A DNA stretch of 64,000 nucleotides from Brevundimonas variabilis. GTDB lineage: Bacteria > Pseudomonadota > Alphaproteobacteria > Caulobacterales > Caulobacteraceae. The position numbers and the translations under genes are program-made. Positions 1 to 64,000 of the stretch are shown here, in pieces; the stretch's first letter is position 1, and every line of letters begins with the position of its first letter. The notes beneath the pieces are model-generated. The model worked only from the letters and a program-made list of their open reading frames with translations. It searched no databases and was not told the DNA's origin. The stretch spans positions 62,001 to 126,000 of the forward strand of contig NZ_JACHOR010000004.1 of the NCBI RefSeq assembly GCF_014199945.1. Direction: 5' to 3'.

Positions 1-1441
1 CGGTCTCGACCCCCTGCAGGGTCTCGGGCTCCAGCGCGGCATTGGCCTCGGTCAGGTCATTTCCGACGCGGAACGGCCGGTGCAGTTCATTCAGCGTGGC
101 CGGCCGGAACCCCGAATAGGCGGCGGCCCTTGCGGCCACCCCAGCCCCCAGATCGCGACGCACGGCAAGACGGGCCGACACGACCTCGCCCGACCGGTCG
201 GGATCGGCGACGTCCAGCGTCGGCAGGCCGTTGGCCCGGTCCAGCTCCAGACGGCGACCGTTGGTCGTCTCCCAGTGATCAATCCGGACCCCGCCCGCCA
301 CCAGCCAGAGGTCGGACGTCCACGATCCTTCGGCATAGCCACCGACGACAGCCGTCTCGCCGCCCGCGATCCGGTCGCGGGTGAAGGCACCGTTCATGAA
401 GCGGAATCGCTCGCGCGTCTCGCCGGTGTTGAACCGGGCATCGGCCCCGACCTCCCACTCCAGCCGACCTGCAGCCAGATCGACGGCGGTCTGGCGCAGG
501 GCCAGATTGCTGCCCCACCCCTCGGCCGGCGTTTCGAACTGGTCATTGGCCGGGGTGGTCGCGCTGCGGTCGGCGGCAACCGCGACCGACGAGTTCGCAA
601 AGTCGCTCTCGCTGCGCCAGATCTGGGCGCGCCAGCCGAGACGGTCGCGGGCGGGCGTCCGGGCCAGGGTGGCGCTGTAAAGCTGTCCGCTGGCCGAGGC
701 GCGGGCCCCGACCAGACCGGCACCCCGATCCTCGTCATAGGCCGAGGCGCGCAGGGACAGGGCGGTCGCATCGTCCAGCCGGACGTCGCCGCGCAGGGAT
801 CCGCTGTGGGTCTGCAGGTCCAGCAGGGTGTCGGCCGCCCCGCCCGCGCCGTTACGGACCGCGCGGTAGCCGTCGCTGGTCTCGGCCATGAGTGAAGCCG
901 TCAGGGCGAACCGGCCGCTTTCCAGCGCGGTCGAGGCCGCCAGCCGCTCGCCGCCATCCTCGGCCACGGACACGTCCAGAGCCCCGCCCCGGTCACGCTC
1001 GCGCAGGGCGATGACGCCCGTCAGGGCTCCGGCCCCATAGGGCCCGGCCCCGGAGCCGCGCACAATATCCACCCCGCTCAGGCTCTCGGGCGCGACCCGC
1101 GACCACAGCACCCAGCCGCCGAACGGGTCGTTCAGAGGCACGCCGTCGAGGGTAACCAGCGTCCGCCCCGCCCCCGAGGGCGCGATGGCGCGCAGGCTGA
1201 TGCCCTGGGTCGTCGGATTGGAGGCCAGGCTCGATGTGCGCCGGAACAGTGACACGGCCGGCACGGTGGCCAGGGCCTCGTCGAGGCGGTTCGTCCGGTC
1301 CAGCACCTGGGGGTCCAGCCGGATGACGGAGAAGGCGGCTTCCCCGGCGGCGGGGGGCAGCCGGGCGGCCGTGACGACGACTTCGCCAAGGTCTGCAGGG
1401 GCCTGAACGACGGGCGGTGGAGGCGGCGGAGTCTGGAACAT
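1..1441 (-). CDS. TonB-dependent outer-membrane receptor (partial, N-terminal part)
   Basis: Outer-membrane receptor that would import a ligand using TonB energy; the ligand cannot be read. The visible 480 residues cover the plug (about 15-150) and the first half of the beta-barrel; the gene runs off the left edge. The plug carries VVVTAA near residue 21 (TonB-box-like), a TLVTLDGVPLND segment and a GSGAGPYGAGA stretch typical of these receptors. The ATG lies 5 bp after the stop of the Mur ligase gene, so the two are probably cotranscribed. Odd point: the protein starts MFQTPPPPPP, which looks like a mature N-terminus. No signal peptide is encoded, and the frame upstream has no ATG, GTG or TTG before a stop. 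Family call is firm; exportability is doubtful. Confidence 0.85.
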   Translation of the reverse strand, partial: MFQTPPPPPPVVQAPADLGEVVVTAARLPPAAGEAAFSVIRLDPQVLDRTNRLDEALATVPAVSLFRRTSSLASNPTTQGISLRAIAPSGAGRTLVTLDGVPLNDPFGGWVLWSRVAPESLSGVDIVRGSGAGPYGAGALTGVIALRERDRGGALDVSVAEDGGERLAASTALESGRFALTASLMAETSDGYRAVRNGAGGAADTLLDLQTHSGSLRGDVRLDDATALSLRASAYDEDRGAGLVGARASASGQLYSATLARTPARDRLGWRAQIWRSESDFANSSVAVAADRSATTPANDQFETPAEGWGSNLALRQTAVDLAAGRLEWEVGADARFNTGETRERFRFMNGAFTRDRIAGGETAVVGGYAEGSWTSDLWLVAGGVRIDHWETTNGRRLELDRANGLPTLDVADPDRSGEVVSARLAVRRDLGAGVAARAAAYSGFRPATLNELHRPFRVGNDLTEANAALEPETLQGVET

Positions 1442-1446
1442 CGGGC

Positions 1447-2862
1447 CTAAGCGCCCAGGCGAGTCAAAAGCTCCGCCGCAAACTCGGAAAGGGTGTCATC
1501 GCGTGCGCCCATCACGACGATCCGGTCGCTCGGCCGGGCGATTGCGACGATCCGATCGCCACAGGCCGCGCGGTCCGGCAGGGCCTCGGCCTGTCGGCCT
1601 GCGGCACGGATGCCGGAGGCGATATCCTCGGACCCGACGCTGCGATCGGTGGTTCCGCCATAATAGACGGGCTCGGGCATCAGCAGGTGGTCGTCCTCGC
1701 GCATCAGTCCGGCGAAGCCCGCGATGAACTCGGACTTCATCAGCTTCAGCGGGCCAAAGCCGTGCGGCTGGAACAGGATCAGCAGCCGACCCGGAAAGGC
1801 ATGCAGGGTCTTCAGCGTCGCTGCGATCTTGTCGGGGTTATGGGCAAAGTCGTCGATGACCGTGATGCCGCCCGCCGAGCCGACCACCTCCATCCGGCGG
1901 CGGATGCCGGAAAAGGTCTCGAGCGCGGCGACCGCCTCGGCCATGGGCACGCTCAGCGCCCGCACGGCCCCAAGGGCGGCCAGGGCATTGGCGACATTGT
2001 GGGCCCCGGGCACGTTCAGCACGACGGCAAAGGTCTCGCCGCTGGCCCGCTCGGTCAGGGTGAAGGTCATGCCCGTCGGCAGGGGGGCAAGATCATGGGC
2101 CGACAGGTCGGCATCGGCATGGCCCAGCGCAAAGGTGATCACGGCCTCGGCGCGACCGGCCTCGACCATCGCCTGGGCCAGGGCCGCCGTTTCAGGGTTG
2201 TCGAGGTTGAGGACGGCATGGCGGGCCCGGTCCGTGAAGCCGCCGAACAGGTCGCGCAGCTCCTCCATCGACTTGTGATCCAGCGAGATGTTCGACACCA
2301 CGGCCACGGTCGGGTCGTAGCGGGCGATGGAGCCATCGCTCTCGTCCACCTCGGCCACGAACAGGTCGGGACCGCCGATCAGGGCACTGGCGAAGGGATG
2401 GTCCGCATCGGCGAAATTCCGCATCACGGCACCGTTCATGACGGTCGGTGCGCGGCCTGCAGACTGCAGGATCCAGGCGATCATGCCGGTGATGGTCGAC
2501 TTGCCGCTGGTGCCGGCCACACCGATAGAGACCGGGGCATCATTGAACAGGCGGCTGAGCAGTTCGGGCCGGGTGACAATGGTCGCGCCGACGCGCCGGG
2601 CCGCACCGATGTCAGGGACAGTGTCCTCGATCGCGCCGGTGGCGACGACGGTCTGGTCCGGGCTGACGATCCCTGAGCCGTCCTGCGGGTGCAGGGCCAC
2701 GTCATGCGCCCTCAGCCAGTCGAATTTGGCCGGGGTCCGGCCCTGGTCCAGCGCGCGGTCGGACCCGGCGATCCGCCCGCCCCGGGCCTGGACGATCATC
2801 GCCAGCGGCAGCATCCCCGATCCGCCGATGCCACAGAAGAAATAGTCTTTCGTCTCGTTCAT
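1447..2862 (-). CDS. mpl: Mur ligase family protein, Mpl-like (murein tripeptide recycling)
   Basis: Cytoplasmic ATP-dependent ligase of the MurC/Mpl group, 471 residues (E. coli Mpl is of similar size). Mpl joins recycled L-Ala-gamma-D-Glu-mDAP to UDP-MurNAc. Seen: N-terminal Rossmann loop GIGGSGM (11-17), ATP loop [10 protein letters not shown] (114-123), an EVDESDGS segment in the central domain and DDFAHNP in the C-terminal domain. The ATP loop reads TSGKS where most Mur ligases have THGKT. A canonical murC lies near 59 kb, so this is a paralogue. The divergent neighbour is an LD-carboxypeptidase, which makes the tripeptide Mpl uses; that context favours Mpl over a second MurC. Exact substrate is inferred. 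Confidence 0.7.
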
Positions 2863-2962
2863 CCCGCGTGACTAGAGGGATGCGATTCGAAGGGAAAGGG
2901 TGGTTGGTGCGATGCCGCCTTCCGGCCTATGAAAGGCGCACACCGGATCGGGGGAAGACGCT

Positions 2963-3784
2963 TTGAAGATCGGAATCGTCAATGCCTCGTCGCGCCTGAA
3001 CCCCGAGCGGGGCGAGGCGATCGAGGCCTGGTTCGCGACCCACGTCCCGGACCAATCGATCTCGGTGGTGTTCCACCCGGCCAGTTTCTCGAAGCACGGC
3101 CATTTCGGCGGCGACGATGCGACCCGGGCAGCGGCCTTCGTCGAGTTCGCCAATGATCCCCGGCTGGATGCCATCTGGTTCGCGCGCGGTGGCTATGGCT
3201 CCTGCCGGATCGCCGAGGCGGTCATTCCGCGCCTGAACGACGTGGCCCGGGCCAAGCGGTATCTCGGCTATTCGGACGCCGGCAGCCTGCTGGCCGGGAT
3301 GTACAAGGCGGGCTTCCAGCACCTGGCGCACGGGCCCATGGCCTCGGATGCAGTTCGCAACGACGCGACGGCCTGGCGGGCGCTGAACTGGCTGACCAAG
3401 GGCGCGGCGTCGTCATGGGAGCCCTCGCTGCACGAGGACCCTCGCCCGGCGGTGGCCTTCAACCTGACCATTCTGGACCAGCTGGTCGGTACGGTGCTTG
3501 AGCCGGATCTGGGTGGTCACGTCCTGATGCTGGAAGAAGTGTCCGAGGCGCTCTACCGGGTCGACCGGATGATGTTCCACCTGACCGGCCAGGCCTCGAT
3601 CCGGCGTGTGGCGGGCATCCGGCTCGGCCGGGTTTCCGACATCACCTACAATGAGCCGGACTTCGGTCTGACACCCGAAGAGATCGTTCGCTACTGGTGC
3701 GACCGGTCGGGCATCCCCTGGCTGGGGACCGCCGACATCGGCCACGACCGGGAGAACAAGATCGTCCCCTTCGGACTGCGCTGA
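2963..3784 (+). CDS. ldcA: LD-carboxypeptidase, peptidase family S66
   Basis: Serine peptidase that removes the terminal D-Ala from murein tetrapeptides during cell-wall recycling; 273 residues and no signal peptide, so cytoplasmic. Seen: ARGGYGS (74-80), the nucleophile motif GYSD with Ser104, a LEEVSEALYRVDRM segment holding the conserved Glu, and a C-terminal GHDRENKIVPFG stretch holding the catalytic His. The start is TTG, chosen because GGGGAAG lies 5 bp upstream and the family N-terminus (KIGIVNASS) begins there. It is divergent from the Mpl-like ligase across 100 bp, and the pair would form tripeptide and ligate it back. Its stop is 6 bp from the convergent metB stop, with no terminator visible. 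Confidence 0.88.
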   Translation: MKIGIVNASSRLNPERGEAIEAWFATHVPDQSISVVFHPASFSKHGHFGGDDATRAAAFVEFANDPRLDAIWFARGGYGSCRIAEAVIPRLNDVARAKRYLGYSDAGSLLAGMYKAGFQHLAHGPMASDAVRNDATAWRALNWLTKGAASSWEPSLHEDPRPAVAFNLTILDQLVGTVLEPDLGGHVLMLEEVSEALYRVDRMMFHLTGQASIRRVAGIRLGRVSDITYNEPDFGLTPEEIVRYWCDRSGIPWLGTADIGHDRENKIVPFGLR

Positions 3785-3790
3785 TCCGGC

Positions 3791-4969
3791 TCAGGCCGCC
3801 TCGGCCCGGGCCGTCACCACGCAATCAAGGGCCTGGACCAGATCGGCGATCAGGTCATCCTGATGTTCCAGGCCGACCGACAGGCGCAGCAGGCCGTCGG
3901 TGATCCCGGCGACCTTGCGGGCCTCCGGCGTCATGGCGGCGTGGGTCATGGTGGCCGGGTGGGCGATCAGGCTTTCGACCCCGCCCAGCGACTCGGCCAG
4001 GGTGAAGACCTCCAGGTTCTCGATGATGGCGCGGACGGCCTCGACGCCGCCGGCCAGCTCGAACGACAGCATGGCCCCGGGGCCCTGCTGCTGGCGAGCC
4101 GCCAGCGCATGGCCGGGATGGGACTTCAGGCCGGGATAGTGGACTGCCTTGACCGCCGGGTGGGCTTCGAGCAGTTCGGCCACATGGGCGGCGGTGGTCT
4201 GTTGCCGCTCGATCCGGGCAAACAGGGTGCGCACACCACGCAGCGTCAGATAGGCGTCGAAGGGCGAACCGGTGACGCCCAGACAGTTGGCCCACCAGGC
4301 CAGCTCGGCATGGTCGGCCGGATCGGCCGCGATCACGGCGCCCCCGACCACGTCCGAATGACCGTTGATGTATTTGGTCGTCGAGTGGACGACGATGTCG
4401 GCCCCGAGCGCGATCGGCCGCTGCAGGGCGGGCGACAGGAAGGTGTTGTCGGCCACGACCTTTGCGCCCACCCGGTGCGCGCGGGCACAGATGTCGGCCA
4501 CGTCGACGACGCGCAGCAGCGGGTTCGACGGGGTCTCGACCAGGACCATCTTCGGATTCAGGGCCAGGGCCCGGTCCAGAGCGACAGGATCGCCCTGGTC
4601 GACCCACAGCACCTCGAAATGGCCCTTGCGGGCGCGGGCGCAGAGCAGCCGGTGGGTCCCGCCGTAACAGTCATGCGGCGCGATCAGCAGGTCGCCGGGA
4701 TCGAGCAGGCTGAGCGGCAGGTCGACGGCGGCCATGCCGGTCGCAGTGACGACGCAGCCTGCGCCGCCTTCCAGCTCGGCCAGGGTCTCGGCCAGCACGT
4801 CCCGCGTCGGATTGCCCGAGCGGCTGTAGTCGTATTTCCGCTTCTGCTCGAAGCCGGCGAACGAATAGTTCGACGACAGATAGAGCGGCGGCATGACCGA
4901 GCCGTGCGCCGTGTCCGTATCCACGCCGTGACGGGCGGCGATCGTTCTGGGGTCGGACTTGCGGCTCAT
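3791..4969 (-). CDS. metB: Cystathionine gamma-synthase / O-succinylhomoserine-utilising PLP enzyme
   Basis: Cys/Met-metabolism PLP enzyme of 392 residues. In methionine synthesis it would join O-succinylhomoserine to cysteine to give cystathionine (MetB) or use sulfide (MetZ). Seen: YDYSRSGNPT near the N-terminus, the PLP lysine in HSTTKYINGHSD, and ESLGGVESLIAHPATMTHA near the C-terminus. A longer frame continues upstream, but the ATG used here overlaps the metX stop as ATGA and begins at the family N-terminus, so translational coupling is likely. It is cotranscribed with metX and thus under the SAM riboswitch. MetB and MetZ cannot be separated with certainty from sequence alone. Confidence 0.85.
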   Translation of the reverse strand: MSRKSDPRTIAARHGVDTDTAHGSVMPPLYLSSNYSFAGFEQKRKYDYSRSGNPTRDVLAETLAELEGGAGCVVTATGMAAVDLPLSLLDPGDLLIAPHDCYGGTHRLLCARARKGHFEVLWVDQGDPVALDRALALNPKMVLVETPSNPLLRVVDVADICARAHRVGAKVVADNTFLSPALQRPIALGADIVVHSTTKYINGHSDVVGGAVIAADPADHAELAWWANCLGVTGSPFDAYLTLRGVRTLFARIERQQTTAAHVAELLEAHPAVKAVHYPGLKSHPGHALAARQQQGPGAMLSFELAGGVEAVRAIIENLEVFTLAESLGGVESLIAHPATMTHAAMTPEARKVAGITDGLLRLSVGLEHQDDLIADLVQALDCVVTARAEAA

Positions 4970-6021
4970 TGGTCGATCTCCTTCAGGGCGTTGCGCAGGA
5001 TGTCGCCGACGAGGGCGTCTTCCTTCAGAAAGGCGTCGTGGCCGTACAGGGACGGGGCCTCGACCAGACGCCACAGGTTCGGCAGGCGGGCGGCCAGCTC
5101 GCGGATATCGTCGATGGGAACCAGCCGGTCCGAGTCGAACCCGACCAGGGTGACCGGTGTGCTGATGGCCTCGGGCGACACGGCATGCCGGTCGATCGAG
5201 TCCGACAGCGACAGCCAGCGGGCGGGCGTGGTGTGGGTGCGGTAGGCCTTGCCCCGGGCCGTCAGATATTCGCAGACCGGATAGGCCTGACCGGCGCTGG
5301 CGGGGGCGGTGCTGGCGAAGCGATCGCCGAATTCCTCGGCCGTGCGATAGGTGGTCATGGCCAGTTCGCGGGCGAGGGCGACGCCATCTTCGGGGCGACC
5401 CGCCGCCTGGGCCAGCTGCAGGATGCGGCGCTGGATGCCGCGCCAGGCCGTGGCCTGCGGGTGGGCACGGTGCGCGGCCGAGACGACGACCAGCTGTTCG
5501 GCCCGGCGCGGGAACAGCTCCCCGAACGCCAGGGCGATCATGCCGCCATAGGAACAGCCGACGAAGGCCGACACGGTCTCGAAGCCCAGATGGTCTAGCA
5601 GCAGTCCCAGCAGCCTTGCCTGGTCATGGGTGGTGATCGTGACCGAGGAACCCTGCCCGGCATCGGGGGCATAGTCGAAGGCGAGGACCTGGAAGCGGGA
5701 GAGGTCGATAGGGCCCCGGATCGAGACCGCGCCGGACCACCAGCCCAGGCCGTTGGTCTCGGTCCGGTGCACGAAACGCCCGGCCGAGATCCCGCCGGCC
5801 ACGACGATCAGCGGCGTGCCCTCGCGGCCGTGCAGACGGCCGGTCAGGGTGCGCTGGCCGAGGCGCTCCCCGGACTGGAGGCGGAAGTCGGCGGGAATGT
5901 CGATCGTGATGTCGACGGCGTCGCCCGACCGCTCGCGGCGTGGCTGCGCATAGGCACGGCTCGCCGGGATGGGGCGGAGGCGGGAATCGTCAGAGGTTTT
6001 TGAAGCCAGGGCCAGGGTCAT
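4966..6021 (-). CDS. metX: Homoserine O-succinyltransferase, short MetX type
   Basis: Alpha/beta-hydrolase-fold acyltransferase of 351 residues that commits homoserine to methionine. Seen: nucleophile elbow GCSYGGM with Ser157, an FDSDRLVP segment with the acid near residue 290, and YGHDAFL with the His near residue 325. The short form next to a metB-like gene resembles the MetX proteins shown in some gammaproteobacteria to use succinyl-CoA; acetyl-CoA use cannot be excluded. Upstream lies an S-box aptamer, so expression should fall when SAM is plentiful. The Shine-Dalgarno is weak: an AGGA about 16 bp upstream sits inside a small hairpin, which would suit translational control. First gene of metX-metB. 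Confidence 0.87.
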   Translation of the reverse strand: MTLALASKTSDDSRLRPIPASRAYAQPRRERSGDAVDITIDIPADFRLQSGERLGQRTLTGRLHGREGTPLIVVAGGISAGRFVHRTETNGLGWWSGAVSIRGPIDLSRFQVLAFDYAPDAGQGSSVTITTHDQARLLGLLLDHLGFETVSAFVGCSYGGMIALAFGELFPRRAEQLVVVSAAHRAHPQATAWRGIQRRILQLAQAAGRPEDGVALARELAMTTYRTAEEFGDRFASTAPASAGQAYPVCEYLTARGKAYRTHTTPARWLSLSDSIDRHAVSPEAISTPVTLVGFDSDRLVPIDDIRELAARLPNLWRLVEAPSLYGHDAFLKEDALVGDILRNALKEIDQ

Positions 6022-6097
6022 CGGGTCGTCGCATCGTCCTGCTCAGCAAGACCCCGGTGCGATGACAGATCGTGGAACGTCGCCTCGTCGACGCTCC
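6022..6097 (-). promoter_or_regulatory. Expression platform between SAM aptamer and metX
   Basis: Just after the aptamer an 11-bp hairpin (one G-U pair) occupies 6072-6099 and overlaps the 3' strand of P1 by two bases. A 10-nt stretch at 6113-6122, inside P4, can pair instead with 6062-6071. A third small hairpin (6036-6052) holds the only AGGA before metX. None has a U-tract, so control is more likely translational than by intrinsic termination. This is inference from base pairing only. Confidence 0.5.
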
Positions 6098-6227
6098 ACT
6101 CATCTCTCGCGAGACCTGTCATTTCCGAAGAAATGGGGCGGTCTCTCGCAGGAGTTGGCACCGTTCGGTTGGGACCGATGGTTGCCCCGACGTCAAAGGG
6201 CCTATCCCTCGGTCGGTCTTGATGAGT
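6098..6227 (-). promoter_or_regulatory. SAM-I (S-box) riboswitch aptamer upstream of metX
   Basis: The minus-strand RNA carries the S-box signatures in order: ATCAAGA, GAGGGA and GGCCC of the P2 kink-turn region, GGCAACC, then GGTGCCAACTCC (6151-6162) as J3/4. Helices close correctly: P1 pairs 6221-6227 with 6098-6104 (ACTCATC/GATGAGT), P2 pairs 6212-6216 with 6187-6191, P3 pairs 6174-6178 with 6165-6169, P4 pairs 6140-6145 with 6111-6116. SAM binding should lower metX-metB expression. SAM-II is the class most often seen in alphaproteobacteria, so SAM-I here is notable. A covariance-model scan would settle it. Confidence 0.9.
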
Positions 6228-6408
6228 TTCACTACGTTGCAACTGCGAGAACCGCCGGTCAAGTGCAAAAATTCACCCGTGTTCAGATAAAACCCGCGCC
6301 AAATGAACATTCCATTACGCCTCATGTGCACGGCGCGCAAAAAATGTGCATGACGGGGGTTGACGAATGGAAGCTCTGCCGACACCTTCAGGTTCGATTT
6401 TCACAGGA
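6228..6408. other. Divergent metX / thr control region
   Basis: No credible gene lies here apart from an alternative upstream start of the thr leader peptide at 6367 (in frame, preceded by GGGGG). The metX promoter occupies the left end. For the thr transcript the best candidate -35 is TTGACG at 6360-6365, but no convincing -10 follows. The segment is more AT-rich than its surroundings, including an A-run near 6340. Reading frames crossing it show no family features. Confidence 0.5.
6234..6262 (-). promoter_or_regulatory. Possible promoter for the SAM riboswitch-metX transcript
   Basis: TTGACC (6262-6257) is followed after 17 bp by CAACGT (6239-6234). The predicted start falls near 6227, exactly the first base of riboswitch P1. 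The -35 is good and the -10 poor for a housekeeping sigma; the coincidence with the aptamer start is the main support. Confidence 0.4.
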
Positions 6409-6561
6409 ATGACGCTCGTGTCCCGTTTCGGCAGCATCGCCGGTTCGACCTTCTCCGCAGCCGGCTCGGCGCGGACCAGCACCCGTGTCACCCCCCTCAC
6501 CACGCTCACGACCATCGGCGGTATGACCATCACCGGCCCCTTGCGGGCGGGGACAGGTTAG
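6409..6561 (+). CDS. thrL: Threonine-rich leader peptide (thr attenuator)
   Basis: Fifty-codon regulatory peptide whose translation, not its product, matters. Codons from 6481 to 6534 include eight Thr and two Ile within 18 codons (pattern TTLTTIGGMTIT), much as E. coli ThrL is dominated by Thr and Ile. It is followed by a rho-independent terminator and then the aspartokinase-homoserine dehydrogenase gene. The last codons carry CGGGCGGG (6544-6551), perfectly complementary to the 5' side of the terminator (6595-6602): a classic antiterminator arm. Ribosomes stalled on Thr codons would leave this arm free; ribosomes reaching the stop would cover it. The ATG at 6409 has AGGA almost abutting it; an in-frame ATG at 6367 is the alternative start. 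Confidence 0.82.
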   Translation: MTLVSRFGSIAGSTFSAAGSARTSTRVTPLTTLTTIGGMTITGPLRAGTG

Positions 6562-6593
6562 CGCGCGCCGGACAGGCCAAAACGCAAACCCAG

Positions 6594-6626
6594 ACCCGCC
6601 CGGACCCCTCCGGAGCGGGTTTTTTC
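6594..6626 (+). terminator. thr attenuator terminator
   Basis: Stem ACCCGC (6594-6599) pairs with GCGGGT (6615-6620), extended by CCGGA (6600-6604) with TCCGG (6609-6613), one bulged A and a CCCC loop, followed by six T. It lies between the leader stop and the thrA-like start, so read-through is needed for expression. Its 5' side pairs alternatively with 6544-6551. Confidence 0.9.
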
Positions 6627-6673
6627 TTGCCCGAAATCCAGCCCCTTCATCTTCCAGTCCTGAAACGAACCCC

Positions 6674-8425
6674 ATGCCCTACTCAGCTGCCCACCTTGCC
6701 GTCGTCCCGTCCGAACCGCTGAAACCTGGCTCTGCAGCCAGCCCGGCTCCGGATGTCGTGGTGCTCAAATTCGGATCGTCGATCCTGAAGTCCGCGGCCG
6801 ATGCGCCGGTGGTCGCGTCGGAGATCTATGGCCATGTCCGCGCGGGCCGGAAGGTCGTCGCCGTCGTCTCGGCCTTTGCCGGGCACACGGACCGCCTTCT
6901 GGCCGAGGCCCGGTCGCTGGGGCTGGATCACGAGAACGATCTGCTGCCCGGCTATGTCGCGCTGGGTGAGGAAAAGGCGGCGGCCTTCTCGGCCATCGCC
7001 TGCGACCGGATCGGTCTGGGCGCCGTGGCCCTGTCGGTGCGGGAACTGGGGATCGTGGCGGACGGACCGCTGCAACATGCCCATCCCTGCGACCTGCGCG
7101 GCGACGGCCTGCGACAGGCGCTGGAGCAGCATCAGGTCGTCGTCGTCCCGGGGTTCGGGGCGGTGCGGCCCGATGGCCGGGTGGCCCTGCTCGGGCGAGG
7201 CGGTTCGGACCTGACGGCCGTCTTCATCGCGGCCGAGCTGGGCCTGAAGCGGGTGCGGCTGGTGAAGGATGTCGATGGTCTCTACGACCGCGATCCGGCC
7301 TCGGCCTCGGGCAAGCCGCTGCGCTATCGCCGGGCCTCCTGGGACGATGCCCGTCGCCACGGCGGGGCGCTGGTCCAGCACGGTGCCATCGACATGGCGC
7401 ACCAGCGGGGTGTCGAGATCGAGGTCGCGGCGCTTGGCCGGGCCGACTGTACGGTGGTTGGGGATCATTCCGCCCCTCCGGGACCCTCGGTTCCCGATGC
7501 TCCGGTGCGGGTCGCCATCGCCGGCTGCGGTGTGGTCGGGGGTGGCCTTCTGGCCCGTCTGCTGGTCGATCCCCGGTTCCAGGTCGTCGGCGTCCTGGTG
7601 CGGGATCCGCGCAAGGCCCGCGACGTCGATGCCCCGGTCAATCTGTTCACCAGCGACCGCGAGGCCCTGCTGAACCAGAAGCCCGACCTTCTGCTCGAGG
7701 CCCTGTCCGAGGGTGGTGCCGGGCACGACCTGATCCGCTGTGCGCTCGAGCGCGGCATCGACGTGGCCAGCGCCAACAAACAGGCAATCAGCCGCGACCC
7801 GGCCGGACTGGCCGCCCTGGCCCAGGCCAGCGGTGCGCGTCTGGCCTATTCGGCGGCGGTCGGCGGGGGTGCCCCGATGATCGAGACCCTGCGCGCCGCC
7901 CGGGCGGCCGGGCCCGTGGCGGGCTTCGAGGCCGTCCTGAACGGCACGGTGAATTTCATGCTGGGCCGTCTGGAGGCCGGAGCCGATTTTGCCGATGCCC
8001 TGGCTGACGCCCGCGTCGCCGGCTTCGCCGAGGAAGACCCGTCTTCCGACCTGGAAGGTCGCGATTCCGCCGCCAAGGTCCGCCTGCTGGCGTTCGAAGC
8101 GTTCGGCGAAACGCCCGCCGAGGCCGATGTGCCGTGCGATGTGCTGTCGGATGCCTTTGTGGTGTCCGGGCCGGTCCGCCAGATCGGTGCCTGTCACCGG
8201 GTGGACGGGGCGCTGAAGTCGTCTGTCAGGCTTGACGGCGCGCTTTCCGACCCGCTCTTTGCCCGCCTCAGAGGGGAGCGCAACGCCTTGAAGGTCTACG
8301 GTGAGGATGGTCGGGTCTGGTCGTGCAAGGGTCGCGGCGCGGGTCGCTGGCCGACGACCGAAAGCGTTCTGTCCGATGTCGCCGACATTGTCCGGGCGCG
8401 ACACGCCGTGCTCGGCCACCACTGA
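6674..8425 (+). CDS. thrA: Fused aspartokinase-homoserine dehydrogenase lacking ACT domains
   Basis: Bifunctional enzyme for the first and third steps from aspartate to homoserine. Residues 27-265 are an aspartokinase (amino-acid kinase fold: VLKFGSS at 30-35, GRGGSD at 174-179, VDGLYDRDP around 200-208). Residues 278-583 are homoserine dehydrogenase: Rossmann AGCGVVGGG (283-291), SANK (366-369), GGGAPMI, LNGTVNF, and DLEGRDSAAK with catalytic Lys468. At 583 residues it is about 240 shorter than E. coli ThrA (820): the paired ACT regulatory linker between the domains is missing, the kinase running into the dehydrogenase through about 12 residues. Loss of threonine feedback is expected but inferred. 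It lies behind the thr attenuator, and thrB starts at the next base. Confidence 0.88.
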   Translation: MPYSAAHLAVVPSEPLKPGSAASPAPDVVVLKFGSSILKSAADAPVVASEIYGHVRAGRKVVAVVSAFAGHTDRLLAEARSLGLDHENDLLPGYVALGEEKAAAFSAIACDRIGLGAVALSVRELGIVADGPLQHAHPCDLRGDGLRQALEQHQVVVVPGFGAVRPDGRVALLGRGGSDLTAVFIAAELGLKRVRLVKDVDGLYDRDPASASGKPLRYRRASWDDARRHGGALVQHGAIDMAHQRGVEIEVAALGRADCTVVGDHSAPPGPSVPDAPVRVAIAGCGVVGGGLLARLLVDPRFQVVGVLVRDPRKARDVDAPVNLFTSDREALLNQKPDLLLEALSEGGAGHDLIRCALERGIDVASANKQAISRDPAGLAALAQASGARLAYSAAVGGGAPMIETLRAARAAGPVAGFEAVLNGTVNFMLGRLEAGADFADALADARVAGFAEEDPSSDLEGRDSAAKVRLLAFEAFGETPAEADVPCDVLSDAFVVSGPVRQIGACHRVDGALKSSVRLDGALSDPLFARLRGERNALKVYGEDGRVWSCKGRGAGRWPTTESVLSDVADIVRARHAVLGHH

Positions 8426-9370
8426 ATGGCGGTCTTCACCCCGGTCTCTGACGATCAGGCACGCGCCTGGCTGCAGGGCCATTCGGTCGGCGAATTCGTG
8501 TCGCTGCACCCGATCGCCGAGGGGGTGGAGAACACCAACTACCGGCTGGAGACCGCGACGGGCCGGTATGTCCTGACCCTGTTCGAGGGACGGACGGATG
8601 CGGCGTCGCTGCCCTTCTGTCTGGGTCTGACCGACCATCTGGCCGACCGGGGCTTTCCGGCTCCGCGTCCGGTGCGGGACCGGTCGGGCCAGTGGCTGGG
8701 CCGGCTGAACGACCGGGCCTGCGCCGTGATCGAATGGCGGGCCGGGGCCTGGCTGCGGAGCCCGACCTTGGCGGATCAGGCGACGGCAGGCGCGGTGCTG
8801 GCGCGCCTGCACCGGGACGCCGCCGGGTTTTCAGTGCCGCGCGCCAATCCGGTCGGACCGGTCGCCTGGCGGGCCCTGGCCGACCGTTGCGCCACTGCGG
8901 CAACGGGTGCGGACCGCGCCATTCTCGACACGGTCGAGGCGGCGCTGGCCCGCCTGGGCGATCCGTTCGCCTCGGACCTGCCAAGGGGACCGATCCATGC
9001 GGACTATTTCCCCGACAATGTCCTGTTCGAGGGTGGCGAGGTGTCCGGCGTCATCGACTTCTATTTCGGCTGCGTCGACGCCCTCGTTTATGATCTGGCC
9101 ATCGCCCTGAGCGCCTGGGGATTCGATGGCGAGGGGCGGGAAATCCCCGGAGCGGTCGAGGCGTTCCGGCGCGGCTATGAGTCCATTCGGCCCCTGTCAC
9201 CGGCCGAGGCGCAGGCCCTGCCAAGGCTCGGCGAGGCGGCGGCGCTGCGGTTCACCCTGACCCGGCTGCACGACCGGATCTTCCACGACCCGACCAAGCT
9301 GGTGACGCCCAAGGACCCGGCCGCCTTCGTGAGGCGGCTGGACTACTGGCGGCTGGCGGAGGCCGTCTGA
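8426..9370 (+). CDS. thrB: Homoserine kinase, APH-like type (ThrB)
   Basis: Phosphorylates homoserine to O-phosphohomoserine for threonine synthesis. It belongs to the aminoglycoside-phosphotransferase-like homoserine kinases of many alphaproteobacteria, not the GHMP family of E. coli. Seen: EGVENTNYRL near residues 32-41 (substrate loop typical of the type), the catalytic HADYFPDN at about 191-198 and the metal-binding GVIDFYF around 210. Length 314 fits. The ATG directly follows the TGA of the thrA-like gene, so the two form a coupled operon under the attenuator. Its last 28 bp overlap the end of the convergent thrC. Confidence 0.92.
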   Translation: MAVFTPVSDDQARAWLQGHSVGEFVSLHPIAEGVENTNYRLETATGRYVLTLFEGRTDAASLPFCLGLTDHLADRGFPAPRPVRDRSGQWLGRLNDRACAVIEWRAGAWLRSPTLADQATAGAVLARLHRDAAGFSVPRANPVGPVAWRALADRCATAATGADRAILDTVEAALARLGDPFASDLPRGPIHADYFPDNVLFEGGEVSGVIDFYFGCVDALVYDLAIALSAWGFDGEGREIPGAVEAFRRGYESIRPLSPAEAQALPRLGEAAALRFTLTRLHDRIFHDPTKLVTPKDPAAFVRRLDYWRLAEAV

Positions 9371-10764
9371 CTGCCGAAGCCCCGGACGGCATCGAGGGCG
9401 GCCTCCAGCGTTCCGGCAATGACCGTCATCCGCTCCGGCCGGTCGCCCAGATCGCGGATCACGCGGCAGGGCTCGGGCGCGAAGCCCAGCACATCCCCGA
9501 CGTCGCGGCCGAACTTGGCCGGATGGGCGGTGGCCAGCACCACAGTCGGGCCGTCGATCGCGGGCAGGGCCCGGGCGGCGGCCAGAGCCACAGCGGTGTG
9601 CGGACAGACGACCTGACCCCAGGCTGAGTGGGCATGGGCGATCTCGGTGCGGGTCGTGGCCTCGTCGATCGAGACCGCGGACACCTCGGCCCGGATAGCG
9701 GCCAGCAGGTCGGTGGGGAGGGTCACTGATCCCGTGGCCGCGAAGGTCTCGAACAGGTCGCGCGTCGCTGCCGGGTTGCGACCCGAGGCCTCGAACACCA
9801 GCCGCTCGAAATTGGAGGGGGCCTGCACGTCCATGCTGACCGAGGCCGTCTCGACGGCGGCCTTGCGGGCATAGATGCCGTCATTGATGGCGCGGGCCAG
9901 GGCGTCGTTGCTGTTCACGGCAGCGACGAAACCAGCGACCGGCAGGCCCATGCGGCGGGCCGCGACCCCGGCAAAGGCATCGCCGAAATTGCCGGTCGGC
10001 ACAACGAAGCGGGGCGGGCGGGTCTCGCCCTGTGCGGCCATCTGGGCGACGGCCGAGACATAGTAGGGGATCTGTCCGGCCAGCCGGGCCCAGTTGATCG
10101 AGTTGACCGAGCTGAACCGGCCCCGCTCGCGCAGGGTCTCGTCGGCCAGAAGGCCCTTCACCAGCCGCTGGCAGTCGTCGAAATCGCCCTCGATGGCCAG
10201 GTTCAGCACATTGTCGGCGTCGATCGTCGTCATCTGCCGCCGCTGGATCGGCGAGACCCGGTCCAGCGGGTGCAGGACGATCAGGTCGATCCGGGCCTTG
10301 TTGGCAAAGGCGTTGACGGCGGCGGCACCGGTGTCGCCGCTCGTCGCCGTGACCAGGGTCAGCCGCTCGCCCGAGGCCGCCAGCGCCTCGTCCGCCAGGG
10401 ACGCGGCCAGTTGCATGGCCAGATCCTTGAAGGCCGCAGTCGGGCCGTGGAACAGTTCCAGCATCCACAGGTCGTCTTCGAGCCGGACCATCGGTGTGGT
10501 CTCGGCGGTCTCGAACCCGGCGACCAGCTTCGCCAGCGCCCGGTCCAGCGCGCCGTCGGGCAGGGCCGTGCCGAGATAGGGCACCATCGCGGCGCGGGCG
10601 ATCGCGGCATAGGTCTGGCCGGAGGCAGCGGCGTCTGCAGGCAGAACCGGCCATGCAGCGGGCATATAGAGGCCGCCGTCCGGGGCGATGCCACGCAGCA
10701 GGGCCTCGACGAAATCGACTTCGGGGGCCCGGCCGCGGGTGCTGACATAACGATCTGGGGACAT
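9343..10764 (-). CDS. thrC: Threonine synthase
   Basis: PLP enzyme converting O-phosphohomoserine to threonine; 473 residues, normal for the long proteobacterial class. Seen: N-terminal YVSTRGRAPEVDF, PLP lysine in TAAFKDLAMQ (about residue 113), phosphate-binding TATSGDTGAAAVNAF, and PTGNFGDAFAG. A GTG one codon upstream is an alternative start. The gene faces thrA-thrB and overlaps the end of thrB by 28 bp, so it has its own promoter in the dyad-rich region beyond 10765 and is not covered by the thr leader. Opposing transcripts would be complementary at their 3' ends. Confidence 0.95.
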   Translation of the reverse strand: MSPDRYVSTRGRAPEVDFVEALLRGIAPDGGLYMPAAWPVLPADAAASGQTYAAIARAAMVPYLGTALPDGALDRALAKLVAGFETAETTPMVRLEDDLWMLELFHGPTAAFKDLAMQLAASLADEALAASGERLTLVTATSGDTGAAAVNAFANKARIDLIVLHPLDRVSPIQRRQMTTIDADNVLNLAIEGDFDDCQRLVKGLLADETLRERGRFSSVNSINWARLAGQIPYYVSAVAQMAAQGETRPPRFVVPTGNFGDAFAGVAARRMGLPVAGFVAAVNSNDALARAINDGIYARKAAVETASVSMDVQAPSNFERLVFEASGRNPAATRDLFETFAATGSVTLPTDLLAAIRAEVSAVSIDEATTRTEIAHAHSAWGQVVCPHTAVALAAARALPAIDGPTVVLATAHPAKFGRDVGDVLGFAPEPCRVIRDLGDRPERMTVIAGTLEAALDAVRGFGSQTASASRQ

Positions 10765-10807
10765 CACGATGTTTCGTAAAGCGCGGTGACCGGCGCGTCA
10801 TCCGTCT

Positions 10808-10857
10808 TTTCGCAATCGCGAAACGAAAGCTGCGACGCCTGTGACGCTGGCGTCGCA
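10808..10857. promoter_or_regulatory. Two dyads in the thrC / aspartic protease divergent promoter region
   Basis: TTTCGC-AATC-GCGAAA (10808-10823) and TGCGACGCC with GGCGTCGCA across a 9-base loop (10831-10857) sit side by side between the two divergent starts. Neither has a T-tract, so operators or mRNA hairpins are likelier than terminators. No cognate regulator is adjacent. Confidence 0.4.
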
Positions 10858-10883
10858 GGTCCGGAGCCGCCATCTAGGTCCGG

Positions 10884-11852
10884 ATGAGACGTCGCGACTT
10901 CCTGATCCGGCTCGGCCTTGTCGCGGCAGGGGTCAGTGGCGCCTGGTGGCTGCGCGACAATGTGCTGTGGGCCCGGCCCGATGTGGCCTTCGGTCCCGAC
11001 GGATCGAGCGGCTGGCTGCCCTATGACGAGCCGCGGGCCAGTGTGCCGACCGTCCAGATCACGGTGGCGGGTCAGCCCGTGCGTGCCCTGATCGATTCCG
11101 GGGCCCAGTATTCGGTGATCGACCGGGGTCTGTTCGAGACCCTGGGAATATCCAACACCTTCGACCTGCCGCTGGTGGCCTATGGCGTCGGGGGTCAGCC
11201 GCAGCTCGGCAAGGGCACGACTCTGGATATTCAGGTCGGAGAGATGCGACTGACCGGCCTGCGCACGGCGATCCTCGCGTTGGGTCCGCTGGCGATGCGC
11301 GAAGGTCTGTCGGCGCCTCTGATCCTGGGTCAGGACATGCTGCGCAGCGTGGTCATCGAGATCGAGACGGGCGAGCGGCGCGTGCGGATGGTGGCGCCAG
11401 ACCGTCACGTCCTGCCCGACGATGTCGGCCCGGTCGCCGTGCGGCGTTCGGGCAATGCCCTGGTCACCGATGTGACGGTCGAGGGCTCGGTGATCGAGGC
11501 CGTGGTCGATACTGGAGCCTCGGCCCTGCTGGCGCTGAGCGGCGAGGCAGCAGGCGGGGCCGGTCTTCTGGACGGGCGGGCCCAGCGGCGGGGCTCCAGC
11601 ATCGTGCTGGGCGGCGCGATCGCGTCTCGCCTGGTTGAGGCGCGGACCGTGACCTTTGGCGACGTCCTGTTCGAGGCGGTCGAACTGCCGATCTATGCTG
11701 ACGTCGTGCTGCCGGGCTTTCCGGACGCGCTGCTGGGCATGGAGGCGTTCGAGGGCCAGACGCTGGTGATGAACACCTCGGCCGGCACCCTGCATGTCAC
11801 GCGGACGACGGACCTGACGGTGGGGCCGCAAGGCGATCAGGGCCGGACCTGA
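10884..11852 (+). CDS. Tat-exported retropepsin-like aspartic protease, two lobes
   Basis: Predicted periplasmic aspartyl protease of 322 residues. The N-terminus RRRDFLIRLGLVAAGVSGA is a twin-arginine signal. Two copies of a retropepsin-like fold follow: the first has LIDSGAQYSVID with Asp71, the second VVDTGASALLAL with Asp at about 209. Each lobe ends with an L-LG segment (PLILGQDML; DALLGMEAF), typical of the flap-closing strand. A single chain with two D(T/S)G sites would be a pseudo-dimer, as in pepsins, whereas most bacterial family members have one site. The substrate is unknown. The gene is convergent with proA and overlaps it by 16 bp. Confidence 0.72.
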   Translation: MRRRDFLIRLGLVAAGVSGAWWLRDNVLWARPDVAFGPDGSSGWLPYDEPRASVPTVQITVAGQPVRALIDSGAQYSVIDRGLFETLGISNTFDLPLVAYGVGGQPQLGKGTTLDIQVGEMRLTGLRTAILALGPLAMREGLSAPLILGQDMLRSVVIEIETGERRVRMVAPDRHVLPDDVGPVAVRRSGNALVTDVTVEGSVIEAVVDTGASALLALSGEAAGGAGLLDGRAQRRGSSIVLGGAIASRLVEARTVTFGDVLFEAVELPIYADVVLPGFPDALLGMEAFEGQTLVMNTSAGTLHVTRTTDLTVGPQGDQGRT

Positions 11853-13102
11853 CCGGTGCCGCGCACGACGTATTTGTAGCTGGTCAACTGCTCTGCCCCG
11901 ACCGGTCCCCGGGCATGCAGCCGGGCTGTGGAAATGCCGATCTCGCCGCCGAAGCCGAATTCGCCGCCGTCCGCGAACTGGGTCGAGGCGTTCCAGATGA
12001 CGATGGCGCTGTCCACGGCGTTCAGGAAGGCGGCGGCGGTATCGGCGTCTTCGGTCACGATCGCGTCGGTATGGCCCGAGCCATGGGTGCGGATGTGATC
12101 GACCGCCTGTTCAATCCCGTCCACGACCCGGACGCTCAGGATCGGGGCCAGATATTCGGTGGTCCAGTCGGCGGCGTCGGCGACCTCGATCCCGGGCAGG
12201 ATGGCGCGCGCCGCATCATCGCCGCGCAGGACACAGCCGGTCGCCGTCAGGGCCCCGGCGATGACGGGCAGCAGGGTCGGGGCTACGGCGGCGTCGATGA
12301 GCAGGGTCTCGGTCGCACCACAGACCGAGACGCGCCGCATCTTGGCATTGACGACGATATCCCGGGCCATGTCCGGGTCGGCGGCGGCATGGACATAGGT
12401 GTGGTTCAGCCCCTCCAGATGGCCCAGGACCGGGACCCGCGCCTCGGACTGGACCCGCTCGACCAGACTGCGGCCGCCGCGCGGGATCAGCAGGTCGATG
12501 GTGCCGTCCAGCCCCGTCAGGATCGCCCCGACCGCCGCCCGGTCCGGGGTCGGGACCAGCTGCACGATATCGGCCGGCAGGCCGACGGACGTCAGCCCCT
12601 CGGCCACGGCCGCATGGATGGCCAGGGCGCTGTCCAGACAGTCCGAACCGCAGCGCAGGATGGCGACATTGCCCGACCGGATGCACAGGGCGGCTGCATC
12701 GGCCGTCACATTGGGGCGGCTTTCGTAGATGATGGCCAGCACGCCCAGCGGGGTGCGGACCCGGGCGATGTCGAGGCCGTTGGGTCGCGTCCAGCGCGCG
12801 GTCTCCACGCCCAGTGGATCGGGAAAGGCCGCGACCTCATCTACGGCCCCGGCGATGGCGGTGATGCGGTCGGGGGTCAGGGCCAGCCGGTCCTGCAGGG
12901 CTGCGCTCAGACCGTTGGCCCGGGCCCGCTCCAGATCGCGCTCATTGGCCGCGAGGATCGTCCCGGCCCGGTCCCGCAGGGCCGAGGCGATCGCTGTCAG
13001 GGCAGCGGACCGGACCCCGGCCCCGGCCAGACGTAGGGGCTCGGTCGCGGCCCGGGCGCGGCGGCCCATGTCCAGCATCATCGCGGCAACGGTATCGGTC
13101 AT
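11837..13102 (-). CDS. proA: Gamma-glutamyl phosphate reductase
   Basis: NADPH-dependent second enzyme of proline synthesis, reducing gamma-glutamyl phosphate to glutamate semialdehyde; 421 residues, usual length. Aldehyde-dehydrogenase fold: [19 protein letters not shown] in the N-terminal half, [12 protein letters not shown], the catalytic Cys in [11 protein letters not shown], and a C-terminal [25 protein letters not shown] block characteristic of ProA. The ATG overlaps the proB stop (ATGA), so proB-proA is a coupled operon. The 3' end overlaps the aspartic protease gene tail to tail. Confidence 0.96.
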
Positions 13103-14235
13103 GTCGGGTCCAGCACCAGATCGTCGCGATGGATGGCGACGCAGGGTCCCTTGTAGCCGACCAGACCCTCGATCTCCCCGGAATGTCGACCCTGGATACG
13201 GGCCATTTCATCGGCCGCATAGGCCGCGAGCCCGACGCCAAGAGGGGCACCGCCCTCGGTGCGAACGCGGACGCAGTCGCCCCGGTCGAACCGGCCTTCG
13301 ACCGAACGGACCCCCGAGGCCAGCAAGCTGCGGCCTGTCGCCAGCGCACTGGCGGCACCGTCGTCGATCAGGATGGCCCCCGCGGGCTCCAGACTGCCGG
13401 CGATCCATTGCTTGTAGGCCGCCAGCGGCGTGGCCGGGGCGGTGATCAGACTGGCCCGGGCCCCGGCCTGGACGGCGGCCAGGGGTTGGGCGACCGCTCC
13501 CGAGACGATCAGGGTCGCGCAGCCGGCGGACCGGGCGATGCGGGCAGCCTCCAGCTTGGTGGCCATGCCGCCGGTGCCGACGTCGGCCTCGGCATTGGAT
13601 CCCCCCGCCATGGCCAGGATGTCGGGACCCAGGGTCTCGACCAGCGGCAGATGCCGGGCCTGGGGATCGGACCGGGGATCGGCCGTATACAGACCATCCA
13701 CGTCCGACAGCAGGATCAGCAGGTCGGACCGGGTCAACTGGGCCGTGCGGGCTGCCAGTCGGTCGTTGTCGCCGTAGCGGATCTCCTCGGTGGCGACGGT
13801 GTCGTTCTCGTTGACGACCGGGACGACGCCCAGCTTCAGCAGGGCCTCCATCGTGGCGCGGGCGTTCAGCCAGCGACGACGGCGCTCGGTGTCGTCGCGC
13901 GTCAACAACACCTGGGCCGGGGTCAGGCCGTGCGGCGTAAAAGCGGCCTCCCAGGCCTGCATCAGCAGCGACTGGCCGACGGCGGCGGCGGCCTGTTTCT
14001 CGTCCAGCCGCGCGTTGCGGGCCAGCCCCAGTCGCCCACGGCCCAGCGCGACCGCCCCGGACGACACGACGATGACCTGCCGCCCCTCGCGCTGCAGCCG
14101 GGCCAGGTCGCCGGCGAGCGCGGCCAGCCAGTCGGTCGCCGGTCCGCGCGACGCCGCATCCACGACCAGCGAGGAGCCGATCTTGACGACGATCCGCCGG
14201 GCAGCGGTCAGGGCGGTGGCAGCAGTCTGGGGCAC
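13099..14235 (-). CDS. proB: Glutamate 5-kinase with PUA domain
   Basis: Phosphorylates glutamate in the first step of proline synthesis. Residues 15-255 are the amino-acid kinase domain ([58 protein letters not shown]). The last 80 or so residues are a PUA domain ([13 protein letters not shown] onward). The frame extends upstream through a palindromic repeat, but that extension encodes repeat sequence, so the GTG at 14235, giving 378 residues, is the likely start. In many alphaproteobacteria proB follows the GTPase gene obgE; here a repeat cluster and a zinc peptidase lie upstream instead. Confidence 0.93.
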
Positions 14236-14290
14236 GCAGGAACCATGGCGCGCCGGGTGCGGTGCAACAAGGGCCTTTGCCCCCGCATTG

Positions 14291-14460
14291 CCGCTCATCC
14301 CGGCGAAAGCCGGGACCGCCACCCTCCCTCCCGCTCATCCCGGCGAAAGCCGGGACCCAGTGTTGTTGCGGGGCCGGTCTGCGGGATCGGGGGTTGGGCC
14401 TCAACGCATACAGCGTTCAGCCCAAAGGACTGGGTCCCGGCTTTCGCCGGGATGAGCGGG
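14291..14460. repeat. Palindromic repeat family A, three arms (proB upstream)
   Basis: Arms of family A (CTCATCCCGGCGAAAGCCGG core) at 14291 and 14331 in direct orientation and at 14427-14460 inverted. Each arm is itself a hairpin, CCCGGC-GAAA-GCCGGG, capped by a GNRA tetraloop; the outer inverted pair gives a cruciform of about 130 bp. Related copies occur at 31291, 46037 and 47769. It sits between two minus-strand genes. Confidence 0.9.
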
Positions 14461-14464
14461 TGAA

Positions 14465-15310
14465 TCAAAGAGCCGAGAAGGTATCGCAGCTGGCGGGGTC
14501 GCCGGTCTGGTAGCCGCGCTGGAGCCACTCCATGCGCTGGGCCGAGGTGCCGTGGGTGAAGCCCTCGGGCACGACCCGCCCGCCGCCGCGCCGCTGCAGC
14601 GTGTCGTCGCCGATGGCCGAGGCAGTGCGGAGGCCTTCTTCCAGATCGCCGGGCTCCAGCGCAACCTGGCCGTTGGAGGCGGCAGACGCATTCTTGGCCC
14701 AGACGCCGGCATAGCAGTCGGCCTGCAGTTCCAGCGCGACGGAGTAGCGGTTGGCCTCGGCCTCGCCCGACGCCCGTTGCTGGGCCTCGCGGACCTGCTG
14801 CGAGGCCCCGGTCAGGGTCTGGATGTGGTGCCCGACCTCATGGGCGATGACATAGGCGCGGGCAAAGTCGGCGCCCGAGGCCCCGAGATCGGTCTCCATC
14901 TGCTGCCAGAAGGAAAGGTCCAGATAGACCGTCTGGTCAGCGGGGCAGTAGAACGGTCCCATCGCCGACTGGCCATAGCCGCAGCCGGTCTGGGTGCCCT
15001 GTTCATAGACGACCATATTGGGGGACTTGTAGCCCTCGAGCCGGGTCTGCCAGACGTCGTCGGTGCTGGCGCGGATCACGGCCACGAACTGGCCGGCCTG
15101 ATCCTCGGGCGTGCCGACCTGACCGGTTTCCCGCGAGCCTGCGCCGCCGAACTGGCTGGCGACCTGCTGGGTCGTGGTCGGGTCGATGCCGAAGACGAAA
15201 TAGCCGATCAGGGCCAGGACGGTGACGCCGATGCCACCCCCGGCAATCGCGCCGCCCCCCATGCCGCGCCGGTCCTCGATATTGCCGCGTCGTCCACCCT
15301 GCCAGCGCAT
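14465..15310 (-). CDS. Neutral zinc metallopeptidase, YpfJ family
   Basis: Membrane-anchored putative zinc protease of 281 residues, of unknown substrate. The N-terminal 20 residues are basic and glycine-rich (RWQGGRRGNIEDRRG), followed by one membrane segment (about 22-42, GGGIGVTVLALIGYFVFG) and an extracytoplasmic domain with the zinc motif HEVGHHIQ near residues 155-162 and a downstream ELQADCYAGVWA segment carrying the third ligand region. This layout is diagnostic for the family. The ATG at RWQGG was preferred over an upstream in-frame ATG because family members begin there. It stands alone between two repeat clusters. Confidence 0.9.
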   Translation of the reverse strand: MRWQGGRRGNIEDRRGMGGGAIAGGGIGVTVLALIGYFVFGIDPTTTQQVASQFGGAGSRETGQVGTPEDQAGQFVAVIRASTDDVWQTRLEGYKSPNMVVYEQGTQTGCGYGQSAMGPFYCPADQTVYLDLSFWQQMETDLGASGADFARAYVIAHEVGHHIQTLTGASQQVREAQQRASGEAEANRYSVALELQADCYAGVWAKNASAASNGQVALEPGDLEEGLRTASAIGDDTLQRRGGGRVVPEGFTHGTSAQRMEWLQRGYQTGDPASCDTFSAL

Positions 15311-15384
15311 GATCCATCCTCCCGAAGTCATCCAAGCTAGGCCGGAACGCGGGTAAAGGGGAAGGGATGCCTGATCGTCGGCGA

Positions 15385-15744
15385 TCAGTTTCGGGGTCGG
15401 TCGAGCCAGTCGTCGATCGCGGTCACGCCGCGGACAATCGTCTCGCGCCGGGCGGTCGCGGCCTGTCGGGCGGCCCGGGCCTGTTCGAGCGTCAGGGCCG
15501 TCGCGGCCGGGTCACTGCCGATCGGAGCAGACTGACGTCGGGACTGGAGCTCAAGCTGCGTCAGGCGCGCGTTCAGCGCCTGTTGCCGGGCCTCGATGGC
15601 GCGCTGGTCGGATTGCAGGCGCAGGCGCTCGGTCTCGAACCGGTGCTGGTCTCCGACGGGATTGGCATTCCGGAAGTTGACCACCTGGGCGGTTGCCGGA
15701 GACGCCAGGATCAGACCGAACGCGATGAGGACGAGACTGCGCAT
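15385..15744 (-). CDS. Small secreted protein of unknown function
   Basis: A 119-residue protein I do not recognise. Residues 1-19 are a clean signal peptide ending in ATA ([16 protein letters not shown]), so it should be periplasmic. The rest (about 35-95) is rich in Gln, Arg, Ala and Leu with heptad-like spacing and very likely forms one long helix or coiled coil. It has no cysteines and no membrane segment beyond the signal. It sits 74 bp upstream of the zinc peptidase on the same strand, so cotranscription is possible. Function is not assignable. Confidence 0.7.
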   Translation of the reverse strand: MRSLVLIAFGLILASPATAQVVNFRNANPVGDQHRFETERLRLQSDQRAIEARQQALNARLTQLELQSRRQSAPIGSDPAATALTLEQARAARQAATARRETIVRGVTAIDDWLDRPRN

Positions 15745-15800
15745 GCGATGGACATGGGCACGCCGCCGGCCTGGTCAAGCGTGGCCTTAGCGGAGGCGTC

Positions 15801-15962
15801 CTCCTTCCCCCTTCCCCTGGAGGGGGAAGGGCCGGGGATGGGGTGGAGGCACTCTGGCGCCGTTTGGTCGCGTTCACCCGGTGCCCAAGGACCGGGTGGT
15901 AAAGCCCCCCTCTGACAGGTTGCCTCCACCCCATCCCAACCCTTCCCCCTCCAGGGGAAGGG
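15801..15962. repeat. Palindromic repeat family B
   Basis: Left arm begins CTCCTTCCCCCTTCCCC and runs through GGGGATGGGGTGGAGGC to 15850; the right arm (15922-15962) is its near-perfect inverse, beginning GCCTCCACCCCATCCC. About 70 bp of unrelated sequence separates them. A second copy with the same arms lies at 47601-47768 between leuC and leuD. Located between two minus-strand genes. Confidence 0.9.
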
Positions 15963-16003
15963 CTATCGCCGGCTCACCTGTCGTGGTGAAGCCGGGCTCC
16001 TGA

Positions 16004-17140
16004 TCAGAGCGCCGAATACAGGGCCTGCATCAGCCGTACGGCGCGGGGATCGCCGACGAGGTGGGGCGACTGGCGGGTCATGACATAGGCCGCCGACACC
16101 CGGTTCTCGGCATCGGCCATGGCACAGGACCCGCCCCAGCCGCAGTGACCGACCGCGTCAGCATTGGTGCCGAAGATGTTCAGCGTCTCGTTGCGCATGT
16201 ATCCGGCGGCCCAGCTGATATCGAAGGGCACGACCTTGTCGACGCCCCGGATCCGCTCGCGCAGGACCTGCGACACGACATCGGGCGACAGGATGGCCTT
16301 GCCGTCCAGCACGCCGTCGTTGGCCAGCACCCCCAGGATCCGGGCGATGGCGACGCCTGTGCCATGCAGATTGGCCGAGGGGATCTCCGCCATCCGCCAG
16401 TCGGTCGAGCCCCGCCCGCCGGGGGCCGAACCGCGGTCGAGGAAGGCGGCCTTCTTCACCGCATCGATGGTCCCCAGGTCGGGGGCAGCGGAGGGTTTGC
16501 GCAGCTGGGCCACGCGGGCGTGCTCCGCCTCGGGCAGTCCGATCCACAGGTCGAGGTCGAACGGGATGGCAAAGTCCTGACGCAGGGCCGTGCCCATCGA
16601 CCGGCCATCGACGATGCGGAACAGCTCGCCCGCCAGATAGCCGATGGTGATGGGGTGATAGCCTGACGCCGTGCCCGGCGGCCACATCGGGGCCTGGGCG
16701 CACAGCTGGTCCAGCACGGCGGTCCGGTCGAACCAGATGGTCGGATCGACGGTCTCCGAAAAGCCGGGCAGGCCCGACTGGTGCGACATCAGCTGGCCGA
16801 CGGTCAGCCGGTCCTTGCCGGCCTGGCCGAAGGCGGGCCAGTGCGAGGCGACCGTGTCCTCATAGGCCAGCAGCCCGCGCTCGACGCAGGTGGCGATCAT
16901 CAGGGCCATGATCGCCTTGCCGGTCGAGAAGACGGGCACCAGGGTATCAGGACCGAAGGGCACCGTGCGGGCTCCGTCCGACCAGCCGCCCCAGAGATCG
17001 ATCACGGTCTCGCCCGCGATACAGACGCTGAACCGGGCGGCCTGTTCGTTCAGACCCTCGGGGGCGTCGGTGAAATTGGCGGCGAAGGCGTCCTTCACGG
17101 CGGCGAAACGGTCGGGGCAGACGCCCGAGATGTCGGTCAT
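16004..17140 (-). CDS. Beta-lactamase-fold serine hydrolase (family S12 / class C-like)
   Basis: A 378-residue hydrolase of the penicillin-binding/beta-lactamase fold, similar in layout to cytoplasmic esterases and EstB-type enzymes. Seen: SxxK motif STGK (Ser72, Lys75), a SGYHP segment near residue 150 providing the Tyr, and GHCGWGGSCAMAD near residue 345 at the third motif position. There is no signal peptide, which argues against a periplasmic beta-lactamase and for an esterase or peptide hydrolase; the substrate is unknown. Its ATG overlaps the stop of the flavoprotein gene by 4 bp (ATGA), so the two are translationally coupled. Confidence 0.85.
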   Translation of the reverse strand: MTDISGVCPDRFAAVKDAFAANFTDAPEGLNEQAARFSVCIAGETVIDLWGGWSDGARTVPFGPDTLVPVFSTGKAIMALMIATCVERGLLAYEDTVASHWPAFGQAGKDRLTVGQLMSHQSGLPGFSETVDPTIWFDRTAVLDQLCAQAPMWPPGTASGYHPITIGYLAGELFRIVDGRSMGTALRQDFAIPFDLDLWIGLPEAEHARVAQLRKPSAAPDLGTIDAVKKAAFLDRGSAPGGRGSTDWRMAEIPSANLHGTGVAIARILGVLANDGVLDGKAILSPDVVSQVLRERIRGVDKVVPFDISWAAGYMRNETLNIFGTNADAVGHCGWGGSCAMADAENRVSAAYVMTRQSPHLVGDPRAVRLMQALYSAL

Positions 17141-18411
17141 GCGGGGTCCTTTTCAGGTCGGGCCAGCCAGTCGAGGGCGCCGCGCGCGGCCGCCACGCCG
17201 GAGGCAAAGGCGGCCTGCAGCAGATAGCCACCGGTCGGGGCCTCCCAGTCGATCATCTCGCCGGCGACGAAGACGCCGGGACGGGCGGTCAGCATCAGGT
17301 TGTCGTCCAGGCCCTCGAACTTCACGCCCCCGGCCGAGGAGATGGCGCGCTCCAGCCCCTGCATGCCCGTCAGGGTCAGACGGACGGCCTTGATCCTTTT
17401 GGCCAGTTTCTCGGGGCCGGTGGGGATGTCGCCGGGGATCTCGCGCATCAGGGCAATGGCGACGGGCGACAGGCCGCCCGCCTTGCGCAGCCAGTTGGTC
17501 AGGCTGTCCTTGCCGCGCGGGCGCGACAGGCGCTCGGCCAGCACGGCCTCTGTCAGATCGGGCCGCAGGTCGATGACGAGGGTGGCCGAGCCGTCCCGGG
17601 TGATGGCCTCGCGCAGCGCCGGCGACAGGGCATAGATGGCTCCGCCCTCGATGCCGTAGCGGGTCAGCATCGCCTCGCCCTTGATTGTAAGTGGGCCTAC
17701 CGCGCCTTGCGCTGCTTGAGGCCCGGAGGGACTTGGGCCGACCGAGAAAGCGGCCGCCTTCAGAGGCTCGCCGGCGAAGCGATCGCGCAGGATGTCGGAC
17801 CATTCGACATTGAACCCGGCATTGGACGGCTGGAACGGCGCGACGGCGGTGCCGTCCGCCTCGAGAGCGGGTGCCCAGGCTCCGTCGGAGCCGAGCCGGG
17901 GCCAGCTGGCCCCGCCCATGGCCAGTATGGTGGCGTCAGCGATGACGGGCTCGCCGTTCTCGAAGGTCAGGGCCGGGCCGTCGAACCCGGTCCAGCGCGA
18001 GCGGCTCACGATCGTGACCCCCATATCGTCCAGCCGCCGCAGCCAGGCCCGCAGCAGGGGCGAGGCCTTCAGGCTTTTCGGAAAGATCCGGCCGCTGGAG
18101 CCGGTGAAGGTCGGCTGGCCCAGACCCTCGACCCATTCGACCACGGCGGCGGGGGGGTATTGGTCGAGCCAGGGCGTGACGTCCGCAGTCCTGTCGCCAT
18201 AGCGGGCGGCAAAGGGGGCGCGGTCCTCGGAATGGGTCAGGTTCAGTCCGCCCCGACCAGCCAACAGGAATTTGCGGCCGACCGAGGCCATCCGGTCGTG
18301 CACGACGACCCGCACCCCGGCGCTGGCCAGGACCTCGGCGGCCATCAGCCCGGCAGGACCGCCGCCGATGATGGCGACGAGGGGGGCAGTCGGGGATGCG
18401 GACGCGGTCAT
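17137..18411 (-). CDS. FAD-dependent oxidoreductase, HI0933/YhiN family
   Basis: A 424-residue flavoprotein with N-terminal FAD-binding Rossmann motif IIGGGPAGLMAAE (14-26), then GRKFLLAGRGGLNLTHSE at about 46-63, which is characteristic of this family, and a C-terminal FVAGEMIDWEAPTGGYLLQAAFASG closing the FAD site. The reaction is not established for this group; some relatives act on steroids or remain uncharacterised. It is coupled by a 4-bp overlap to the downstream serine hydrolase and is divergent from the Gre-like gene across a short promoter region. Confidence 0.88.
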   Translation of the reverse strand: MTASASPTAPLVAIIGGGPAGLMAAEVLASAGVRVVVHDRMASVGRKFLLAGRGGLNLTHSEDRAPFAARYGDRTADVTPWLDQYPPAAVVEWVEGLGQPTFTGSSGRIFPKSLKASPLLRAWLRRLDDMGVTIVSRSRWTGFDGPALTFENGEPVIADATILAMGGASWPRLGSDGAWAPALEADGTAVAPFQPSNAGFNVEWSDILRDRFAGEPLKAAAFSVGPSPSGPQAAQGAVGPLTIKGEAMLTRYGIEGGAIYALSPALREAITRDGSATLVIDLRPDLTEAVLAERLSRPRGKDSLTNWLRKAGGLSPVAIALMREIPGDIPTGPEKLAKRIKAVRLTLTGMQGLERAISSAGGVKFEGLDDNLMLTARPGVFVAGEMIDWEAPTGGYLLQAAFASGVAAARGALDWLARPEKDPA

Positions 18412-18483
18412 GGCGGGGACTTAGCCCGCCCGGGCCGGGACCGCCACTCGCCATGACCCGATACGGCGCCTATGTTCCGTGCC

Positions 18484-18969
18484 ATGAGTGTTGCCTTCAC
18501 CCGAGAGGAAGATCTCGAAGCCACGGCTGCCGATCTTCCCGACCGTCCCGTTTCCCCGCACGCCAATCTGGTCACGCCCGAGGGACTGAACCAGATCGAG
18601 GCCGAACTGGCCTCGGCCCGTGCGGCCTATGCGGCGGCCCAGGCGCACGGCTCGATCGAGGTCGACCGCACAGCCATGGCGCGGGCGACGCGGGATCTGC
18701 GCTACTGGTCCGCGCGCCGCGCCAATGCCCAGCCGCAGCAGATCGCCCCGCCTGACGGCACGGTCCGGTTCGGCGGTTCGGTCACGATCGAACGCGAGGA
18801 CGGCCGGACCCAGACCTGGCGGATCGTGGGCGAGGACGAGGCCGATCCTGCGAACGGTTCCGTCAGCCATGTCTCGCCGCTTTCGCGGGCCCTGATGGGC
18901 AAGCGGGTCGGGGACGAGGCGGTCGTTGCGGGTCAGTCGGTCGAGATCGTGGCCGTCGATCAAGCGTGA
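18484..18969 (+). CDS. GreA/GreB-family transcription elongation factor
   Basis: Small protein of 161 residues from the chosen ATG (an in-frame ATG four codons upstream is equally possible). The C-terminal half (about 80-160) is the Gre FKBP-like domain: VRFGGSVTIEREDG, TWRIVGEDEADP, VSPLSRALMGKRVGDEAVV, closely following the family pattern. The N-terminal half has a short helical region with NLVTPEGLNQIEAEL, as in Gre coiled coils, though shorter than in GreA. It would bind RNA polymerase through the secondary channel and stimulate transcript cleavage; a divergent or RNA-polymerase-inhibiting role is possible because the coiled-coil tip is not canonical. Probably an extra paralogue besides greA. 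Confidence 0.82.
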   Translation: MSVAFTREEDLEATAADLPDRPVSPHANLVTPEGLNQIEAELASARAAYAAAQAHGSIEVDRTAMARATRDLRYWSARRANAQPQQIAPPDGTVRFGGSVTIEREDGRTQTWRIVGEDEADPANGSVSHVSPLSRALMGKRVGDEAVVAGQSVEIVAVDQA

Positions 18970-19096
18970 AGGTTGTCGTGCGGCCCGGCTTGCCTCACAA
19001 ACAATCCCCGAAGGCATGATAGACGTGCCGACCTGTCCGGCGTTCGAGCCGCGCCCCGCGCGACGACGCCCTAGTCAATGAAAGCGAGGCCCGTTC

Positions 19097-19258
19097 ATGG
19101 CCAGAAAGCCCAACTACAGTTTCGAGCGTCAGGAACGCGATCGCGCCGACGCCAAGAAGGCCGCCGAAAAGGCTGCAAAGAAGGCGGAAAAGAAAGCCCA
19201 GGCGGCCTGGGAAGCCGGTGAGGGTCCCCAGCCTGACGAGGCCCCGCGCGAGGACTGA
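19097..19258 (+). CDS. Small Lys/Ala-rich protein, 53 residues
   Basis: Short open frame with a GCGAGG ribosome-binding site about 7 bp before the ATG. The protein starts MARKPNYSFERQERD, followed by a run of AKKA/EKKA repeats (about residues 19-36) that should form a single charged helix, and an acidic tail ending DEAPRED. Codon use matches neighbouring genes. From memory, similar short proteins with an ARKPNY-FE-QERD start are frequent in alphaproteobacteria; I could not check this. No function is known to me. It stands between the Gre-like gene and the GAF/Fis regulator, both on the same strand. Confidence 0.65.
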   Translation: MARKPNYSFERQERDRADAKKAAEKAAKKAEKKAQAAWEAGEGPQPDEAPRED

Positions 19259-19319
19259 TCCCGCGCGAGGCAATTGCGCGCAGCAACCCGGCGGCGATTT
19301 GCCTTTCCGCTCCAGTTGA

Positions 19320-19351
19320 GTCTCCTATGGGGTAACGACCCCTTCGGAGAC
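19320..19351 (+). promoter_or_regulatory. Perfect two-tier hairpin over the regulator's ribosome-binding site
   Basis: Outer stem GTCTCC (19320-19325) with GGAGAC (19346-19351) and inner stem GGGGT (19329-19333) with ACCCC (19338-19342), AACG loop and symmetric 3-base internal bulges. The 3' outer strand is the GGAGA Shine-Dalgarno of the GTG start at 19356, so folding would hide it. Could also be a protein operator. Confidence 0.5.
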
Positions 19352-19355
19352 CGAC

Positions 19356-20315
19356 GTGGGCGACAGGACTGGAAACACCCATCCCGACCGGGTTCGCTCG
19401 GTTCTGGCCGACGACGCGGGGCCCGCGCGGTCGGTCGTGGCGGCGTCGTGGCGTCGGTCCATGACGGTGTACGGGCTCGATCCTGCCGATGCCTCTTTGC
19501 CCGAAACCCTGACAGAGCAACAGCTTCGCGCCGTCTGCGAGGCGATGGAGCCCCTGACCCGCGCGGCCCAGGGCACGCTGGACCGGCTGTTCCGGGCGGT
19601 GGGCGATACCGGCTGCTGCGTTCTGCTGACCAATCGCGACGGCGTGCCGGTGGACCGGCGCGGGGCGGTTAGCGACGACGAGACCTTCCATCGCTGGGGG
19701 CTTTGGCCCGGGGCGGTCTGGAGCGAGGCGACCGAGGGCACCAACGGCATCGGCACCTGTCTGGCCGAGGGGCGGGCCCTGACCATTCACCGCGACCAGC
19801 ATTTCCACACGAAGAACACGGGGCTGAGCTGCACGGTCGCGCCGATCTATGATCATCAGGGGCGGCTGGCGGCGGCGCTGGATGTTTCGTCGTGCCGGGC
19901 GGACCTCACCGAAGGCTTCGTCGGCCTGATCGCGGCGGCGGTGGCCGATGCCGCCCGCGCGATCGAGGCCCAGAATTTCCGCCAGGCCTTCAGCGGCTCG
20001 CGCATCCTGCTGGCCGCCGACGAGGATCGCAGCACGGCGGCGCTGCTGGCCGTCGACCGGCACGATCTGGTGGTCGGGGCGACGCGGTCGGCGCGGCAGC
20101 TTCTGGGGATCACCGATGCCTGTATCGCGGGCTCCCTGCCGGCAGCGGACGTGCTGTCGGTGGCGACGGATGCCGAGGACCTGATCGATGCGGAGCGCGG
20201 GGCGGTGCGGCGGGCGCTGGCGCGGGCTGACGGCAATGTCTCTGCGGCGGCACGCGCGCTGGGGGTCAGTCGCGCGACCCTGCACCGCAAGCTGAACCGG
20301 CTCGGCCTGCACTGA
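19356..20315 (+). CDS. GAF-sensor, Fis-type HTH transcriptional regulator (AcoR-like without AAA+)
   Basis: Regulator of 319 residues. A GAF sensor domain occupies about 60-190 ([58 protein letters not shown]), and the last 45 residues form a Fis-type helix-turn-helix ([27 protein letters not shown]). The sigma-54-activating AAA+ domain found in full AcoR is absent, so it should act on ordinary promoters, presumably activating the aldehyde dehydrogenase gene that follows 157 bp downstream, where two palindromes lie. The start is GTG with GGAGA 5 bp upstream, inside a perfect hairpin. The ligand is unknown; an alcohol- or aldehyde-derived signal is inferred from context. Confidence 0.85.
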
Positions 20316-20363
20316 CGCGTTGACGCGTCGTTCCGGACGACCTGTCGCAACCTTGCGACAGGT
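20314..20363. promoter_or_regulatory. Two palindromes upstream of the aldehyde dehydrogenase
   Basis: GACGCGT-TG-ACGCGTC (20314-20329) overlaps the stop of the regulator gene. ACCTGTCGCAA-CC followed by TTGCGACAGGT (20340-20363) is a perfect 11-bp inverted repeat. The second has the size and symmetry of a Fis-type HTH dimer site, so it is the best candidate target of the adjacent GAF/Fis regulator. No T-tract follows either. Confidence 0.55.
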
Positions 20364-20472
20364 GTGCGCCGCACCAAACCATGACGCTCTGGCACCCTGT
20401 CCGGGCTGGGCTTCAGGTGAGGGTCAGCGATGCCGGGCGAACCGGCGCGTCCCAGGAACCCGGAGACACCCC

Positions 20473-21990
20473 ATGACCAAGCCCGAATTCATCCGCGCCG
20501 TCACGCCCCAGTTCAAGACCCGCTACGAGAACTACATCGGCGGGGCCTGGGTGCCGCCGACCAAGGGACGCTATTTCGACAATTCCTCACCGGTGAACGG
20601 CCGGGTCCTGTGCGAGATCGCCCGGTCGGACGCCTCGGACATCGAACTGGCGCTGGATGCCGCCCATGCTGCAAAGGATGCCTGGGGCAAGACCTCCACC
20701 ACCGAACGGTCCAACATCCTGATCCAGATCGCCCAGCGAATGGAGGACAATCTTCAGAAACTGGCCGAGGCCGAGACCTGGGACAACGGCAAGCCGCTGC
20801 GCGAGACCCTGGCCGCCGACCTGCCGCTGGCGATCGACCACTTCCGCTATTTTGCGGGGGCCATCCGGGCCCAGGAAGGCGGCATCAGCCAGATCGACAA
20901 CGATACGGTGGCCTATCATTTCCATGAGCCCCTGGGCGTCGTCGGCCAGATCATCCCGTGGAATTTCCCGATCCTGATGGCTGTCTGGAAGCTGGCACCG
21001 GCCCTGGCTGCCGGGAACTGCGTGGTCATCAAGCCCGCCGAACAGACTCCCGCCTCGCTGCTGGTCCTGATGGAGATCATCGGCGACCTGATCCCGCCCG
21101 GTGTGCTGAACGTCGTCAACGGCTTCGGTCTCGAGGCCGGCAAGCCGCTGGCGTCCTCGACCCGGATCGCCAAGATCGCCTTCACCGGCGAGACGACCAC
21201 GGGCCGCCTGATCAGCCAGTATGCGTCGCAGAACCTGATCCCCGTCACGCTTGAGCTGGGCGGCAAGTCCCCCAATGTCTTCTTCAAGGACGTGATGGCC
21301 GAGGACGATGCCTATCTGGACAAGGCGCTGGAAGGCTTTGCCATGTTCGCCCTGAACCAGGGCGAGATCTGCACCTGCCCCAGCCGGGCCCTGATCCACG
21401 AGGACATCTTCGATGCCTTCATGGAAAAGGCCATCGCCCGCGTCGAGGCAATCGTAGCCGGCGATCCGCTGAATCCCGACACCATGATCGGGGCCCAGGC
21501 GTCTTCGGAACAGTTCGAGAAGATCCTGTCCTATCTCGACATCGGCCGTCAGGAGGGTGCCGAGGTCCTGACCGGCGGAGCGAAGGCCGAACTCCAGGGC
21601 GATCTGGCGGGGGGCTATTTCATCCAGCCCACCATCCTGAAGGGCCACAACAAGATGCGGGTCTTCCAGGAGGAAATCTTCGGCCCGGTCGTGTCGGTGA
21701 CGACCTTCAGGACCGACGAAGAGGCGCTCGAGATCGCCAATGACACCCTGTATGGCCTGGGGGCCGGTGTCTGGACCCGGGATTCCAACCGGGCCTATCG
21801 CATGGGTCGCGGCATCCAGGCGGGCCGGGTCTGGACCAACTGCTACCATGCCTATCCGGCCCATGCGGCCTTCGGCGGCTACAAGCAGTCGGGCATCGGG
21901 CGCGAGAACCACCGGATGATGCTGGACCACTATCAGCAGACCAAGAACCTGCTGGTCAGCTACAGCCCGGACAAGCTCGGCTTCTTCTGA
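20473..21990 (+). CDS. NAD-dependent aldehyde dehydrogenase (acetaldehyde type, ExaC/AcoD-like)
   Basis: Oxidises an aldehyde, probably acetaldehyde or another short alkanal, to the acid with NAD; 505 residues. Seen: [23 protein letters not shown] in the cofactor domain, general base Glu in [10 protein letters not shown] (about 262), nucleophile Cys in [11 protein letters not shown] (about 300-302; the paired Cys is typical of the ExaC/AcoD subgroup), and [10 protein letters not shown]. The frame extends far upstream but the ATG at TKPEFIRAV matches the family start and has GGAGA 7 bp before it. The DUF779 gene overlaps its stop by one base; such pairs are common next to this subgroup. Likely activated by the GAF/Fis regulator. 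Confidence 0.93.
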
Positions 21991-22331
21991 TGACGGCGGA
22001 CAAGGTCTCCGCCACCCCCGCCGCGCTCGCCCTGCTGGCCGAGATCGTCGCCGACCACGGTCCGGTGATGTTCCACCAGTCGGGCGGGTGCTGCGACGGG
22101 TCCTCGCCCATGTGCTATCCGGTCGGCGAGTTCATCCTGGGCGACCATGACGTCCGGCTGGGGCGGATCGGGGAGGCGGACTTCTGGATCAGCGGCTCCC
22201 AGGCCGAGGCCTGGAAGAATACCGACCTGATCATCGATGCCATCCCGGGTCGGGGCGGCATGTTCAGCCTCGACAACGGTCGCGAGCAGCGGTTCCTGAC
22301 CCGCTCCACCGTCTGTGCCGTGCCGGAGTAG
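21990..22331 (+). CDS. DUF779 protein, partner of aldehyde dehydrogenase
   Basis: A 113-residue cytoplasmic protein of the DUF779 family. Conserved core: VMFHQSGGCCDGSSPMCY, with Cys34, Cys35 and Cys42 spaced as a possible metal or redox site, then DFWISGSQAEAWKNTDLIIDAIPGRGGMFSLDN. Its ATG overlaps the TGA of the aldehyde dehydrogenase by one base (TGATG), so translation is coupled. The biochemical role is not established; constant association with acetaldehyde-type dehydrogenases suggests an assembly, metal or thiol-repair role for that enzyme, which is inference. The gene ends well before the DUF2939 pair, whose transcription may continue from here. Confidence 0.88.
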   Translation: MTADKVSATPAALALLAEIVADHGPVMFHQSGGCCDGSSPMCYPVGEFILGDHDVRLGRIGEADFWISGSQAEAWKNTDLIIDAIPGRGGMFSLDNGREQRFLTRSTVCAVPE

Positions 22332-22386
22332 ATGAGCCAAACCGGGCCTCGGGCGTTGATGTCGCCGGGCAAGGGTGAGGTCACGC

Positions 22387-22980
22387 GTGAAGAATCTGTT
22401 GGGCAGGCTGCTGCTGGTGGCGCTGATCGGAGCCGGCCTCGCCTTCGTCAGCGCGCCCGTGGTGACCTTTTTCGGCATCCGTTCGGCGGCCCAGGCCAAC
22501 GATGTGGCCGGTCTGGTCCGGCTGATCGACTTTCCCGCCGTGCGGGCGTCCCTTCGGCCGCAGCTGGCGGGGCGGCCCGAGATCATGACGCCTGCCCCGT
22601 CCATTTTCGACGATCCGATCGGGGCCGTGCGCCGCCGCTTCCAGCAGGCGACGGCACCGGCCGCGCCGGACCCTGATTCCTATCTGACACCCGACGCGAT
22701 CAACGCCCTGATGGCCGGGCAGGGCCGGTATGCGGCGACGCAGACCGTGCCGATCGAGGCCTCTGACGCCTGGCCCCGGCTGCGCTACTGGGGCTTTCAG
22801 ACCACACGTCTGTCGGTTGCGGACGCGGGCGGGTCGGAAACCCTCTTTACCTTCCAGAGACGGGCTCCGTTCGAATGGAAACTGGTGCATATCGGTCTGC
22901 CGGACGGGGCGACACCGGTCGCCGTTCCGCGCCCGACCGACCCGATCGCCTCCGTGCCTGAAAGGCCTGCTGCCCGATGA
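22387..22980 (+). CDS. DUF2939-type membrane-anchored protein (copy 1)
   Basis: A 197-residue protein with one N-terminal membrane segment (about 3-30, LLGRLLLVALIGAGLAFV) and an extracytoplasmic domain. ANDVAGLVRLIDFPAVRASLRPQL matches the DUF2939 pattern of a short helical repeat carrying a DFPALR-like motif. The GTG was chosen because GGGTGAGG lies about 8 bp upstream; an in-frame GTG four codons earlier lacks such a site. It overlaps the next gene (ATGA), which encodes a diverged second copy of the same domain. Function unknown. The pair may be expressed from the aldehyde dehydrogenase operon, but the gap also allows its own promoter. Confidence 0.72.
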   Translation: MKNLLGRLLLVALIGAGLAFVSAPVVTFFGIRSAAQANDVAGLVRLIDFPAVRASLRPQLAGRPEIMTPAPSIFDDPIGAVRRRFQQATAPAAPDPDSYLTPDAINALMAGQGRYAATQTVPIEASDAWPRLRYWGFQTTRLSVADAGGSETLFTFQRRAPFEWKLVHIGLPDGATPVAVPRPTDPIASVPERPAAR

Positions 22981-23531
22981 CCAAGACCCGCAAGCGCCGT
23001 CTCCTGATCGGAACCGCCGTCATCAGCTTGATCGTTGTGCTGATCCTGTTCGTGGTGACGCCGGCCCTGGCGGTGCAGGGTATTATCGCGGCGGCAAAGG
23101 CCGGGGACGCTGCTGCGCTTGAGAGCCGGGTCGATTTCCCGGCCCTGCGTGGCAGCCTGAAGGATGAGCTGAATGCGCGGATGCGGGCCGAGGTTCGGGA
23201 CCAGTTGCGCGACGAGGACCCCGGTCTGGCCGCCCTTGGGATGATGCTGGCCCCCAGTCTGATGGACAGCGCCGTGGACGTCTTCGTCACCCCGGACGCC
23301 GTGGCCGCCATGGTGTCTTCGGCCGAGGCGCCGGGCGTGAAGGACGACGCGTCCGCCGAGCGCGGGAACGACGCCGACATCCGCCGGAGCTACGGCTTTC
23401 GCGACCCGAACACTTTTGTCGTGACCCTGACCGATCCGGAACGGGCGGAGCAGCCGCTGAAGCTGCTGCTGGAACGGCGCAATCTGGTGCAGTGGAAGCT
23501 GGCGGGGGTCGATCTGCCGGACCGGGTCTGA
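22977..23531 (+). CDS. DUF2939-type membrane-anchored protein (copy 2)
   Basis: A 184-residue protein with a single membrane segment (about 9-32, LLIGTAVISLIVVLILFVV) and a DUF2939-like domain (GIIAAAKAGDAAALESRVDFPALRGSLKDEL). It shares architecture and the DFP-LR-SL motif with the preceding gene, with which it overlaps by 4 bp, so the two are a tandem duplication that has diverged strongly. Its conserved C-terminal segment (FVVTLTD ... LLLERRNLVQWKLAGVDLP) parallels FTFQRRAPFEWKLVHIGLP in copy 1. Function unknown; location is probably the periplasmic face of the inner membrane. A repeat begins 8 bp after its stop. Confidence 0.75.
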   Translation: MTKTRKRRLLIGTAVISLIVVLILFVVTPALAVQGIIAAAKAGDAAALESRVDFPALRGSLKDELNARMRAEVRDQLRDEDPGLAALGMMLAPSLMDSAVDVFVTPDAVAAMVSSAEAPGVKDDASAERGNDADIRRSYGFRDPNTFVVTLTDPERAEQPLKLLLERRNLVQWKLAGVDLPDRV

Positions 23532-23538
23532 GGCCGGC

Positions 23539-23647
23539 AGCCCCTCCACCCCTTCGGGGTCCCCCTCCCCATCGCTTCGCGACAGGGAGGATAAACGCTT
23601 TCCTCCCCACGCAGTGGGGAGGGGGACCGCGAAGCGGTGGAGGGGCT
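23539..23647. repeat. Palindromic repeat family C
   Basis: Arms beginning AGCCCCTCCACC on the left and ending GGTGGAGGGGCT on the right pair over about 45 bp each, with internal TCCCCACGCAGTGGGGA as a sub-hairpin. It lies between convergent genes and its right end includes two bases of the stop codon of the DUF885 gene, so it may also serve as a bidirectional 3' hairpin. Only copy of this family in the window. Confidence 0.85.
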
Positions 23648-25427
23648 ACTGCGCTGCGATCCAGGCATCCATCCGGCGATCCAGCAGGTCCAGCGGCAGG
23701 GGGCCATCGACCAGAAGCGCGTCGTGGAAGGTGCGGACGTCGAACCGGTCGCCCAGGGCCTGTTCGGCGCGCTGGCGGATCTCGCGCAGGCGGATCTCGC
23801 CGATCTTGTAGGCCAGGGCCTGACCCGGCCAGCCGATGTAGCGCTGCAGCTCGGTCTCTATATTGTGCGGGGCCAGGGCCGAGTTGTCGGTGAAGCAGCG
23901 ACGGGCTTCCTCCGTTGTCCAGCCCATCCAGTGCATGCCAGTGTCGGCCACCAGCCGGCAGGCCCGCCACATCTCGTAGGACAGGCGGCCGAACCGCTCC
24001 TCGGGCGTGCGGTAGAAGCCCATCTCCTCGCCCAGGAACTCGGAATACAGGCCCCAGCCCTCGGTGAAGGCGGTGACATTGGCGCTGCGGCGATAATAGG
24101 GGCCCTCGGCGGCCTCCTGCTGCAGGGCAATCTGCAGGTGGTGGCCGGGGACGGCCTCGTGCAGGGTCAGGGCCGGCAGTTCATACAGCGGCCGCTGGTC
24201 CAGCCGTCCGGTGTTGACGATATAGCCGCCAGGCACGCCGTCGGCGAGCGAGCCCCCGTTGTAGCGGCCGGTCGTATAGGTCGCTTCGATATCGGCCGGG
24301 ACGGGGCGGACGTTGTAGGTCAGCCGCGGTAGGGTCCGGAACAGGGCGGGCAGGCCGCCGTCGGCGCGCTTGGCCATCTCCGACGCCTTTTCCAGCAGCT
24401 CCTCGCGGCTCTTCGCATAGAAACGCGGATCGGTGCGCAGGTGGTTCAGGAAGCTGGCGAAGTCGCCGGTCCAGCCGGCGGCCTTCATCTCGACATCCAT
24501 CCGGGCCCGGATCCGGGCCACCTCGTCCAGCCCGATCTGATGGATCTGGTCGGGTGTCAGGTCGGTGGTCGTGTAGCCGCGCGCCTGGAACGCATAGAAC
24601 TCCTTGCCGCCGGGCAGGGAGCCGACACCGACCGCCTCGGGCGCGGCGGGCAGGTAGTCATCCTCGACGAAATCGACCCAGGCCTGACGGCGCGGCACGA
24701 TCTGTTCGGCGACGATGGCGGCAGCGCGGGCCCGGAGATCGGCCTGGACCTCGGTCGGAATGGAGGCCGGCAGGGTGGCTGTGGGCTTCAGAAGCGGGTC
24801 GGTGGCGGCGGTATAGGCCGTCTCGTTGCGGAAGGTGACGAGGGCGCTTTCGACGACCGATTTCGGCTGGACGAAGCCGGTGGCGAGGCCCCGACGGGCA
24901 TTGGCGAGGCCTGCGTCATAGAAGGCCGACACGCCCGCGAGCCGCGTCAGCCAGGCCTCTGCATCGGCGCGGGTCGCGATCCGGGTCGTGCTGGCCAGAT
25001 AGGCCGCGGACTGGCCGGGCCCGCCCTCGGAATCGAAGGCGAGGCGGCTGCTGTCATAGGCGATGGCCTCGATCCCGCGATCGACGATCCGGGTCAGGAA
25101 GGCATGGTTCAGGGCGTCGTCCGGCGAAAGGCCGGTGGGGTCGATCGCGGCCAGCCGGGTCTTGAAGGCGGTCAGCGGCTGGACCTGGGCCTCCTCGAAG
25201 GCGCGGGTCGGGTCGGGCAGGCGGGACTTGGCGGCCTGATCGCCTTCCTGACCGGCGGAGATTGGATCCAGCGCCCGCAGATAGGTTTCGTAGTCGGCTA
25301 GGATCGAAGCCAGGGCCGGGTTCTCGGCCTGGACGGCGGCCGTCGGCGGGGTCGCCTGGGCGAGGGCCGGTGCGGCGACCGATGTCAGCAGCAGGGTGAC
25401 AAGGCTGAGCGTGGCAATGCGTTTCAT
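23646..25427 (-). CDS. DUF885 family secreted putative metallopeptidase
   Basis: A 593-residue protein with signal peptide (MKRIATLSLVTLLLTSVAAPALAQ, cleavage after ALA), so periplasmic or outer-membrane associated. The DUF885 domain spans nearly all the rest. Seen: LTLHEAVPGHHLQ at about 415-427, a zinc-type HExxxGHH signature, EGWGLYSEFLGEEMGF downstream carrying the likely third ligand Glu, and IETELQRYIGWPGQALAYKIG near the C-terminus, all family hallmarks. The family is thought to be distantly related to M3-like metallopeptidases; the substrate is unknown. The ATG is chosen at the signal peptide, not at an upstream in-frame ATG. Single gene, followed by a palindromic repeat. Confidence 0.88.
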   Translation of the reverse strand: MKRIATLSLVTLLLTSVAAPALAQATPPTAAVQAENPALASILADYETYLRALDPISAGQEGDQAAKSRLPDPTRAFEEAQVQPLTAFKTRLAAIDPTGLSPDDALNHAFLTRIVDRGIEAIAYDSSRLAFDSEGGPGQSAAYLASTTRIATRADAEAWLTRLAGVSAFYDAGLANARRGLATGFVQPKSVVESALVTFRNETAYTAATDPLLKPTATLPASIPTEVQADLRARAAAIVAEQIVPRRQAWVDFVEDDYLPAAPEAVGVGSLPGGKEFYAFQARGYTTTDLTPDQIHQIGLDEVARIRARMDVEMKAAGWTGDFASFLNHLRTDPRFYAKSREELLEKASEMAKRADGGLPALFRTLPRLTYNVRPVPADIEATYTTGRYNGGSLADGVPGGYIVNTGRLDQRPLYELPALTLHEAVPGHHLQIALQQEAAEGPYYRRSANVTAFTEGWGLYSEFLGEEMGFYRTPEERFGRLSYEMWRACRLVADTGMHWMGWTTEEARRCFTDNSALAPHNIETELQRYIGWPGQALAYKIGEIRLREIRQRAEQALGDRFDVRTFHDALLVDGPLPLDLLDRRMDAWIAAQ

Positions 25428-25490
25428 GGAAGACCCCCGGATGACAGGGCCGCATGGAGCCTGCACCGGGGGGTGGCGTCAACCGCCAGC

Positions 25491-26750
25491 CTAGCCGTGG
25501 ATGGTCTCGCCGTGCTCCGAATAGTCGAGGCCCTCGATCTCGGACTCCTTGCTGACGCGCAGGCCGACCGTGAATTTGCAGATCATCAGGATCAGGAAGG
25601 TCCCGATCGCGCTCCAGGCGATGACGGAGAGCAGACCCAGGGCCTGTTTCAGGACGGTGGCCCCGTCCGCCACGCCATTGATGGCCGCATTGGCGAAGAC
25701 GCCGGTCAGCAAGGCCCCGACGATGCCGCCGATGCCATGGATGCCCCAGGCGTCGAGGGTGTCGTCATACCGCAGCCAGCGCTTCAGCCAGACGGCGCCC
25801 GCATAGCAGGCCGGGCCGCCGATCAGGCCGATGAAGAAGGCCCCCTTGGGGTCGACCAGCCCTGCGGCGGGAGTGATGGCGACCAGTCCCCCGACGATGC
25901 CGGACAGCAGGCCCAGCAGGGTCGGGCGCTTGCGGTCGATCCACTCGATGAACATCCAGCCCAGCGCCGCCGTGGCGGCAGCGAGGATGGTGTTCAGGGC
26001 GGCGACGGCGGCGATGCCGTCCGCAGCCCAGGCCGAACCGGCGTTGAAGCCGATCCAGCCGACGAACAGCAGGCCGGTGCCGATGGCCGTATAGGCCAGG
26101 TTGCCGGGGGCCATATTGTCCCGACCGAAGCCGTGGCGCGGGCCCAGCACGAGGGCGCAGACCAGACCGGCGACGCCGGCATTGACATGGACCACGGCTC
26201 CGCCCGCGAAATCCAGCACGCCCATGGCCCCGAGGAAGCCGCCACCCCAGACCTGGTGCGCGATGGGCACATAGACGATCAGATGCCACAGGGCGAAGAA
26301 CAGCAGGGTCGCGGAAAACTTCATCCGCTCGGCAAAGGCCCCGGCGATCAGGGCCGGGGTGATGATGGCAAAGGTCAGCTGATAGGCGATCCACAGGAAC
26401 TCGGGCAGGCCGGGCGCGAGGCTGTGGGCCGTGTCGATCCGGACGCCATCAAGGAAGACGGCCTGCAGCCCGCCGATGAAGGGATTGGTCGCCGGCCCGC
26501 TGGTCCCGAACGACAGGCTGTACCCCACCAGGAACCAGAGCACGGTCACGATGGCCAGCGCCGCTGTTGAATGGGCGATGGTCGCGATGACGTTCTTCTT
26601 GCGGACCATGCCGCCGTAGAACAGCGCCAGACCCGGCAGGGTCATCAGCAGCACCAGCGCCGTGGACGTCAGAATCCAGCCGGTCGAGGCCTCGTTCAGG
26701 ACCAGCGCTGCCTGATGGGCAAGCAGTTCGGGAGCGGCGGCGGTGGTCAT
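25491..26750 (-). CDS. amtB: Ammonium transporter (first copy)
   Basis: Inner-membrane ammonium channel of 419 residues with eleven predicted membrane segments. Seen: LALFYGGMVRKKNV near residues 40-53, the signature FAGGAVVHVNAGVAGLV with the first pore His, and GIHGIGGIVGALLTG with the second pore His. There is no N-terminal signal peptide, unlike the second copy at 49.7 kb. The ATG overlaps the gltB stop (ATGA), so ammonium import is translationally coupled to glutamate synthase. No glnK gene, the usual partner, is adjacent. The C-terminal tail (VSKESEIEGLDYSEHGE) resembles the PII-contacting tail. Confidence 0.94.
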   Translation of the reverse strand: MTTAAAPELLAHQAALVLNEASTGWILTSTALVLLMTLPGLALFYGGMVRKKNVIATIAHSTAALAIVTVLWFLVGYSLSFGTSGPATNPFIGGLQAVFLDGVRIDTAHSLAPGLPEFLWIAYQLTFAIITPALIAGAFAERMKFSATLLFFALWHLIVYVPIAHQVWGGGFLGAMGVLDFAGGAVVHVNAGVAGLVCALVLGPRHGFGRDNMAPGNLAYTAIGTGLLFVGWIGFNAGSAWAADGIAAVAALNTILAAATAALGWMFIEWIDRKRPTLLGLLSGIVGGLVAITPAAGLVDPKGAFFIGLIGGPACYAGAVWLKRWLRYDDTLDAWGIHGIGGIVGALLTGVFANAAINGVADGATVLKQALGLLSVIAWSAIGTFLILMICKFTVGLRVSKESEIEGLDYSEHGETIHG

Positions 26751-29700
26751 GCCGGGACGGCCTCGATCGGTTCAGCAGCCTTCTCTGCCCGGGCCACGGG
26801 GGTTGGGACGACGCGGACGAAGCGCAGGACGCTGTCGCTCCAGTCGCTCAGCAAGCGGCTGGCCAGCGGTGAACCGGTCGCCTTCAGATGGGCCTCGACG
26901 AGGGCCTGCAGCCGGTCGGCCGCCTCGGGCGTCACGGCTGCGATCGAGGCCAGATCGCCATTCAGGGCCAGGGCGACCCGGTCCGGGGTCCCGAGCACGA
27001 ACAGCTCGCCGCCGCTCATGCCGGCTGCCAGATTCCAGCCGACCGGACCCAGAACGACGACGCAGCCGCCGGTCATGTATTCGCAGCCATGGGCCCCCAG
27101 ACCCTCGACCACGGCATGGGCTCCGGAGTTGCGGACGGCGAAACGCTCGCCCGCCGAGCCCGCCACGAACAGCCGGCCCGATGTCGCGCCATACAGGGTG
27201 GTGTTGCCGATTGCGGGCTGGTGCTCGCGCCATTCGACCGGCTTGACCACGATATCGGCACCGGACAGGCCCTTGCCGACATAGTCATTGGCCTCGCCGG
27301 TCAGTTCCAGCTTGAGCCCCTTGGCTCCGAAGGCCCCGAAGGACTGGCCGGCCGAACCGTTCAGCCGCAGGGTCAGGACGCCGGTCGGGCCGGTCGAGCC
27401 CCAGCGCCGCACGATGGCCGACGAGACCGCCGCGCCGATGGTGCGCATGACATTGGAGATCGGATAGGTCAGCTCCGACGTCTGGCCCCGGTCGAGGAAG
27501 GCCCAGGCATCGTTGAGGACGCGGGCGTCCAGCGTTTCCGGCACCGCCGCGCGGCCCTTCTCGGCCCACAGCTTCTTCTCGGAGGCCTCGACCCTGACCA
27601 GCAGGGGGTTGAGGTCGAGGTCGTCCAGATGCACGCCCCCGCGCCGCACCTGACGCAGCAGGTCGGTCCGGCCGACGATCTCGTCCAGCGACCGGGCTCC
27701 CAGCATGGCCAGGTATTCGCGGACTTCCTCGGCGATGAAGGAGAACAGGTTCACGACCTTGTCCGCCGTGCCCGTGAACTTCTCGCGCAGGCGCGGGTCC
27801 TGGGAACAGACGCCGACCGGGCAGGTGTTGGAATGGCACTGGCGCACCATCAGACAGCCCATGGCGATCAGCGAGGCGGTGCCGATGTTGAACTCTTCGG
27901 CCCCGAGGATGGCGGCGATGACGATGTCGCGGCCGGTGCGCATGCCGCCGTCGGCTCGGACCACGACATGGCTGCGCAGGTTGTTCAGGCTGAGGACCTG
28001 ATGGGTCTCGGCCAGGCCGATCTCCCACGGCAGGCCCGCGTGCTTGATCGAGGACTGGGGCGAGGCCCCGGTGCCGCCATTGTGCCCGGCGATCAGGATG
28101 CAGTCGGCCTTGGCCTTGGCCACACCCGAGGCGATGGCCCCGATGCCCGAAGCACTGACCAGTTTCACCGTGACGCGCGCGTCCGGATTGATCTGCTTCA
28201 GGTCATAGATAAGCTGGGCCAGGTCCTCGATCGAATAGATATCGTGGTGCGGCGGCGGCGAGATCAGCGTCGTGCCGACCGTCGAATGCCGCATCCGGGC
28301 GATGAATTCGGTGACCTTGAACCCGGGCAGCTGGCCGCCCTCGCCGGGCTTGGCCCCCTGGGCGATCTTGATCTCGATCTCGCGGCACTGGTTCAGATAT
28401 TCGGCGGTGACGCCAAACCGGCCCGAGGCGATCTGCTTGACCGCCGAGTTCATGTTATCGCCGTCCGGACGGGTGGCGTAGCGGTCCGGGTCCTCGCCGC
28501 CCTCGCCGGAGACCGAGCGGGCACCGATCCGGTTCATGGCCACGTTCAGCACGCCGTGTGCCTCGGGTGACAGGGCCCCCAGCGACATGCCGGGCGTCAG
28601 GAAGCGCTTGCGGATGTCGGAGACACTCTCGACCTCGTGCACCGGGACGGGAGTCAGGCGCTCGCGCCAGTCCAGCAGGTCGCGCGGGGCGAGGTCCGGC
28701 TGGTCGCGGATGGCTTCTGAATACTGTTTGAAGCGCTTGTAGTCGCCGCGATTGCAGGCGTCCTGCAGCAGGTGGATAGTCCGGGCATCGTGGGCGTGGG
28801 CTTCCTGGCCCGCACGGATGCGGAAGAAGCCACCGATCGCCGGCGAAGGGGCGGCGTCGATCCAGGCGGCAGCATGGCGGCGCATCGCCTGCTGCTCCAG
28901 ACCGGCCAGGCCGATGCCCGAGATGCGCGACGGGGCACCGGGGAAGAACTCCGCTGTCAGGGCCCGCGACAGGCCCAGGACCTCGAACTCGCAGCCGCCG
29001 CGATAGGCGGAGATGACGCTGATCCCCTTGCGCGCCAGGGTCTTCATCAGGCCGGCCTCGAGACCGGCCTTGTAGTTCAGGCAGGCGTCGCGCAGCGACA
29101 GGCCCGGATAGGCCCCGCGATCGAGACGTTCCTGGAACATCTCCTGCGCCAGCCAGGGGTTCACGGCGGTCGCCCCGACTCCGACCAGAACGGCCACGCC
29201 GTGCGGCTCCAGCGCCTCGGACGAACGCACCACGATGGAGACGAAGCTGCGCAGGCCGCGGTCGGTCAGCCGCAGATGAACCGCCGCCGTGGCGATGATC
29301 ATCGGGATGGTGATCCGGTCCTCCGACGCGCGTTCGTCGGTCAGGACGACCAGGCCTGAGCCTTCACGGACGGCGGTTTCGGCCTCGAGCTGGATACGGT
29401 CGATGGCCGCGCGCAGTCCGGCACCGGGGCGGTCGACCTCGGCGGGAAGGGGATAGGAACAATCGATCGTCACCGTGGTCCCGGCGCCGACGACGCCCAG
29501 CATCCGCTCGTACATGCCGGTGGTCAGGATCGGGCTGTCGAGGACGAAGACGTTCGTCTGGGCCTCTTCCTCGGCGAGGATATTGCCCAGGTTCTTGAAC
29601 CGGGTCTTGAGGCTCATCGCCCCGGCTTCACGCAGGGGGTCGATCGGCGGGTTGGTCACCTGCGAGAAATTCTGGCGGAAATAGTGGGCCAGCGGACGCG

Positions 29701-31264
29701 GCAGGGTCGACAGGACGGCGGGCGGCGTGTCGTCGCCCATGGACCCGACGGCCTCCTTGCCGTCGACGATCAACGGGTCAAGCAGCATGTCGAGGTCTTC
29801 GCGGCTGAAGCCCGCCGCGATCTGGCGCCGGGTCAGGGCCTCGCCGGTGGCGGCGCGGGGCTCGGGTCCGGGGCCGATCAGGGGCTCCAGATCGACCATG
29901 TTCTCCAGCCACTCCGTGTACGGATGGTCTGCCGCCAGGGCATCGATGGCCTCGGCCTCGTCCAGCAGGATGCCGTTGCGCAGGTCGGCCACGATCATCC
30001 GGCCCGGCCCGATCGGCAGGCGGCGCTTGATGCGGCTGTCCGGCAGTCCGGCCAGACCCGCCTCGGACCCGGCCAGCAGCAGGCCGTCGTGGGTCTCCAT
30101 GGCGCGCAGCGGGCGCAGGCCGTTGCGGTCCTTGCCGCAGACGATCCAGCGACCGTCGGTGGCGCAGATGGCCGCGGGGCCGTCCCACGGCTCCATCACG
30201 GCATTGCAATAGGCATAGAGGGCCCGGTGCTCGGGCTTCATCAGGCCCTCGTCCTTGGCCCAGGCCTCGGGGATCAGCAGGGCCTTGGCCATCGGTGCCG
30301 GACGCCCGGCGCGGACCAGAACCTCGAACACATTGTCCAGCGAGGCGCTGTCGGAGCCACCCGGCTGGACTACCGGCTTGACGTCCTCGTCATGGTCGCC
30401 GAACGCCTGGGCCGTCATGCGGATCTCGTGCGACCGCATCCAGTTCAGATTGCCCTTCAGCGTGTTGATCTCGCCGTTGTGGGCCAGCATCCGGAACGGC
30501 TGGGCCAGCCGCCATTCGGGGAAGGTGTTGGTCGAATACCGCTGGTGGAAGATGGCGTAGGCGGCCTCGAAAGTCGGGTCCAGCAGGTCGGGATACAGCT
30601 GGTCCAGAAGCTCGGCGCGGACCATCCCCTTGTAGATCAGCGACCGGGCCGACAGGGAGCAGATGTAGAAGCCGGGCACGCTCTCGGCGATCACCGCGCG
30701 CTCGATCCGGCGACGGACCAGATAGAGTTCGCGCTCCAGCGCCTCGCCATCGTCGGACCCGGCGAGGTCGGCGGGGGCGGCCAGCATGATCTGTTCGATC
30801 TCGGGCCGGGTGGCATCGGCCTTGGAGCCGACCACGCGCAGGTCGATCGGGGTCTGGCGCCAGCCATAGATGAAGAAGCCTGCGCGCAGGACCTCGGTCT
30901 CGACGATGGCGCGAGCCCGGTCCTGGGCCCCCAGGTCGGTGCGCGGCAGGAAGATCTGGCCGATGGCGATGGGGCCGGGCCGCAGGGCCTGGCCGATGAC
31001 CCGGACCTGTTCGGCAAAGAAGGCCTGGGGGGCCTCGACCATGATGCCGGCCCCGTCGCCGGACAGGCCGTCGGGATCCACGGCACCGCGGTGGGCGACA
31101 TTCTTCAGCGACCGGATGGCCAGTTCGACCACTTCGCGGCGCGGCTTGCCGTCGATGGCGGCGACGAGGCCGACCCCGCAGGCGTCCTTCTCGGAGGCCG
31201 GCTGATAGGCATGGGCGTCGATCAGACGCTGGCGGTCATCATTATACTTGGTCAGCCAGGTCAT
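26747..31264 (-). CDS. gltB: Glutamate synthase large subunit
   Basis: NADPH-glutamate synthase alpha subunit: takes the amide of glutamine and makes two glutamates from 2-oxoglutarate. From the chosen ATG it has 1505 residues, with a 28-residue propeptide before the catalytic Cys29 (ACGVGLVAAIDG), which becomes the N-terminus on maturation. Domains in order: class II glutamine amidotransferase (to about 430), central domain, FMN-binding synthase domain with GGTGASPQSSIKHAG, 3Fe-4S ligands in MVRQCHSNTCPVGVC (about 1140), and the C-terminal GXGXG beta-helix. An in-frame ATG 21 bp upstream is an alternative start. It is in order gltD-gltB-amtB, with a palindromic repeat between gltD and gltB. 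Confidence 0.96.
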   Translation of the reverse strand: MTWLTKYNDDRQRLIDAHAYQPASEKDACGVGLVAAIDGKPRREVVELAIRSLKNVAHRGAVDPDGLSGDGAGIMVEAPQAFFAEQVRVIGQALRPGPIAIGQIFLPRTDLGAQDRARAIVETEVLRAGFFIYGWRQTPIDLRVVGSKADATRPEIEQIMLAAPADLAGSDDGEALERELYLVRRRIERAVIAESVPGFYICSLSARSLIYKGMVRAELLDQLYPDLLDPTFEAAYAIFHQRYSTNTFPEWRLAQPFRMLAHNGEINTLKGNLNWMRSHEIRMTAQAFGDHDEDVKPVVQPGGSDSASLDNVFEVLVRAGRPAPMAKALLIPEAWAKDEGLMKPEHRALYAYCNAVMEPWDGPAAICATDGRWIVCGKDRNGLRPLRAMETHDGLLLAGSEAGLAGLPDSRIKRRLPIGPGRMIVADLRNGILLDEAEAIDALAADHPYTEWLENMVDLEPLIGPGPEPRAATGEALTRRQIAAGFSREDLDMLLDPLIVDGKEAVGSMGDDTPPAVLSTLPRPLAHYFRQNFSQVTNPPIDPLREAGAMSLKTRFKNLGNILAEEEAQTNVFVLDSPILTTGMYERMLGVVGAGTTVTIDCSYPLPAEVDRPGAGLRAAIDRIQLEAETAVREGSGLVVLTDERASEDRITIPMIIATAAVHLRLTDRGLRSFVSIVVRSSEALEPHGVAVLVGVGATAVNPWLAQEMFQERLDRGAYPGLSLRDACLNYKAGLEAGLMKTLARKGISVISAYRGGCEFEVLGLSRALTAEFFPGAPSRISGIGLAGLEQQAMRRHAAAWIDAAPSPAIGGFFRIRAGQEAHAHDARTIHLLQDACNRGDYKRFKQYSEAIRDQPDLAPRDLLDWRERLTPVPVHEVESVSDIRKRFLTPGMSLGALSPEAHGVLNVAMNRIGARSVSGEGGEDPDRYATRPDGDNMNSAVKQIASGRFGVTAEYLNQCREIEIKIAQGAKPGEGGQLPGFKVTEFIARMRHSTVGTTLISPPPHHDIYSIEDLAQLIYDLKQINPDARVTVKLVSASGIGAIASGVAKAKADCILIAGHNGGTGASPQSSIKHAGLPWEIGLAETHQVLSLNNLRSHVVVRADGGMRTGRDIVIAAILGAEEFNIGTASLIAMGCLMVRQCHSNTCPVGVCSQDPRLREKFTGTADKVVNLFSFIAEEVREYLAMLGARSLDEIVGRTDLLRQVRRGGVHLDDLDLNPLLVRVEASEKKLWAEKGRAAVPETLDARVLNDAWAFLDRGQTSELTYPISNVMRTIGAAVSSAIVRRWGSTGPTGVLTLRLNGSAGQSFGAFGAKGLKLELTGEANDYVGKGLSGADIVVKPVEWREHQPAIGNTTLYGATSGRLFVAGSAGERFAVRNSGAHAVVEGLGAHGCEYMTGGCVVVLGPVGWNLAAGMSGGELFVLGTPDRVALALNGDLASIAAVTPEAADRLQALVEAHLKATGSPLASRLLSDWSDSVLRFVRVVPTPVARAEKAAEPIEAVPA

Positions 31265-31290
31265 TTCAGGTGTGTCTCGATCCACTTATC

Positions 31291-31390
31291 CCGCTCATCC
31301 CGGCGAAAGCCGGGACCCAGTGCTTTGGGTTTGTCGAGGACGGCAGAGCAGGGAAAAGGACTGGGTCCCGGCTTTCGCCGGGATGAGCGG
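31291..31390. repeat. Palindromic repeat family A between gltD and gltB
   Basis: Perfect 31-bp inverted arms, starting CCGCTCATCCCGGCGAAAGC at 31291 and ending at 31390, around a 38-bp core that begins GCTTTGGG. Each arm is itself a GAAA-tetraloop hairpin. In the gltD-gltB transcript this forms a very stable stem within the operon; the lack of a T-tract argues against efficient termination. Confidence 0.93.
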
Positions 31391-31405
31391 AATAGGGAAA
31401 GGGGG

Positions 31406-32836
31406 TCATGCGGCCTGCTCCAGAATGCGGGCCTTGAGGTAGCGGTCGATCTCGGCTGCAGCCTCCTGACCGTCGCGCACGGCCCAGACCACCAGCGAGG
31501 CACCGCGCACGGCGTCACCGGCCGCGAAGACGCCGGGCAGGGAGGTGGCGGCGCTGCGAGGAGCCACGGCAACCGTATTCCAGTCCGTGAGGGCGAGGTC
31601 GGGGTGGTGGTCGGCAAAGGCCTCGGGCTCGAAGCCCAGGGCCTCGATGACCATGTCGGCAGCGAGGTCGAAATCACCGCCGGGGACCGGCACGATCTCG
31701 CGACGCCTGCCGAAGACGGGTTCGGATAGCGCCATGCGCGCTGCCCGGACGGCCGTGACCGCCCCGCCCTTGGACAGCAGGGCCTTGGGCGCGCCCAGCC
31801 ATTCGAAGCGGATGCCTTCTTCCTCGGCATTCAGGACCTCGCGGGCCGAGCCGGGCATGTTCTCGCGGTCGCGACGGTACAGGCAGACGACCTCGGCGGC
31901 CCCCTGGCGGATGGCGGTGCGGACACAGTCCATGGCGGTATCGCCGCCACCGACCACGACCACGCGACGGCCCTTCGCATGATACCAGCCCTCGCCTTCG
32001 GGATCCGACAGGTCGCGGCGGTTCTGGTGCGTCAGATAGTCGAGCGCGCGGATGGTGTCGCCGGGGCCTCCGCCGGGCACCGACAGGGCCCGGGCCTGAT
32101 AGACGCCCATGGCCAGCAGCACCGCGTCATGGCGTTCACGCAGGGTCTCGAGCGTCACGTCCACGCCGACATTGCAGTTGGACACAAAGGTCACGCCGCC
32201 GTCAATCAGGCGATCGACCCGGCGCTGGACCACCCGCTTCTCGAGCTTGAAGCCGGGAATGCCATAGGTCAGCAGGCCGCCGGGACGGTCATGGCGGTCG
32301 TAGACCGTGACCTGATAGCCCTGCTCGCGCAGCCGGTCGGCGGCGGCCATGCCGGCCGGACCGGCCCCGACGATGCCGACGCTCTCGCCCCGCTCATGGG
32401 CCGGGCGGATCGGCTCGACCCAGCCATTGTCGAAGGCGGTGTCGCCGATGAAGGCCTCGACCGAGCCGATGGTGACGGCTTCCCAGCCCGACTGGTGCAG
32501 GGTGCAGGCGCCTTCGCACAGCCGGTCCTGCGGACAGATGCGACCACAGATTTCCGGCATGGTCGATGTGGCCGACGCCATGCGCCAGGCCTCGCGCAGT
32601 TCGTCCTCGGCCGACAGGCCCAGCCAGTCTGGAATGTTGTTCTGCAGCGGGCAGCCGGTCTGGCAGAAGGGCACGCCGCAGTCGGTGCAGCGACCGGCCT
32701 GCACCTCGATATTCGTCGTCGTCGGCGGGACGATAATCTCGCCGAAATCCTGCACGCGCAAGGACGCGTCCGTCTTGGGAAGACGGCGTGGCTGAACGAC
32801 GAACCCTTGAGGTCCGGATGGGCCTTTGTGTTGCAT
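31406..32836 (-). CDS. gltD: Glutamate synthase small subunit
   Basis: Beta subunit of NADPH-glutamate synthase, 476 residues; carries electrons from NADPH through FAD to the large subunit. Seen: N-terminal 4Fe-4S cysteine sets CTDCGVPFCQTGC (49-61) and CGRICPQDRLCEGAC (97-111), FAD motif GIVGAGPAGMAAA, NADPH motif VVGGGDTAMDC, and C-terminal GVFAAGDAVRGASLVVWA. It is the first gene of gltD-gltB-amtB, the reverse of the common gltB-gltD order. Upstream of its ATG lies about 150 bp before the RND operon end; I see no convincing sigma-54 or leader structure there, although TTGCGT about 45 bp upstream of the ATG could be a -35. Confidence 0.95.
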   Translation of the reverse strand: MQHKGPSGPQGFVVQPRRLPKTDASLRVQDFGEIIVPPTTTNIEVQAGRCTDCGVPFCQTGCPLQNNIPDWLGLSAEDELREAWRMASATSTMPEICGRICPQDRLCEGACTLHQSGWEAVTIGSVEAFIGDTAFDNGWVEPIRPAHERGESVGIVGAGPAGMAAADRLREQGYQVTVYDRHDRPGGLLTYGIPGFKLEKRVVQRRVDRLIDGGVTFVSNCNVGVDVTLETLRERHDAVLLAMGVYQARALSVPGGGPGDTIRALDYLTHQNRRDLSDPEGEGWYHAKGRRVVVVGGGDTAMDCVRTAIRQGAAEVVCLYRRDRENMPGSAREVLNAEEEGIRFEWLGAPKALLSKGGAVTAVRAARMALSEPVFGRRREIVPVPGGDFDLAADMVIEALGFEPEAFADHHPDLALTDWNTVAVAPRSAATSLPGVFAAGDAVRGASLVVWAVRDGQEAAAEIDRYLKARILEQAA

Positions 32837-32985
32837 GGCAACATAAAAGCCAAAAACGGACTTATGAGCAAATGGTTTCCACGCAACGCGCCTGAGCGGT
32901 CGACGGAAAGCACGAATTTGCCGATTTCAGTCCGAAGTGCGCACGATGCGTGATTTCGACGCGCAGTCGGGGCAAGCGCCTGACG

Positions 32986-34437
32986 TCAGCCCTGGTCCCA
33001 CCCTCCGGCGAGGGCCTTGAACAGGGCGATCTGGTAGGTGGTCACCAGGGCATCCGATGAAGCCAGCTGGGCATCGGCGCTGGCCAGGGTGCGCTCGGCG
33101 TCCAGGACCGTCAGGAAGCTGTCGGCGCCGGCGTCGAAGCGCAGGCGCGACAGTCGCGCGGCGGTCGCGGCCTGGTCGCGAGCCTCGGTCAGGGCGGCGC
33201 GGCGGTCCAGTTCGTTGGCATATTGCGTCAGGGCCGTCTCGGTCTCCTGCAGTGCCACCAGCACGGCCTGATCGAAGTCGGCCAGGGCCGCGTCGGTGAG
33301 CGCCCCGGTCTGGGCGATCCGGGCGCGGGCGACGGCAATGTTGGGGAAGGACCAGCTGATCAGCGGGCCGACGCTAAACCGGAAGGACGTGTCGTCGCCA
33401 AGGTCACCGGCGCTGAGGGCCGTCGAGCCGAGCGACCCGCCCAGGCTGATGGTCGGATAGAGCGAGGCCGTCGCGACATTCACCCTTGCGGCGGCGGCGG
33501 CGAGGTTGCGCTCTGCCTGACGCACATCCGGACGACGGGCCAGCAGCGCGGCACCGTCTCCGATCGGGACGGGCTGGGCCAGTTGCGGCGGTCGCTGGCA
33601 CTGGCGCGCGGCCTCGCTGGCCTGTGAAGGAGTGGTTCCTGTCAGGGTCGCCAGACGGAACAGGGCCTCGTCGCGGGCGGCCTGCAGGGTCTGCAGGCTG
33701 GCCCGGGTCGAGGCGAGGGCAGAGCGCGCGCGGGCGGTGTCGAGACCGGTCCCCGCTCCGCCCTCGAGCAGGCGCTGGGTCAGGTCGACGGTGCGGGTCT
33801 GGAGATCAATATTGGTCTGGGCCACCGCGATCTGGGCATTGGCGGAACAGGCATCGGCATAGGCCCGGGCGGTCTCGGCCGCGACCGTGACCCGAACCAC
33901 GTCCAGGGCGGCGGCCGCCGCATCGGCATCGGCACGGGCGGCGCGGATCGACGACCCGACACGGCCGAACAGGTCGACCTCGTAGGACACATCCAGACCC
34001 ACGTCATAGGTCTCGACCTCGTCAAGCGGCTCGCCCGACGCGGGTGCGCCCGAGGCGGCAAAGGTGGCGGATGACGACCGGCCATAGCTGTAGCCGCCCG
34101 ACGCATTGGTGGTCGGAAGCCGGCTGGCGCGGGCCTCGGACAGGGAGGCCCTGACCGCCCTCAGGTTGGCGGCCGCCGACTCCAGCTGGTTGTTGTTGGC
34201 GAAGGCCTGGCTCACCAGACCGTCGAGGGTCGGATCGGCATAGAGCCGCCACCAGTCGTCACGCGCGGGATCGGTGGTGACGACCCCGCTGGCGACGGGC
34301 AGGCCGGCGCTGGCAAAGGGGCCCGTCGCCGACGGGGGGATCAGGGCATCGGGAGCCTTCGGCCCGACCGCACACGCCGACAGCAGGGCTGCGGCCGAGG
34401 CGAGGGTCAGGAACCTTAGCGAGTCGGAACGGGTCAT
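32986..34437 (-). CDS. RND efflux outer-membrane lipoprotein, NodT/OprM family
   Basis: Outer-membrane channel of a tripartite drug or metabolite exporter, 483 residues. Signal peptide with lipobox LLSAC (lipidated Cys22). Two outer-membrane-efflux repeats (about 60-270 and 280-470), with long helices rich in Ala, Gln and Arg (for example LESAAANLRAVRASLSEARAS) and beta segments such as YDVGLDVSYEVDLFGRV, the latter a family hallmark. Third and last gene of adaptor-pump-channel, 1 bp after the pump gene. Substrate unknown. Expression is probably set by the divergent TetR-type repressor beyond the adaptor gene. Confidence 0.92.
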   Translation of the reverse strand: MTRSDSLRFLTLASAAALLSACAVGPKAPDALIPPSATGPFASAGLPVASGVVTTDPARDDWWRLYADPTLDGLVSQAFANNNQLESAAANLRAVRASLSEARASRLPTTNASGGYSYGRSSSATFAASGAPASGEPLDEVETYDVGLDVSYEVDLFGRVGSSIRAARADADAAAAALDVVRVTVAAETARAYADACSANAQIAVAQTNIDLQTRTVDLTQRLLEGGAGTGLDTARARSALASTRASLQTLQAARDEALFRLATLTGTTPSQASEAARQCQRPPQLAQPVPIGDGAALLARRPDVRQAERNLAAAAARVNVATASLYPTISLGGSLGSTALSAGDLGDDTSFRFSVGPLISWSFPNIAVARARIAQTGALTDAALADFDQAVLVALQETETALTQYANELDRRAALTEARDQAATAARLSRLRFDAGADSFLTVLDAERTLASADAQLASSDALVTTYQIALFKALAGGWDQG

Positions 34438-34438
34438 G

Positions 34439-37400
34439 TCAGGCGTCTCCTGCGCGCGGGGCGGATCCCGCGGGCAGCGGCTGGTTGGGGTCTTGCGGAT
34501 AGGGAGCGTGACCGGCGTCGGTCGGGCCCGTGTCGCCGGTCCGGGGCTCGTGCGGCAGGCGCGCCGCCAGACCCCGGCAGATCACATAGAAGACCGGGGT
34601 GAACAGCAGGCCGAAGACGGTCACACCGATCATGCCGAAGAACACGGCTGCGCCCAGCGACTGGCGCATCTCGGCACCCGGGCCGTCGGCCAGCACCAGA
34701 GGCAGCACGCCGAGGATGAAGGCGAACGAGGTCATCAGGATGGGCCGCAGACGGATACGGGCCGCGGCGACGGCGGCGTCCCAGCGATCGAGGCCGTGTT
34801 CTTCCTGCTGTTTGGCGAACTCCACGATCAGGATGGCGTTCTTGGCGGCCAGGGCGATCAGCACCACCAGCCCGACCTGGACCAGGATGTTGTTGTCCAG
34901 TCCGAGCGCATTGACCCCCAGCATGGCCGCCAGAAGACACATGGGCACGATCAGGATCACGGCCAGCGGCAGGGTGAAGGCCTCGTACTGGGCGGCCAGG
35001 ACCAGGAAGACCAGCAGGACGGCGATGACGAAGATGATCGTCGCGCCGCCGGACGCGGTCTTCTCCTGATAGGCCAGACCCGTCCACTCATAGGTGAAGC
35101 CGGGGGGCAGGGCCTGCTGGGCGAGCGCCTCCATGGAGGCCAGCGCCTGGCCCGAAGACACGCCCGCAGCCCCCTGTCCCTGAAGCTCGGAGGCCGGGGA
35201 CAGGTTGTAGCGCACGATCCGCGACGGCCCGGAGGTCTCGCTGATGGTCGCGACCGAGCCGATCGGCACCATGGCCCCGGATGCGGCCCGGACCTTCAGG
35301 TTGCCGATGTCGGCCAGGTCGTCGCGATAGGCGGGCTCGGCCTGGGCCGTGACCCGGAAGGTGCGGCCCAGCAGGTTGAAGTCGTTGACGTAGGACGAAC
35401 CGAGATAGATGCCCAGCGTCGAGAAGACGTCGTTGGGCTGGACCCCCATCATCAGGGCCCGGTCGCGATCGACATCGGCATTCACGCGCGGCGAGCCGGT
35501 GTTGTAGGTCGAGAACACCTGCTGGACCTGATCCGGAGCCTGGGCCGCGGCCCCCATCATGGCGAAGGTGGCCCCTTCGAGCGCGCCATAGCCCTGGGCA
35601 CCCGTGTCCTTGATCATCATCACGAAGCCGTTGCCATTGCCCAGTCCCTGGATCGAGGGCGGAGCGATGACGAAGATGTTGGCGTCCTGGATGCCCGACA
35701 CCGAGCCGGTGATCGATCCTGCCAGGGCTGCGGCGGCCGTCTCGCGCTCCTCGAAGTCGCTCAGGCGGATGAAGATGGTCGCGGCATTTGAACCGAACGA
35801 GAAGCTGGAGCCGTCGAGACCGGCAAAGGCCACGGTGCCGTCGACACCCTCGGTCTTGCGGATGATGTCGCTGGTCTGGGCCATGACCGCCTCGGTCCGC
35901 TCGAGCGAGGCGCCGGCTGGAAGCTGGATGACACCGATCAGGAAGCCCTGGTCCTGGTCCGGAATGAAGCCGGACGGGGTGTCGACCAGTCGCCAGGCCG
36001 TCAGGCCGAGCAGGCCGACATAGACGATCAGCACCATCATCACGGTACGCACCAGGCGTGCCGTCAGGCGGCCGTAGCGGTCGGACAACCAGTCAAAGCC
36101 CTCGTTGAACTTACGGCCGGCCCATCCGCCATAGTATTTGGCGGTGCTCAGCAGGCCCTTCTTGCGTGGCGCATCCTCGTCATGGACCTTGTGCGGCTTG
36201 AGCAGCAGGGCGGCCATGGCGGGCGACAGGGTCAGGGACACGAACAGCGACACCACGGTGGCGGCGGCGATTGTCACGGCAAACTGGCGATAGAAGATGC
36301 CGGGAATTCCGGGCACGAACATGGTCGGAATGAACACGGCCACCAGCACCAGACCGATGGCGATCAGCGCTCCGGAAACCTCCTGCATCGACTTGTAGGC
36401 AGCGTCCCTCGGACTGAGTCCCTGTTCGATATAGCGTTCGACGTTCTCGACCACGACGATGGCATCATCGACCACGATCCCGACTGCCAGCACGAGGGCC
36501 AGCAGCGACAGGGAGTTGATCGAATATCCGAGTGCCAGCTGCACGGCGAAGGTGGCCACCAGGGCGATCGGAATGGCCACGATCGGAATGATGGCGGCGC
36601 GCCAGGACTGCAGGAAGATCAGCACCACCAGCACGACCAGAATCACCGCCTCGATCAGGGTGTGCTGGACGGACTCGACCGACTTGGCGACGAATTCGGT
36701 GGGGTTGTACGGGACGGAGATGGCCATGCCCTGGGGCAGTTCGGTCTTCAGGGCCTCGACCTCGGCGAGGACACGGTCAGCCGTTCCAAGCGCATTGGCA
36801 CCGGGCTGCTGGACGATGGCAATGCCGACGCCGCGCTGGCCGTCGAAGAAGCCGCGGATGCCATAGTCCTGGGCCCCCAGCTCGACGCGGGCCACGTCGC
36901 GGATGCGGGTCACGCGACCTTCGGCATCGGTCTTGACGACGATCTCGGAGAATTCCTCCGGGGTCGACAGGCGACCCTGGACCTGGATCGGCTGCTGGAA
37001 GGCCGAGGCATTGGTGGCAAAGGGTGGCTGGCCGATCGAGCCGGCGGCGGCCTGGATGTTCTGGGTCTGCAGGGCGGTGGTGATGTCCGATGCGTTCAGG
37101 CCGCGGGCAGCCGCCTTGGCCGGGTCGATCCAGACCCGCATCGAATAGTTGCCACCGCCGAAGATGGTGACGTTGCCGACCCCCTCGAGCCGGAGCAGGC
37201 GGTCGCGCAGGGTGGCATTGGCATAGTTGCCGACATAGTCGTTGTTCAGGCTGCCGTCGGGTGACGTCAGGCCCAGGATCATCAGGAAGCCGCTCTCCTG
37301 CTTGTTCACGACGACGCCGACCTGGCGCACCTGTTCGGGCAGGCGCGGTTCGGCGAGGGCGACCCGGTTCTGGACCAGCACCTGGGCATCATCCAGATTG

Positions 37401-37699
37401 GTGCCGGGCTGGAAGGTGACGGTGATCGAGACCGCCCCGTCGGAGGTCGAGGACGACTGGAGATACAGCATCCCCTCGACGCCATTGACCTCCTGCTCGA
37501 TCGGGGCGGCGACGGTCTCGGCCAGGGTCTCGGCCGAGGCCCCGGCATAGGCGGTATTGATGGTGATCGTCGGCGGCGCGATCTCCGGATACTGCGACAG
37601 CGGCAGCAGCGGATAGGCGAAGACCCCGATCAGGGTGATGAAGACCGCGATCACGGCCGCGAAGATCGGCCGGTCGATGAAGAAGCGCGAGATGTTCAT
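34439..37699 (-). CDS. RND multidrug efflux pump, HAE1 (AcrB/MexB) family
   Basis: Inner-membrane proton-driven pump of 1086 residues with twelve membrane helices and two large periplasmic loops. N-terminus MNISRFFIDRPIFAAVIAVF and YPEIAPPTI are typical of HAE1 pumps; the proton-relay aspartates lie in VGIVVDDAIVVVENVERY of helix 4. A frame extension 35 codons upstream is Arg/Pro-rich and lies over the adaptor gene, so the ATG at NISRFF is used. It starts 4 bp after the adaptor stop and is followed 1 bp later by the channel gene. Substrates probably hydrophobic or amphiphilic drugs; not determinable. An insertion of about 40 residues (KPHKVHDEDAPRKKG onward) in the central cytoplasmic loop is usual for this group. 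Confidence 0.95.
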   Translation of the reverse strand: MNISRFFIDRPIFAAVIAVFITLIGVFAYPLLPLSQYPEIAPPTITINTAYAGASAETLAETVAAPIEQEVNGVEGMLYLQSSSTSDGAVSITVTFQPGTNLDDAQVLVQNRVALAEPRLPEQVRQVGVVVNKQESGFLMILGLTSPDGSLNNDYVGNYANATLRDRLLRLEGVGNVTIFGGGNYSMRVWIDPAKAAARGLNASDITTALQTQNIQAAAGSIGQPPFATNASAFQQPIQVQGRLSTPEEFSEIVVKTDAEGRVTRIRDVARVELGAQDYGIRGFFDGQRGVGIAIVQQPGANALGTADRVLAEVEALKTELPQGMAISVPYNPTEFVAKSVESVQHTLIEAVILVVLVVLIFLQSWRAAIIPIVAIPIALVATFAVQLALGYSINSLSLLALVLAVGIVVDDAIVVVENVERYIEQGLSPRDAAYKSMQEVSGALIAIGLVLVAVFIPTMFVPGIPGIFYRQFAVTIAAATVVSLFVSLTLSPAMAALLLKPHKVHDEDAPRKKGLLSTAKYYGGWAGRKFNEGFDWLSDRYGRLTARLVRTVMMVLIVYVGLLGLTAWRLVDTPSGFIPDQDQGFLIGVIQLPAGASLERTEAVMAQTSDIIRKTEGVDGTVAFAGLDGSSFSFGSNAATIFIRLSDFEERETAAAALAGSITGSVSGIQDANIFVIAPPSIQGLGNGNGFVMMIKDTGAQGYGALEGATFAMMGAAAQAPDQVQQVFSTYNTGSPRVNADVDRDRALMMGVQPNDVFSTLGIYLGSSYVNDFNLLGRTFRVTAQAEPAYRDDLADIGNLKVRAASGAMVPIGSVATISETSGPSRIVRYNLSPASELQGQGAAGVSSGQALASMEALAQQALPPGFTYEWTGLAYQEKTASGGATIIFVIAVLLVFLVLAAQYEAFTLPLAVILIVPMCLLAAMLGVNALGLDNNILVQVGLVVLIALAAKNAILIVEFAKQQEEHGLDRWDAAVAAARIRLRPILMTSFAFILGVLPLVLADGPGAEMRQSLGAAVFFGMIGVTVFGLLFTPVFYVICRGLAARLPHEPRTGDTGPTDAGHAPYPQDPNQPLPAGSAPRAGDA

Positions 37700-37703
37700 G
37701 GTC

Positions 37704-38918
37704 TCAGTCGCCCGTGGCCACGGAGGCGGACAGGGCGCTGACCGAGGTCGCGGTGGCCGCTGGCGGCGCGATCGTGGTCGGGACCTGGTCCTGTCGCGGC
37801 GCACGGGTAATCCGGCCGGTGGTCGGCTGGACCTTCATGCCGGGCATGGCCCGCTGCGCGCCGGAGATGATCACGCGGTCGGTGGGGGCGAGGCCCGAAC
37901 GGACCACCCGCAGGCCGTCGACCAGCGGCCCGAGTTGCACGGGCTTGGGCGTGACCGAACCATCGGCGGCGACGACCTGGACCACGCGACGGGCCTGGTC
38001 GGTGCCGACGGCGGCGTCCGGGATCAGCAGGGCGTCATAGGCGGCCGAGCCCGCAACCCGGGCCTGGCCGAACATGCCCGGCTTCAGGAAGCCGTCGGCA
38101 TTGGCGATGATGGCGCGCAGACGGATCGTGCCGGACGCGGCGTCGATGGCATTGTCGGTGAAGTCCAGCGTGCCCGAGCGGGAATAGCCGGCCTCGTCCT
38201 GCAGCCGGATCTGGACCGGCGCAGACGAGCCCGTGCGGGCCTCGCGCTGGTATTTCAGCAGCAGGGATTCAGAGCCTTCGAAGACGAAATGGATGGGGCT
38301 GGACGAGACCACGGTGGTCAGGATGTCGCCGGCGGACGAGCCGCCCGCCACGACGTTGCCGGCATCGACCCGACGGTCCGACACACGCCCGGACAGGGGG
38401 GCGACGACGCGGGTGAACTCCAGGTTCAGGCTGGCAGTCCGCAGCGCGGCCTGGGCCGACGCCACCTGGGCCTGGGCCGCCTCGACGGCTCCGGCATTGG
38501 TGTCGACCTCGGCCTGGGAAACGGCCTGGCTGGCCAGAAGCCCCTGCGAACGGGTCAGATTGGTACGCGCCAGGTTCAGCTGGGCCTGGGCCTGGGTCAG
38601 GGCGGCGCGGGCCGATGCGACCTCGGCCTGGGCCGGGCGCGGATCGAGGGTGAACAGCAGCTGGCCGCGGCGGACGAAGTCACCATCGCGGAAATGGACG
38701 GCCTGGATATAGCCGCCGACCCGGGCGCGGACCTCTGCGGTCTGGGTGGCCTCGAACCGGCCTGTGAACTCGTCCTGGTCTACGATCCGCTCGGCCAGCG
38801 GCACGGCGACCGTGACGGCGGCAGCGGGCGGCGGCCCTTGCGCCTCGGCTCCCTGCGAACAGCCATAAAGCGCGCCCGTCACGAGGACGGACACGGCAAC
38901 CAGTTTCAGCCTGCGCAT
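37704..38918 (-). CDS. RND efflux periplasmic adaptor (membrane fusion lipoprotein)
   Basis: Adaptor linking pump and outer-membrane channel, 404 residues. Signal peptide with lipobox LYGC (Cys20), so anchored by lipid in the inner membrane. Seen: lipoyl half-motifs VRARVGGYIQAVHFRDGDFVRRGQ (about 64-87) and VAPLSGRVSDRRVDAGNVV, flanking a coiled-coil hairpin rich in Ala and Gln (about 95-170), then beta-barrel and membrane-proximal domains. First gene of the efflux operon; its ATG lies 128 bp from the divergent TetR gene, with two inverted repeats between. The C-terminal 35 residues are Thr/Ala/Pro-rich and probably disordered. Confidence 0.94.
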   Translation of the reverse strand: MRRLKLVAVSVLVTGALYGCSQGAEAQGPPPAAAVTVAVPLAERIVDQDEFTGRFEATQTAEVRARVGGYIQAVHFRDGDFVRRGQLLFTLDPRPAQAEVASARAALTQAQAQLNLARTNLTRSQGLLASQAVSQAEVDTNAGAVEAAQAQVASAQAALRTASLNLEFTRVVAPLSGRVSDRRVDAGNVVAGGSSAGDILTTVVSSSPIHFVFEGSESLLLKYQREARTGSSAPVQIRLQDEAGYSRSGTLDFTDNAIDAASGTIRLRAIIANADGFLKPGMFGQARVAGSAAYDALLIPDAAVGTDQARRVVQVVAADGSVTPKPVQLGPLVDGLRVVRSGLAPTDRVIISGAQRAMPGMKVQPTTGRITRAPRQDQVPTTIAPPAATATSVSALSASVATGD

Positions 38919-38987
38919 CTGCGCACTCTCCCGATAAGGGCAAAATCCCTGTCAACGACGGTCCGGGCAACGGGGGAGGAGCCGCAG

Positions 38988-39044
38988 GTCATCGCCTGAT
39001 GACATCTAGGTGATCGACCGTCCGGTTGTCAACGCGTGATGACA
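38988..39044. promoter_or_regulatory. Two operator-like inverted repeats between efflux operon and tetR
   Basis: GTCATC-GCCT-GATGAC (38988-39003) and TGTCA with TGACA across 8 bases (39027-39044) share the string TGATGACA as direct copies about 40 bp apart. A further TGTCAACG is at 38950. The second dyad abuts the annotated ATG of the TetR gene. This fits autoregulation and repression of both directions; no binding data. Confidence 0.55.
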
Positions 39045-39045
39045 T

Positions 39046-39648
39046 ATGCATAAGAGCCCTTGGGGCAGTCGGGAGATCACATTGGGTTTCGAGCTTTGCA
39101 GCCGACCGCGGAATGCCGCGGCGACACGCGCCGCTATTCTGGACGCCGCCAGTCGCCGCTTCATGGCGGAGACCTATGAACAGGTCGGGATGCGCGATGT
39201 TGCCGGAGACGTGGGTGTCGATGCCGCCCTGATCTCGCGCTATTTCGGCTCGAAGGAAGACCTCTTTCTCGCCGTGCTGGACAACTGCGGCAAGGGTTCG
39301 GACCTGATGGACGGCGACCGAGCCGACTTCGGTCGGCGCATGGCCCATGAACTGGTTTATGGCGAGCCGAACGAGGGCAAGATGGGCTGGCTGCTGATCA
39401 TGCTGCGATCGGCCTCGTCGCCCAAGGCCGCAGCGATCCTGAAACTGTCGTCGAACAATTTTCATGCGCCGTTCGCGGAATGGGTCGGCGGCAGGAATGC
39501 GCTGGTCCGTGCCCGGCTTCTGACGGGCGTGCTGATGGGGCTGGGCGTCAGCCGGGACATCTCGGGCGGGTTCGATTTCGATGCCGAGGAATGCGAGACG
39601 ATGTGCGCATGGTTGGCGGACACCCTGCAGGGGCTGATCGACGGCTGA
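39046..39648 (+). CDS. TetR-family transcriptional regulator
   Basis: Putative repressor of the divergent RND efflux operon, 200 residues. N-terminal helix-turn-helix (about 24-70): RNAAATRAAILDAASRRFMAETYEQVGMRDVAGDVGVDAALISRYFGSKEDLF, the classic TetR pattern ending in the YF-SKE-L motif. The C-terminal ligand domain is all-helical with no recognisable signature. The start is uncertain: the ATG lies directly next to an operator-like dyad with no Shine-Dalgarno, whereas a TTG 36 bp downstream (39082) has GGGAG in place and would remove twelve unlikely residues. The inducer is unknown, probably a pump substrate. Confidence 0.88.
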   Translation: MHKSPWGSREITLGFELCSRPRNAAATRAAILDAASRRFMAETYEQVGMRDVAGDVGVDAALISRYFGSKEDLFLAVLDNCGKGSDLMDGDRADFGRRMAHELVYGEPNEGKMGWLLIMLRSASSPKAAAILKLSSNNFHAPFAEWVGGRNALVRARLLTGVLMGLGVSRDISGGFDFDAEECETMCAWLADTLQGLIDG

Positions 39649-39745
39649 TCGCCGCGACTTTCAAGCCCGCCTGGGCGAGCAAGGATCGAAATTGCGCCGT
39701 GAGAGGTGATCTCGCGCAATATTGGAAGAATTTTCCCTAACCGGG

Positions 39746-39774
39746 TTGTGCGACGCACCAAGGTCTGGCTTAAT
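39746..39774 (+). promoter_or_regulatory. Probable promoter of the ilv-leu leader transcript
   Basis: TTGTGC (39746-39751), 17-bp spacer, CTTAAT (39769-39774); transcription would start about 39781, shortly before the leader ribosome-binding site AGGAG. Upstream, from 39690, the DNA turns AT-rich (CAATATTGGAAGAATTTTCC), as might suit an Lrp-type site. Weak but well placed. Confidence 0.45.
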
Positions 39775-39798
39775 GACGCTCGCAATCAGGAGCGGGTC

Positions 39799-39951
39799 GT
39801 GACCCAACGCCAAGACATCAGACCATCGGTTCGCACAGCCAAGGCTGTTGCCATCCAGCGCGTGCAGGCGACGAGCGCAGCCCTGACCACCCTTATTCTC
39901 AGCGTACTCCTTGGACTGCTCTCCGGAGCGGTGTGGATGCACGCAACCTGA
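39799..39951 (+). CDS. ilvL: Leucine-rich leader peptide (ilv-leu attenuator)
   Basis: Fifty-codon leader peptide starting at GTG with AGGAG 4-8 bp upstream. Codons 39883-39921 hold seven Leu, one Ile and one Val within 13 codons (LTTLILSVLLGLL), and use CTT, ATT and GTA, which are rare in this GC-rich genome and so prolong stalling. A terminator follows, then ilvD. GGAGCGG-T-GTGG (39925-39936), just after the Leu codons, pairs over 11 bp with one bulged base to 39977-39987, the 5' side of the terminator: an antiterminator. Stalling for lack of charged Leu (or Val/Ile) would free that arm. A longer frame from an upstream ATG exists but starts before the likely promoter. Confidence 0.85.
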   Translation: MTQRQDIRPSVRTAKAVAIQRVQATSAALTTLILSVLLGLLSGAVWMHAT

Positions 39952-39978
39952 ACCCCAAACTCAGGATCGCACGCAGCC

Positions 39979-40007
39979 ACCCGCTCCCGACAGGAAGCGG
40001 GTTTTTT
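39979..40007 (+). terminator. ilv-leu attenuator terminator
   Basis: ACCCGCT (39979-39985) pairs with AGCGGGT (39996-40002), extended across one C-A mismatch by CC with GG; loop GACA; followed by six T. The 5' side is shared with the antiterminator helix. It lies 41 bp before ilvD, so the whole eight-gene operon depends on read-through. Confidence 0.9.
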
Positions 40008-40048
40008 GTTGCGCGCGGTCCGAACACGCACTCGGACCCTGTTAAGTC

Positions 40049-41788
40049 ATGACGCAAGATTTCACCCCGGAAGACACCGCCCCGTCGCCCAAGCGACGCA
40101 GCGCGGTCGTGACCGCCGGACCCAGCCGCGCCGCGGCTCGCAGCTATCTGCGGGCTGCGGGCATGGACGATGCCGATTTCCAGAAGCCGATGGTCGCGGT
40201 GGTCAACACCTGGTCATCGGTGACGCCGTGCAACATGCATCTGGACCGGCTGGCAAAGGATGTTCGCGCCGGCATCATCGCGGCCGGCGGCTTCCCGATC
40301 GACTTCAACACCATCGTCGTTACGGACGGCATCTCGATGGGCACGCCGGGCATGAAGGCCTCGCTGATCAGCCGCGAGGTGGTCGCCGATTCGATCGAAC
40401 TGGCGGTCCAGGGCCACCAGCTGGACGGCGTCGTCTGCATCGTCGGCTGTGACAAGACGATCCCGGCCGCCGCCATGGCCCTGGCCCGGATGGATATCCC
40501 GGGACTGGTCTATTATGGCGGGACCATCCTGCCCGGCCGGATCGGCTCGGCCGAGATCTCGATCCAGGAGGTGTTCGAGGCCATCGGTGCGCACGGAGCC
40601 GGCACGATCGATGATGACCAGCTGAAGGCCGTCGAAAGCGCAGCCTGCCCCGGTGCCGGGGCCTGTGGTGGTCAGTTCACGGCAAACACCATGGCCATGG
40701 CCCTGTCGATGATGGGCCTGTCCCCGATGGGGGCCAATGACGTCCCGGCCGTCGATCCGGCCAAGGCCGCCGAGGGCGAGCGCTGTGGCCGCCTGATCGT
40801 CGAGCGCATCTTCGCCGGCGACACGGCCCGCAAATACATCACCCGCGCCTCGCTGAAGAACGCCGCCGTGGCCGTCTCGGCCTCGGGCGGCTCGACCAAC
40901 GCTGTCATGCACCTGACCGCGATCGCCGCCGAGGCCGGGGTCGAGTTCGGCATCGAGGACTGCCACCAGGCCTGTGTCGAGGCTCCGGTCATCTGCGACC
41001 TGAAGCCCGGCGGCCGGTTCCTGGCCTCGCACCTGTATGCCGCGGGCGGCACGCGGCTGGTGACCCAGCGGCTGGCGGCGGCGGGCAAGATCGTCAATGC
41101 GCCCACCGTCTCGGGCCGCAGCCTGTTCGCCGAGGCCGCCGAGGCCGAAGAGGCCCCGGGCCAGCAGGTCGTGACCACGGTCGAGGCTCCGGTCATGGCG
41201 CGCGGCTCCTATGCGGTTATCCACGGGGACCTGGCCCCCGAAGGCGCGATCATCAAGCTGGCGGGCCATGCCATCGACCGGTTCGAGGGTCCGGCCTGTG
41301 TGTTCGATTCCGAGGAAGACGCCTTCCATGCCGTCCAGGACGGGTCGGTCGGCGAGGGCGATGTGATCATCATCCGCTACGAGGGACCGCGCGGCGGTCC
41401 CGGCATGCGCGAGATGCTGCAGGTCACGGCGGCCCTGAAGGGACGCGGCGTCGTCAACGTCGCCCTGCTGACCGACGGCCGGTTCTCGGGGGCCAGCTAT
41501 GGCTTCGTCGCCGGCCACATCTCGCCGGAAGCCGCCGTCGGGGGGCCGATCGCCCTGGTCCGCGACGGCGACCGGATCACCATCGACGTCACCAACCGCC
41601 GCATCGACGTCGCCGCCGATCTGGTGGCGCGTCGCCGCGACCATGTCGCCCCGCCGCTGAGCCCCGCCACGGGTGTCTTTGCCAAATACCGCGCCAGCGT
41701 CGCCTCGGCCTCGCAGGGTGCCGTCACCATCCCCAATCCGCCGCCCGCCCAGGTGCCGGCGACCACCCAAGCCCGTCAGGAAGCCTGA
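40049..41788 (+). CDS. ilvD: Dihydroxy-acid dehydratase
   Basis: Iron-sulfur dehydratase for the third common step of Ile and Val synthesis, 579 residues. Seen: cluster-ligand regions with [25 protein letters not shown] and [16 protein letters not shown], and the family block [15 protein letters not shown] near the C-terminus. First gene of the operon, directly behind the attenuator; the Shine-Dalgarno is weak. The last 20 residues are Pro/Ala-rich and not conserved in the family. The stop is 3 bp before the ilvC start. Confidence 0.96.
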
Positions 41789-41791
41789 GCC

Positions 41792-42802
41792 ATGGAAATC
41801 TACACCAACGAAGACATCCGCCCCGGCGTCATCGCAGGACAGCGTATCGCCGTCATCGGCTATGGCTCTCAGGGCCGGGCCCACGCCCAGAACCTGAAGG
41901 ACAGCGGCCACGACGTGGTCGTCGGCGTCCGCGAGGGCGGCAAGGGCTGGAAGCACGCCCAGGCCGATGGCGTTCCGACCGCCGAGCCCGCCGAGGCGGT
42001 CAGGAATGCCGACATCATCGCCATTCTGACGCCCGACATGGCCCAGGCCCAGGTCTATCGCGACATCATCGAGCCGCACGCCAAGAAGGGTGCGGCCATC
42101 CTGTTCGCCCACGGCTTCTCGATCCTGTACGGCCGGGTCGCGCCGCGCCCCGACATGGACGTCATCCTGGTCGCGCCCAAGGGACCGGGGGATCTAGTCC
42201 GCCGCGAGTATGCGCGCGGTCGCGGCGTGCCAGCCCTGTTCGCGGTCGAGCAGGATGCCACGGGCAAGGCCCGCGACCGGGCCATGGGCTATGCCAAGGG
42301 CATCGGCGGCGCGACCGGCGGCCTGCTGGAGACCAGCTTCCGGGAAGAGACCGAGACCGACCTGTTCGGCGAACAGGCCGTCCTGTGCGGCGGGGCCAAG
42401 GAACTGGTCATGGGCGGCTTCAGCACCCTGGTCGAGGCCGGCTACCAGCCCGAGATCGCCTATTTCGAATGCCTGCACGAGCTGAAGCTGATCGTGGACC
42501 TGTTCTACGAGGGCGGCATCACCAAGATGAACGAATTCATCTCCGAGACCGCCAAATGGGGCTCGGTCGTCTCCGGCCCGCGCGTCATCAACGGCGAGAC
42601 CCGCGAGCGGATGCGCGAGATCCTGGCCGAGATCCAGTCGGGCCAGTTCGCCCGCGAATGGATCGCCGAGAACGAAGCCGGCAAGGGGGCCTATGACGCC
42701 CTGGTCAAGGCCGACAGCGATCACCCGATCGAGGTCGTCGGTGCCGGTCTGCGCGAGCGCATGGCCTGGCTGCACGCCCCCAAGACCGCCGAAGCGGCCT
42801 GA
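41792..42802 (+). CDS. ilvC: Ketol-acid reductoisomerase, class I
   Basis: NADPH-dependent isomeroreductase for acetolactate and acetohydroxybutyrate, 336 residues, the short class I form. Seen: Rossmann motif [16 protein letters not shown] near residue 18, [21 protein letters not shown], and the metal and substrate residues in [14 protein letters not shown] and [19 protein letters not shown]. It follows ilvD by 3 bp and precedes the acetolactate synthase gene by 20 bp, all in one transcript. Nothing unusual in composition or length. Confidence 0.97.
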
Positions 42803-42822
42803 TCGACAACCGAGCCAGACTG

Positions 42823-44535
42823 ATGACCGTCGCCACTGCCTTCAAGGACGCTCCCGCCACTGCTCCCCAGAGCGGCGCGCGGCTGCTCGTCTCCACGCTG
42901 GAACGGCTGGGGGTCGAGGTGGTGTTCGGTTATCCGGGCGGGGCCATCATGCCGGTCTATGACGCCCTGACCGGCTCGTCGCTGAAACACATCCTGGTGC
43001 GACACGAACAGGGCGCGGCCTTCGCCGCCGATGCCTGGGCCCGGGCGACGGGCAAGGTCGGGGTCTGTATGGCCACGTCCGGCCCTGGTGCGACCAACCT
43101 GATCACGGGCATCGCCAATGCGATGATGGATTCGGTGCCGATGGTCTGCATCACCGGCAATGTTTCCACCGCCGTCATGGGCACCGACGCCTTCCAGGAG
43201 ATCGACATCCTGGGCGTCACCCTGCCGATCGTGAAGCACAGCTGGATCGTCCGGAACCCGGCCGATGTTCCCGCCGTGATCGAGGAGGCCTTCCACGTGG
43301 CCCGCTCGGGCCGTCCCGGTCCCGTGCTGGTCGACCTGCCCAAGGATGTCCAGGTCGGCATGACGGCCGATCCCTATGGCTTCTCCATCCCGAACACGAC
43401 GGCGGAACTGGACTGGGCCGCCATCGCCGAGGCCGAGGCACTGATCCGGCAGGCGGCGCGGCCGCTGCTGTACGTCGGGGGCGGGGTCAAGATCGCGGGC
43501 GCGACCGAGGCGCTGCGCGACCTGGCCGGGCGCACGGGCATCCCCGTCGTCTCGACCCTGAACGCCCTGGGCTCGGTGCGCACCGATGCCCACGGCTATC
43601 TGGGCATGCTGGGCATGCATGGCACGCGCGCCGCCAATGAGGCGGTGCAGGAAAGCGACCTGCTGATCGTCCTGGGCGCCCGGTTCGACGACCGGGCGAC
43701 CGGCAAGCTGAACGAGTTCGCCCCCTTCGCCCGCGTCGTGCATTTCGATGTCGACCCGGCCGAGGTCGGCAAACTGCGTGCGACCCATGTGCCGGTCATC
43801 GGTGACCTGAAGGCCGGGATCGAGGCCCTGAACCCGGGCCCGCTGGCCATCCAGCCCTGGGCCGAACGCTGCACCCGCAACGCGGCCACGAATGCCTATC
43901 GCTATGACGCGCCGGGTGAGGGGGTCTATGCGCCGGCGCTGCTGAACGAACTGTCGCTGCAGGCCGGGGACAGTTTCGTCGCCGCCTGCGATGTCGGCCA
44001 GCACCAGATGTGGGTGGCCCAGCACTGTGCCTTCACCCGGCCCGAGGCGCATCTGACCTCGGGTGGTCTGGGGGCCATGGGCTATGGCCTGCCCGCCGGC
44101 ATGGGGGCCAAGCTGGCCCGGCCGGACGCCCATGTCGTGACGGTGTCCGGCGACGGCAGCTTCATGATGAACATCCAGGAGCTGGCCACGCTGCGGCGCT
44201 ACGGCATCGCCCTGAAGATCGTGCTGCTGGACAACTCCAGCCTGGGACTGGTGCGCCAGTGGCAGGAGCTGTTCTTCGAGCAGAACTATTCCGAGGTCGA
44301 TCTGTCCGACAATCCGGACTTCGTCGTCGTGGCCCAGGCCTTCGGGATCGAGGCGTTCCGCGTCGATGCCCGGGACCAGGTCAGCGACGGGATCGCCCGG
44401 CTGCTGGACGCGCGCGGGCCCTGCCTGATGCACGTCCTGATCGACCCCAAGGAAAACGTCTGGCCGCTGGTGCCGCCAGGCAAGAACAACGCCGAGATGA
44501 TGCACGGCGACTCACGCTTCGAAGGAGACATGTGA
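42823..44535 (+). CDS. ilvG: Acetolactate synthase catalytic subunit (IlvG/IlvB type)
   Basis: TPP- and FAD-dependent acetohydroxyacid synthase large subunit, 570 residues. Seen: GGAIMPVYDAL and the catalytic Glu in RHEQGAAFAADAWARATG, the FAD-domain block LGARFDDRATGKL, and the TPP/Mg motif VSGDGSFMMNIQELATLRRYGIALKIVLLDN. It is paired directly with a very short ACT-type small subunit (one-base overlap, TGATG), the arrangement of E. coli AHAS II (ilvGM), a valine-resistant isoenzyme; hence the ilvG symbol. Valine resistance here is inferred, not shown. Confidence 0.94.
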   Translation: MTVATAFKDAPATAPQSGARLLVSTLERLGVEVVFGYPGGAIMPVYDALTGSSLKHILVRHEQGAAFAADAWARATGKVGVCMATSGPGATNLITGIANAMMDSVPMVCITGNVSTAVMGTDAFQEIDILGVTLPIVKHSWIVRNPADVPAVIEEAFHVARSGRPGPVLVDLPKDVQVGMTADPYGFSIPNTTAELDWAAIAEAEALIRQAARPLLYVGGGVKIAGATEALRDLAGRTGIPVVSTLNALGSVRTDAHGYLGMLGMHGTRAANEAVQESDLLIVLGARFDDRATGKLNEFAPFARVVHFDVDPAEVGKLRATHVPVIGDLKAGIEALNPGPLAIQPWAERCTRNAATNAYRYDAPGEGVYAPALLNELSLQAGDSFVAACDVGQHQMWVAQHCAFTRPEAHLTSGGLGAMGYGLPAGMGAKLARPDAHVVTVSGDGSFMMNIQELATLRRYGIALKIVLLDNSSLGLVRQWQELFFEQNYSEVDLSDNPDFVVVAQAFGIEAFRVDARDQVSDGIARLLDARGPCLMHVLIDPKENVWPLVPPGKNNAEMMHGDSRFEGDM

Positions 44536-44803
44536 TGAACGACACCATCCATATCCAGATTGATCGGGCCGATGGCTCCCTTCAGCGTCTCATCGGTCTC
44601 GTGGAGCGCCGGGGCTTTCACATCGACGGCATGAGCCTGTCGGACGAAGGCCAGACCCGCCGGGTGCAGATCAAGGTGCGCGGCCGCGATGCCGGGCGCT
44701 GCATGGAAAACCTGGGCCGCCAGATCGACAAGCTGGTCGGCGCGACCCGCGTGTCCCGCCCGGTCGCGGCCTTCACCGGCGACTATCGCACCGAGGTGGC
44801 GGC

Positions 44804-44807
<4 letters not shown>
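44535..44807 (+). CDS. ilvM: Acetolactate synthase small subunit, IlvM-like (single ACT domain)
   Basis: Regulatory/activating subunit of 90 residues comprising just one ACT domain: IHIQIDRADGSLQRLIGLVERRGFHIDGMSL, then VQIKVRGRDAGRCMENLGRQIDKLV. Typical IlvH/IlvN subunits are about 160 residues with an extra C-terminal domain; the short form corresponds to IlvM of E. coli AHAS II. The ATG overlaps the large-subunit stop by one base and its own stop overlaps the leuA ATG (ATGA), so stoichiometric coupled translation is likely. Confidence 0.9.
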
Positions 44808-46018
<1,211 letters not shown>

Positions 46019-46036
46019 TTTCCAGACCCGCAAATT

Positions 46037-46166
46037 CCGCTCATCCCTGCGAAAGCCGGGCCCCGGTGCTTTGGGCGGTATGATTTGTGTCCGCTCACCG
46101 GGTCAGCCATCCGGCGCACACTGCGCTGTGACAGGACTGGGTCCCGGCTTTCGCCGGGATGAGCGG
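46037..46166. repeat. Palindromic repeat family A between leuA and leuC
   Basis: Left arm (46037 onward, several substitutions) and intact right arm (46136-46166, identical to the right arm at 31360-31390) enclose about 70 bp. The segment GTGCTTTGGG after the left arm matches the 31.3-kb copy, so the element is longer than the hairpin. Its right end is 8 bp before the leuC start, close enough to touch the ribosome-binding site. Confidence 0.9.
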
Positions 46167-46174
46167 AGTTACTG

Positions 46175-47590
46175 ATGACGTCCGCGCGCACCCTGTATGA
46201 GAAGGTCTGGTCCCGCCACGTCGTGGTGGCGGAGACCGAGGCGACCCCGGGCGTGATGTATGTCGACCTGCATCTGGTCCATGAGGTCACCAGCCCGCAG
46301 GCCTTCACCGAGATCGAGGCGCGTGGCCGGACGGTGCGGCGTCCCGACCGCACCTTTGCCACGCTGGATCATTCGACCCCGACCCTGCCGGCGGTCGATG
46401 GCGAGCGGCCCTATGTGACGGCCGAAGCCCGGTCCCAGGTCGAGCGGCTGGAGGCCAACTGTGCCCGGCATGGCATCGATCTGGCGGGATGGGGCTCGCC
46501 CGACCGGGGCGTCGTCCATGTCATGGGGCCGGAGCTGGGCCTGACCCAGCCGGGCATGACGGTGGTCTGTGGCGACAGCCATACGGCCACGCACGGGGCT
46601 TTCGGAGCCCTGGCCTTTGGTATCGGCACCTCCGAGGTCGGCCATGTGCTGGCGACCCAGTGCCTGTTGCAGCGCCGGTCGAGGACCATGCGGGTCACGG
46701 TCGACGGCACCCTGGCACCGGGCGTGTCGGGCAAGGACGTCGCCCTGGCCGTGATCGCGGAACTGGGCTTTGGCGGCGGCACGGGCTTTGTCATTGAATA
46801 TGCCGGCCAGGCCGTGCGCAGCCTCGACATGGAAGGGCGGATGACCCTCTGCAACATGTCGATAGAGGCGGGTGCGCGGGCCGGGATGATCGCGCCGGAT
46901 GCCGTGACCATCGACTGGCTGCGAGGCCGCAAACATGTGCCGCACGGCGCGGCCTATGAGGCCCTGGCGACCGAATGGCTGGCCCTGGCCAGCGATGCCG
47001 GGGCGGTGTTCGATCAGGAGATCGTGCTGGACGGCTCGGCGATCCGTCCGATGGCGACCTGGGGCACCACGCCCGATGCCGGGGCTCCGATCGGCTCCCC
47101 CGTGCCGCAGCCGCGCTCGGACAGCGACCGCAAGGCCCTGGCCTATATGGGGTTCGAGGCCGGGGGTACGACGACCACCCAGGCCGTGGACGTGGTCTTC
47201 ATCGGCAGCTGCACCAACGGTCGTCTGCCCGACCTGCGCGCGGCGGCCGAGGTCCTGCGGGGCCGCAAGGTCGACCCGCGCGTCCGCATGCTGGTGGTCC
47301 CGGGCTCCGAGGCCGTGCGCCGCGATGCGGAGGCCGAAGGGCTGCATCACGTCTTCACCGAGGCCGGTGCCGAATGGCGCATCCCAGGCTGTTCGATGTG
47401 TATTGCGATGAATGGCGACGTCGTCGGGCCGGGCCAGCTGGCGGTCTCGACCTCGAACCGCAATTTCGAAGGCCGCCAGGGCAAGGGGGCCCGCACCATC
47501 CTCGCCAGCCCCGCCACGGCCGCCGCCAGCGCGATCGCCGGCGTCCTGACCGATCCGCGCGTGTATCTGGGGGAGGTCGTGGATGCGTGA
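46175..47590 (+). CDS. leuC: 3-Isopropylmalate dehydratase large subunit
   Basis: Aconitase-family 4Fe-4S isomerase subunit for the second leucine step, 471 residues, usual bacterial length. Seen: [30 protein letters not shown], and the cluster cysteines in [13 protein letters not shown] and [10 protein letters not shown]. Works as a heterodimer with LeuD. It follows a family A repeat, which supplies most of the leader between leuA and leuC, and no typical Shine-Dalgarno is seen: GAGCGGAGTTACTG precedes the ATG, the GGAG lying inside or next to the repeat arm. Confidence 0.96.
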
Positions 47591-47600
47591 CCAATGTGCA

Positions 47601-47794
47601 CCCTTCCCCTGCAGGGGGAAGGGCCGGGGATGGGGTGGAGGCACCCTCTCAATGGGACGCTGCGACACCCGGTCTTCTCGCAGGCCCGGATACCACCGGG
47701 TGAACGTGGGAACTGGCAGGACCGTGCCTCCACCCCATCCCAACCCTTCCCCCTCCAGGGGAAGGGCTTTCCCGGCTTTCGCCGGGATGAGCGG
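47601..47794. repeat. Composite of repeat family B and a half family A arm, between leuC and leuD
   Basis: Family B arms (CCCTTCCCCTGCAGGGGGAA at 47601 and its inverse ending GGAAGGG at 47767) enclose about 85 bp; a single right arm of family A (47769-47794) is attached at the end. The two families have thus been fused at one site, 27 bp upstream of leuD. LeuC and LeuD are expected in equal amounts, so a strong hairpin between their genes is noteworthy. Confidence 0.9.
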
Positions 47795-47821
47795 AATCAT
47801 GGGGCCAAGCGGAGGACTGTC

Positions 47822-48409
47822 ATGGAACCCCTGAAAACCCTGACCTCCCACACCCTGGTTCTGACCCAGGCCAATATCGACACCGACCAGATCATTCCGG
47901 CGCGGTTCCTAACCACCACAGAAACGACCGGGCTGGGGGCCAAGGCCTTCTATGACTGGCGCTATGAGGCGGACGGGTCCCCAAGGCCCGAAGCGGTACT
48001 GAACCGCATCGATCCAGCGGCGCACCGGATCCTGGTGGCCGGGGACAATTTCGGCTGCGGATCGTCGCGCGAGCACGCACCCTGGGCCCTGCACGACTAT
48101 GGCTTTCGCGCTGTCGTCTCGACCTCGATCGCCGACATCTTCACCTCCAATGCGCTGAAGAACGGCCTGCTGCCAGTCGTTGTGGATCAGGCGACCTGGG
48201 ACGATCTGGTCGCCCATCCGGAACAGGCCGTGACCATCGATCTGGAAGCCAATGAACTGCGCCGCGGCAACCATGCGCCGGTACCCTTTGCTGTCGAGCC
48301 GTTTGCCCGCCAGTGCCTGCTGGACGGCGTGGACACGCTGGGCTGGCTGTTGAACCACACCCCCGCCATCGAAGCCTTTGAACACGCCCGAACAACGGAA
48401 ATCGCCTGA
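47822..48409 (+). CDS. leuD: 3-Isopropylmalate dehydratase small subunit
   Basis: Small subunit (swivel domain) of isopropylmalate isomerase, 195 residues. Seen: ANIDTDQIIPARFL at about 20-33 and GDNFGCGSSREHAPWAL, the family signatures. The open frame continues upstream through the repeat, but that part encodes repeat sequence only; the ATG here has AGGA about 10 bp upstream and gives the normal length. It overlaps leuB by one base (TGATG). Confidence 0.95.
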   Translation: MEPLKTLTSHTLVLTQANIDTDQIIPARFLTTTETTGLGAKAFYDWRYEADGSPRPEAVLNRIDPAAHRILVAGDNFGCGSSREHAPWALHDYGFRAVVSTSIADIFTSNALKNGLLPVVVDQATWDDLVAHPEQAVTIDLEANELRRGNHAPVPFAVEPFARQCLLDGVDTLGWLLNHTPAIEAFEHARTTEIA

Positions 48410-49509
48410 TGCCCAGTATCCAGACCTACAAGATCGTCATCCTGCCCGGCGACGGTGTCGGCCCCGAGGTCACGGCCGCAGCGCGGGATGTGCTGAATGT
48501 CATCGCCGACTTCTACGGCCACCGGTTCGAGTTTTCGGAGCATCTGATCGGCGGCGCGGCCATCGATGCGACCGGCGATCCCTTGCCGCCGGAAACCGTC
48601 GAGGCCTGTCTGGCCTCGCACGGCGTTCTGCTGGGGGCCGTCGGTGGGCCCAAATGGGAAGGCGGAAAGCGTCGTCCCGAAGAGGGCCTGCTGAACATCC
48701 GCAAGGCCATGGGTCTGTTCGCCAACCTGCGGCCGCTGCAGGTCTCGCCGGTCATGGCGCACCGCTCGCCGCTGAAGAAGGAGATCGTCGAGGGGGTCGA
48801 CCTGATCGTCTTCCGCGAACTGACCGGCGGCGTCTATTTCGGTGAAAAGGTCCGCACCGACACCATGGCCTCGGACCTGTGCGTCTATTCGGTCGAGGAG
48901 ATCGAGCGGGTCACGCGCGCGGCCTTCCGGATCGCCCTGCAGCGGCGCGGCAAGGTGACCTCGGTCGACAAGGCCAATGTCATGGAGACCAGCCGCCTGT
49001 GGCGCGAGGTCGTGACCCGCATCCATGCCGAGGAATTCCCGCAGGTCCAGCTGGAGCATGCCCTGGTCGATTCCATGGCCATGCATCTGATCCGCAAGCC
49101 GCGCGAATACGACGTCATCCTGACCGAGAACATGTTCGGCGACATCCTGTCCGACGAGATCAGCGTGCTGGGCGGGTCGATCGGCCTGTTGCCCTCGGCG
49201 TCGCTGGGGTCGGGCGGGCCGGGTCTGTTCGAGCCCATCCACGGCTCGGCACCGGACATCGCCGGCCGGGACCTGGCCAATCCGGTGGGCACCATCCTGT
49301 CGGCCGCCATGCTGTTGCGGCACGGACTGGGGCTGGATGACGAAGCCTCCTCGATCGAGGCCGCCGTCGCCGCTGTGCTGGCCGCTGGTGCCACGACCGC
49401 AGATCTGGGCGGTGAACTCGGCACCCGGGCCGCAGGCGAAGCCATCATCGACGCCATCCGTGCCATCCACTGGGCGGCTGCCCATCGCGTGCAAATGCAC
49501 TGGGGATAA
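48409..49509 (+). CDS. leuB: 3-Isopropylmalate dehydrogenase
   Basis: NAD-dependent oxidative decarboxylase for the last leucine-specific step, 366 residues. Seen: ILPGDGVGPEVT near the N-terminus, LLGAVGGPKWE, the substrate residues in RPLQVSPVM and YFGEKVRTD, and the metal/NAD signature TENMFGDILSDEISVLGGSIGLLPSASLG. Last gene of ilvDCGM-leuACDB. A small dyad (ACCTTT with AAAGGT, 49521-49537) follows but has no T-tract, so the operon's terminator is not evident. Confidence 0.97.
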   Translation: MPSIQTYKIVILPGDGVGPEVTAAARDVLNVIADFYGHRFEFSEHLIGGAAIDATGDPLPPETVEACLASHGVLLGAVGGPKWEGGKRRPEEGLLNIRKAMGLFANLRPLQVSPVMAHRSPLKKEIVEGVDLIVFRELTGGVYFGEKVRTDTMASDLCVYSVEEIERVTRAAFRIALQRRGKVTSVDKANVMETSRLWREVVTRIHAEEFPQVQLEHALVDSMAMHLIRKPREYDVILTENMFGDILSDEISVLGGSIGLLPSASLGSGGPGLFEPIHGSAPDIAGRDLANPVGTILSAAMLLRHGLGLDDEASSIEAAVAAVLAAGATTADLGGELGTRAAGEAIIDAIRAIHWAAAHRVQMHWG

Positions 49510-49705
49510 CCCTTGCGTTAACCTTTGCTGTAAAGGTCAGATATTGCTCGATCTAAGGAAAAACCTGAGAAATCGGCCTTTCATCCAAGTATGAAATACG
49601 AAGGCTGCACGAAAATTGCACAGAACACGGCATAGCCCCTTGCACTTCTCGCAAATGCGTTAAACAGTTCGCAACTGCGAGATTGCAAATCAGGGGAGCA
49701 ACTTC
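49510..49705 (+). promoter_or_regulatory. AT-rich promoter region of the second amtB, with a sigma-54-like site
   Basis: The 16 bp at 49605-49620 (CTGCACGAAAATTGCA) match the sigma-54 consensus TGGCACG-N4-TTGCA in 10 of 12 fixed positions with correct spacing, but the -24 dinucleotide is TG instead of GG. Start would be near 49632. TTGCAC recurs at 49640, and two similar blocks (TCGCAAATGCG, TTCGCAACTGCG) lie about 21 bp apart nearer the gene, possibly activator sites. Nitrogen control would suit amtB; unproven. Confidence 0.4.
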
Positions 49706-51136
49706 ATGGTGCGGTTCGGGAACGGGTTGAGAGGGCTTATGGCCCTGGGGGTCTTGACCCTCAGTCTATCGAGTGGGGCCATGGCGATTGCGGCTCCGGC
49801 CGTTCCGGAACCGGTGGCAGAGGCCGCTGCGGCGGTCGTCGAAGCCCCCGCCGAGATCGTCGAGGCGGTCACGGCAGAAGCCGAGGCCCCGGCGCCAGTG
49901 CTGCTGGCACACCAGGCGGCCCTGGAACTGGATGGCGCAGGCACGGCCTGGCTCGGCACATCGACCGCGCTGGTCCTGCTGATGACCCTGCCGGGTCTGG
50001 CCCTGTTCTACGGCGGCATGGTCCGGCGCAAGAACGTCATCGCCACCATCACCCAGTCCGTCGGCGTGTTCGGCGTCGTCTCGCTGGTCTGGTTCGTGGC
50101 CGGCTATTCCCTCGCCTTCGGCAATGGTGGCGATCTGAACAGCTATATCGGCGGGTTCGACTCGCTGTTCCTGAACGGGGTCACCATGGACACGGCGCAC
50201 AGCCTGCTGCCCGGGATTCCCGAGTTCCTGTTCATCGCCTTCCAGATGACCTTCGCCATCATCACGCCCGCCCTGATCACCGGAGCCTTTGCCGAGCGGA
50301 TCAAATACTCAGGCTTGCTGCTGTTCACGGCCCTGTGGTCGCTGCTGGTCTATTCGCCGATCGCCCACTGGGTGTGGGGCGGCGGGTTCCTGGGCTCGAT
50401 GGGCGTGCTGGACTTTGCCGGCGGTGCCGTCGTTCACGTCAACTCCGGCGTGGCGGGTCTGGTCTGCGCGATCTTCCTCGGCAGCCGCAAGGGCTACGGG
50501 TCAGAGCCGATCGTGGCGCACAACCCCGTCCTGACGATGATCGGTGCCAGCCTGCTGCTGGTCGGCTGGATCGGCTTCAACGCCGGATCGGCCGGTGCGG
50601 CCAACAATCTGATGGCCGTCGCCCTGATCAACACCGTGCTGGCGGCCGCTGCGGCTTCGCTGACCTGGAAGATCGTCGAAGTGATGGAGAAGAAGAAGCC
50701 ATCCCTGATCGGCGTCCTGTCCGGCATGGTCGCCGGCCTCGTGGCCATCACGCCGGCCGCGGGCTTCGTCGATCCCAAGGGTGCGGTGATCATCGGCCTG
50801 ATCGCCGGTCCGGTCTGCTATGCCTCTTCGGTGTGGATCAAGAAGCTTCTCAAGTATGACGACAGCCTGGACGCCTTCGGCATCCATGGCGCAGGCGGCC
50901 TGCTCGGCGCGCTTCTGACCGGCGTGTTCGCCACGACCACGATCAACAGCCTGTCCGAGGGTGCAAACTTCGGTGCCCAGGCCATTGGTCTGGTCTGGAC
51001 CATCCTGTTCAGCGCCATCGGGACGCTGGTGATCCTGGTGATCTGCAAATACACCACGGGTCTTCGGGTGACCGACGCCCAGGAGTCGGAAGGTCTGGAT
51101 ACCCACCTGCACGGCGAGGCCATGGACCACGCCTGA
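49706..51136 (+). CDS. amtB: Ammonium transporter (second copy, with signal peptide)
   Basis: Ammonium channel of 476 residues. It begins with a signal-peptide-like segment (LMALGVLTLSLSSGAMA, about 11-29) followed by an Ala/Glu/Pro-rich spacer to about residue 72, then eleven membrane helices. Seen: LALFYGGMVRRKNVIATI, DFAGGAVVHVNSGVAGLVC with the first pore His, and FGIHGAGGLLGALLTGVF with the second. The cleavable leader is common in proteobacterial AmtB proteins but missing from the copy at 25.5 kb. A TorF-type porin follows 79 bp downstream, probably cotranscribed up to the terminator at 51.9 kb. No glnK is adjacent. Confidence 0.95.
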   Translation: MVRFGNGLRGLMALGVLTLSLSSGAMAIAAPAVPEPVAEAAAAVVEAPAEIVEAVTAEAEAPAPVLLAHQAALELDGAGTAWLGTSTALVLLMTLPGLALFYGGMVRRKNVIATITQSVGVFGVVSLVWFVAGYSLAFGNGGDLNSYIGGFDSLFLNGVTMDTAHSLLPGIPEFLFIAFQMTFAIITPALITGAFAERIKYSGLLLFTALWSLLVYSPIAHWVWGGGFLGSMGVLDFAGGAVVHVNSGVAGLVCAIFLGSRKGYGSEPIVAHNPVLTMIGASLLLVGWIGFNAGSAGAANNLMAVALINTVLAAAAASLTWKIVEVMEKKKPSLIGVLSGMVAGLVAITPAAGFVDPKGAVIIGLIAGPVCYASSVWIKKLLKYDDSLDAFGIHGAGGLLGALLTGVFATTTINSLSEGANFGAQAIGLVWTILFSAIGTLVILVICKYTTGLRVTDAQESEGLDTHLHGEAMDHA

Positions 51137-51215
51137 CAACGACCATGACCGGGCGCAGGCGATCCCTGCGCCCGGGCTTCACAACAACAACAACCTCAAT
51201 CAGGGGATCATCATC

Positions 51216-51890
51216 ATGAGAAATCTAACCGTCTGTGCAGCCGCGCTTGCCGTCGCTGCCCTCGCCGGCACCGCATCGGCTCAGGACGCCCAGGTCGCGT
51301 TCAACGTCGTGGGGACCAGCGACTATGTCTTCCGCGGCTTCAGCCAGACCGGCGAGGATCCGGCTATTCAGGGCGGCGTCGACCTGACCATTGGCAGCGT
51401 CTACCTCGGGGCCTGGGCCTCGAACGTCGACTTCGGCGACTCCACCGATGCCGAAATCGACGTCTATGGCGGCTATCGCTGGGAATCCGTCGGCGTGGCC
51501 TGGGACGTGGGCGTGGTCGGCTATTTCTACGCACCCGGGTCCAACAGCGACTATGACTATGTCGAGGTCAAGGTTGCCGGGTCGCGGGCCATCGGCCCGC
51601 TGACTGTCGGAGCCGCAGCCTACTTCTCGCCGGACTTCTTCGGCGTCGACGATGAGGCGACCTATCTGGAAGCCAACGCCGCCATCACACCCGCCGACAA
51701 GTGGACGGTCTCGGGCGCGATCGGCAAGCAGTGGCTGAGCACTTCGGACGACTACAGCACCTGGAATGCCGGGGTGGCTTACGCGATCACCGAGAACGTC
51801 GCGCTCGACCTGCGCTACTACGATACCGACGTCAAAAACGTCCCCATCGCCAGCGACCGCGTCGTCGGCACCGTCAAACTGCTGTTCTAG
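51216..51890 (+). CDS. TorF-family putative porin (Gcw_chp / TIGR02001 type)
   Basis: Outer-membrane beta-barrel protein of 224 residues. Signal peptide of about 22 residues ending ASA before QDAQVAF. The mature part is made of alternating aromatic/hydrophobic strands (GTSDYVFRGFSQTGEDPAIQGG near the start is the family hallmark) and ends in GTVKLLF with terminal Phe, the BAM recognition signal. Such proteins recur beside ammonium transporters in proteobacteria, suggesting a role in nitrogen-compound passage through the outer membrane; this is inference. A strong terminator follows. Confidence 0.85.
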   Translation: MRNLTVCAAALAVAALAGTASAQDAQVAFNVVGTSDYVFRGFSQTGEDPAIQGGVDLTIGSVYLGAWASNVDFGDSTDAEIDVYGGYRWESVGVAWDVGVVGYFYAPGSNSDYDYVEVKVAGSRAIGPLTVGAAAYFSPDFFGVDDEATYLEANAAITPADKWTVSGAIGKQWLSTSDDYSTWNAGVAYAITENVALDLRYYDTDVKNVPIASDRVVGTVKLLF

Positions 51891-51901
51891 TTTCTGCCAT
51901 C

Positions 51902-51938
51902 AGGGGCTCTGCCGGTGAGGGCGGGGCCCCTTTTTTTT
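51902..51938 (+). terminator. Rho-independent terminator after the TorF porin
   Basis: AGGGGC (51902-51907) pairs with GCCCCT (51926-51931), with an 18-base loop that can fold further, followed by eight T. It ends at the stop codon of the convergent debranching-enzyme gene, so it serves the plus strand only. Confidence 0.85.
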
Positions 51939-54089
51939 CTAATGGGTCATCACGATCCGGATGTCGCCGACCTTGTTTGTCGGCATGACCACCACCTGAT
52001 CGCCGAGCCGCTGGAACGCCAGATCGACGCAGGCATCTCCGACCGCCAGGCCCGTGACCGACAGCCGGTCGATGCCGACTGGCAACGTCGGGCTTGCGAT
52101 CTGCACTGTCCGTTCGAAGGCGTCGATGCTCAGCCCCAGTGACGCCTGCAGCATCAGGAAGACCGAGCCCGCCGCCCAGGCCTGGGGGATACAGGCCACC
52201 GGATAGGCGATCGGCGGTTCGCCTGCCTCCCGGTCAAACCCGCAGAAGAGTTCCGGCAGGCGCATCTGGAAATGGGTGGCGGCCGCGTAGAGTTCGCCCA
52301 GGATCAGGGCCGCTGCGTCCCGCTCGCCATACAGGGCCATGCCGGCAACCCCCAGCGCCGTGTCGTGCGGCCAGACCGAGCCATTGTGATAGCTCATCGG
52401 ATTGAAGCGGGCCTGGCCCCTGGCCAGGGTCCGCAGGCCCCAGCCCGTCCGGAATTCGCCGGACAGCAATCGTGCCGACACCGCCTGTGCGCGGTCGCAG
52501 GCCGGCAGGCCAGTGAACAGCAGGTGGCCCGCATTCGACCCGATCGACCGGCACTGGGCCCCGTCGCCGTCGAGGGCGATGGCGTAGAAGCCCTCATCCT
52601 CCATCCAGAACCGGTCCTCGACCCGCTGGCGCAGGTCTTCGGCCCTGCCGGCCCAGTCCGCGGTACGGGCGTCGCCCATGCGGGCTCCCAGATCGGCCAT
52701 CGCCCGCCAGGCCGCATAGGCATAGCCCTGGACCTCCAGCAGGGCGACCGGACCCTTTGGAAAGGCCCCGTCGGTGTGGAAGATCGAGTCCTCGGAATCC
52801 TTCCAGCCCTGGTTGGACAGCCCGGTTTCGGCCGCGCGCTGGTAGTCGATCAGGCCATCGCCGTTGCTGTCGCCGTAGTCCCGCATCCATTCGGTCGCGG
52901 CGATCAGGTGCGGCCAGAGCGTCCGGATCAGCTCCAGATCCCCGGTCCGCGTTGCATAGGCTCCGGCCAGGGCCACGAACAGACAGGTGGTGTCGACACC
53001 GCCGTAGTAGAGGCCGAACGGCACTTCGTGCAGCGCGCTCATCTCGCCGCCGCGGGTCTCGTGCATGATCTTGCCGGGCTGGCTGTCGCGGAAGGCCGAG
53101 GTCTCGGTGGCCTGGCGCGCCGCCAGATAGGACAGCACGCCCCTGGCCAGGGACGGATCCAGCCACAGCATCTGCCACGCTGAAAGAATGCCGTCGCGGC
53201 CGAACGGGGTCGAGAACCAGGGCACGCCGGCATAGGGATAGGGGCCCGTCGGCAGGTCGCTGGTCAGCAGGGCCATGTCGGCCCGCGACTGGTCCAGCCA
53301 CTGGTTGAAGCGGGGACTGCGGGGCCCGCGCACGGAGGCTCCGCGACGACGACGCGCCCGCATGGCCATCCGCGCTGCCACGGCGTTGGCGCGCCAGCGG
53401 GTCTGGTCGGGCGTGTCGGCCGGGACCGGGCCGCATTCAATGAACAGGTTTAGCCGCTTTCCGGTGGGCAGGCTGAACAGGAACTCCGCGCGGCTGGCGG
53501 TCAGGCGGGCCGGGGGCTCCGAGAAGGAAAGGGTGCTGGTGCGAACGACGTCATCCAGGCCCGTGTAGCGGAAGGTCACGCGCCGCCCGTCGTGGGTCGG
53601 TGTCTCTGCCCTGCCGCTGCGCTGGCGCAGGGTGCCACGCACCTGGAAGATGTCCGCGAAATCGGCCCCGAACTCGAAGGCGACCGGCAGCAACACGTCT
53701 TCCATGCCATGGTTGACCATCTGCACCCGTTCGAACATCCGCCGGTTCCAGACGAACCGCCGGCGTTCGACATGCATCACGCCCGCAGGCGCGGACCGGC
53801 CGCCCATCGGCGGCAGGGGGCGGTTCGTCGAGTGGCAGGTGAAGAAGACGTTGTCGCGGGATGCGCCCGAGCTCAGCCGCGATGGGCGCGCGCCACCCAC
53901 GGTCATGACCAGCCGCGACAGGATACGGGTGTCCTGATCGAACAGGCCATCGGCCCCGCCCTTCAAGTCACCCCAGCCATCGGCCACAAGAAAAGTGTCG
54001 CGGTCCTTCAGCGCCAGCAGCCGCTCCAGCCCTTCGTTGCCGGAGGCCTCTGCAGCCGTGGTCTGCACCGAATAGCCGTCGTCCATCAC
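51939..54089 (-). CDS. Amylo-alpha-1,6-glucosidase / glycogen-debranching-like protein
   Basis: A 716-residue cytoplasmic protein. The N-terminal part (about 25-230) is the beta-rich domain of the glycogen-debranching N-terminal family (TFLVADGWGDLKGGADGLFDQDTRILSRL); the C-terminal 450 residues are an (alpha/alpha)6 barrel (PWFSTPFGRDGILSAWQMLWLDPSLARG, DYGDSNGDGLIDYQRAAETGLSNQGWKDSEDS, NGSVWPHDTALG). The family hydrolyses alpha-1,6 branches or related alpha-glucosides. It lies 111 bp after a GT4 glycosyltransferase on the same strand; the two genes are often paired. Together they may build or trim an oligosaccharide such as a compatible solute or storage glucan; not proven. Confidence 0.85.
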   Translation of the reverse strand: MMDDGYSVQTTAAEASGNEGLERLLALKDRDTFLVADGWGDLKGGADGLFDQDTRILSRLVMTVGGARPSRLSSGASRDNVFFTCHSTNRPLPPMGGRSAPAGVMHVERRRFVWNRRMFERVQMVNHGMEDVLLPVAFEFGADFADIFQVRGTLRQRSGRAETPTHDGRRVTFRYTGLDDVVRTSTLSFSEPPARLTASRAEFLFSLPTGKRLNLFIECGPVPADTPDQTRWRANAVAARMAMRARRRRGASVRGPRSPRFNQWLDQSRADMALLTSDLPTGPYPYAGVPWFSTPFGRDGILSAWQMLWLDPSLARGVLSYLAARQATETSAFRDSQPGKIMHETRGGEMSALHEVPFGLYYGGVDTTCLFVALAGAYATRTGDLELIRTLWPHLIAATEWMRDYGDSNGDGLIDYQRAAETGLSNQGWKDSEDSIFHTDGAFPKGPVALLEVQGYAYAAWRAMADLGARMGDARTADWAGRAEDLRQRVEDRFWMEDEGFYAIALDGDGAQCRSIGSNAGHLLFTGLPACDRAQAVSARLLSGEFRTGWGLRTLARGQARFNPMSYHNGSVWPHDTALGVAGMALYGERDAAALILGELYAAATHFQMRLPELFCGFDREAGEPPIAYPVACIPQAWAAGSVFLMLQASLGLSIDAFERTVQIASPTLPVGIDRLSVTGLAVGDACVDLAFQRLGDQVVVMPTNKVGDIRIVMTH

Positions 54090-54160
54090 ATCATTCCGTA
54101 CGCTTACTGGGTGGGGCGGACCCTACAGCCAAATGCGGGGGGATGATGGCGGTTCAGGTA

Positions 54161-54187
54161 TTCCGGTCACTTTAAAGGCGACCGGAA
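54161..54187 (-). repeat. Intercistronic dyad between glycosyltransferase and debranching gene
   Basis: TTCCGGTC and GACCGGAA pair across an 11-base loop containing TTTAAA. There is no T-tract, so it is more likely an mRNA-processing or stability hairpin than a terminator. Confidence 0.4.
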
Positions 54188-54200
54188 GCGTTTCGTCCGG

Positions 54201-55304
54201 TCAGGCGTGGGCGGCGAAGCTGCGGGGTTCGCCGACCACACGCGTGACGGAATCATTGACCGCGACGCCAAACGGTCGCTGGGCCAGCAGGTCGCCATAG
54301 ACGTCGAGATACCGTCGGGCCATGGCGGCGGCCGAGAACCGCTGCTCGAACCGGTCGCGAATGGCCGAGCGATCCAGCAGATGGGCCCGGCCGGCTGCCT
54401 CGACCGCCGCATCCATCGTGTCGACGAGGAAGCCGGTGGTCCCGTCCTCGATGATCTCGGTGGTCGAGCCACATTTGAAGGCGATGACCGGCGTGCCGCA
54501 GGCCATGGCCTCGATCATCACCAGACCAAAAGGCTCGGGCCAGTCGATCGGGAACAGCAGGGCGTCGGCCTTGCCGAGGAACTCGGACTTCTGGTGATCA
54601 CCGATCTCGCCGACGAATTCGATCAGCGGATTGGCCAGCAGGGGTTTGATCTTTGTCTCGTAATAGACCTTGTCGGCCGCATCGACCTTGGCCGCGATCT
54701 TCAGCGGCTTGCCCAGTTTCAGGGCGATCTCGATGGCGCGGTCGGGGCGCTTCTCCGGCGAGATCCGGCCGAGGAAGGCCAGATAGCCGTCCGACTTCGG
54801 CGCAAACCGGTAGAGCTCCTCGGGCATGCCGTGGTGAACCGTCGCCCGCCAGTTGGCAAAGGCCAGGGGCTTTCGCTGGTCGTCCGAGATCGAGACCAGG
54901 CCGAACTCGGGCCAGCGCTCATAGACCGGGGCCAGATCCTTCATGTCCAGACGGCCGTGCAGGGTCGTGATCGTCTTGTCCGCGAACCGGCCGAACATCG
55001 GGAAGTGGATCATGTCGGTGTGGAAGTGGATGACGTCGAATTCCTCGGCGCGCTCCAGGACCTCGCCCAGCATCGACAGATGGGCGGCCAGGTCGGACTT
55101 CAGCGGCGCCGGATCCAGACGGATCGCCTGATCGCGCACAGGTATAAGTCGAGCGCGGGTCCGGGCCTCGGCGCTGGCGAACAGGGTCACGTCATGGCCC
55201 AGGTCGACAAGGGCGTCGGTCAGGTGCGCGACAACGCGCTCGGTCCCGCCGTACAGCTTGGGCGGAACGGCTTCATAGAGGGGAGTAACCTGGGCAATTT
55301 TCAT
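54201..55304 (-). CDS. Glycosyltransferase family 4
   Basis: GT-B fold retaining glycosyltransferase, 367 residues, cytoplasmic. N-terminal acceptor domain with KLYGGTERVVAHLTDALVDLGHDVTLFA (about 16-43) and a C-terminal donor domain with LGRISPEKRPDRAIEIA and the EX7E motif in EPFGLVMIEAMACGTPVIAF. Donor and acceptor are unknown. Neighbour of the debranching-like enzyme, which is transcribed next; the pair resembles clusters for trehalose-like or glucosyl storage compounds. No membrane segment. The ATG is well supported by the conserved N-terminus (KIAQVTPLYE). Confidence 0.88.
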   Translation of the reverse strand: MKIAQVTPLYEAVPPKLYGGTERVVAHLTDALVDLGHDVTLFASAEARTRARLIPVRDQAIRLDPAPLKSDLAAHLSMLGEVLERAEEFDVIHFHTDMIHFPMFGRFADKTITTLHGRLDMKDLAPVYERWPEFGLVSISDDQRKPLAFANWRATVHHGMPEELYRFAPKSDGYLAFLGRISPEKRPDRAIEIALKLGKPLKIAAKVDAADKVYYETKIKPLLANPLIEFVGEIGDHQKSEFLGKADALLFPIDWPEPFGLVMIEAMACGTPVIAFKCGSTTEIIEDGTTGFLVDTMDAAVEAAGRAHLLDRSAIRDRFEQRFSAAAMARRYLDVYGDLLAQRPFGVAVNDSVTRVVGEPRSFAAHA

Positions 55305-55361
55305 GGTGTGGGTCCCTGCGCGTCGACGTGCGCCCGTGCTCCCAAACTCGCGTCAGATCAA

Positions 55362-56948
55362 TCAGTTCCCTGTGAGCACCGTCCGCTGTGACACATAGCG
55401 TGTTTTATCGGATCGCCGCAGCAGCGCCGTCGTTCCGATGGCCAGCGTGGCGGGGAGCAGCGCCCAGATCATGCCCGCGATGGCCAGGCCTGTGGCGGCG
55501 GCCCAGAACGCCTGGACGATGAACTCGGCCAGGCCGATCAGCACCGACCCGCGCTTGTTCTGGTTGAATGCCTTGCGTTTCTCCGGCCGCTGTTGCCACA
55601 GCTGGATCAGGCCGGAGGATCCGGCGGAACACACACAGCCGACCGCGACGATCAGGGCCGCCAGCGGTGACATGAAGGCAAAGCCCGTCAGCGCCAGCGC
55701 GGTAAGCGCCAGGGTGGGCACGAGCGCGGCCATCAGCTTGGCGCGATCGGCCGCGGCCCGGTTGATCGGCGCGCACCCCAGAAGGTCCGGGCTGTCCTCG
55801 GCCGAGATGATGATCCAGGCGAAATTGCCGGCCAGCTGTCCGGCCATGACCACGATGGCCGCGCCCCCGATGGCGGCGGACGCGCCGCTGGAGGCGTCCC
55901 GGAACATGATGAAGCCCAGCGGCAGCAGATAGATCAGCCGCAGCACCACCTGACTGACCAGCTGCGGGTCGCGGGCCAGCAGGCGCAGTTCCTTGCGGAT
56001 CATGACCCGGGTCATGCCCTCGGCGAACGGCTTGTCGGCTCCGGCGCGCGGAGGGGGCGGGGCCTTGCCGCCGGCGGCCTCGGTTGCATTCGCCGCGAAC
56101 CGGGGCGCCAGGCCGATGCTGACGGCCGCGAAACCGGCCACGGCAATCCCGCCGAGAACCAGAAGGGCCATCAGGTCGCCGGTCAGGGCCTGAACCGGCC
56201 AGGACAGGGGCTGGCCGGCTTCGAACAGGCCGGTGTCCAGCACACCGCGAAGGCTGGCATACAGGGGGCCGGGGCCATCGTCCTCGTCCCCCGGACGGGT
56301 CAGGTTCCACATCTGGCTGGCCAGGAAGGCGAGGCCGCCGGTCACGCCCGCCAGGATCTGGGCCACGGTGCGGGTCGCGCGCGGGCCGATGGCGGCAAAC
56401 AGCCCCAGCGTCAGCATGATGCCGAGGGTCGTCGCCACCATGGCCATGGCCAGCAGCAGCACATAGAGCCCCAGCCACTCGGGCCGCCCCAGCACACTGG
56501 CCGTCACGATGAAGGGAGTGGCGAGCGCCGCATAGAGCATGACGGTCACCAGGGCGATCGACACCGCCCGCACCGTCAGCACGACGCGCGGCTTCAGGGG
56601 CGAGGACATCAGCAGGTCCAGGTCGCGCCGTTCGAACAGGGCCTGGACGCTCATGTTGATGGCCTGGGACAGCATCAGGGTGAACAGGGCCAGTGTGCCC
56701 CCCGTGACGATCAGGGCCACCAATGGTGTCTCGGGCAGGGGGAACCGTGCGGCGAGGAAACCGAACCCGATGCCGCCGATCGCGATCACGGCCATGCCGA
56801 AGATCGCCAGGCCGATCAGGACGATCTGGCTGGCCCCCTTTTTCGCCTTCTTGCCGTCGGCGGTCGGCTGCTCCATTCCGCGCAGGCCCATCCGCATCTC
56901 GTGCGCCAGTAGCCAGATCGCCGATCCGGCGGGCAGGAACCGCATCAT
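55362..56948 (-). CDS. ABC transporter permease (ABC-2-like exporter)
   Basis: A 528-residue integral membrane protein with about twelve predicted hydrophobic segments in two halves separated by a hydrophilic loop (about 285-310, GGKAPPPPRAGADKPFAEG). Its N-terminus is cytoplasmic with HEMRMGLRG, similar to large exporter permeases paired with a CcmA-like ATPase. The ATG overlaps the ATPase stop by 4 bp (ATGA), so the two form one transporter. Substrate unknown; direction probably export. Sequence motifs are weak, so the call rests on topology and operon. Confidence 0.8.
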   Translation of the reverse strand: MMRFLPAGSAIWLLAHEMRMGLRGMEQPTADGKKAKKGASQIVLIGLAIFGMAVIAIGGIGFGFLAARFPLPETPLVALIVTGGTLALFTLMLSQAINMSVQALFERRDLDLLMSSPLKPRVVLTVRAVSIALVTVMLYAALATPFIVTASVLGRPEWLGLYVLLLAMAMVATTLGIMLTLGLFAAIGPRATRTVAQILAGVTGGLAFLASQMWNLTRPGDEDDGPGPLYASLRGVLDTGLFEAGQPLSWPVQALTGDLMALLVLGGIAVAGFAAVSIGLAPRFAANATEAAGGKAPPPPRAGADKPFAEGMTRVMIRKELRLLARDPQLVSQVVLRLIYLLPLGFIMFRDASSGASAAIGGAAIVVMAGQLAGNFAWIIISAEDSPDLLGCAPINRAAADRAKLMAALVPTLALTALALTGFAFMSPLAALIVAVGCVCSAGSSGLIQLWQQRPEKRKAFNQNKRGSVLIGLAEFIVQAFWAAATGLAIAGMIWALLPATLAIGTTALLRRSDKTRYVSQRTVLTGN

Positions 56949-57685
56949 GGCGCGTCGGTCCCAACCAGATCGAGGAAGACGTCCTCCAGCGTCCGGCCCT
57001 CGCGGCCCGAGCGGGTGCGCAGCTCGTCCAGGGTGCCTTCGGCCAGCAGCCTGCCCGACTGGATGATGCCGATCCGGTCCGACATCCGCTCGGCGACATC
57101 GAGGATATGGGTGGTCAGGATGACGGTAGCCCCGGCCTCGACGCGGGCCTGCAGCAGGTCCTTGACCTGACGGGCCATGGCGGCGTCCAGCCCGGTCAGG
57201 GGCTCGTCCAGCATCAGCAGTTTCGGATCATGGATCAGGGCCCCGGCCAGGGCCGCCTTCTGCTTCATGCCGCGCGAAAAGCCCTCGCAGCGTTCGGCCC
57301 GGTGCTCCCACAGGGCCAGCCATTCCAGCAGTTCCTGGGCCTTGGCCCGCGCGGACTTGGCGTCCACGCCCCAAAGGCCGGCGACGAACTCCAGATATTC
57401 CATCGGGGTCAGCTTGTCGTAGAGCATCGGCTCGTCCGGCAGCCATGCCACCATCCGCTTGGCCGCGACCGGATCGGCCAGGGCATCGACCCCGAAGATG
57501 CGGATCGACCCGGCCCCCGGCTGAGTCAGCCCGGCCACCATCCGCAGCGTCGTCGTCTTGCCCGCGCCATTGGGCCCAAGCAGGGCATAGAGCTCGCCGG
57601 CCCTCACCGTCAGGTCCAGATTGTCCACCGCCGGCCGCGTGAAAACCTTCCGCAGACCGCGGACTTCCAGCGCGCTCTCAACCAT
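56945..57685 (-). CDS. ABC transporter ATP-binding protein
   Basis: Nucleotide-binding subunit of 246 residues. Seen: Walker A GPNGAGKTT (37-45), Q-loop replaced by the WLPDEPMLYDKLT segment, signature FSRGMKQKAALA, Walker B LLMLDEPLTGLD and H-loop TTHI. The pattern is that of CcmA/DrrA-type exporters. A longer frame begins 57 bp upstream, but the ATG at MVESALEV fits the family start. First gene of the two-gene exporter, 86 bp after ccrM on the same strand; cotranscription with ccrM is possible but no evidence either way is visible. Confidence 0.92.
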   Translation of the reverse strand: MVESALEVRGLRKVFTRPAVDNLDLTVRAGELYALLGPNGAGKTTTLRMVAGLTQPGAGSIRIFGVDALADPVAAKRMVAWLPDEPMLYDKLTPMEYLEFVAGLWGVDAKSARAKAQELLEWLALWEHRAERCEGFSRGMKQKAALAGALIHDPKLLMLDEPLTGLDAAMARQVKDLLQARVEAGATVILTTHILDVAERMSDRIGIIQSGRLLAEGTLDELRTRSGREGRTLEDVFLDLVGTDAP

Positions 57686-57771
57686 GACTCGATCCCCTGA
57701 CTTACGCGCAGCGATGGTGACGGCGGGGCAGGGCGGGGTCAAATGACTCCGGTGTCATGGAGCGCGTTTTG

Positions 57772-60374
<2,603 letters not shown>

Positions 60375-60404
<30 letters not shown>

Positions 60405-60810
60405 GCCCCGGGGCTTTCGTCATCCTCCGGCGAAGCGCAGCGGAGACCGGGGGACCCAGCGGTGCCGAAGGCGATCTTTTCAACCGCGCAGTGTCCGCGA
60501 CAGGGTCGCGCGTTCGCGCGCCGCTGGGTTCTCCGGTCGCTGCGCGCCGGACAATGACGAACACGGAGGGATGCGATGGTGCTGCCGGGCCTGCTGGAAG
60601 CGCTGGCGTGAGCCCCGGGGCTTTCGTCATCCTCCGGCGAAGCGCAGCGAAGACCAGGGCTTTCGTCATCCTCCGGCGAAGCGCAGCGGAGACCGGGGGA
60701 CCCAGCGGTGCCGAAGGCGATCTTTTCACCCACGCTGTGTCCGCGACAGGGTCGCGCGTTCGCGCGCCGCTGGGTTCCCCGGTCGCTGCGCGCCGGAGAA
60801 TGACGAAGGC
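60375..60810. repeat. Tandemly duplicated family D palindromic repeat in the murC-murB gap
   Basis: Two units of about 200 bp. Each has a left arm CGTCATCCTCCGGCGAAGCG running into GACCCAGCGG, a middle ending TCGCGCGTTCGCGCG, and a right arm CCGCTGGGTT-CCCGGTCGCTGCGCGCCGG-AATGACGA that is the inverse of the left. Unit 2 also repeats the left arm once more (60625 and 60660). The duplication starts inside murC: CTGCCGGGCC through GGCGTGAGCCCC of the gene's end recurs at 60583-60616. The region holds no gene. Confidence 0.92.
60576..60611 (+). pseudogene. Duplicated murC tail as an 11-codon mini-frame
   Basis: ATG-GTG followed by codons LPGLLEALA and TGA reproduces the last residues of MurC (LPGQLEALA, one substitution). 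A GGAGG lies 5 bp upstream, by chance or as part of the repeat. It is a by-product of the tandem duplication and no function is proposed. Confidence 0.75.
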
Positions 60811-60815
60811 GGGGG

Positions 60816-61736
60816 ATGCGCATGACCTGGCGTAACACCCTTCCCACCGTGCGTGGCAAGCTGCTGCGAGACGAACCGCTGGCCCCGTTCACCTGGTTCC
60901 GGGTCGGAGGCGCGGCCGATGTGCTGTTCATCCCGGCCGATGCGGAAGACCTTGCGGACTTCCTGAAGGCGATCGCCCCCAACGTGCCGCTGACGGTGCT
61001 GGGCGTCGGGTCCAATGTCATCGTGCGCGACGGCGGCGTCGAGGGTGTGGTGATCCGGCTGGCGGGCCGGGCCTTTGCCGGGATCGCCGTCGACGGCCAG
61101 ACCCTGACCGTCGGGGCCGGTGCGCTGGACGCCATGGTCGCAAAGGCCTCGGCGAAGGCCGGCATCGCCGGGCTGGAGTTCCTTGCGGGCATCCCCGGCA
61201 CCATCGGCGGGGCCCTGACCATGAATGCGGGCTGCTATGGCTCCGAGACGAAGGACGTCCTGGTCTCGGCCCGGGGTCTGACCCGCAACGGCCAGAGGGT
61301 CGACTATGACCTGGCCGATTTCGGCTACACCTATCGCCATTCCGAGGCCCCGGCCGACATCCTGTGGCTCGAGGCCGTGTTCCGGGGTCAGCCGGACGAC
61401 CCGGACGCCGTCATGGCCCGGATCGAGGCGATCACCGCCCGGCGCGAGACCACCCAGCCGATTCGAGAAAAGACCGGCGGCTCGACCTTCAAGAACCCGC
61501 CCGGCCATTCATCGTGGAAGCTGGTCGACGAGGCGGGCTGGCGCGGGCGGCTGCATGCCGTGACGGGCGGCGGGGCGATGTTCAGCGACCTGCATTCCAA
61601 CTTCATGATCAATCCCGGCGAGGCGACCGCCGCCGACATCGAGGGCCTGGGCGAGGCTGTCCGCGCCGATGTGCTGGCAAAGACCGGCGTCCAGCTGGAC
61701 TGGGAGATCAAGCGGATCGGACGTCCGGCGGATTGA
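60816..61736 (+). CDS. murB: UDP-N-acetylenolpyruvoylglucosamine reductase
   Basis: FAD enzyme that reduces UDP-GlcNAc-enolpyruvate to UDP-MurNAc with NADPH; 306 residues. Seen: FAD-binding [41 protein letters not shown], the catalytic Ser in [23 protein letters not shown], and [16 protein letters not shown]. The absence of the long Tyr loop of E. coli MurB places it with the type II-like short forms. An ATG two codons downstream is an alternative start. The GGGGG just before the start lies at the end of the repeat, so the ribosome-binding site is supplied by repeat sequence. Confidence 0.95.
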
Positions 61737-61755
61737 ATTCGAGCAGGGTCTGACT

Positions 61756-62064
61756 ATGATGACCAACATGTCATCGAACGCTTCAAATCCGACCTGGTCG
61801 GTCGCCGAGGCCAAGGCGCGGTTCAGCGAAGTCGTCCTGCGCGCCAGGGCCGGAGAACCCCAGCGGGTGAGCCGCTATGGCAAGGACGAGGTCGTCGTCG
61901 TTTCGATCGACGACTGGAACGCCATGTCGGATCGCCAGAATGCGTCCGCGGTAAAGCCGCGTGGCAGTCTGCTGGACCTGTTCGAACCCCTCCGCGGCTC
62001 CGGCCTCGTGCTGGAGCGCGCGCCCGGTGGTGCCAGGACGCCCCCGTTCGGGGATGACGATTGA
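61756..62064 (+). CDS. Phd/YefM-type antitoxin
   Basis: Antitoxin of 102 residues in a type II toxin-antitoxin pair. N-terminal Phd/YefM DNA-binding fold (about 12-55): TWSVAEAKARFSEVVLRARAGEPQRVSRYGKDEVVVVSIDDWNAM, the usual pattern. The C-terminal half (SLLDLFEPLRGSGLVLERAPGG) should wrap the toxin, ending in an acidic DDD. It starts 20 bp after murB (a second ATG follows directly) and overlaps the toxin start by 4 bp. It would also repress its own transcription. Its position between murB and ddl is unusual. Confidence 0.88.
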   Translation: MMTNMSSNASNPTWSVAEAKARFSEVVLRARAGEPQRVSRYGKDEVVVVSIDDWNAMSDRQNASAVKPRGSLLDLFEPLRGSGLVLERAPGGARTPPFGDDD

Positions 62065-62486
62065 GGTATCTTCTCGATACCGTCGCCATTTCGGACTTCA
62101 CCAAGATACCGGGAAATCCGGGCGTGACCGCATGGATCGGGTCGGTAGACGAAGACGATACCTTTCTGAGTGTCGGCGTTGTCGCCGAGCTACGCCTCGG
62201 CATCCAGAACCGGAGCGTGAACAGGCACGGCATCGATCTCGAGGCCTGGCTCAGCCAGAAACTTCTGCCGCGATTTGCCGGCCGGATCATCGGCGTTGAT
62301 CCCATGGTCGCGGATGTGTGGGGCCGCAATCTGCATTTCCTGCGCGCGGCCGGTCGCGTGGACTATGTGGTCGATGCCCTGATCGCGGCGACGGCTCGCG
62401 TTCATGGACTGGTCGTCGTGACGCGCAATGTTCGCGACTTCGCGCCGCTTGGCGTGGATGTCCTGAACCCCTGGACGGACGAGTAG
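62061..62486 (+). CDS. vapC: PIN-domain toxin, VapC family
   Basis: Putative Mg-dependent ribonuclease toxin of 141 residues. The acidic PIN residues are in place: Asp6 (YLLDT), Glu43 (VVAELRLG), Asp105 (VVDALIAATA) and Asp126 (TRNVRDF). Typical targets are tRNAs or rRNA, not predictable here. The start is TTG overlapping the antitoxin TGA (TTGA), giving coupled, probably inefficient toxin translation. PIN toxins paired with Phd-type antitoxins are common in alphaproteobacteria. About 120 bp separate it from ddl, with no evident promoter. Confidence 0.9.
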   Translation: MRYLLDTVAISDFTKIPGNPGVTAWIGSVDEDDTFLSVGVVAELRLGIQNRSVNRHGIDLEAWLSQKLLPRFAGRIIGVDPMVADVWGRNLHFLRAAGRVDYVVDALIAATARVHGLVVVTRNVRDFAPLGVDVLNPWTDE

Positions 62487-62605
62487 GGGCGAAGTCATCG
62501 CCGCTTTTCACAAATTTATCCGCGGCCGACCATCTCTTGGTTAAGGCTTCTTAACCCTCCCGGAGGCAATCGGGTGCGGGGCATCAAGGACGCCCGGAGC
62601 CGATC

Positions 62606-63541
62606 ATGACCCGCCCGATTTCAGATCTTCACGTCGCCGTCCTGATGGGCGGGCTGTCGTCCGAGCGCGCGGTCTCGCTGTCGTCGGGCAAGCAGTGTGC
62701 CGATGCGCTGGAGGGGCAGGTCGCCCGGGTCACGCGCGTCGATGCCGGGCGCGACCTGGCCCAGGTGCTGGCCGCCCTGAAGCCCGATGTCGTCTTCAAT
62801 GCCCTGCACGGCGACTGGGGCGAGGACGGCTGCGTCCAGGGCATCCTGGAAACATTGCAGATTCCCTATACCCACTCCGGCCTGCTGGCCTCGGCGATCA
62901 CCATGGACAAGGACAAGTCCAAGGCCGTGCTGCGCGCCGCCGGGATCAACGTGCCGGGCGGCGGCCTGTTCGACCGCCATGCCGTGGCCCGCGGTCACGT
63001 CATTGCGCCACCCTATATCGTCAAGCCCAATGCCGAGGGCTCCTCGGTCGGGGTCTATCGCGTGCTGGAGGGCGAAGTCCCCGTCGCCGCCGTCGGGGCC
63101 GACGACTGGGCCTATGGCGAGCAGGTGATGGTCGAACCCTTCATCCCCGGCAAGGAACTGGCCGTCACCGTCATCGGCGAGGCGACCGGCCCCCGGGCCC
63201 TGACGGTCACCGACATCACCCCGGTCAAGGGCTTCTACGACTACGAGGCCAAATACGCTGCCGGCGGATCGATCCACAAACTGCCCGCCGAGCTGCCGCC
63301 CGCCGTCTTCGAGACGGCGCTGCGTCAGTCGGAGCTGGCTCACACGGCGCTGGGCTGCCGGGGAATCTCGCGATCCGACTTCCGTTATGACGATGTTAAG
63401 GACGATCTCGTTCTTCTGGAGGTCAACACCCAGCCCGGCATGACGCCAACCTCGCTCGCCCCCGAGCAGGCCGCGTTCGTCGGGATGGATTACAAAGCCC
63501 TTGTTCGCTGGATCGTGGAGGACGCCTCATGCCCGCGGTAG
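62606..63541 (+). CDS. ddl: D-alanine-D-alanine ligase
   Basis: ATP-grasp ligase making D-Ala-D-Ala for peptidoglycan, 311 residues. Seen: VLMGGLSSERAVSLSSG (12-28), ALHGDWGEDGCVQGILE, TMDKDKSKAVLRAAGI, VKPNAEGSSVGV and the metal/ATP site DLVLLEVNTQPGMTPTSL. Like other alphaproteobacterial copies in the division cluster it is of the DdlB kind. It overlaps ftsQ by 13 bp, so the two are coupled. GCCCGGAGCC upstream of the ATG contains a weak GGAG. Confidence 0.96.
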   Translation: MTRPISDLHVAVLMGGLSSERAVSLSSGKQCADALEGQVARVTRVDAGRDLAQVLAALKPDVVFNALHGDWGEDGCVQGILETLQIPYTHSGLLASAITMDKDKSKAVLRAAGINVPGGGLFDRHAVARGHVIAPPYIVKPNAEGSSVGVYRVLEGEVPVAAVGADDWAYGEQVMVEPFIPGKELAVTVIGEATGPRALTVTDITPVKGFYDYEAKYAAGGSIHKLPAELPPAVFETALRQSELAHTALGCRGISRSDFRYDDVKDDLVLLEVNTQPGMTPTSLAPEQAAFVGMDYKALVRWIVEDASCPR

Positions 63542-64000
63542 TTCGCGGCGGTCGGCGACAGAATCAACAGGCCCCGAAACGCGGCGCTCCGGCTGGGGCG
63601 TCGCGCGGCGGGCCCCGCAATGCTCCGGCGACGCCTGCCAAGGTCGCCGCGCTCGGCAAGCTGGATCTGTCGCCCCGCGCCGTCATGATCGCCCTGTTCT
63701 CGGGCGTCGTCGTGCTGGGCATCGTCCTGGCCACGGGGGCCCGCGCGGACCGCATCGGCGCATCCGTTGACCAGGGTATTGCCTCGGTGGCTTCGGGGCT
63801 GGGTCTGACGCTGGACCGCGTCCACATCACCGGTGCCTCCGCCGAAGCCACGCCCTCGATCCGCCGCGCGCTGCAGGTTCGCGCCGGCCAGCCGATCACG
63901 ACCCTTGATCTCGCGGCCATCCAGGCCCGGGTCCAGTCGGTCGGCTGGGTCGAGTCGGCCCGCGTCGTGCGTCTGCTGCCGGATACCCTGATCGTCGAGG
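63529..64000 (+). CDS. ftsQ: Cell division protein FtsQ (partial, N-terminal part)
   Basis: Bitopic divisome protein; 157 residues are visible before the right edge. Basic, Pro/Ala/Gly-rich cytoplasmic tail (1-50), one membrane helix (about 52-70, VMIALFSGVVVLGIVLAT), then the POTRA domain beginning GLTLDRVHITGASAEATPSIRRALQVRAGQPITTLDL and VGWVESARVVRLLPDTLIVE, the standard FtsQ/DivIB pattern. It overlaps the end of ddl in another frame. ftsA and ftsZ would be expected beyond the window. Confidence 0.94.
   Translation, partial: MPAVVRGGRRQNQQAPKRGAPAGASRGGPRNAPATPAKVAALGKLDLSPRAVMIALFSGVVVLGIVLATGARADRIGASVDQGIASVASGLGLTLDRVHITGASAEATPSIRRALQVRAGQPITTLDLAAIQARVQSVGWVESARVVRLLPDTLIVE

Follow-up and report, generated by a model that had tools for sequence, protein, structure and literature searches.

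Does the threonine operon of Brevundimonas variabilis carry an attenuator of the kind known from E. coli thrL? The question is raised by a stretch of 64,000 nucleotides (the window, 68% G+C), in which an open reading frame (ORF) rich in threonine codons precedes the gene of a fused aspartokinase-homoserine dehydrogenase (AK-HSD). A 2013 survey with Rfam models suggests that amino-acid attenuators may originate in Gammaproteobacteria, with very few transfers (PMC3766115). The original prediction, made from the letters of the window, described here a complete attenuator outside that class. The observation on which it was based is confirmed, and the analysis reported below indicates that the element is very probably a ribosome-mediated transcription attenuator of the thrA(AK-HSD)-thrB operon.

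Results

The locus and its genes

The gene that the attenuator would control (6674-8425, plus strand) encodes a protein of 583 aa in which Pfam recognises the domains AA_kinase (28-249), NAD_binding_3 (284-392) and Homoserine_dh (401-569) only. The ThrA of E. coli has ACT domains between its kinase and homoserine dehydrogenase parts; no ACT domain was found by the Pfam search in the B. variabilis protein. It also scores below the cut-off of every NCBIfam model among the matches listed (25 of 29). The next gene is a thrB-type homoserine kinase (8426-9370, plus strand; NCBIfam TIGR00938, 317.6 bits, cut-off 255.9), which is probably co-transcribed with AK-HSD as an operon, and thrC lies behind thrB in convergent orientation. 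AK-HSD and thrB, both genes for threonine synthesis, are thus placed downstream of the element that would regulate them. A second, separate full-length aspartokinase is present in this genome (G000) at C1:534801-536042. There is only one homoserine dehydrogenase (HSD) match at E <= 1e-30 in G000, so that AK-HSD probably feeds methionine synthesis too.

The metX and metZ-like genes diverge from AK-HSD and are found behind a SAM-I riboswitch on the minus strand (6097-6228; RF00162, 77 bits, gathering score 44.4), outside the attenuator. This alphaproteobacterial SAM-I (S-box) riboswitch was observed at 14 of 15 Brevundimonas loci and at 2 of the 3 loci from other genera that were searched. PMC4239095 names SAM-II for alphaproteobacteria. 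As a separate observation, the AK part and the HSD part each match a stretch of their own in Brevundimonas diminuta ATCC 11568 (L105 and L166), where the fusion may be split or frameshifted.

The leader peptide and its signals

A leader peptide of 50 codons had been predicted. Reading from the ATG at 6409 does give 50 codons, followed by the TAG at 6559-6561; the start conserved in relatives, however, is the GTG at 6418, from which the leader ORF comprises 47 codons plus TAG (6418-6561, plus strand). The ATG at 6409 was rejected as a start since it is not conserved: an in-frame ATG occurs there only in this genome and at one other locus, L031, with an AK-HSD 98% identical to the present one. 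Among the 85 Brevundimonas leaders analysed, 84 have an in-frame start located 55-67 nt 3' of a TTGAC motif, with GTG in 73, TTG in 10 and ATG in 1. The GTG and TTG starts are found 55-64 nt past TTGAC in 83/85 leaders, and the single ATG at 67 nt; L045 has no in-frame start at that distance. In B. variabilis, the -35-like TTGACG (6360-6365, plus strand) stands 58 nt before the conserved start codon, and the -10 region would be at about 6383-6388, where the match is poor. The AGGA at 6405-6408 (plus strand), 9 nt before the GTG, is a probable Shine-Dalgarno sequence, and AGG, GGA or GAG is found 5' of the start in 79/84 leaders.

The control codons occupy positions 6481-6534 of the plus strand (TRVTPLTTLTTIGGMTIT). 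The eight Thr and two Ile codons that had been counted within 18 codons are present, together with one Met codon.

Terminator and antiterminator

Four segments of the plus strand can be recognised in the leader RNA. Segment 2, CGGGCGGG (6544-6551), is contained in the codons for Arg-Ala-Gly, and the 8-bp complementarity reported for it is exact, its partner being segment 3, CCCGCCCG (6595-6602), which is common to the antiterminator and the terminator. Segment 1 (6533-6539) is a protector arm that pairs with segment 2. The rho-independent terminator that was expected after the leader corresponds to the 3:4 hairpin with U6 (6592-6625): in the fold of 6585-6640, the stem-loop at 6592-6622, with the U-run at 6620-6625, has a free energy of -22.6 kcal/mol (z -4.2), and 0/200 shuffles are as good. 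The competing antiterminator, obtained in the fold of 6541-6610, reaches -32.5 kcal/mol (z -2.2; 6/200 shuffles as good) and includes the inner stems GGUU:AACC, GCG:CGC and GCC:GGC (6556-6590). A consensus scan of 6000-6800 called neither a promoter nor a terminator, so it missed the folded terminator at 6592-6622; we take the thresholds of the scanner for stem, spacing and -10 to be responsible.

An element with alternative structures in a 5' leader might instead be a metabolite riboswitch or a T-box. We consider this highly improbable. Within the window, no Rfam family other than the SAM riboswitch, which is on the opposite strand, reaches its gathering score, and the best match in 6300-6700 has E 0.14, far below the gathering score, results by which this reading was ruled out; moreover, neither kind of element would explain the Thr codons.

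Conservation in Brevundimonas

In total, 131 Brevundimonas genomes were searched, and 116 of them gave a match at E <= 1e-60. By the count from the match listing, 90/131 have the fused AK-HSD, and the rest have a stand-alone HSD match or none. The analysis covered 87 of the 90 fused-gene loci, from which L005, which a contig start cuts short, and L104, which is leaderless, were excluded, leaving 85 leaders. L104 (G197) has no leader despite a complete upstream region of AK-HSD, and is the only such case among the genomes of the genus that were examined. The leader frame was located by its Thr content, frames ending in Ala-Gly being scored higher, except in L031 and L043, where it was set by the segment 2 motif; the Thr richness is therefore partly selected.

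Close relatives had been named as the place where conservation should be sought. There, Thr-rich control codons, the stop codon, the terminator and the 2:3 pairing are kept in all 85 leaders analysed. The aligned leaders have invariant nucleotides in both arms and a variable spacer. This pattern refutes the idea of a Thr-rich ORF that lies by chance near a terminator in GC-rich DNA, which we regard as next to impossible, although an 8-base G+C complement alone is not rare in a window of this composition.

A covariance model, R1, was built from the 79 unique leaders; its E-values are rough. It matches 88/90 fused-gene genomes at E <= 8.4e-14, with 87 matches adjoining the gene and one, in G102, at a contig edge. 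The two genomes missed are G197, the leaderless one, and G201, where a contig edge interrupts the gene. Matches outside the training set were found beside the gene in G181 and G222, on the edge of another contig in G102 and as a second copy in G193. The 41 genomes of the genus without the fused gene gave no strong match, which also speaks against chance, and one weak match (G245, 6.9e-5). Given that R1 was trained on 79 of these leaders, its matches speak for a link with the gene more than for an independent discovery.

These data also bear on a reading in which the Thr-rich ORF is the gene of a small protein, or belongs to a short RNA acting in trans, the terminator being the end of a small gene and the promoter of the thr operon lying downstream. 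Released leader RNAs can act again, as is described for the trp leader of Sinorhizobium, a dual-function sRNA, in PMC10117765, and the consensus scan of 6000-6800, which matched no promoter anywhere, is uninformative on a downstream one. However, the peptide differs between clades everywhere but in the control codons and at its end, segments 2 and 3 match each other in 85/85 leaders, and the element accompanies AK-HSD across the genomes of the genus, as the R1 matches indicate. We therefore consider this reading unlikely, and the comparison of sequences and the model together support a Thr attenuator that is conserved with its gene across Brevundimonas.

Competing folds and covariation

Computed folds of the 85 leaders are compatible with such an attenuator. 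When only the RNA that a stalled ribosome would leave free is folded, the 2:3 pairs form before segment 4 exists in 85/85 leaders. A 1:2 hairpin with at least 3 pairs is possible in 85/85 (mean -10.0 kcal/mol), and a hairpin followed by at least 3 T is also found in every leader. With the ribosome placed at the stop codon, the terminator takes up at least 5 of the 6 bases of segment 3 in 83/85, while L047 and L051 have a shifted hairpin that uses half of segment 3. The terminator and the 2:3 duplex are similar in mean strength (-22.9 vs -20.6 kcal/mol). For the stalled state with complete RNA at equilibrium, 2:3 is kept (p > 0.5) in 78/85 leaders. The terminator is favoured in the other seven (L013, L095, L098, L099 and L101-L103), in which kinetics would be needed.

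The inner loops of the antiterminator fold more stably than their own dinucleotide shuffles do on average in 45/45 non-redundant cases (mean z -1.9; 41 below -1), and all 45 have a closing stem of at least 3 pairs. The letters of the inner stem vary by clade, for example GGUU:AACC, GUUU:GAAC and CGG:CCG. RNAalifold on the antiterminator recovered only 6 pairs, the inner stems being misplaced by the sequence alignment. Compensatory changes had been anticipated in both helices. The terminator has one such pair (87:118), which among 79 leaders is C-G in 40 and A-U in 21, with no pair in the other 18, but the outer 2:3 helix has none, because it is nearly invariant: a change on both sides occurs in 0/6 consensus pairs.

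Codon choice in the segments was compared with that in 37 ORFs of the window. In segment 2, Ala is encoded by GCG in 83/83 cases (25% in the background) and Arg by codons ending in GG in 73/73 (38%); in segment 1, Pro is CCC in 70/70 (39%). The choice for Ala, Arg and Pro fits the helices, with counts that are phylogenetically non-independent. For Gly in segment 2, the third base of the codon is G or A in 83/83 (25%), for which the 8-bp helix gives no explanation. In a synonymous-shuffle control with 52 unique leader/arm pairs, whose codon table came from the longest ORFs, with wrong frames possible, p <= 0.05 was reached for 2:3 in 10 pairs and for 1:2 in 0.

Amino acids that may be sensed

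Codons 9-20 before the stop of the 85 leaders comprise 47.4% Thr, 12.4% Ile, 7.6% Met, 17.3% Gly and 0.1% Lys, compared with 5.6%, 4.9%, 2.2%, 10.2% and 2.2%, respectively, in the 37 ORFs of the window. Thr occurs there in 85/85 leaders, Ile in 79/85 and Met in 63/85. Thr is clearly the signal. Threonine, isoleucine and methionine are all end products made from homoserine, so that three-way sensing would suit a sole HSD. The same attenuator would then sense Thr, Ile and Met, and methionine starvation would likewise stall the ribosome and open the operon. We hold this extension to be possible, with the balance somewhat against it.

In its favour, Met and Ile are enriched 3.5-fold and 2.5-fold in the control region, and the 63/85 leaders with Met compare with 23% expected per leader by chance. 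When the leaders are grouped into 21 clusters at 85% identity, Met is found in some member of 20 and in all members of 17. The 22 gammaproteobacterial leaders over the cut-off of RF00506 contain 2.7% Met, in 6/22 leaders, in a 12-codon window that lies nearer the stop. The single HSD match of G000, with the same enzyme probably feeding Met, points in the same direction, and Met control was reportedly predicted by Vitreschak et al. in 2004 for the single thrA of Pasteurellales.

On the other hand, the commonest Met, at codon 8 before the stop (51/85), belongs to the 1:2 helix, other clades have GGC or Thr codons in its place, and a stall at this codon would cover part of segment 2. The finding of Met in 85/85 leaders was set aside because it includes this codon. 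Gly is not a product of the pathway and yet is enriched 1.7-fold, so enrichment alone is no proof of sensing. Furthermore, Met is one mutation away from the Thr codon ACG and from Ile, and metX has its own SAM riboswitch.

Searches in other taxa

AK-HSD fusions of other genera of the family, with 38-52% identity, form a separate observation: no Thr-rich leader (6 Thr in 20 codons) was found at the 17 loci scanned (L014-L030). With a scan for 6 Thr/Met/Ile in 14 codons, no leader was found before 10 stand-alone HSD genes of Brevundimonas or before the asd gene of G000; nor was one found before 9 HSD genes from five other genera (G014 is also among L014-L030). The two matches of the Thr/Met/Ile scan (L247 and L260) were rejected as ends of ordinary genes.

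R1 gave 13 strong matches over 149 genomes of the family, all of them in Brevundimonas, and 3 weak ones. Two of the weak matches were discarded as terminators after an ordinary gene. The third (L266:280-560, in G081, from another genus of the family) contains a small ORF (sORF) ending in MTTTMTMITPCQTGPGRTRAR and followed by a terminator-like hairpin; the downstream gene encodes a 103-aa protein with no Pfam or NCBIfam match over cut-off. It is possible that this sORF is a Thr/Met/Ile leader.

Over 289 genomes of the class, R1 gave 8 weak matches besides G000. Six look like ordinary terminators or chance and were discarded, and two precede asd and are leaders with Thr and Lys codons. From the 140 genomes with an asd match, 30 loci were taken, and a Thr/Lys-rich sORF was found before asd in 6/30 (L212, L213, L215, L219, L220 and L225). 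These leaders span four other alphaproteobacterial families, and each of the six genomes has two asd matches, except G686, which has one. The end of the sORF is complementary to a downstream arm, as judged by pairing without a shuffle control, and a hairpin with a U-run is present in three of the leaders only (L212, L213 and L215). They resemble the Brevundimonas leaders in the Thr-rich sORF and in the last codons that are complementary to a downstream arm, and differ from them in combining Thr with Lys codons and in preceding asd.

Discussion

We propose that RNA polymerase would transcribe the leader while a ribosome translates the peptide of 47 codons. If charged tRNA-Thr is scarce (also tRNA-Ile, and possibly tRNA-Met), the ribosome would stall at 6481-6534 and cover segment 1, with segment 2 staying free. 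Segments 2 and 3 could then form the long antiterminator hairpin, by which the terminator would be blocked and the operon read. With plentiful charged tRNA, the ribosome would reach the TAG at 6559 and cover segment 2, allowing the 3:4 terminator to form. In the absence of translation, the 1:2 hairpin would sequester segment 2, and termination should be favoured too. The folds, the anatomy and its conservation come from computation, and the stalling, the footprint of the ribosome, the termination in vivo and the physiological signal are what we infer from them. By this mechanism, the cell probably lowers the pathway when threonine is plentiful.

The less ordinary aspects of the locus are the possible Met input, the SAM-I riboswitch as a partner and the enzyme without ACT. 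We tentatively suggest, as a view that we hold to be rather improbable, that two RNA switches placed back to back govern the homoserine node in Brevundimonas, a Thr/Ile/Met attenuator on the ACT-less AK-HSD and SAM-I on metX-metZ, with RNA control replacing allostery and with an attenuator independent of the gammaproteobacterial thrL. The data also suggest that control codons follow the branch point of the enzyme. Finding a genus-wide Thr attenuator in Caulobacteraceae that is invisible to the Rfam model, together with Thr/Lys leaders before asd in alphaproteobacteria, suggests that such elements escape surveys relying on a single model. The 85 leaders (79 unique, aligned) can be used for an Rfam family and for asking about Met sensing.

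The element was thought to be possibly undescribed. No description of it was found in the open-licence papers searched; a related Thr/Lys leader of Sinorhizobium is, however, in print. PMC10117765 reports SEP5 of Sinorhizobium meliloti, whose translation was detected and which is proposed there as a possible leader peptide conserved only in Sinorhizobium. SEP5 shares with the present leader its alphaproteobacterial origin, the cluster of Thr codons in a sORF and the position in the 5'-UTR of an aspartate-pathway gene; unlike that leader, SEP5 has six Thr and three Lys codons and precedes a gene named aspartate dehydrogenase (PMC10117765).

The Rfam model of the gammaproteobacterial element, RF00506 (Thr_leader), gave no match at E <= 10 in 6300-6700, which places the present leader below its gathering threshold. 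Over 398 genomes of the phylum, 136 had a match at E <= 0.001, most of them below the cut-off, and 22 passed it, all outside the class. In this sample, the genus, family, order and class contain no match over the cut-off; some weaker matches occur in the class, and none in G000. One of the class members with a match (L202) was rejected as not being a Thr leader.

The Thr leaders of Pasteurellales are also gammaproteobacterial: their single thrA was reportedly predicted by Vitreschak et al. in 2004 to be controlled by Thr, Ile and Met. The gammaproteobacterial leaders over the RF00506 cut-off contain 50% Thr and 32% Ile in the 12-codon window nearer the stop.

The logic of E. coli thrL, to which the element had been likened, is borne out by an E. 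coli-type thrL (L173), whose final codons hold the antiterminator arm (GGTGCGGGC against GCCCGCACC in L173, -27 kcal/mol), the layout seen in Brevundimonas. Both have a leader peptide rich in Thr and Ile, with ACC as the main Thr codon, and the terminator of E. coli thrL, like that of Brevundimonas, precedes an AK-HSD gene. Unlike E. coli thrL, which has 21 codons, the Brevundimonas leader has 47, starts with GTG or TTG and contains more Met; its AK-HSD is without ACT and is accompanied by a divergent SAM-I riboswitch. Taken together, our results indicate that the Brevundimonas element probably works like thrL and is outside the RF00506 sequence family.
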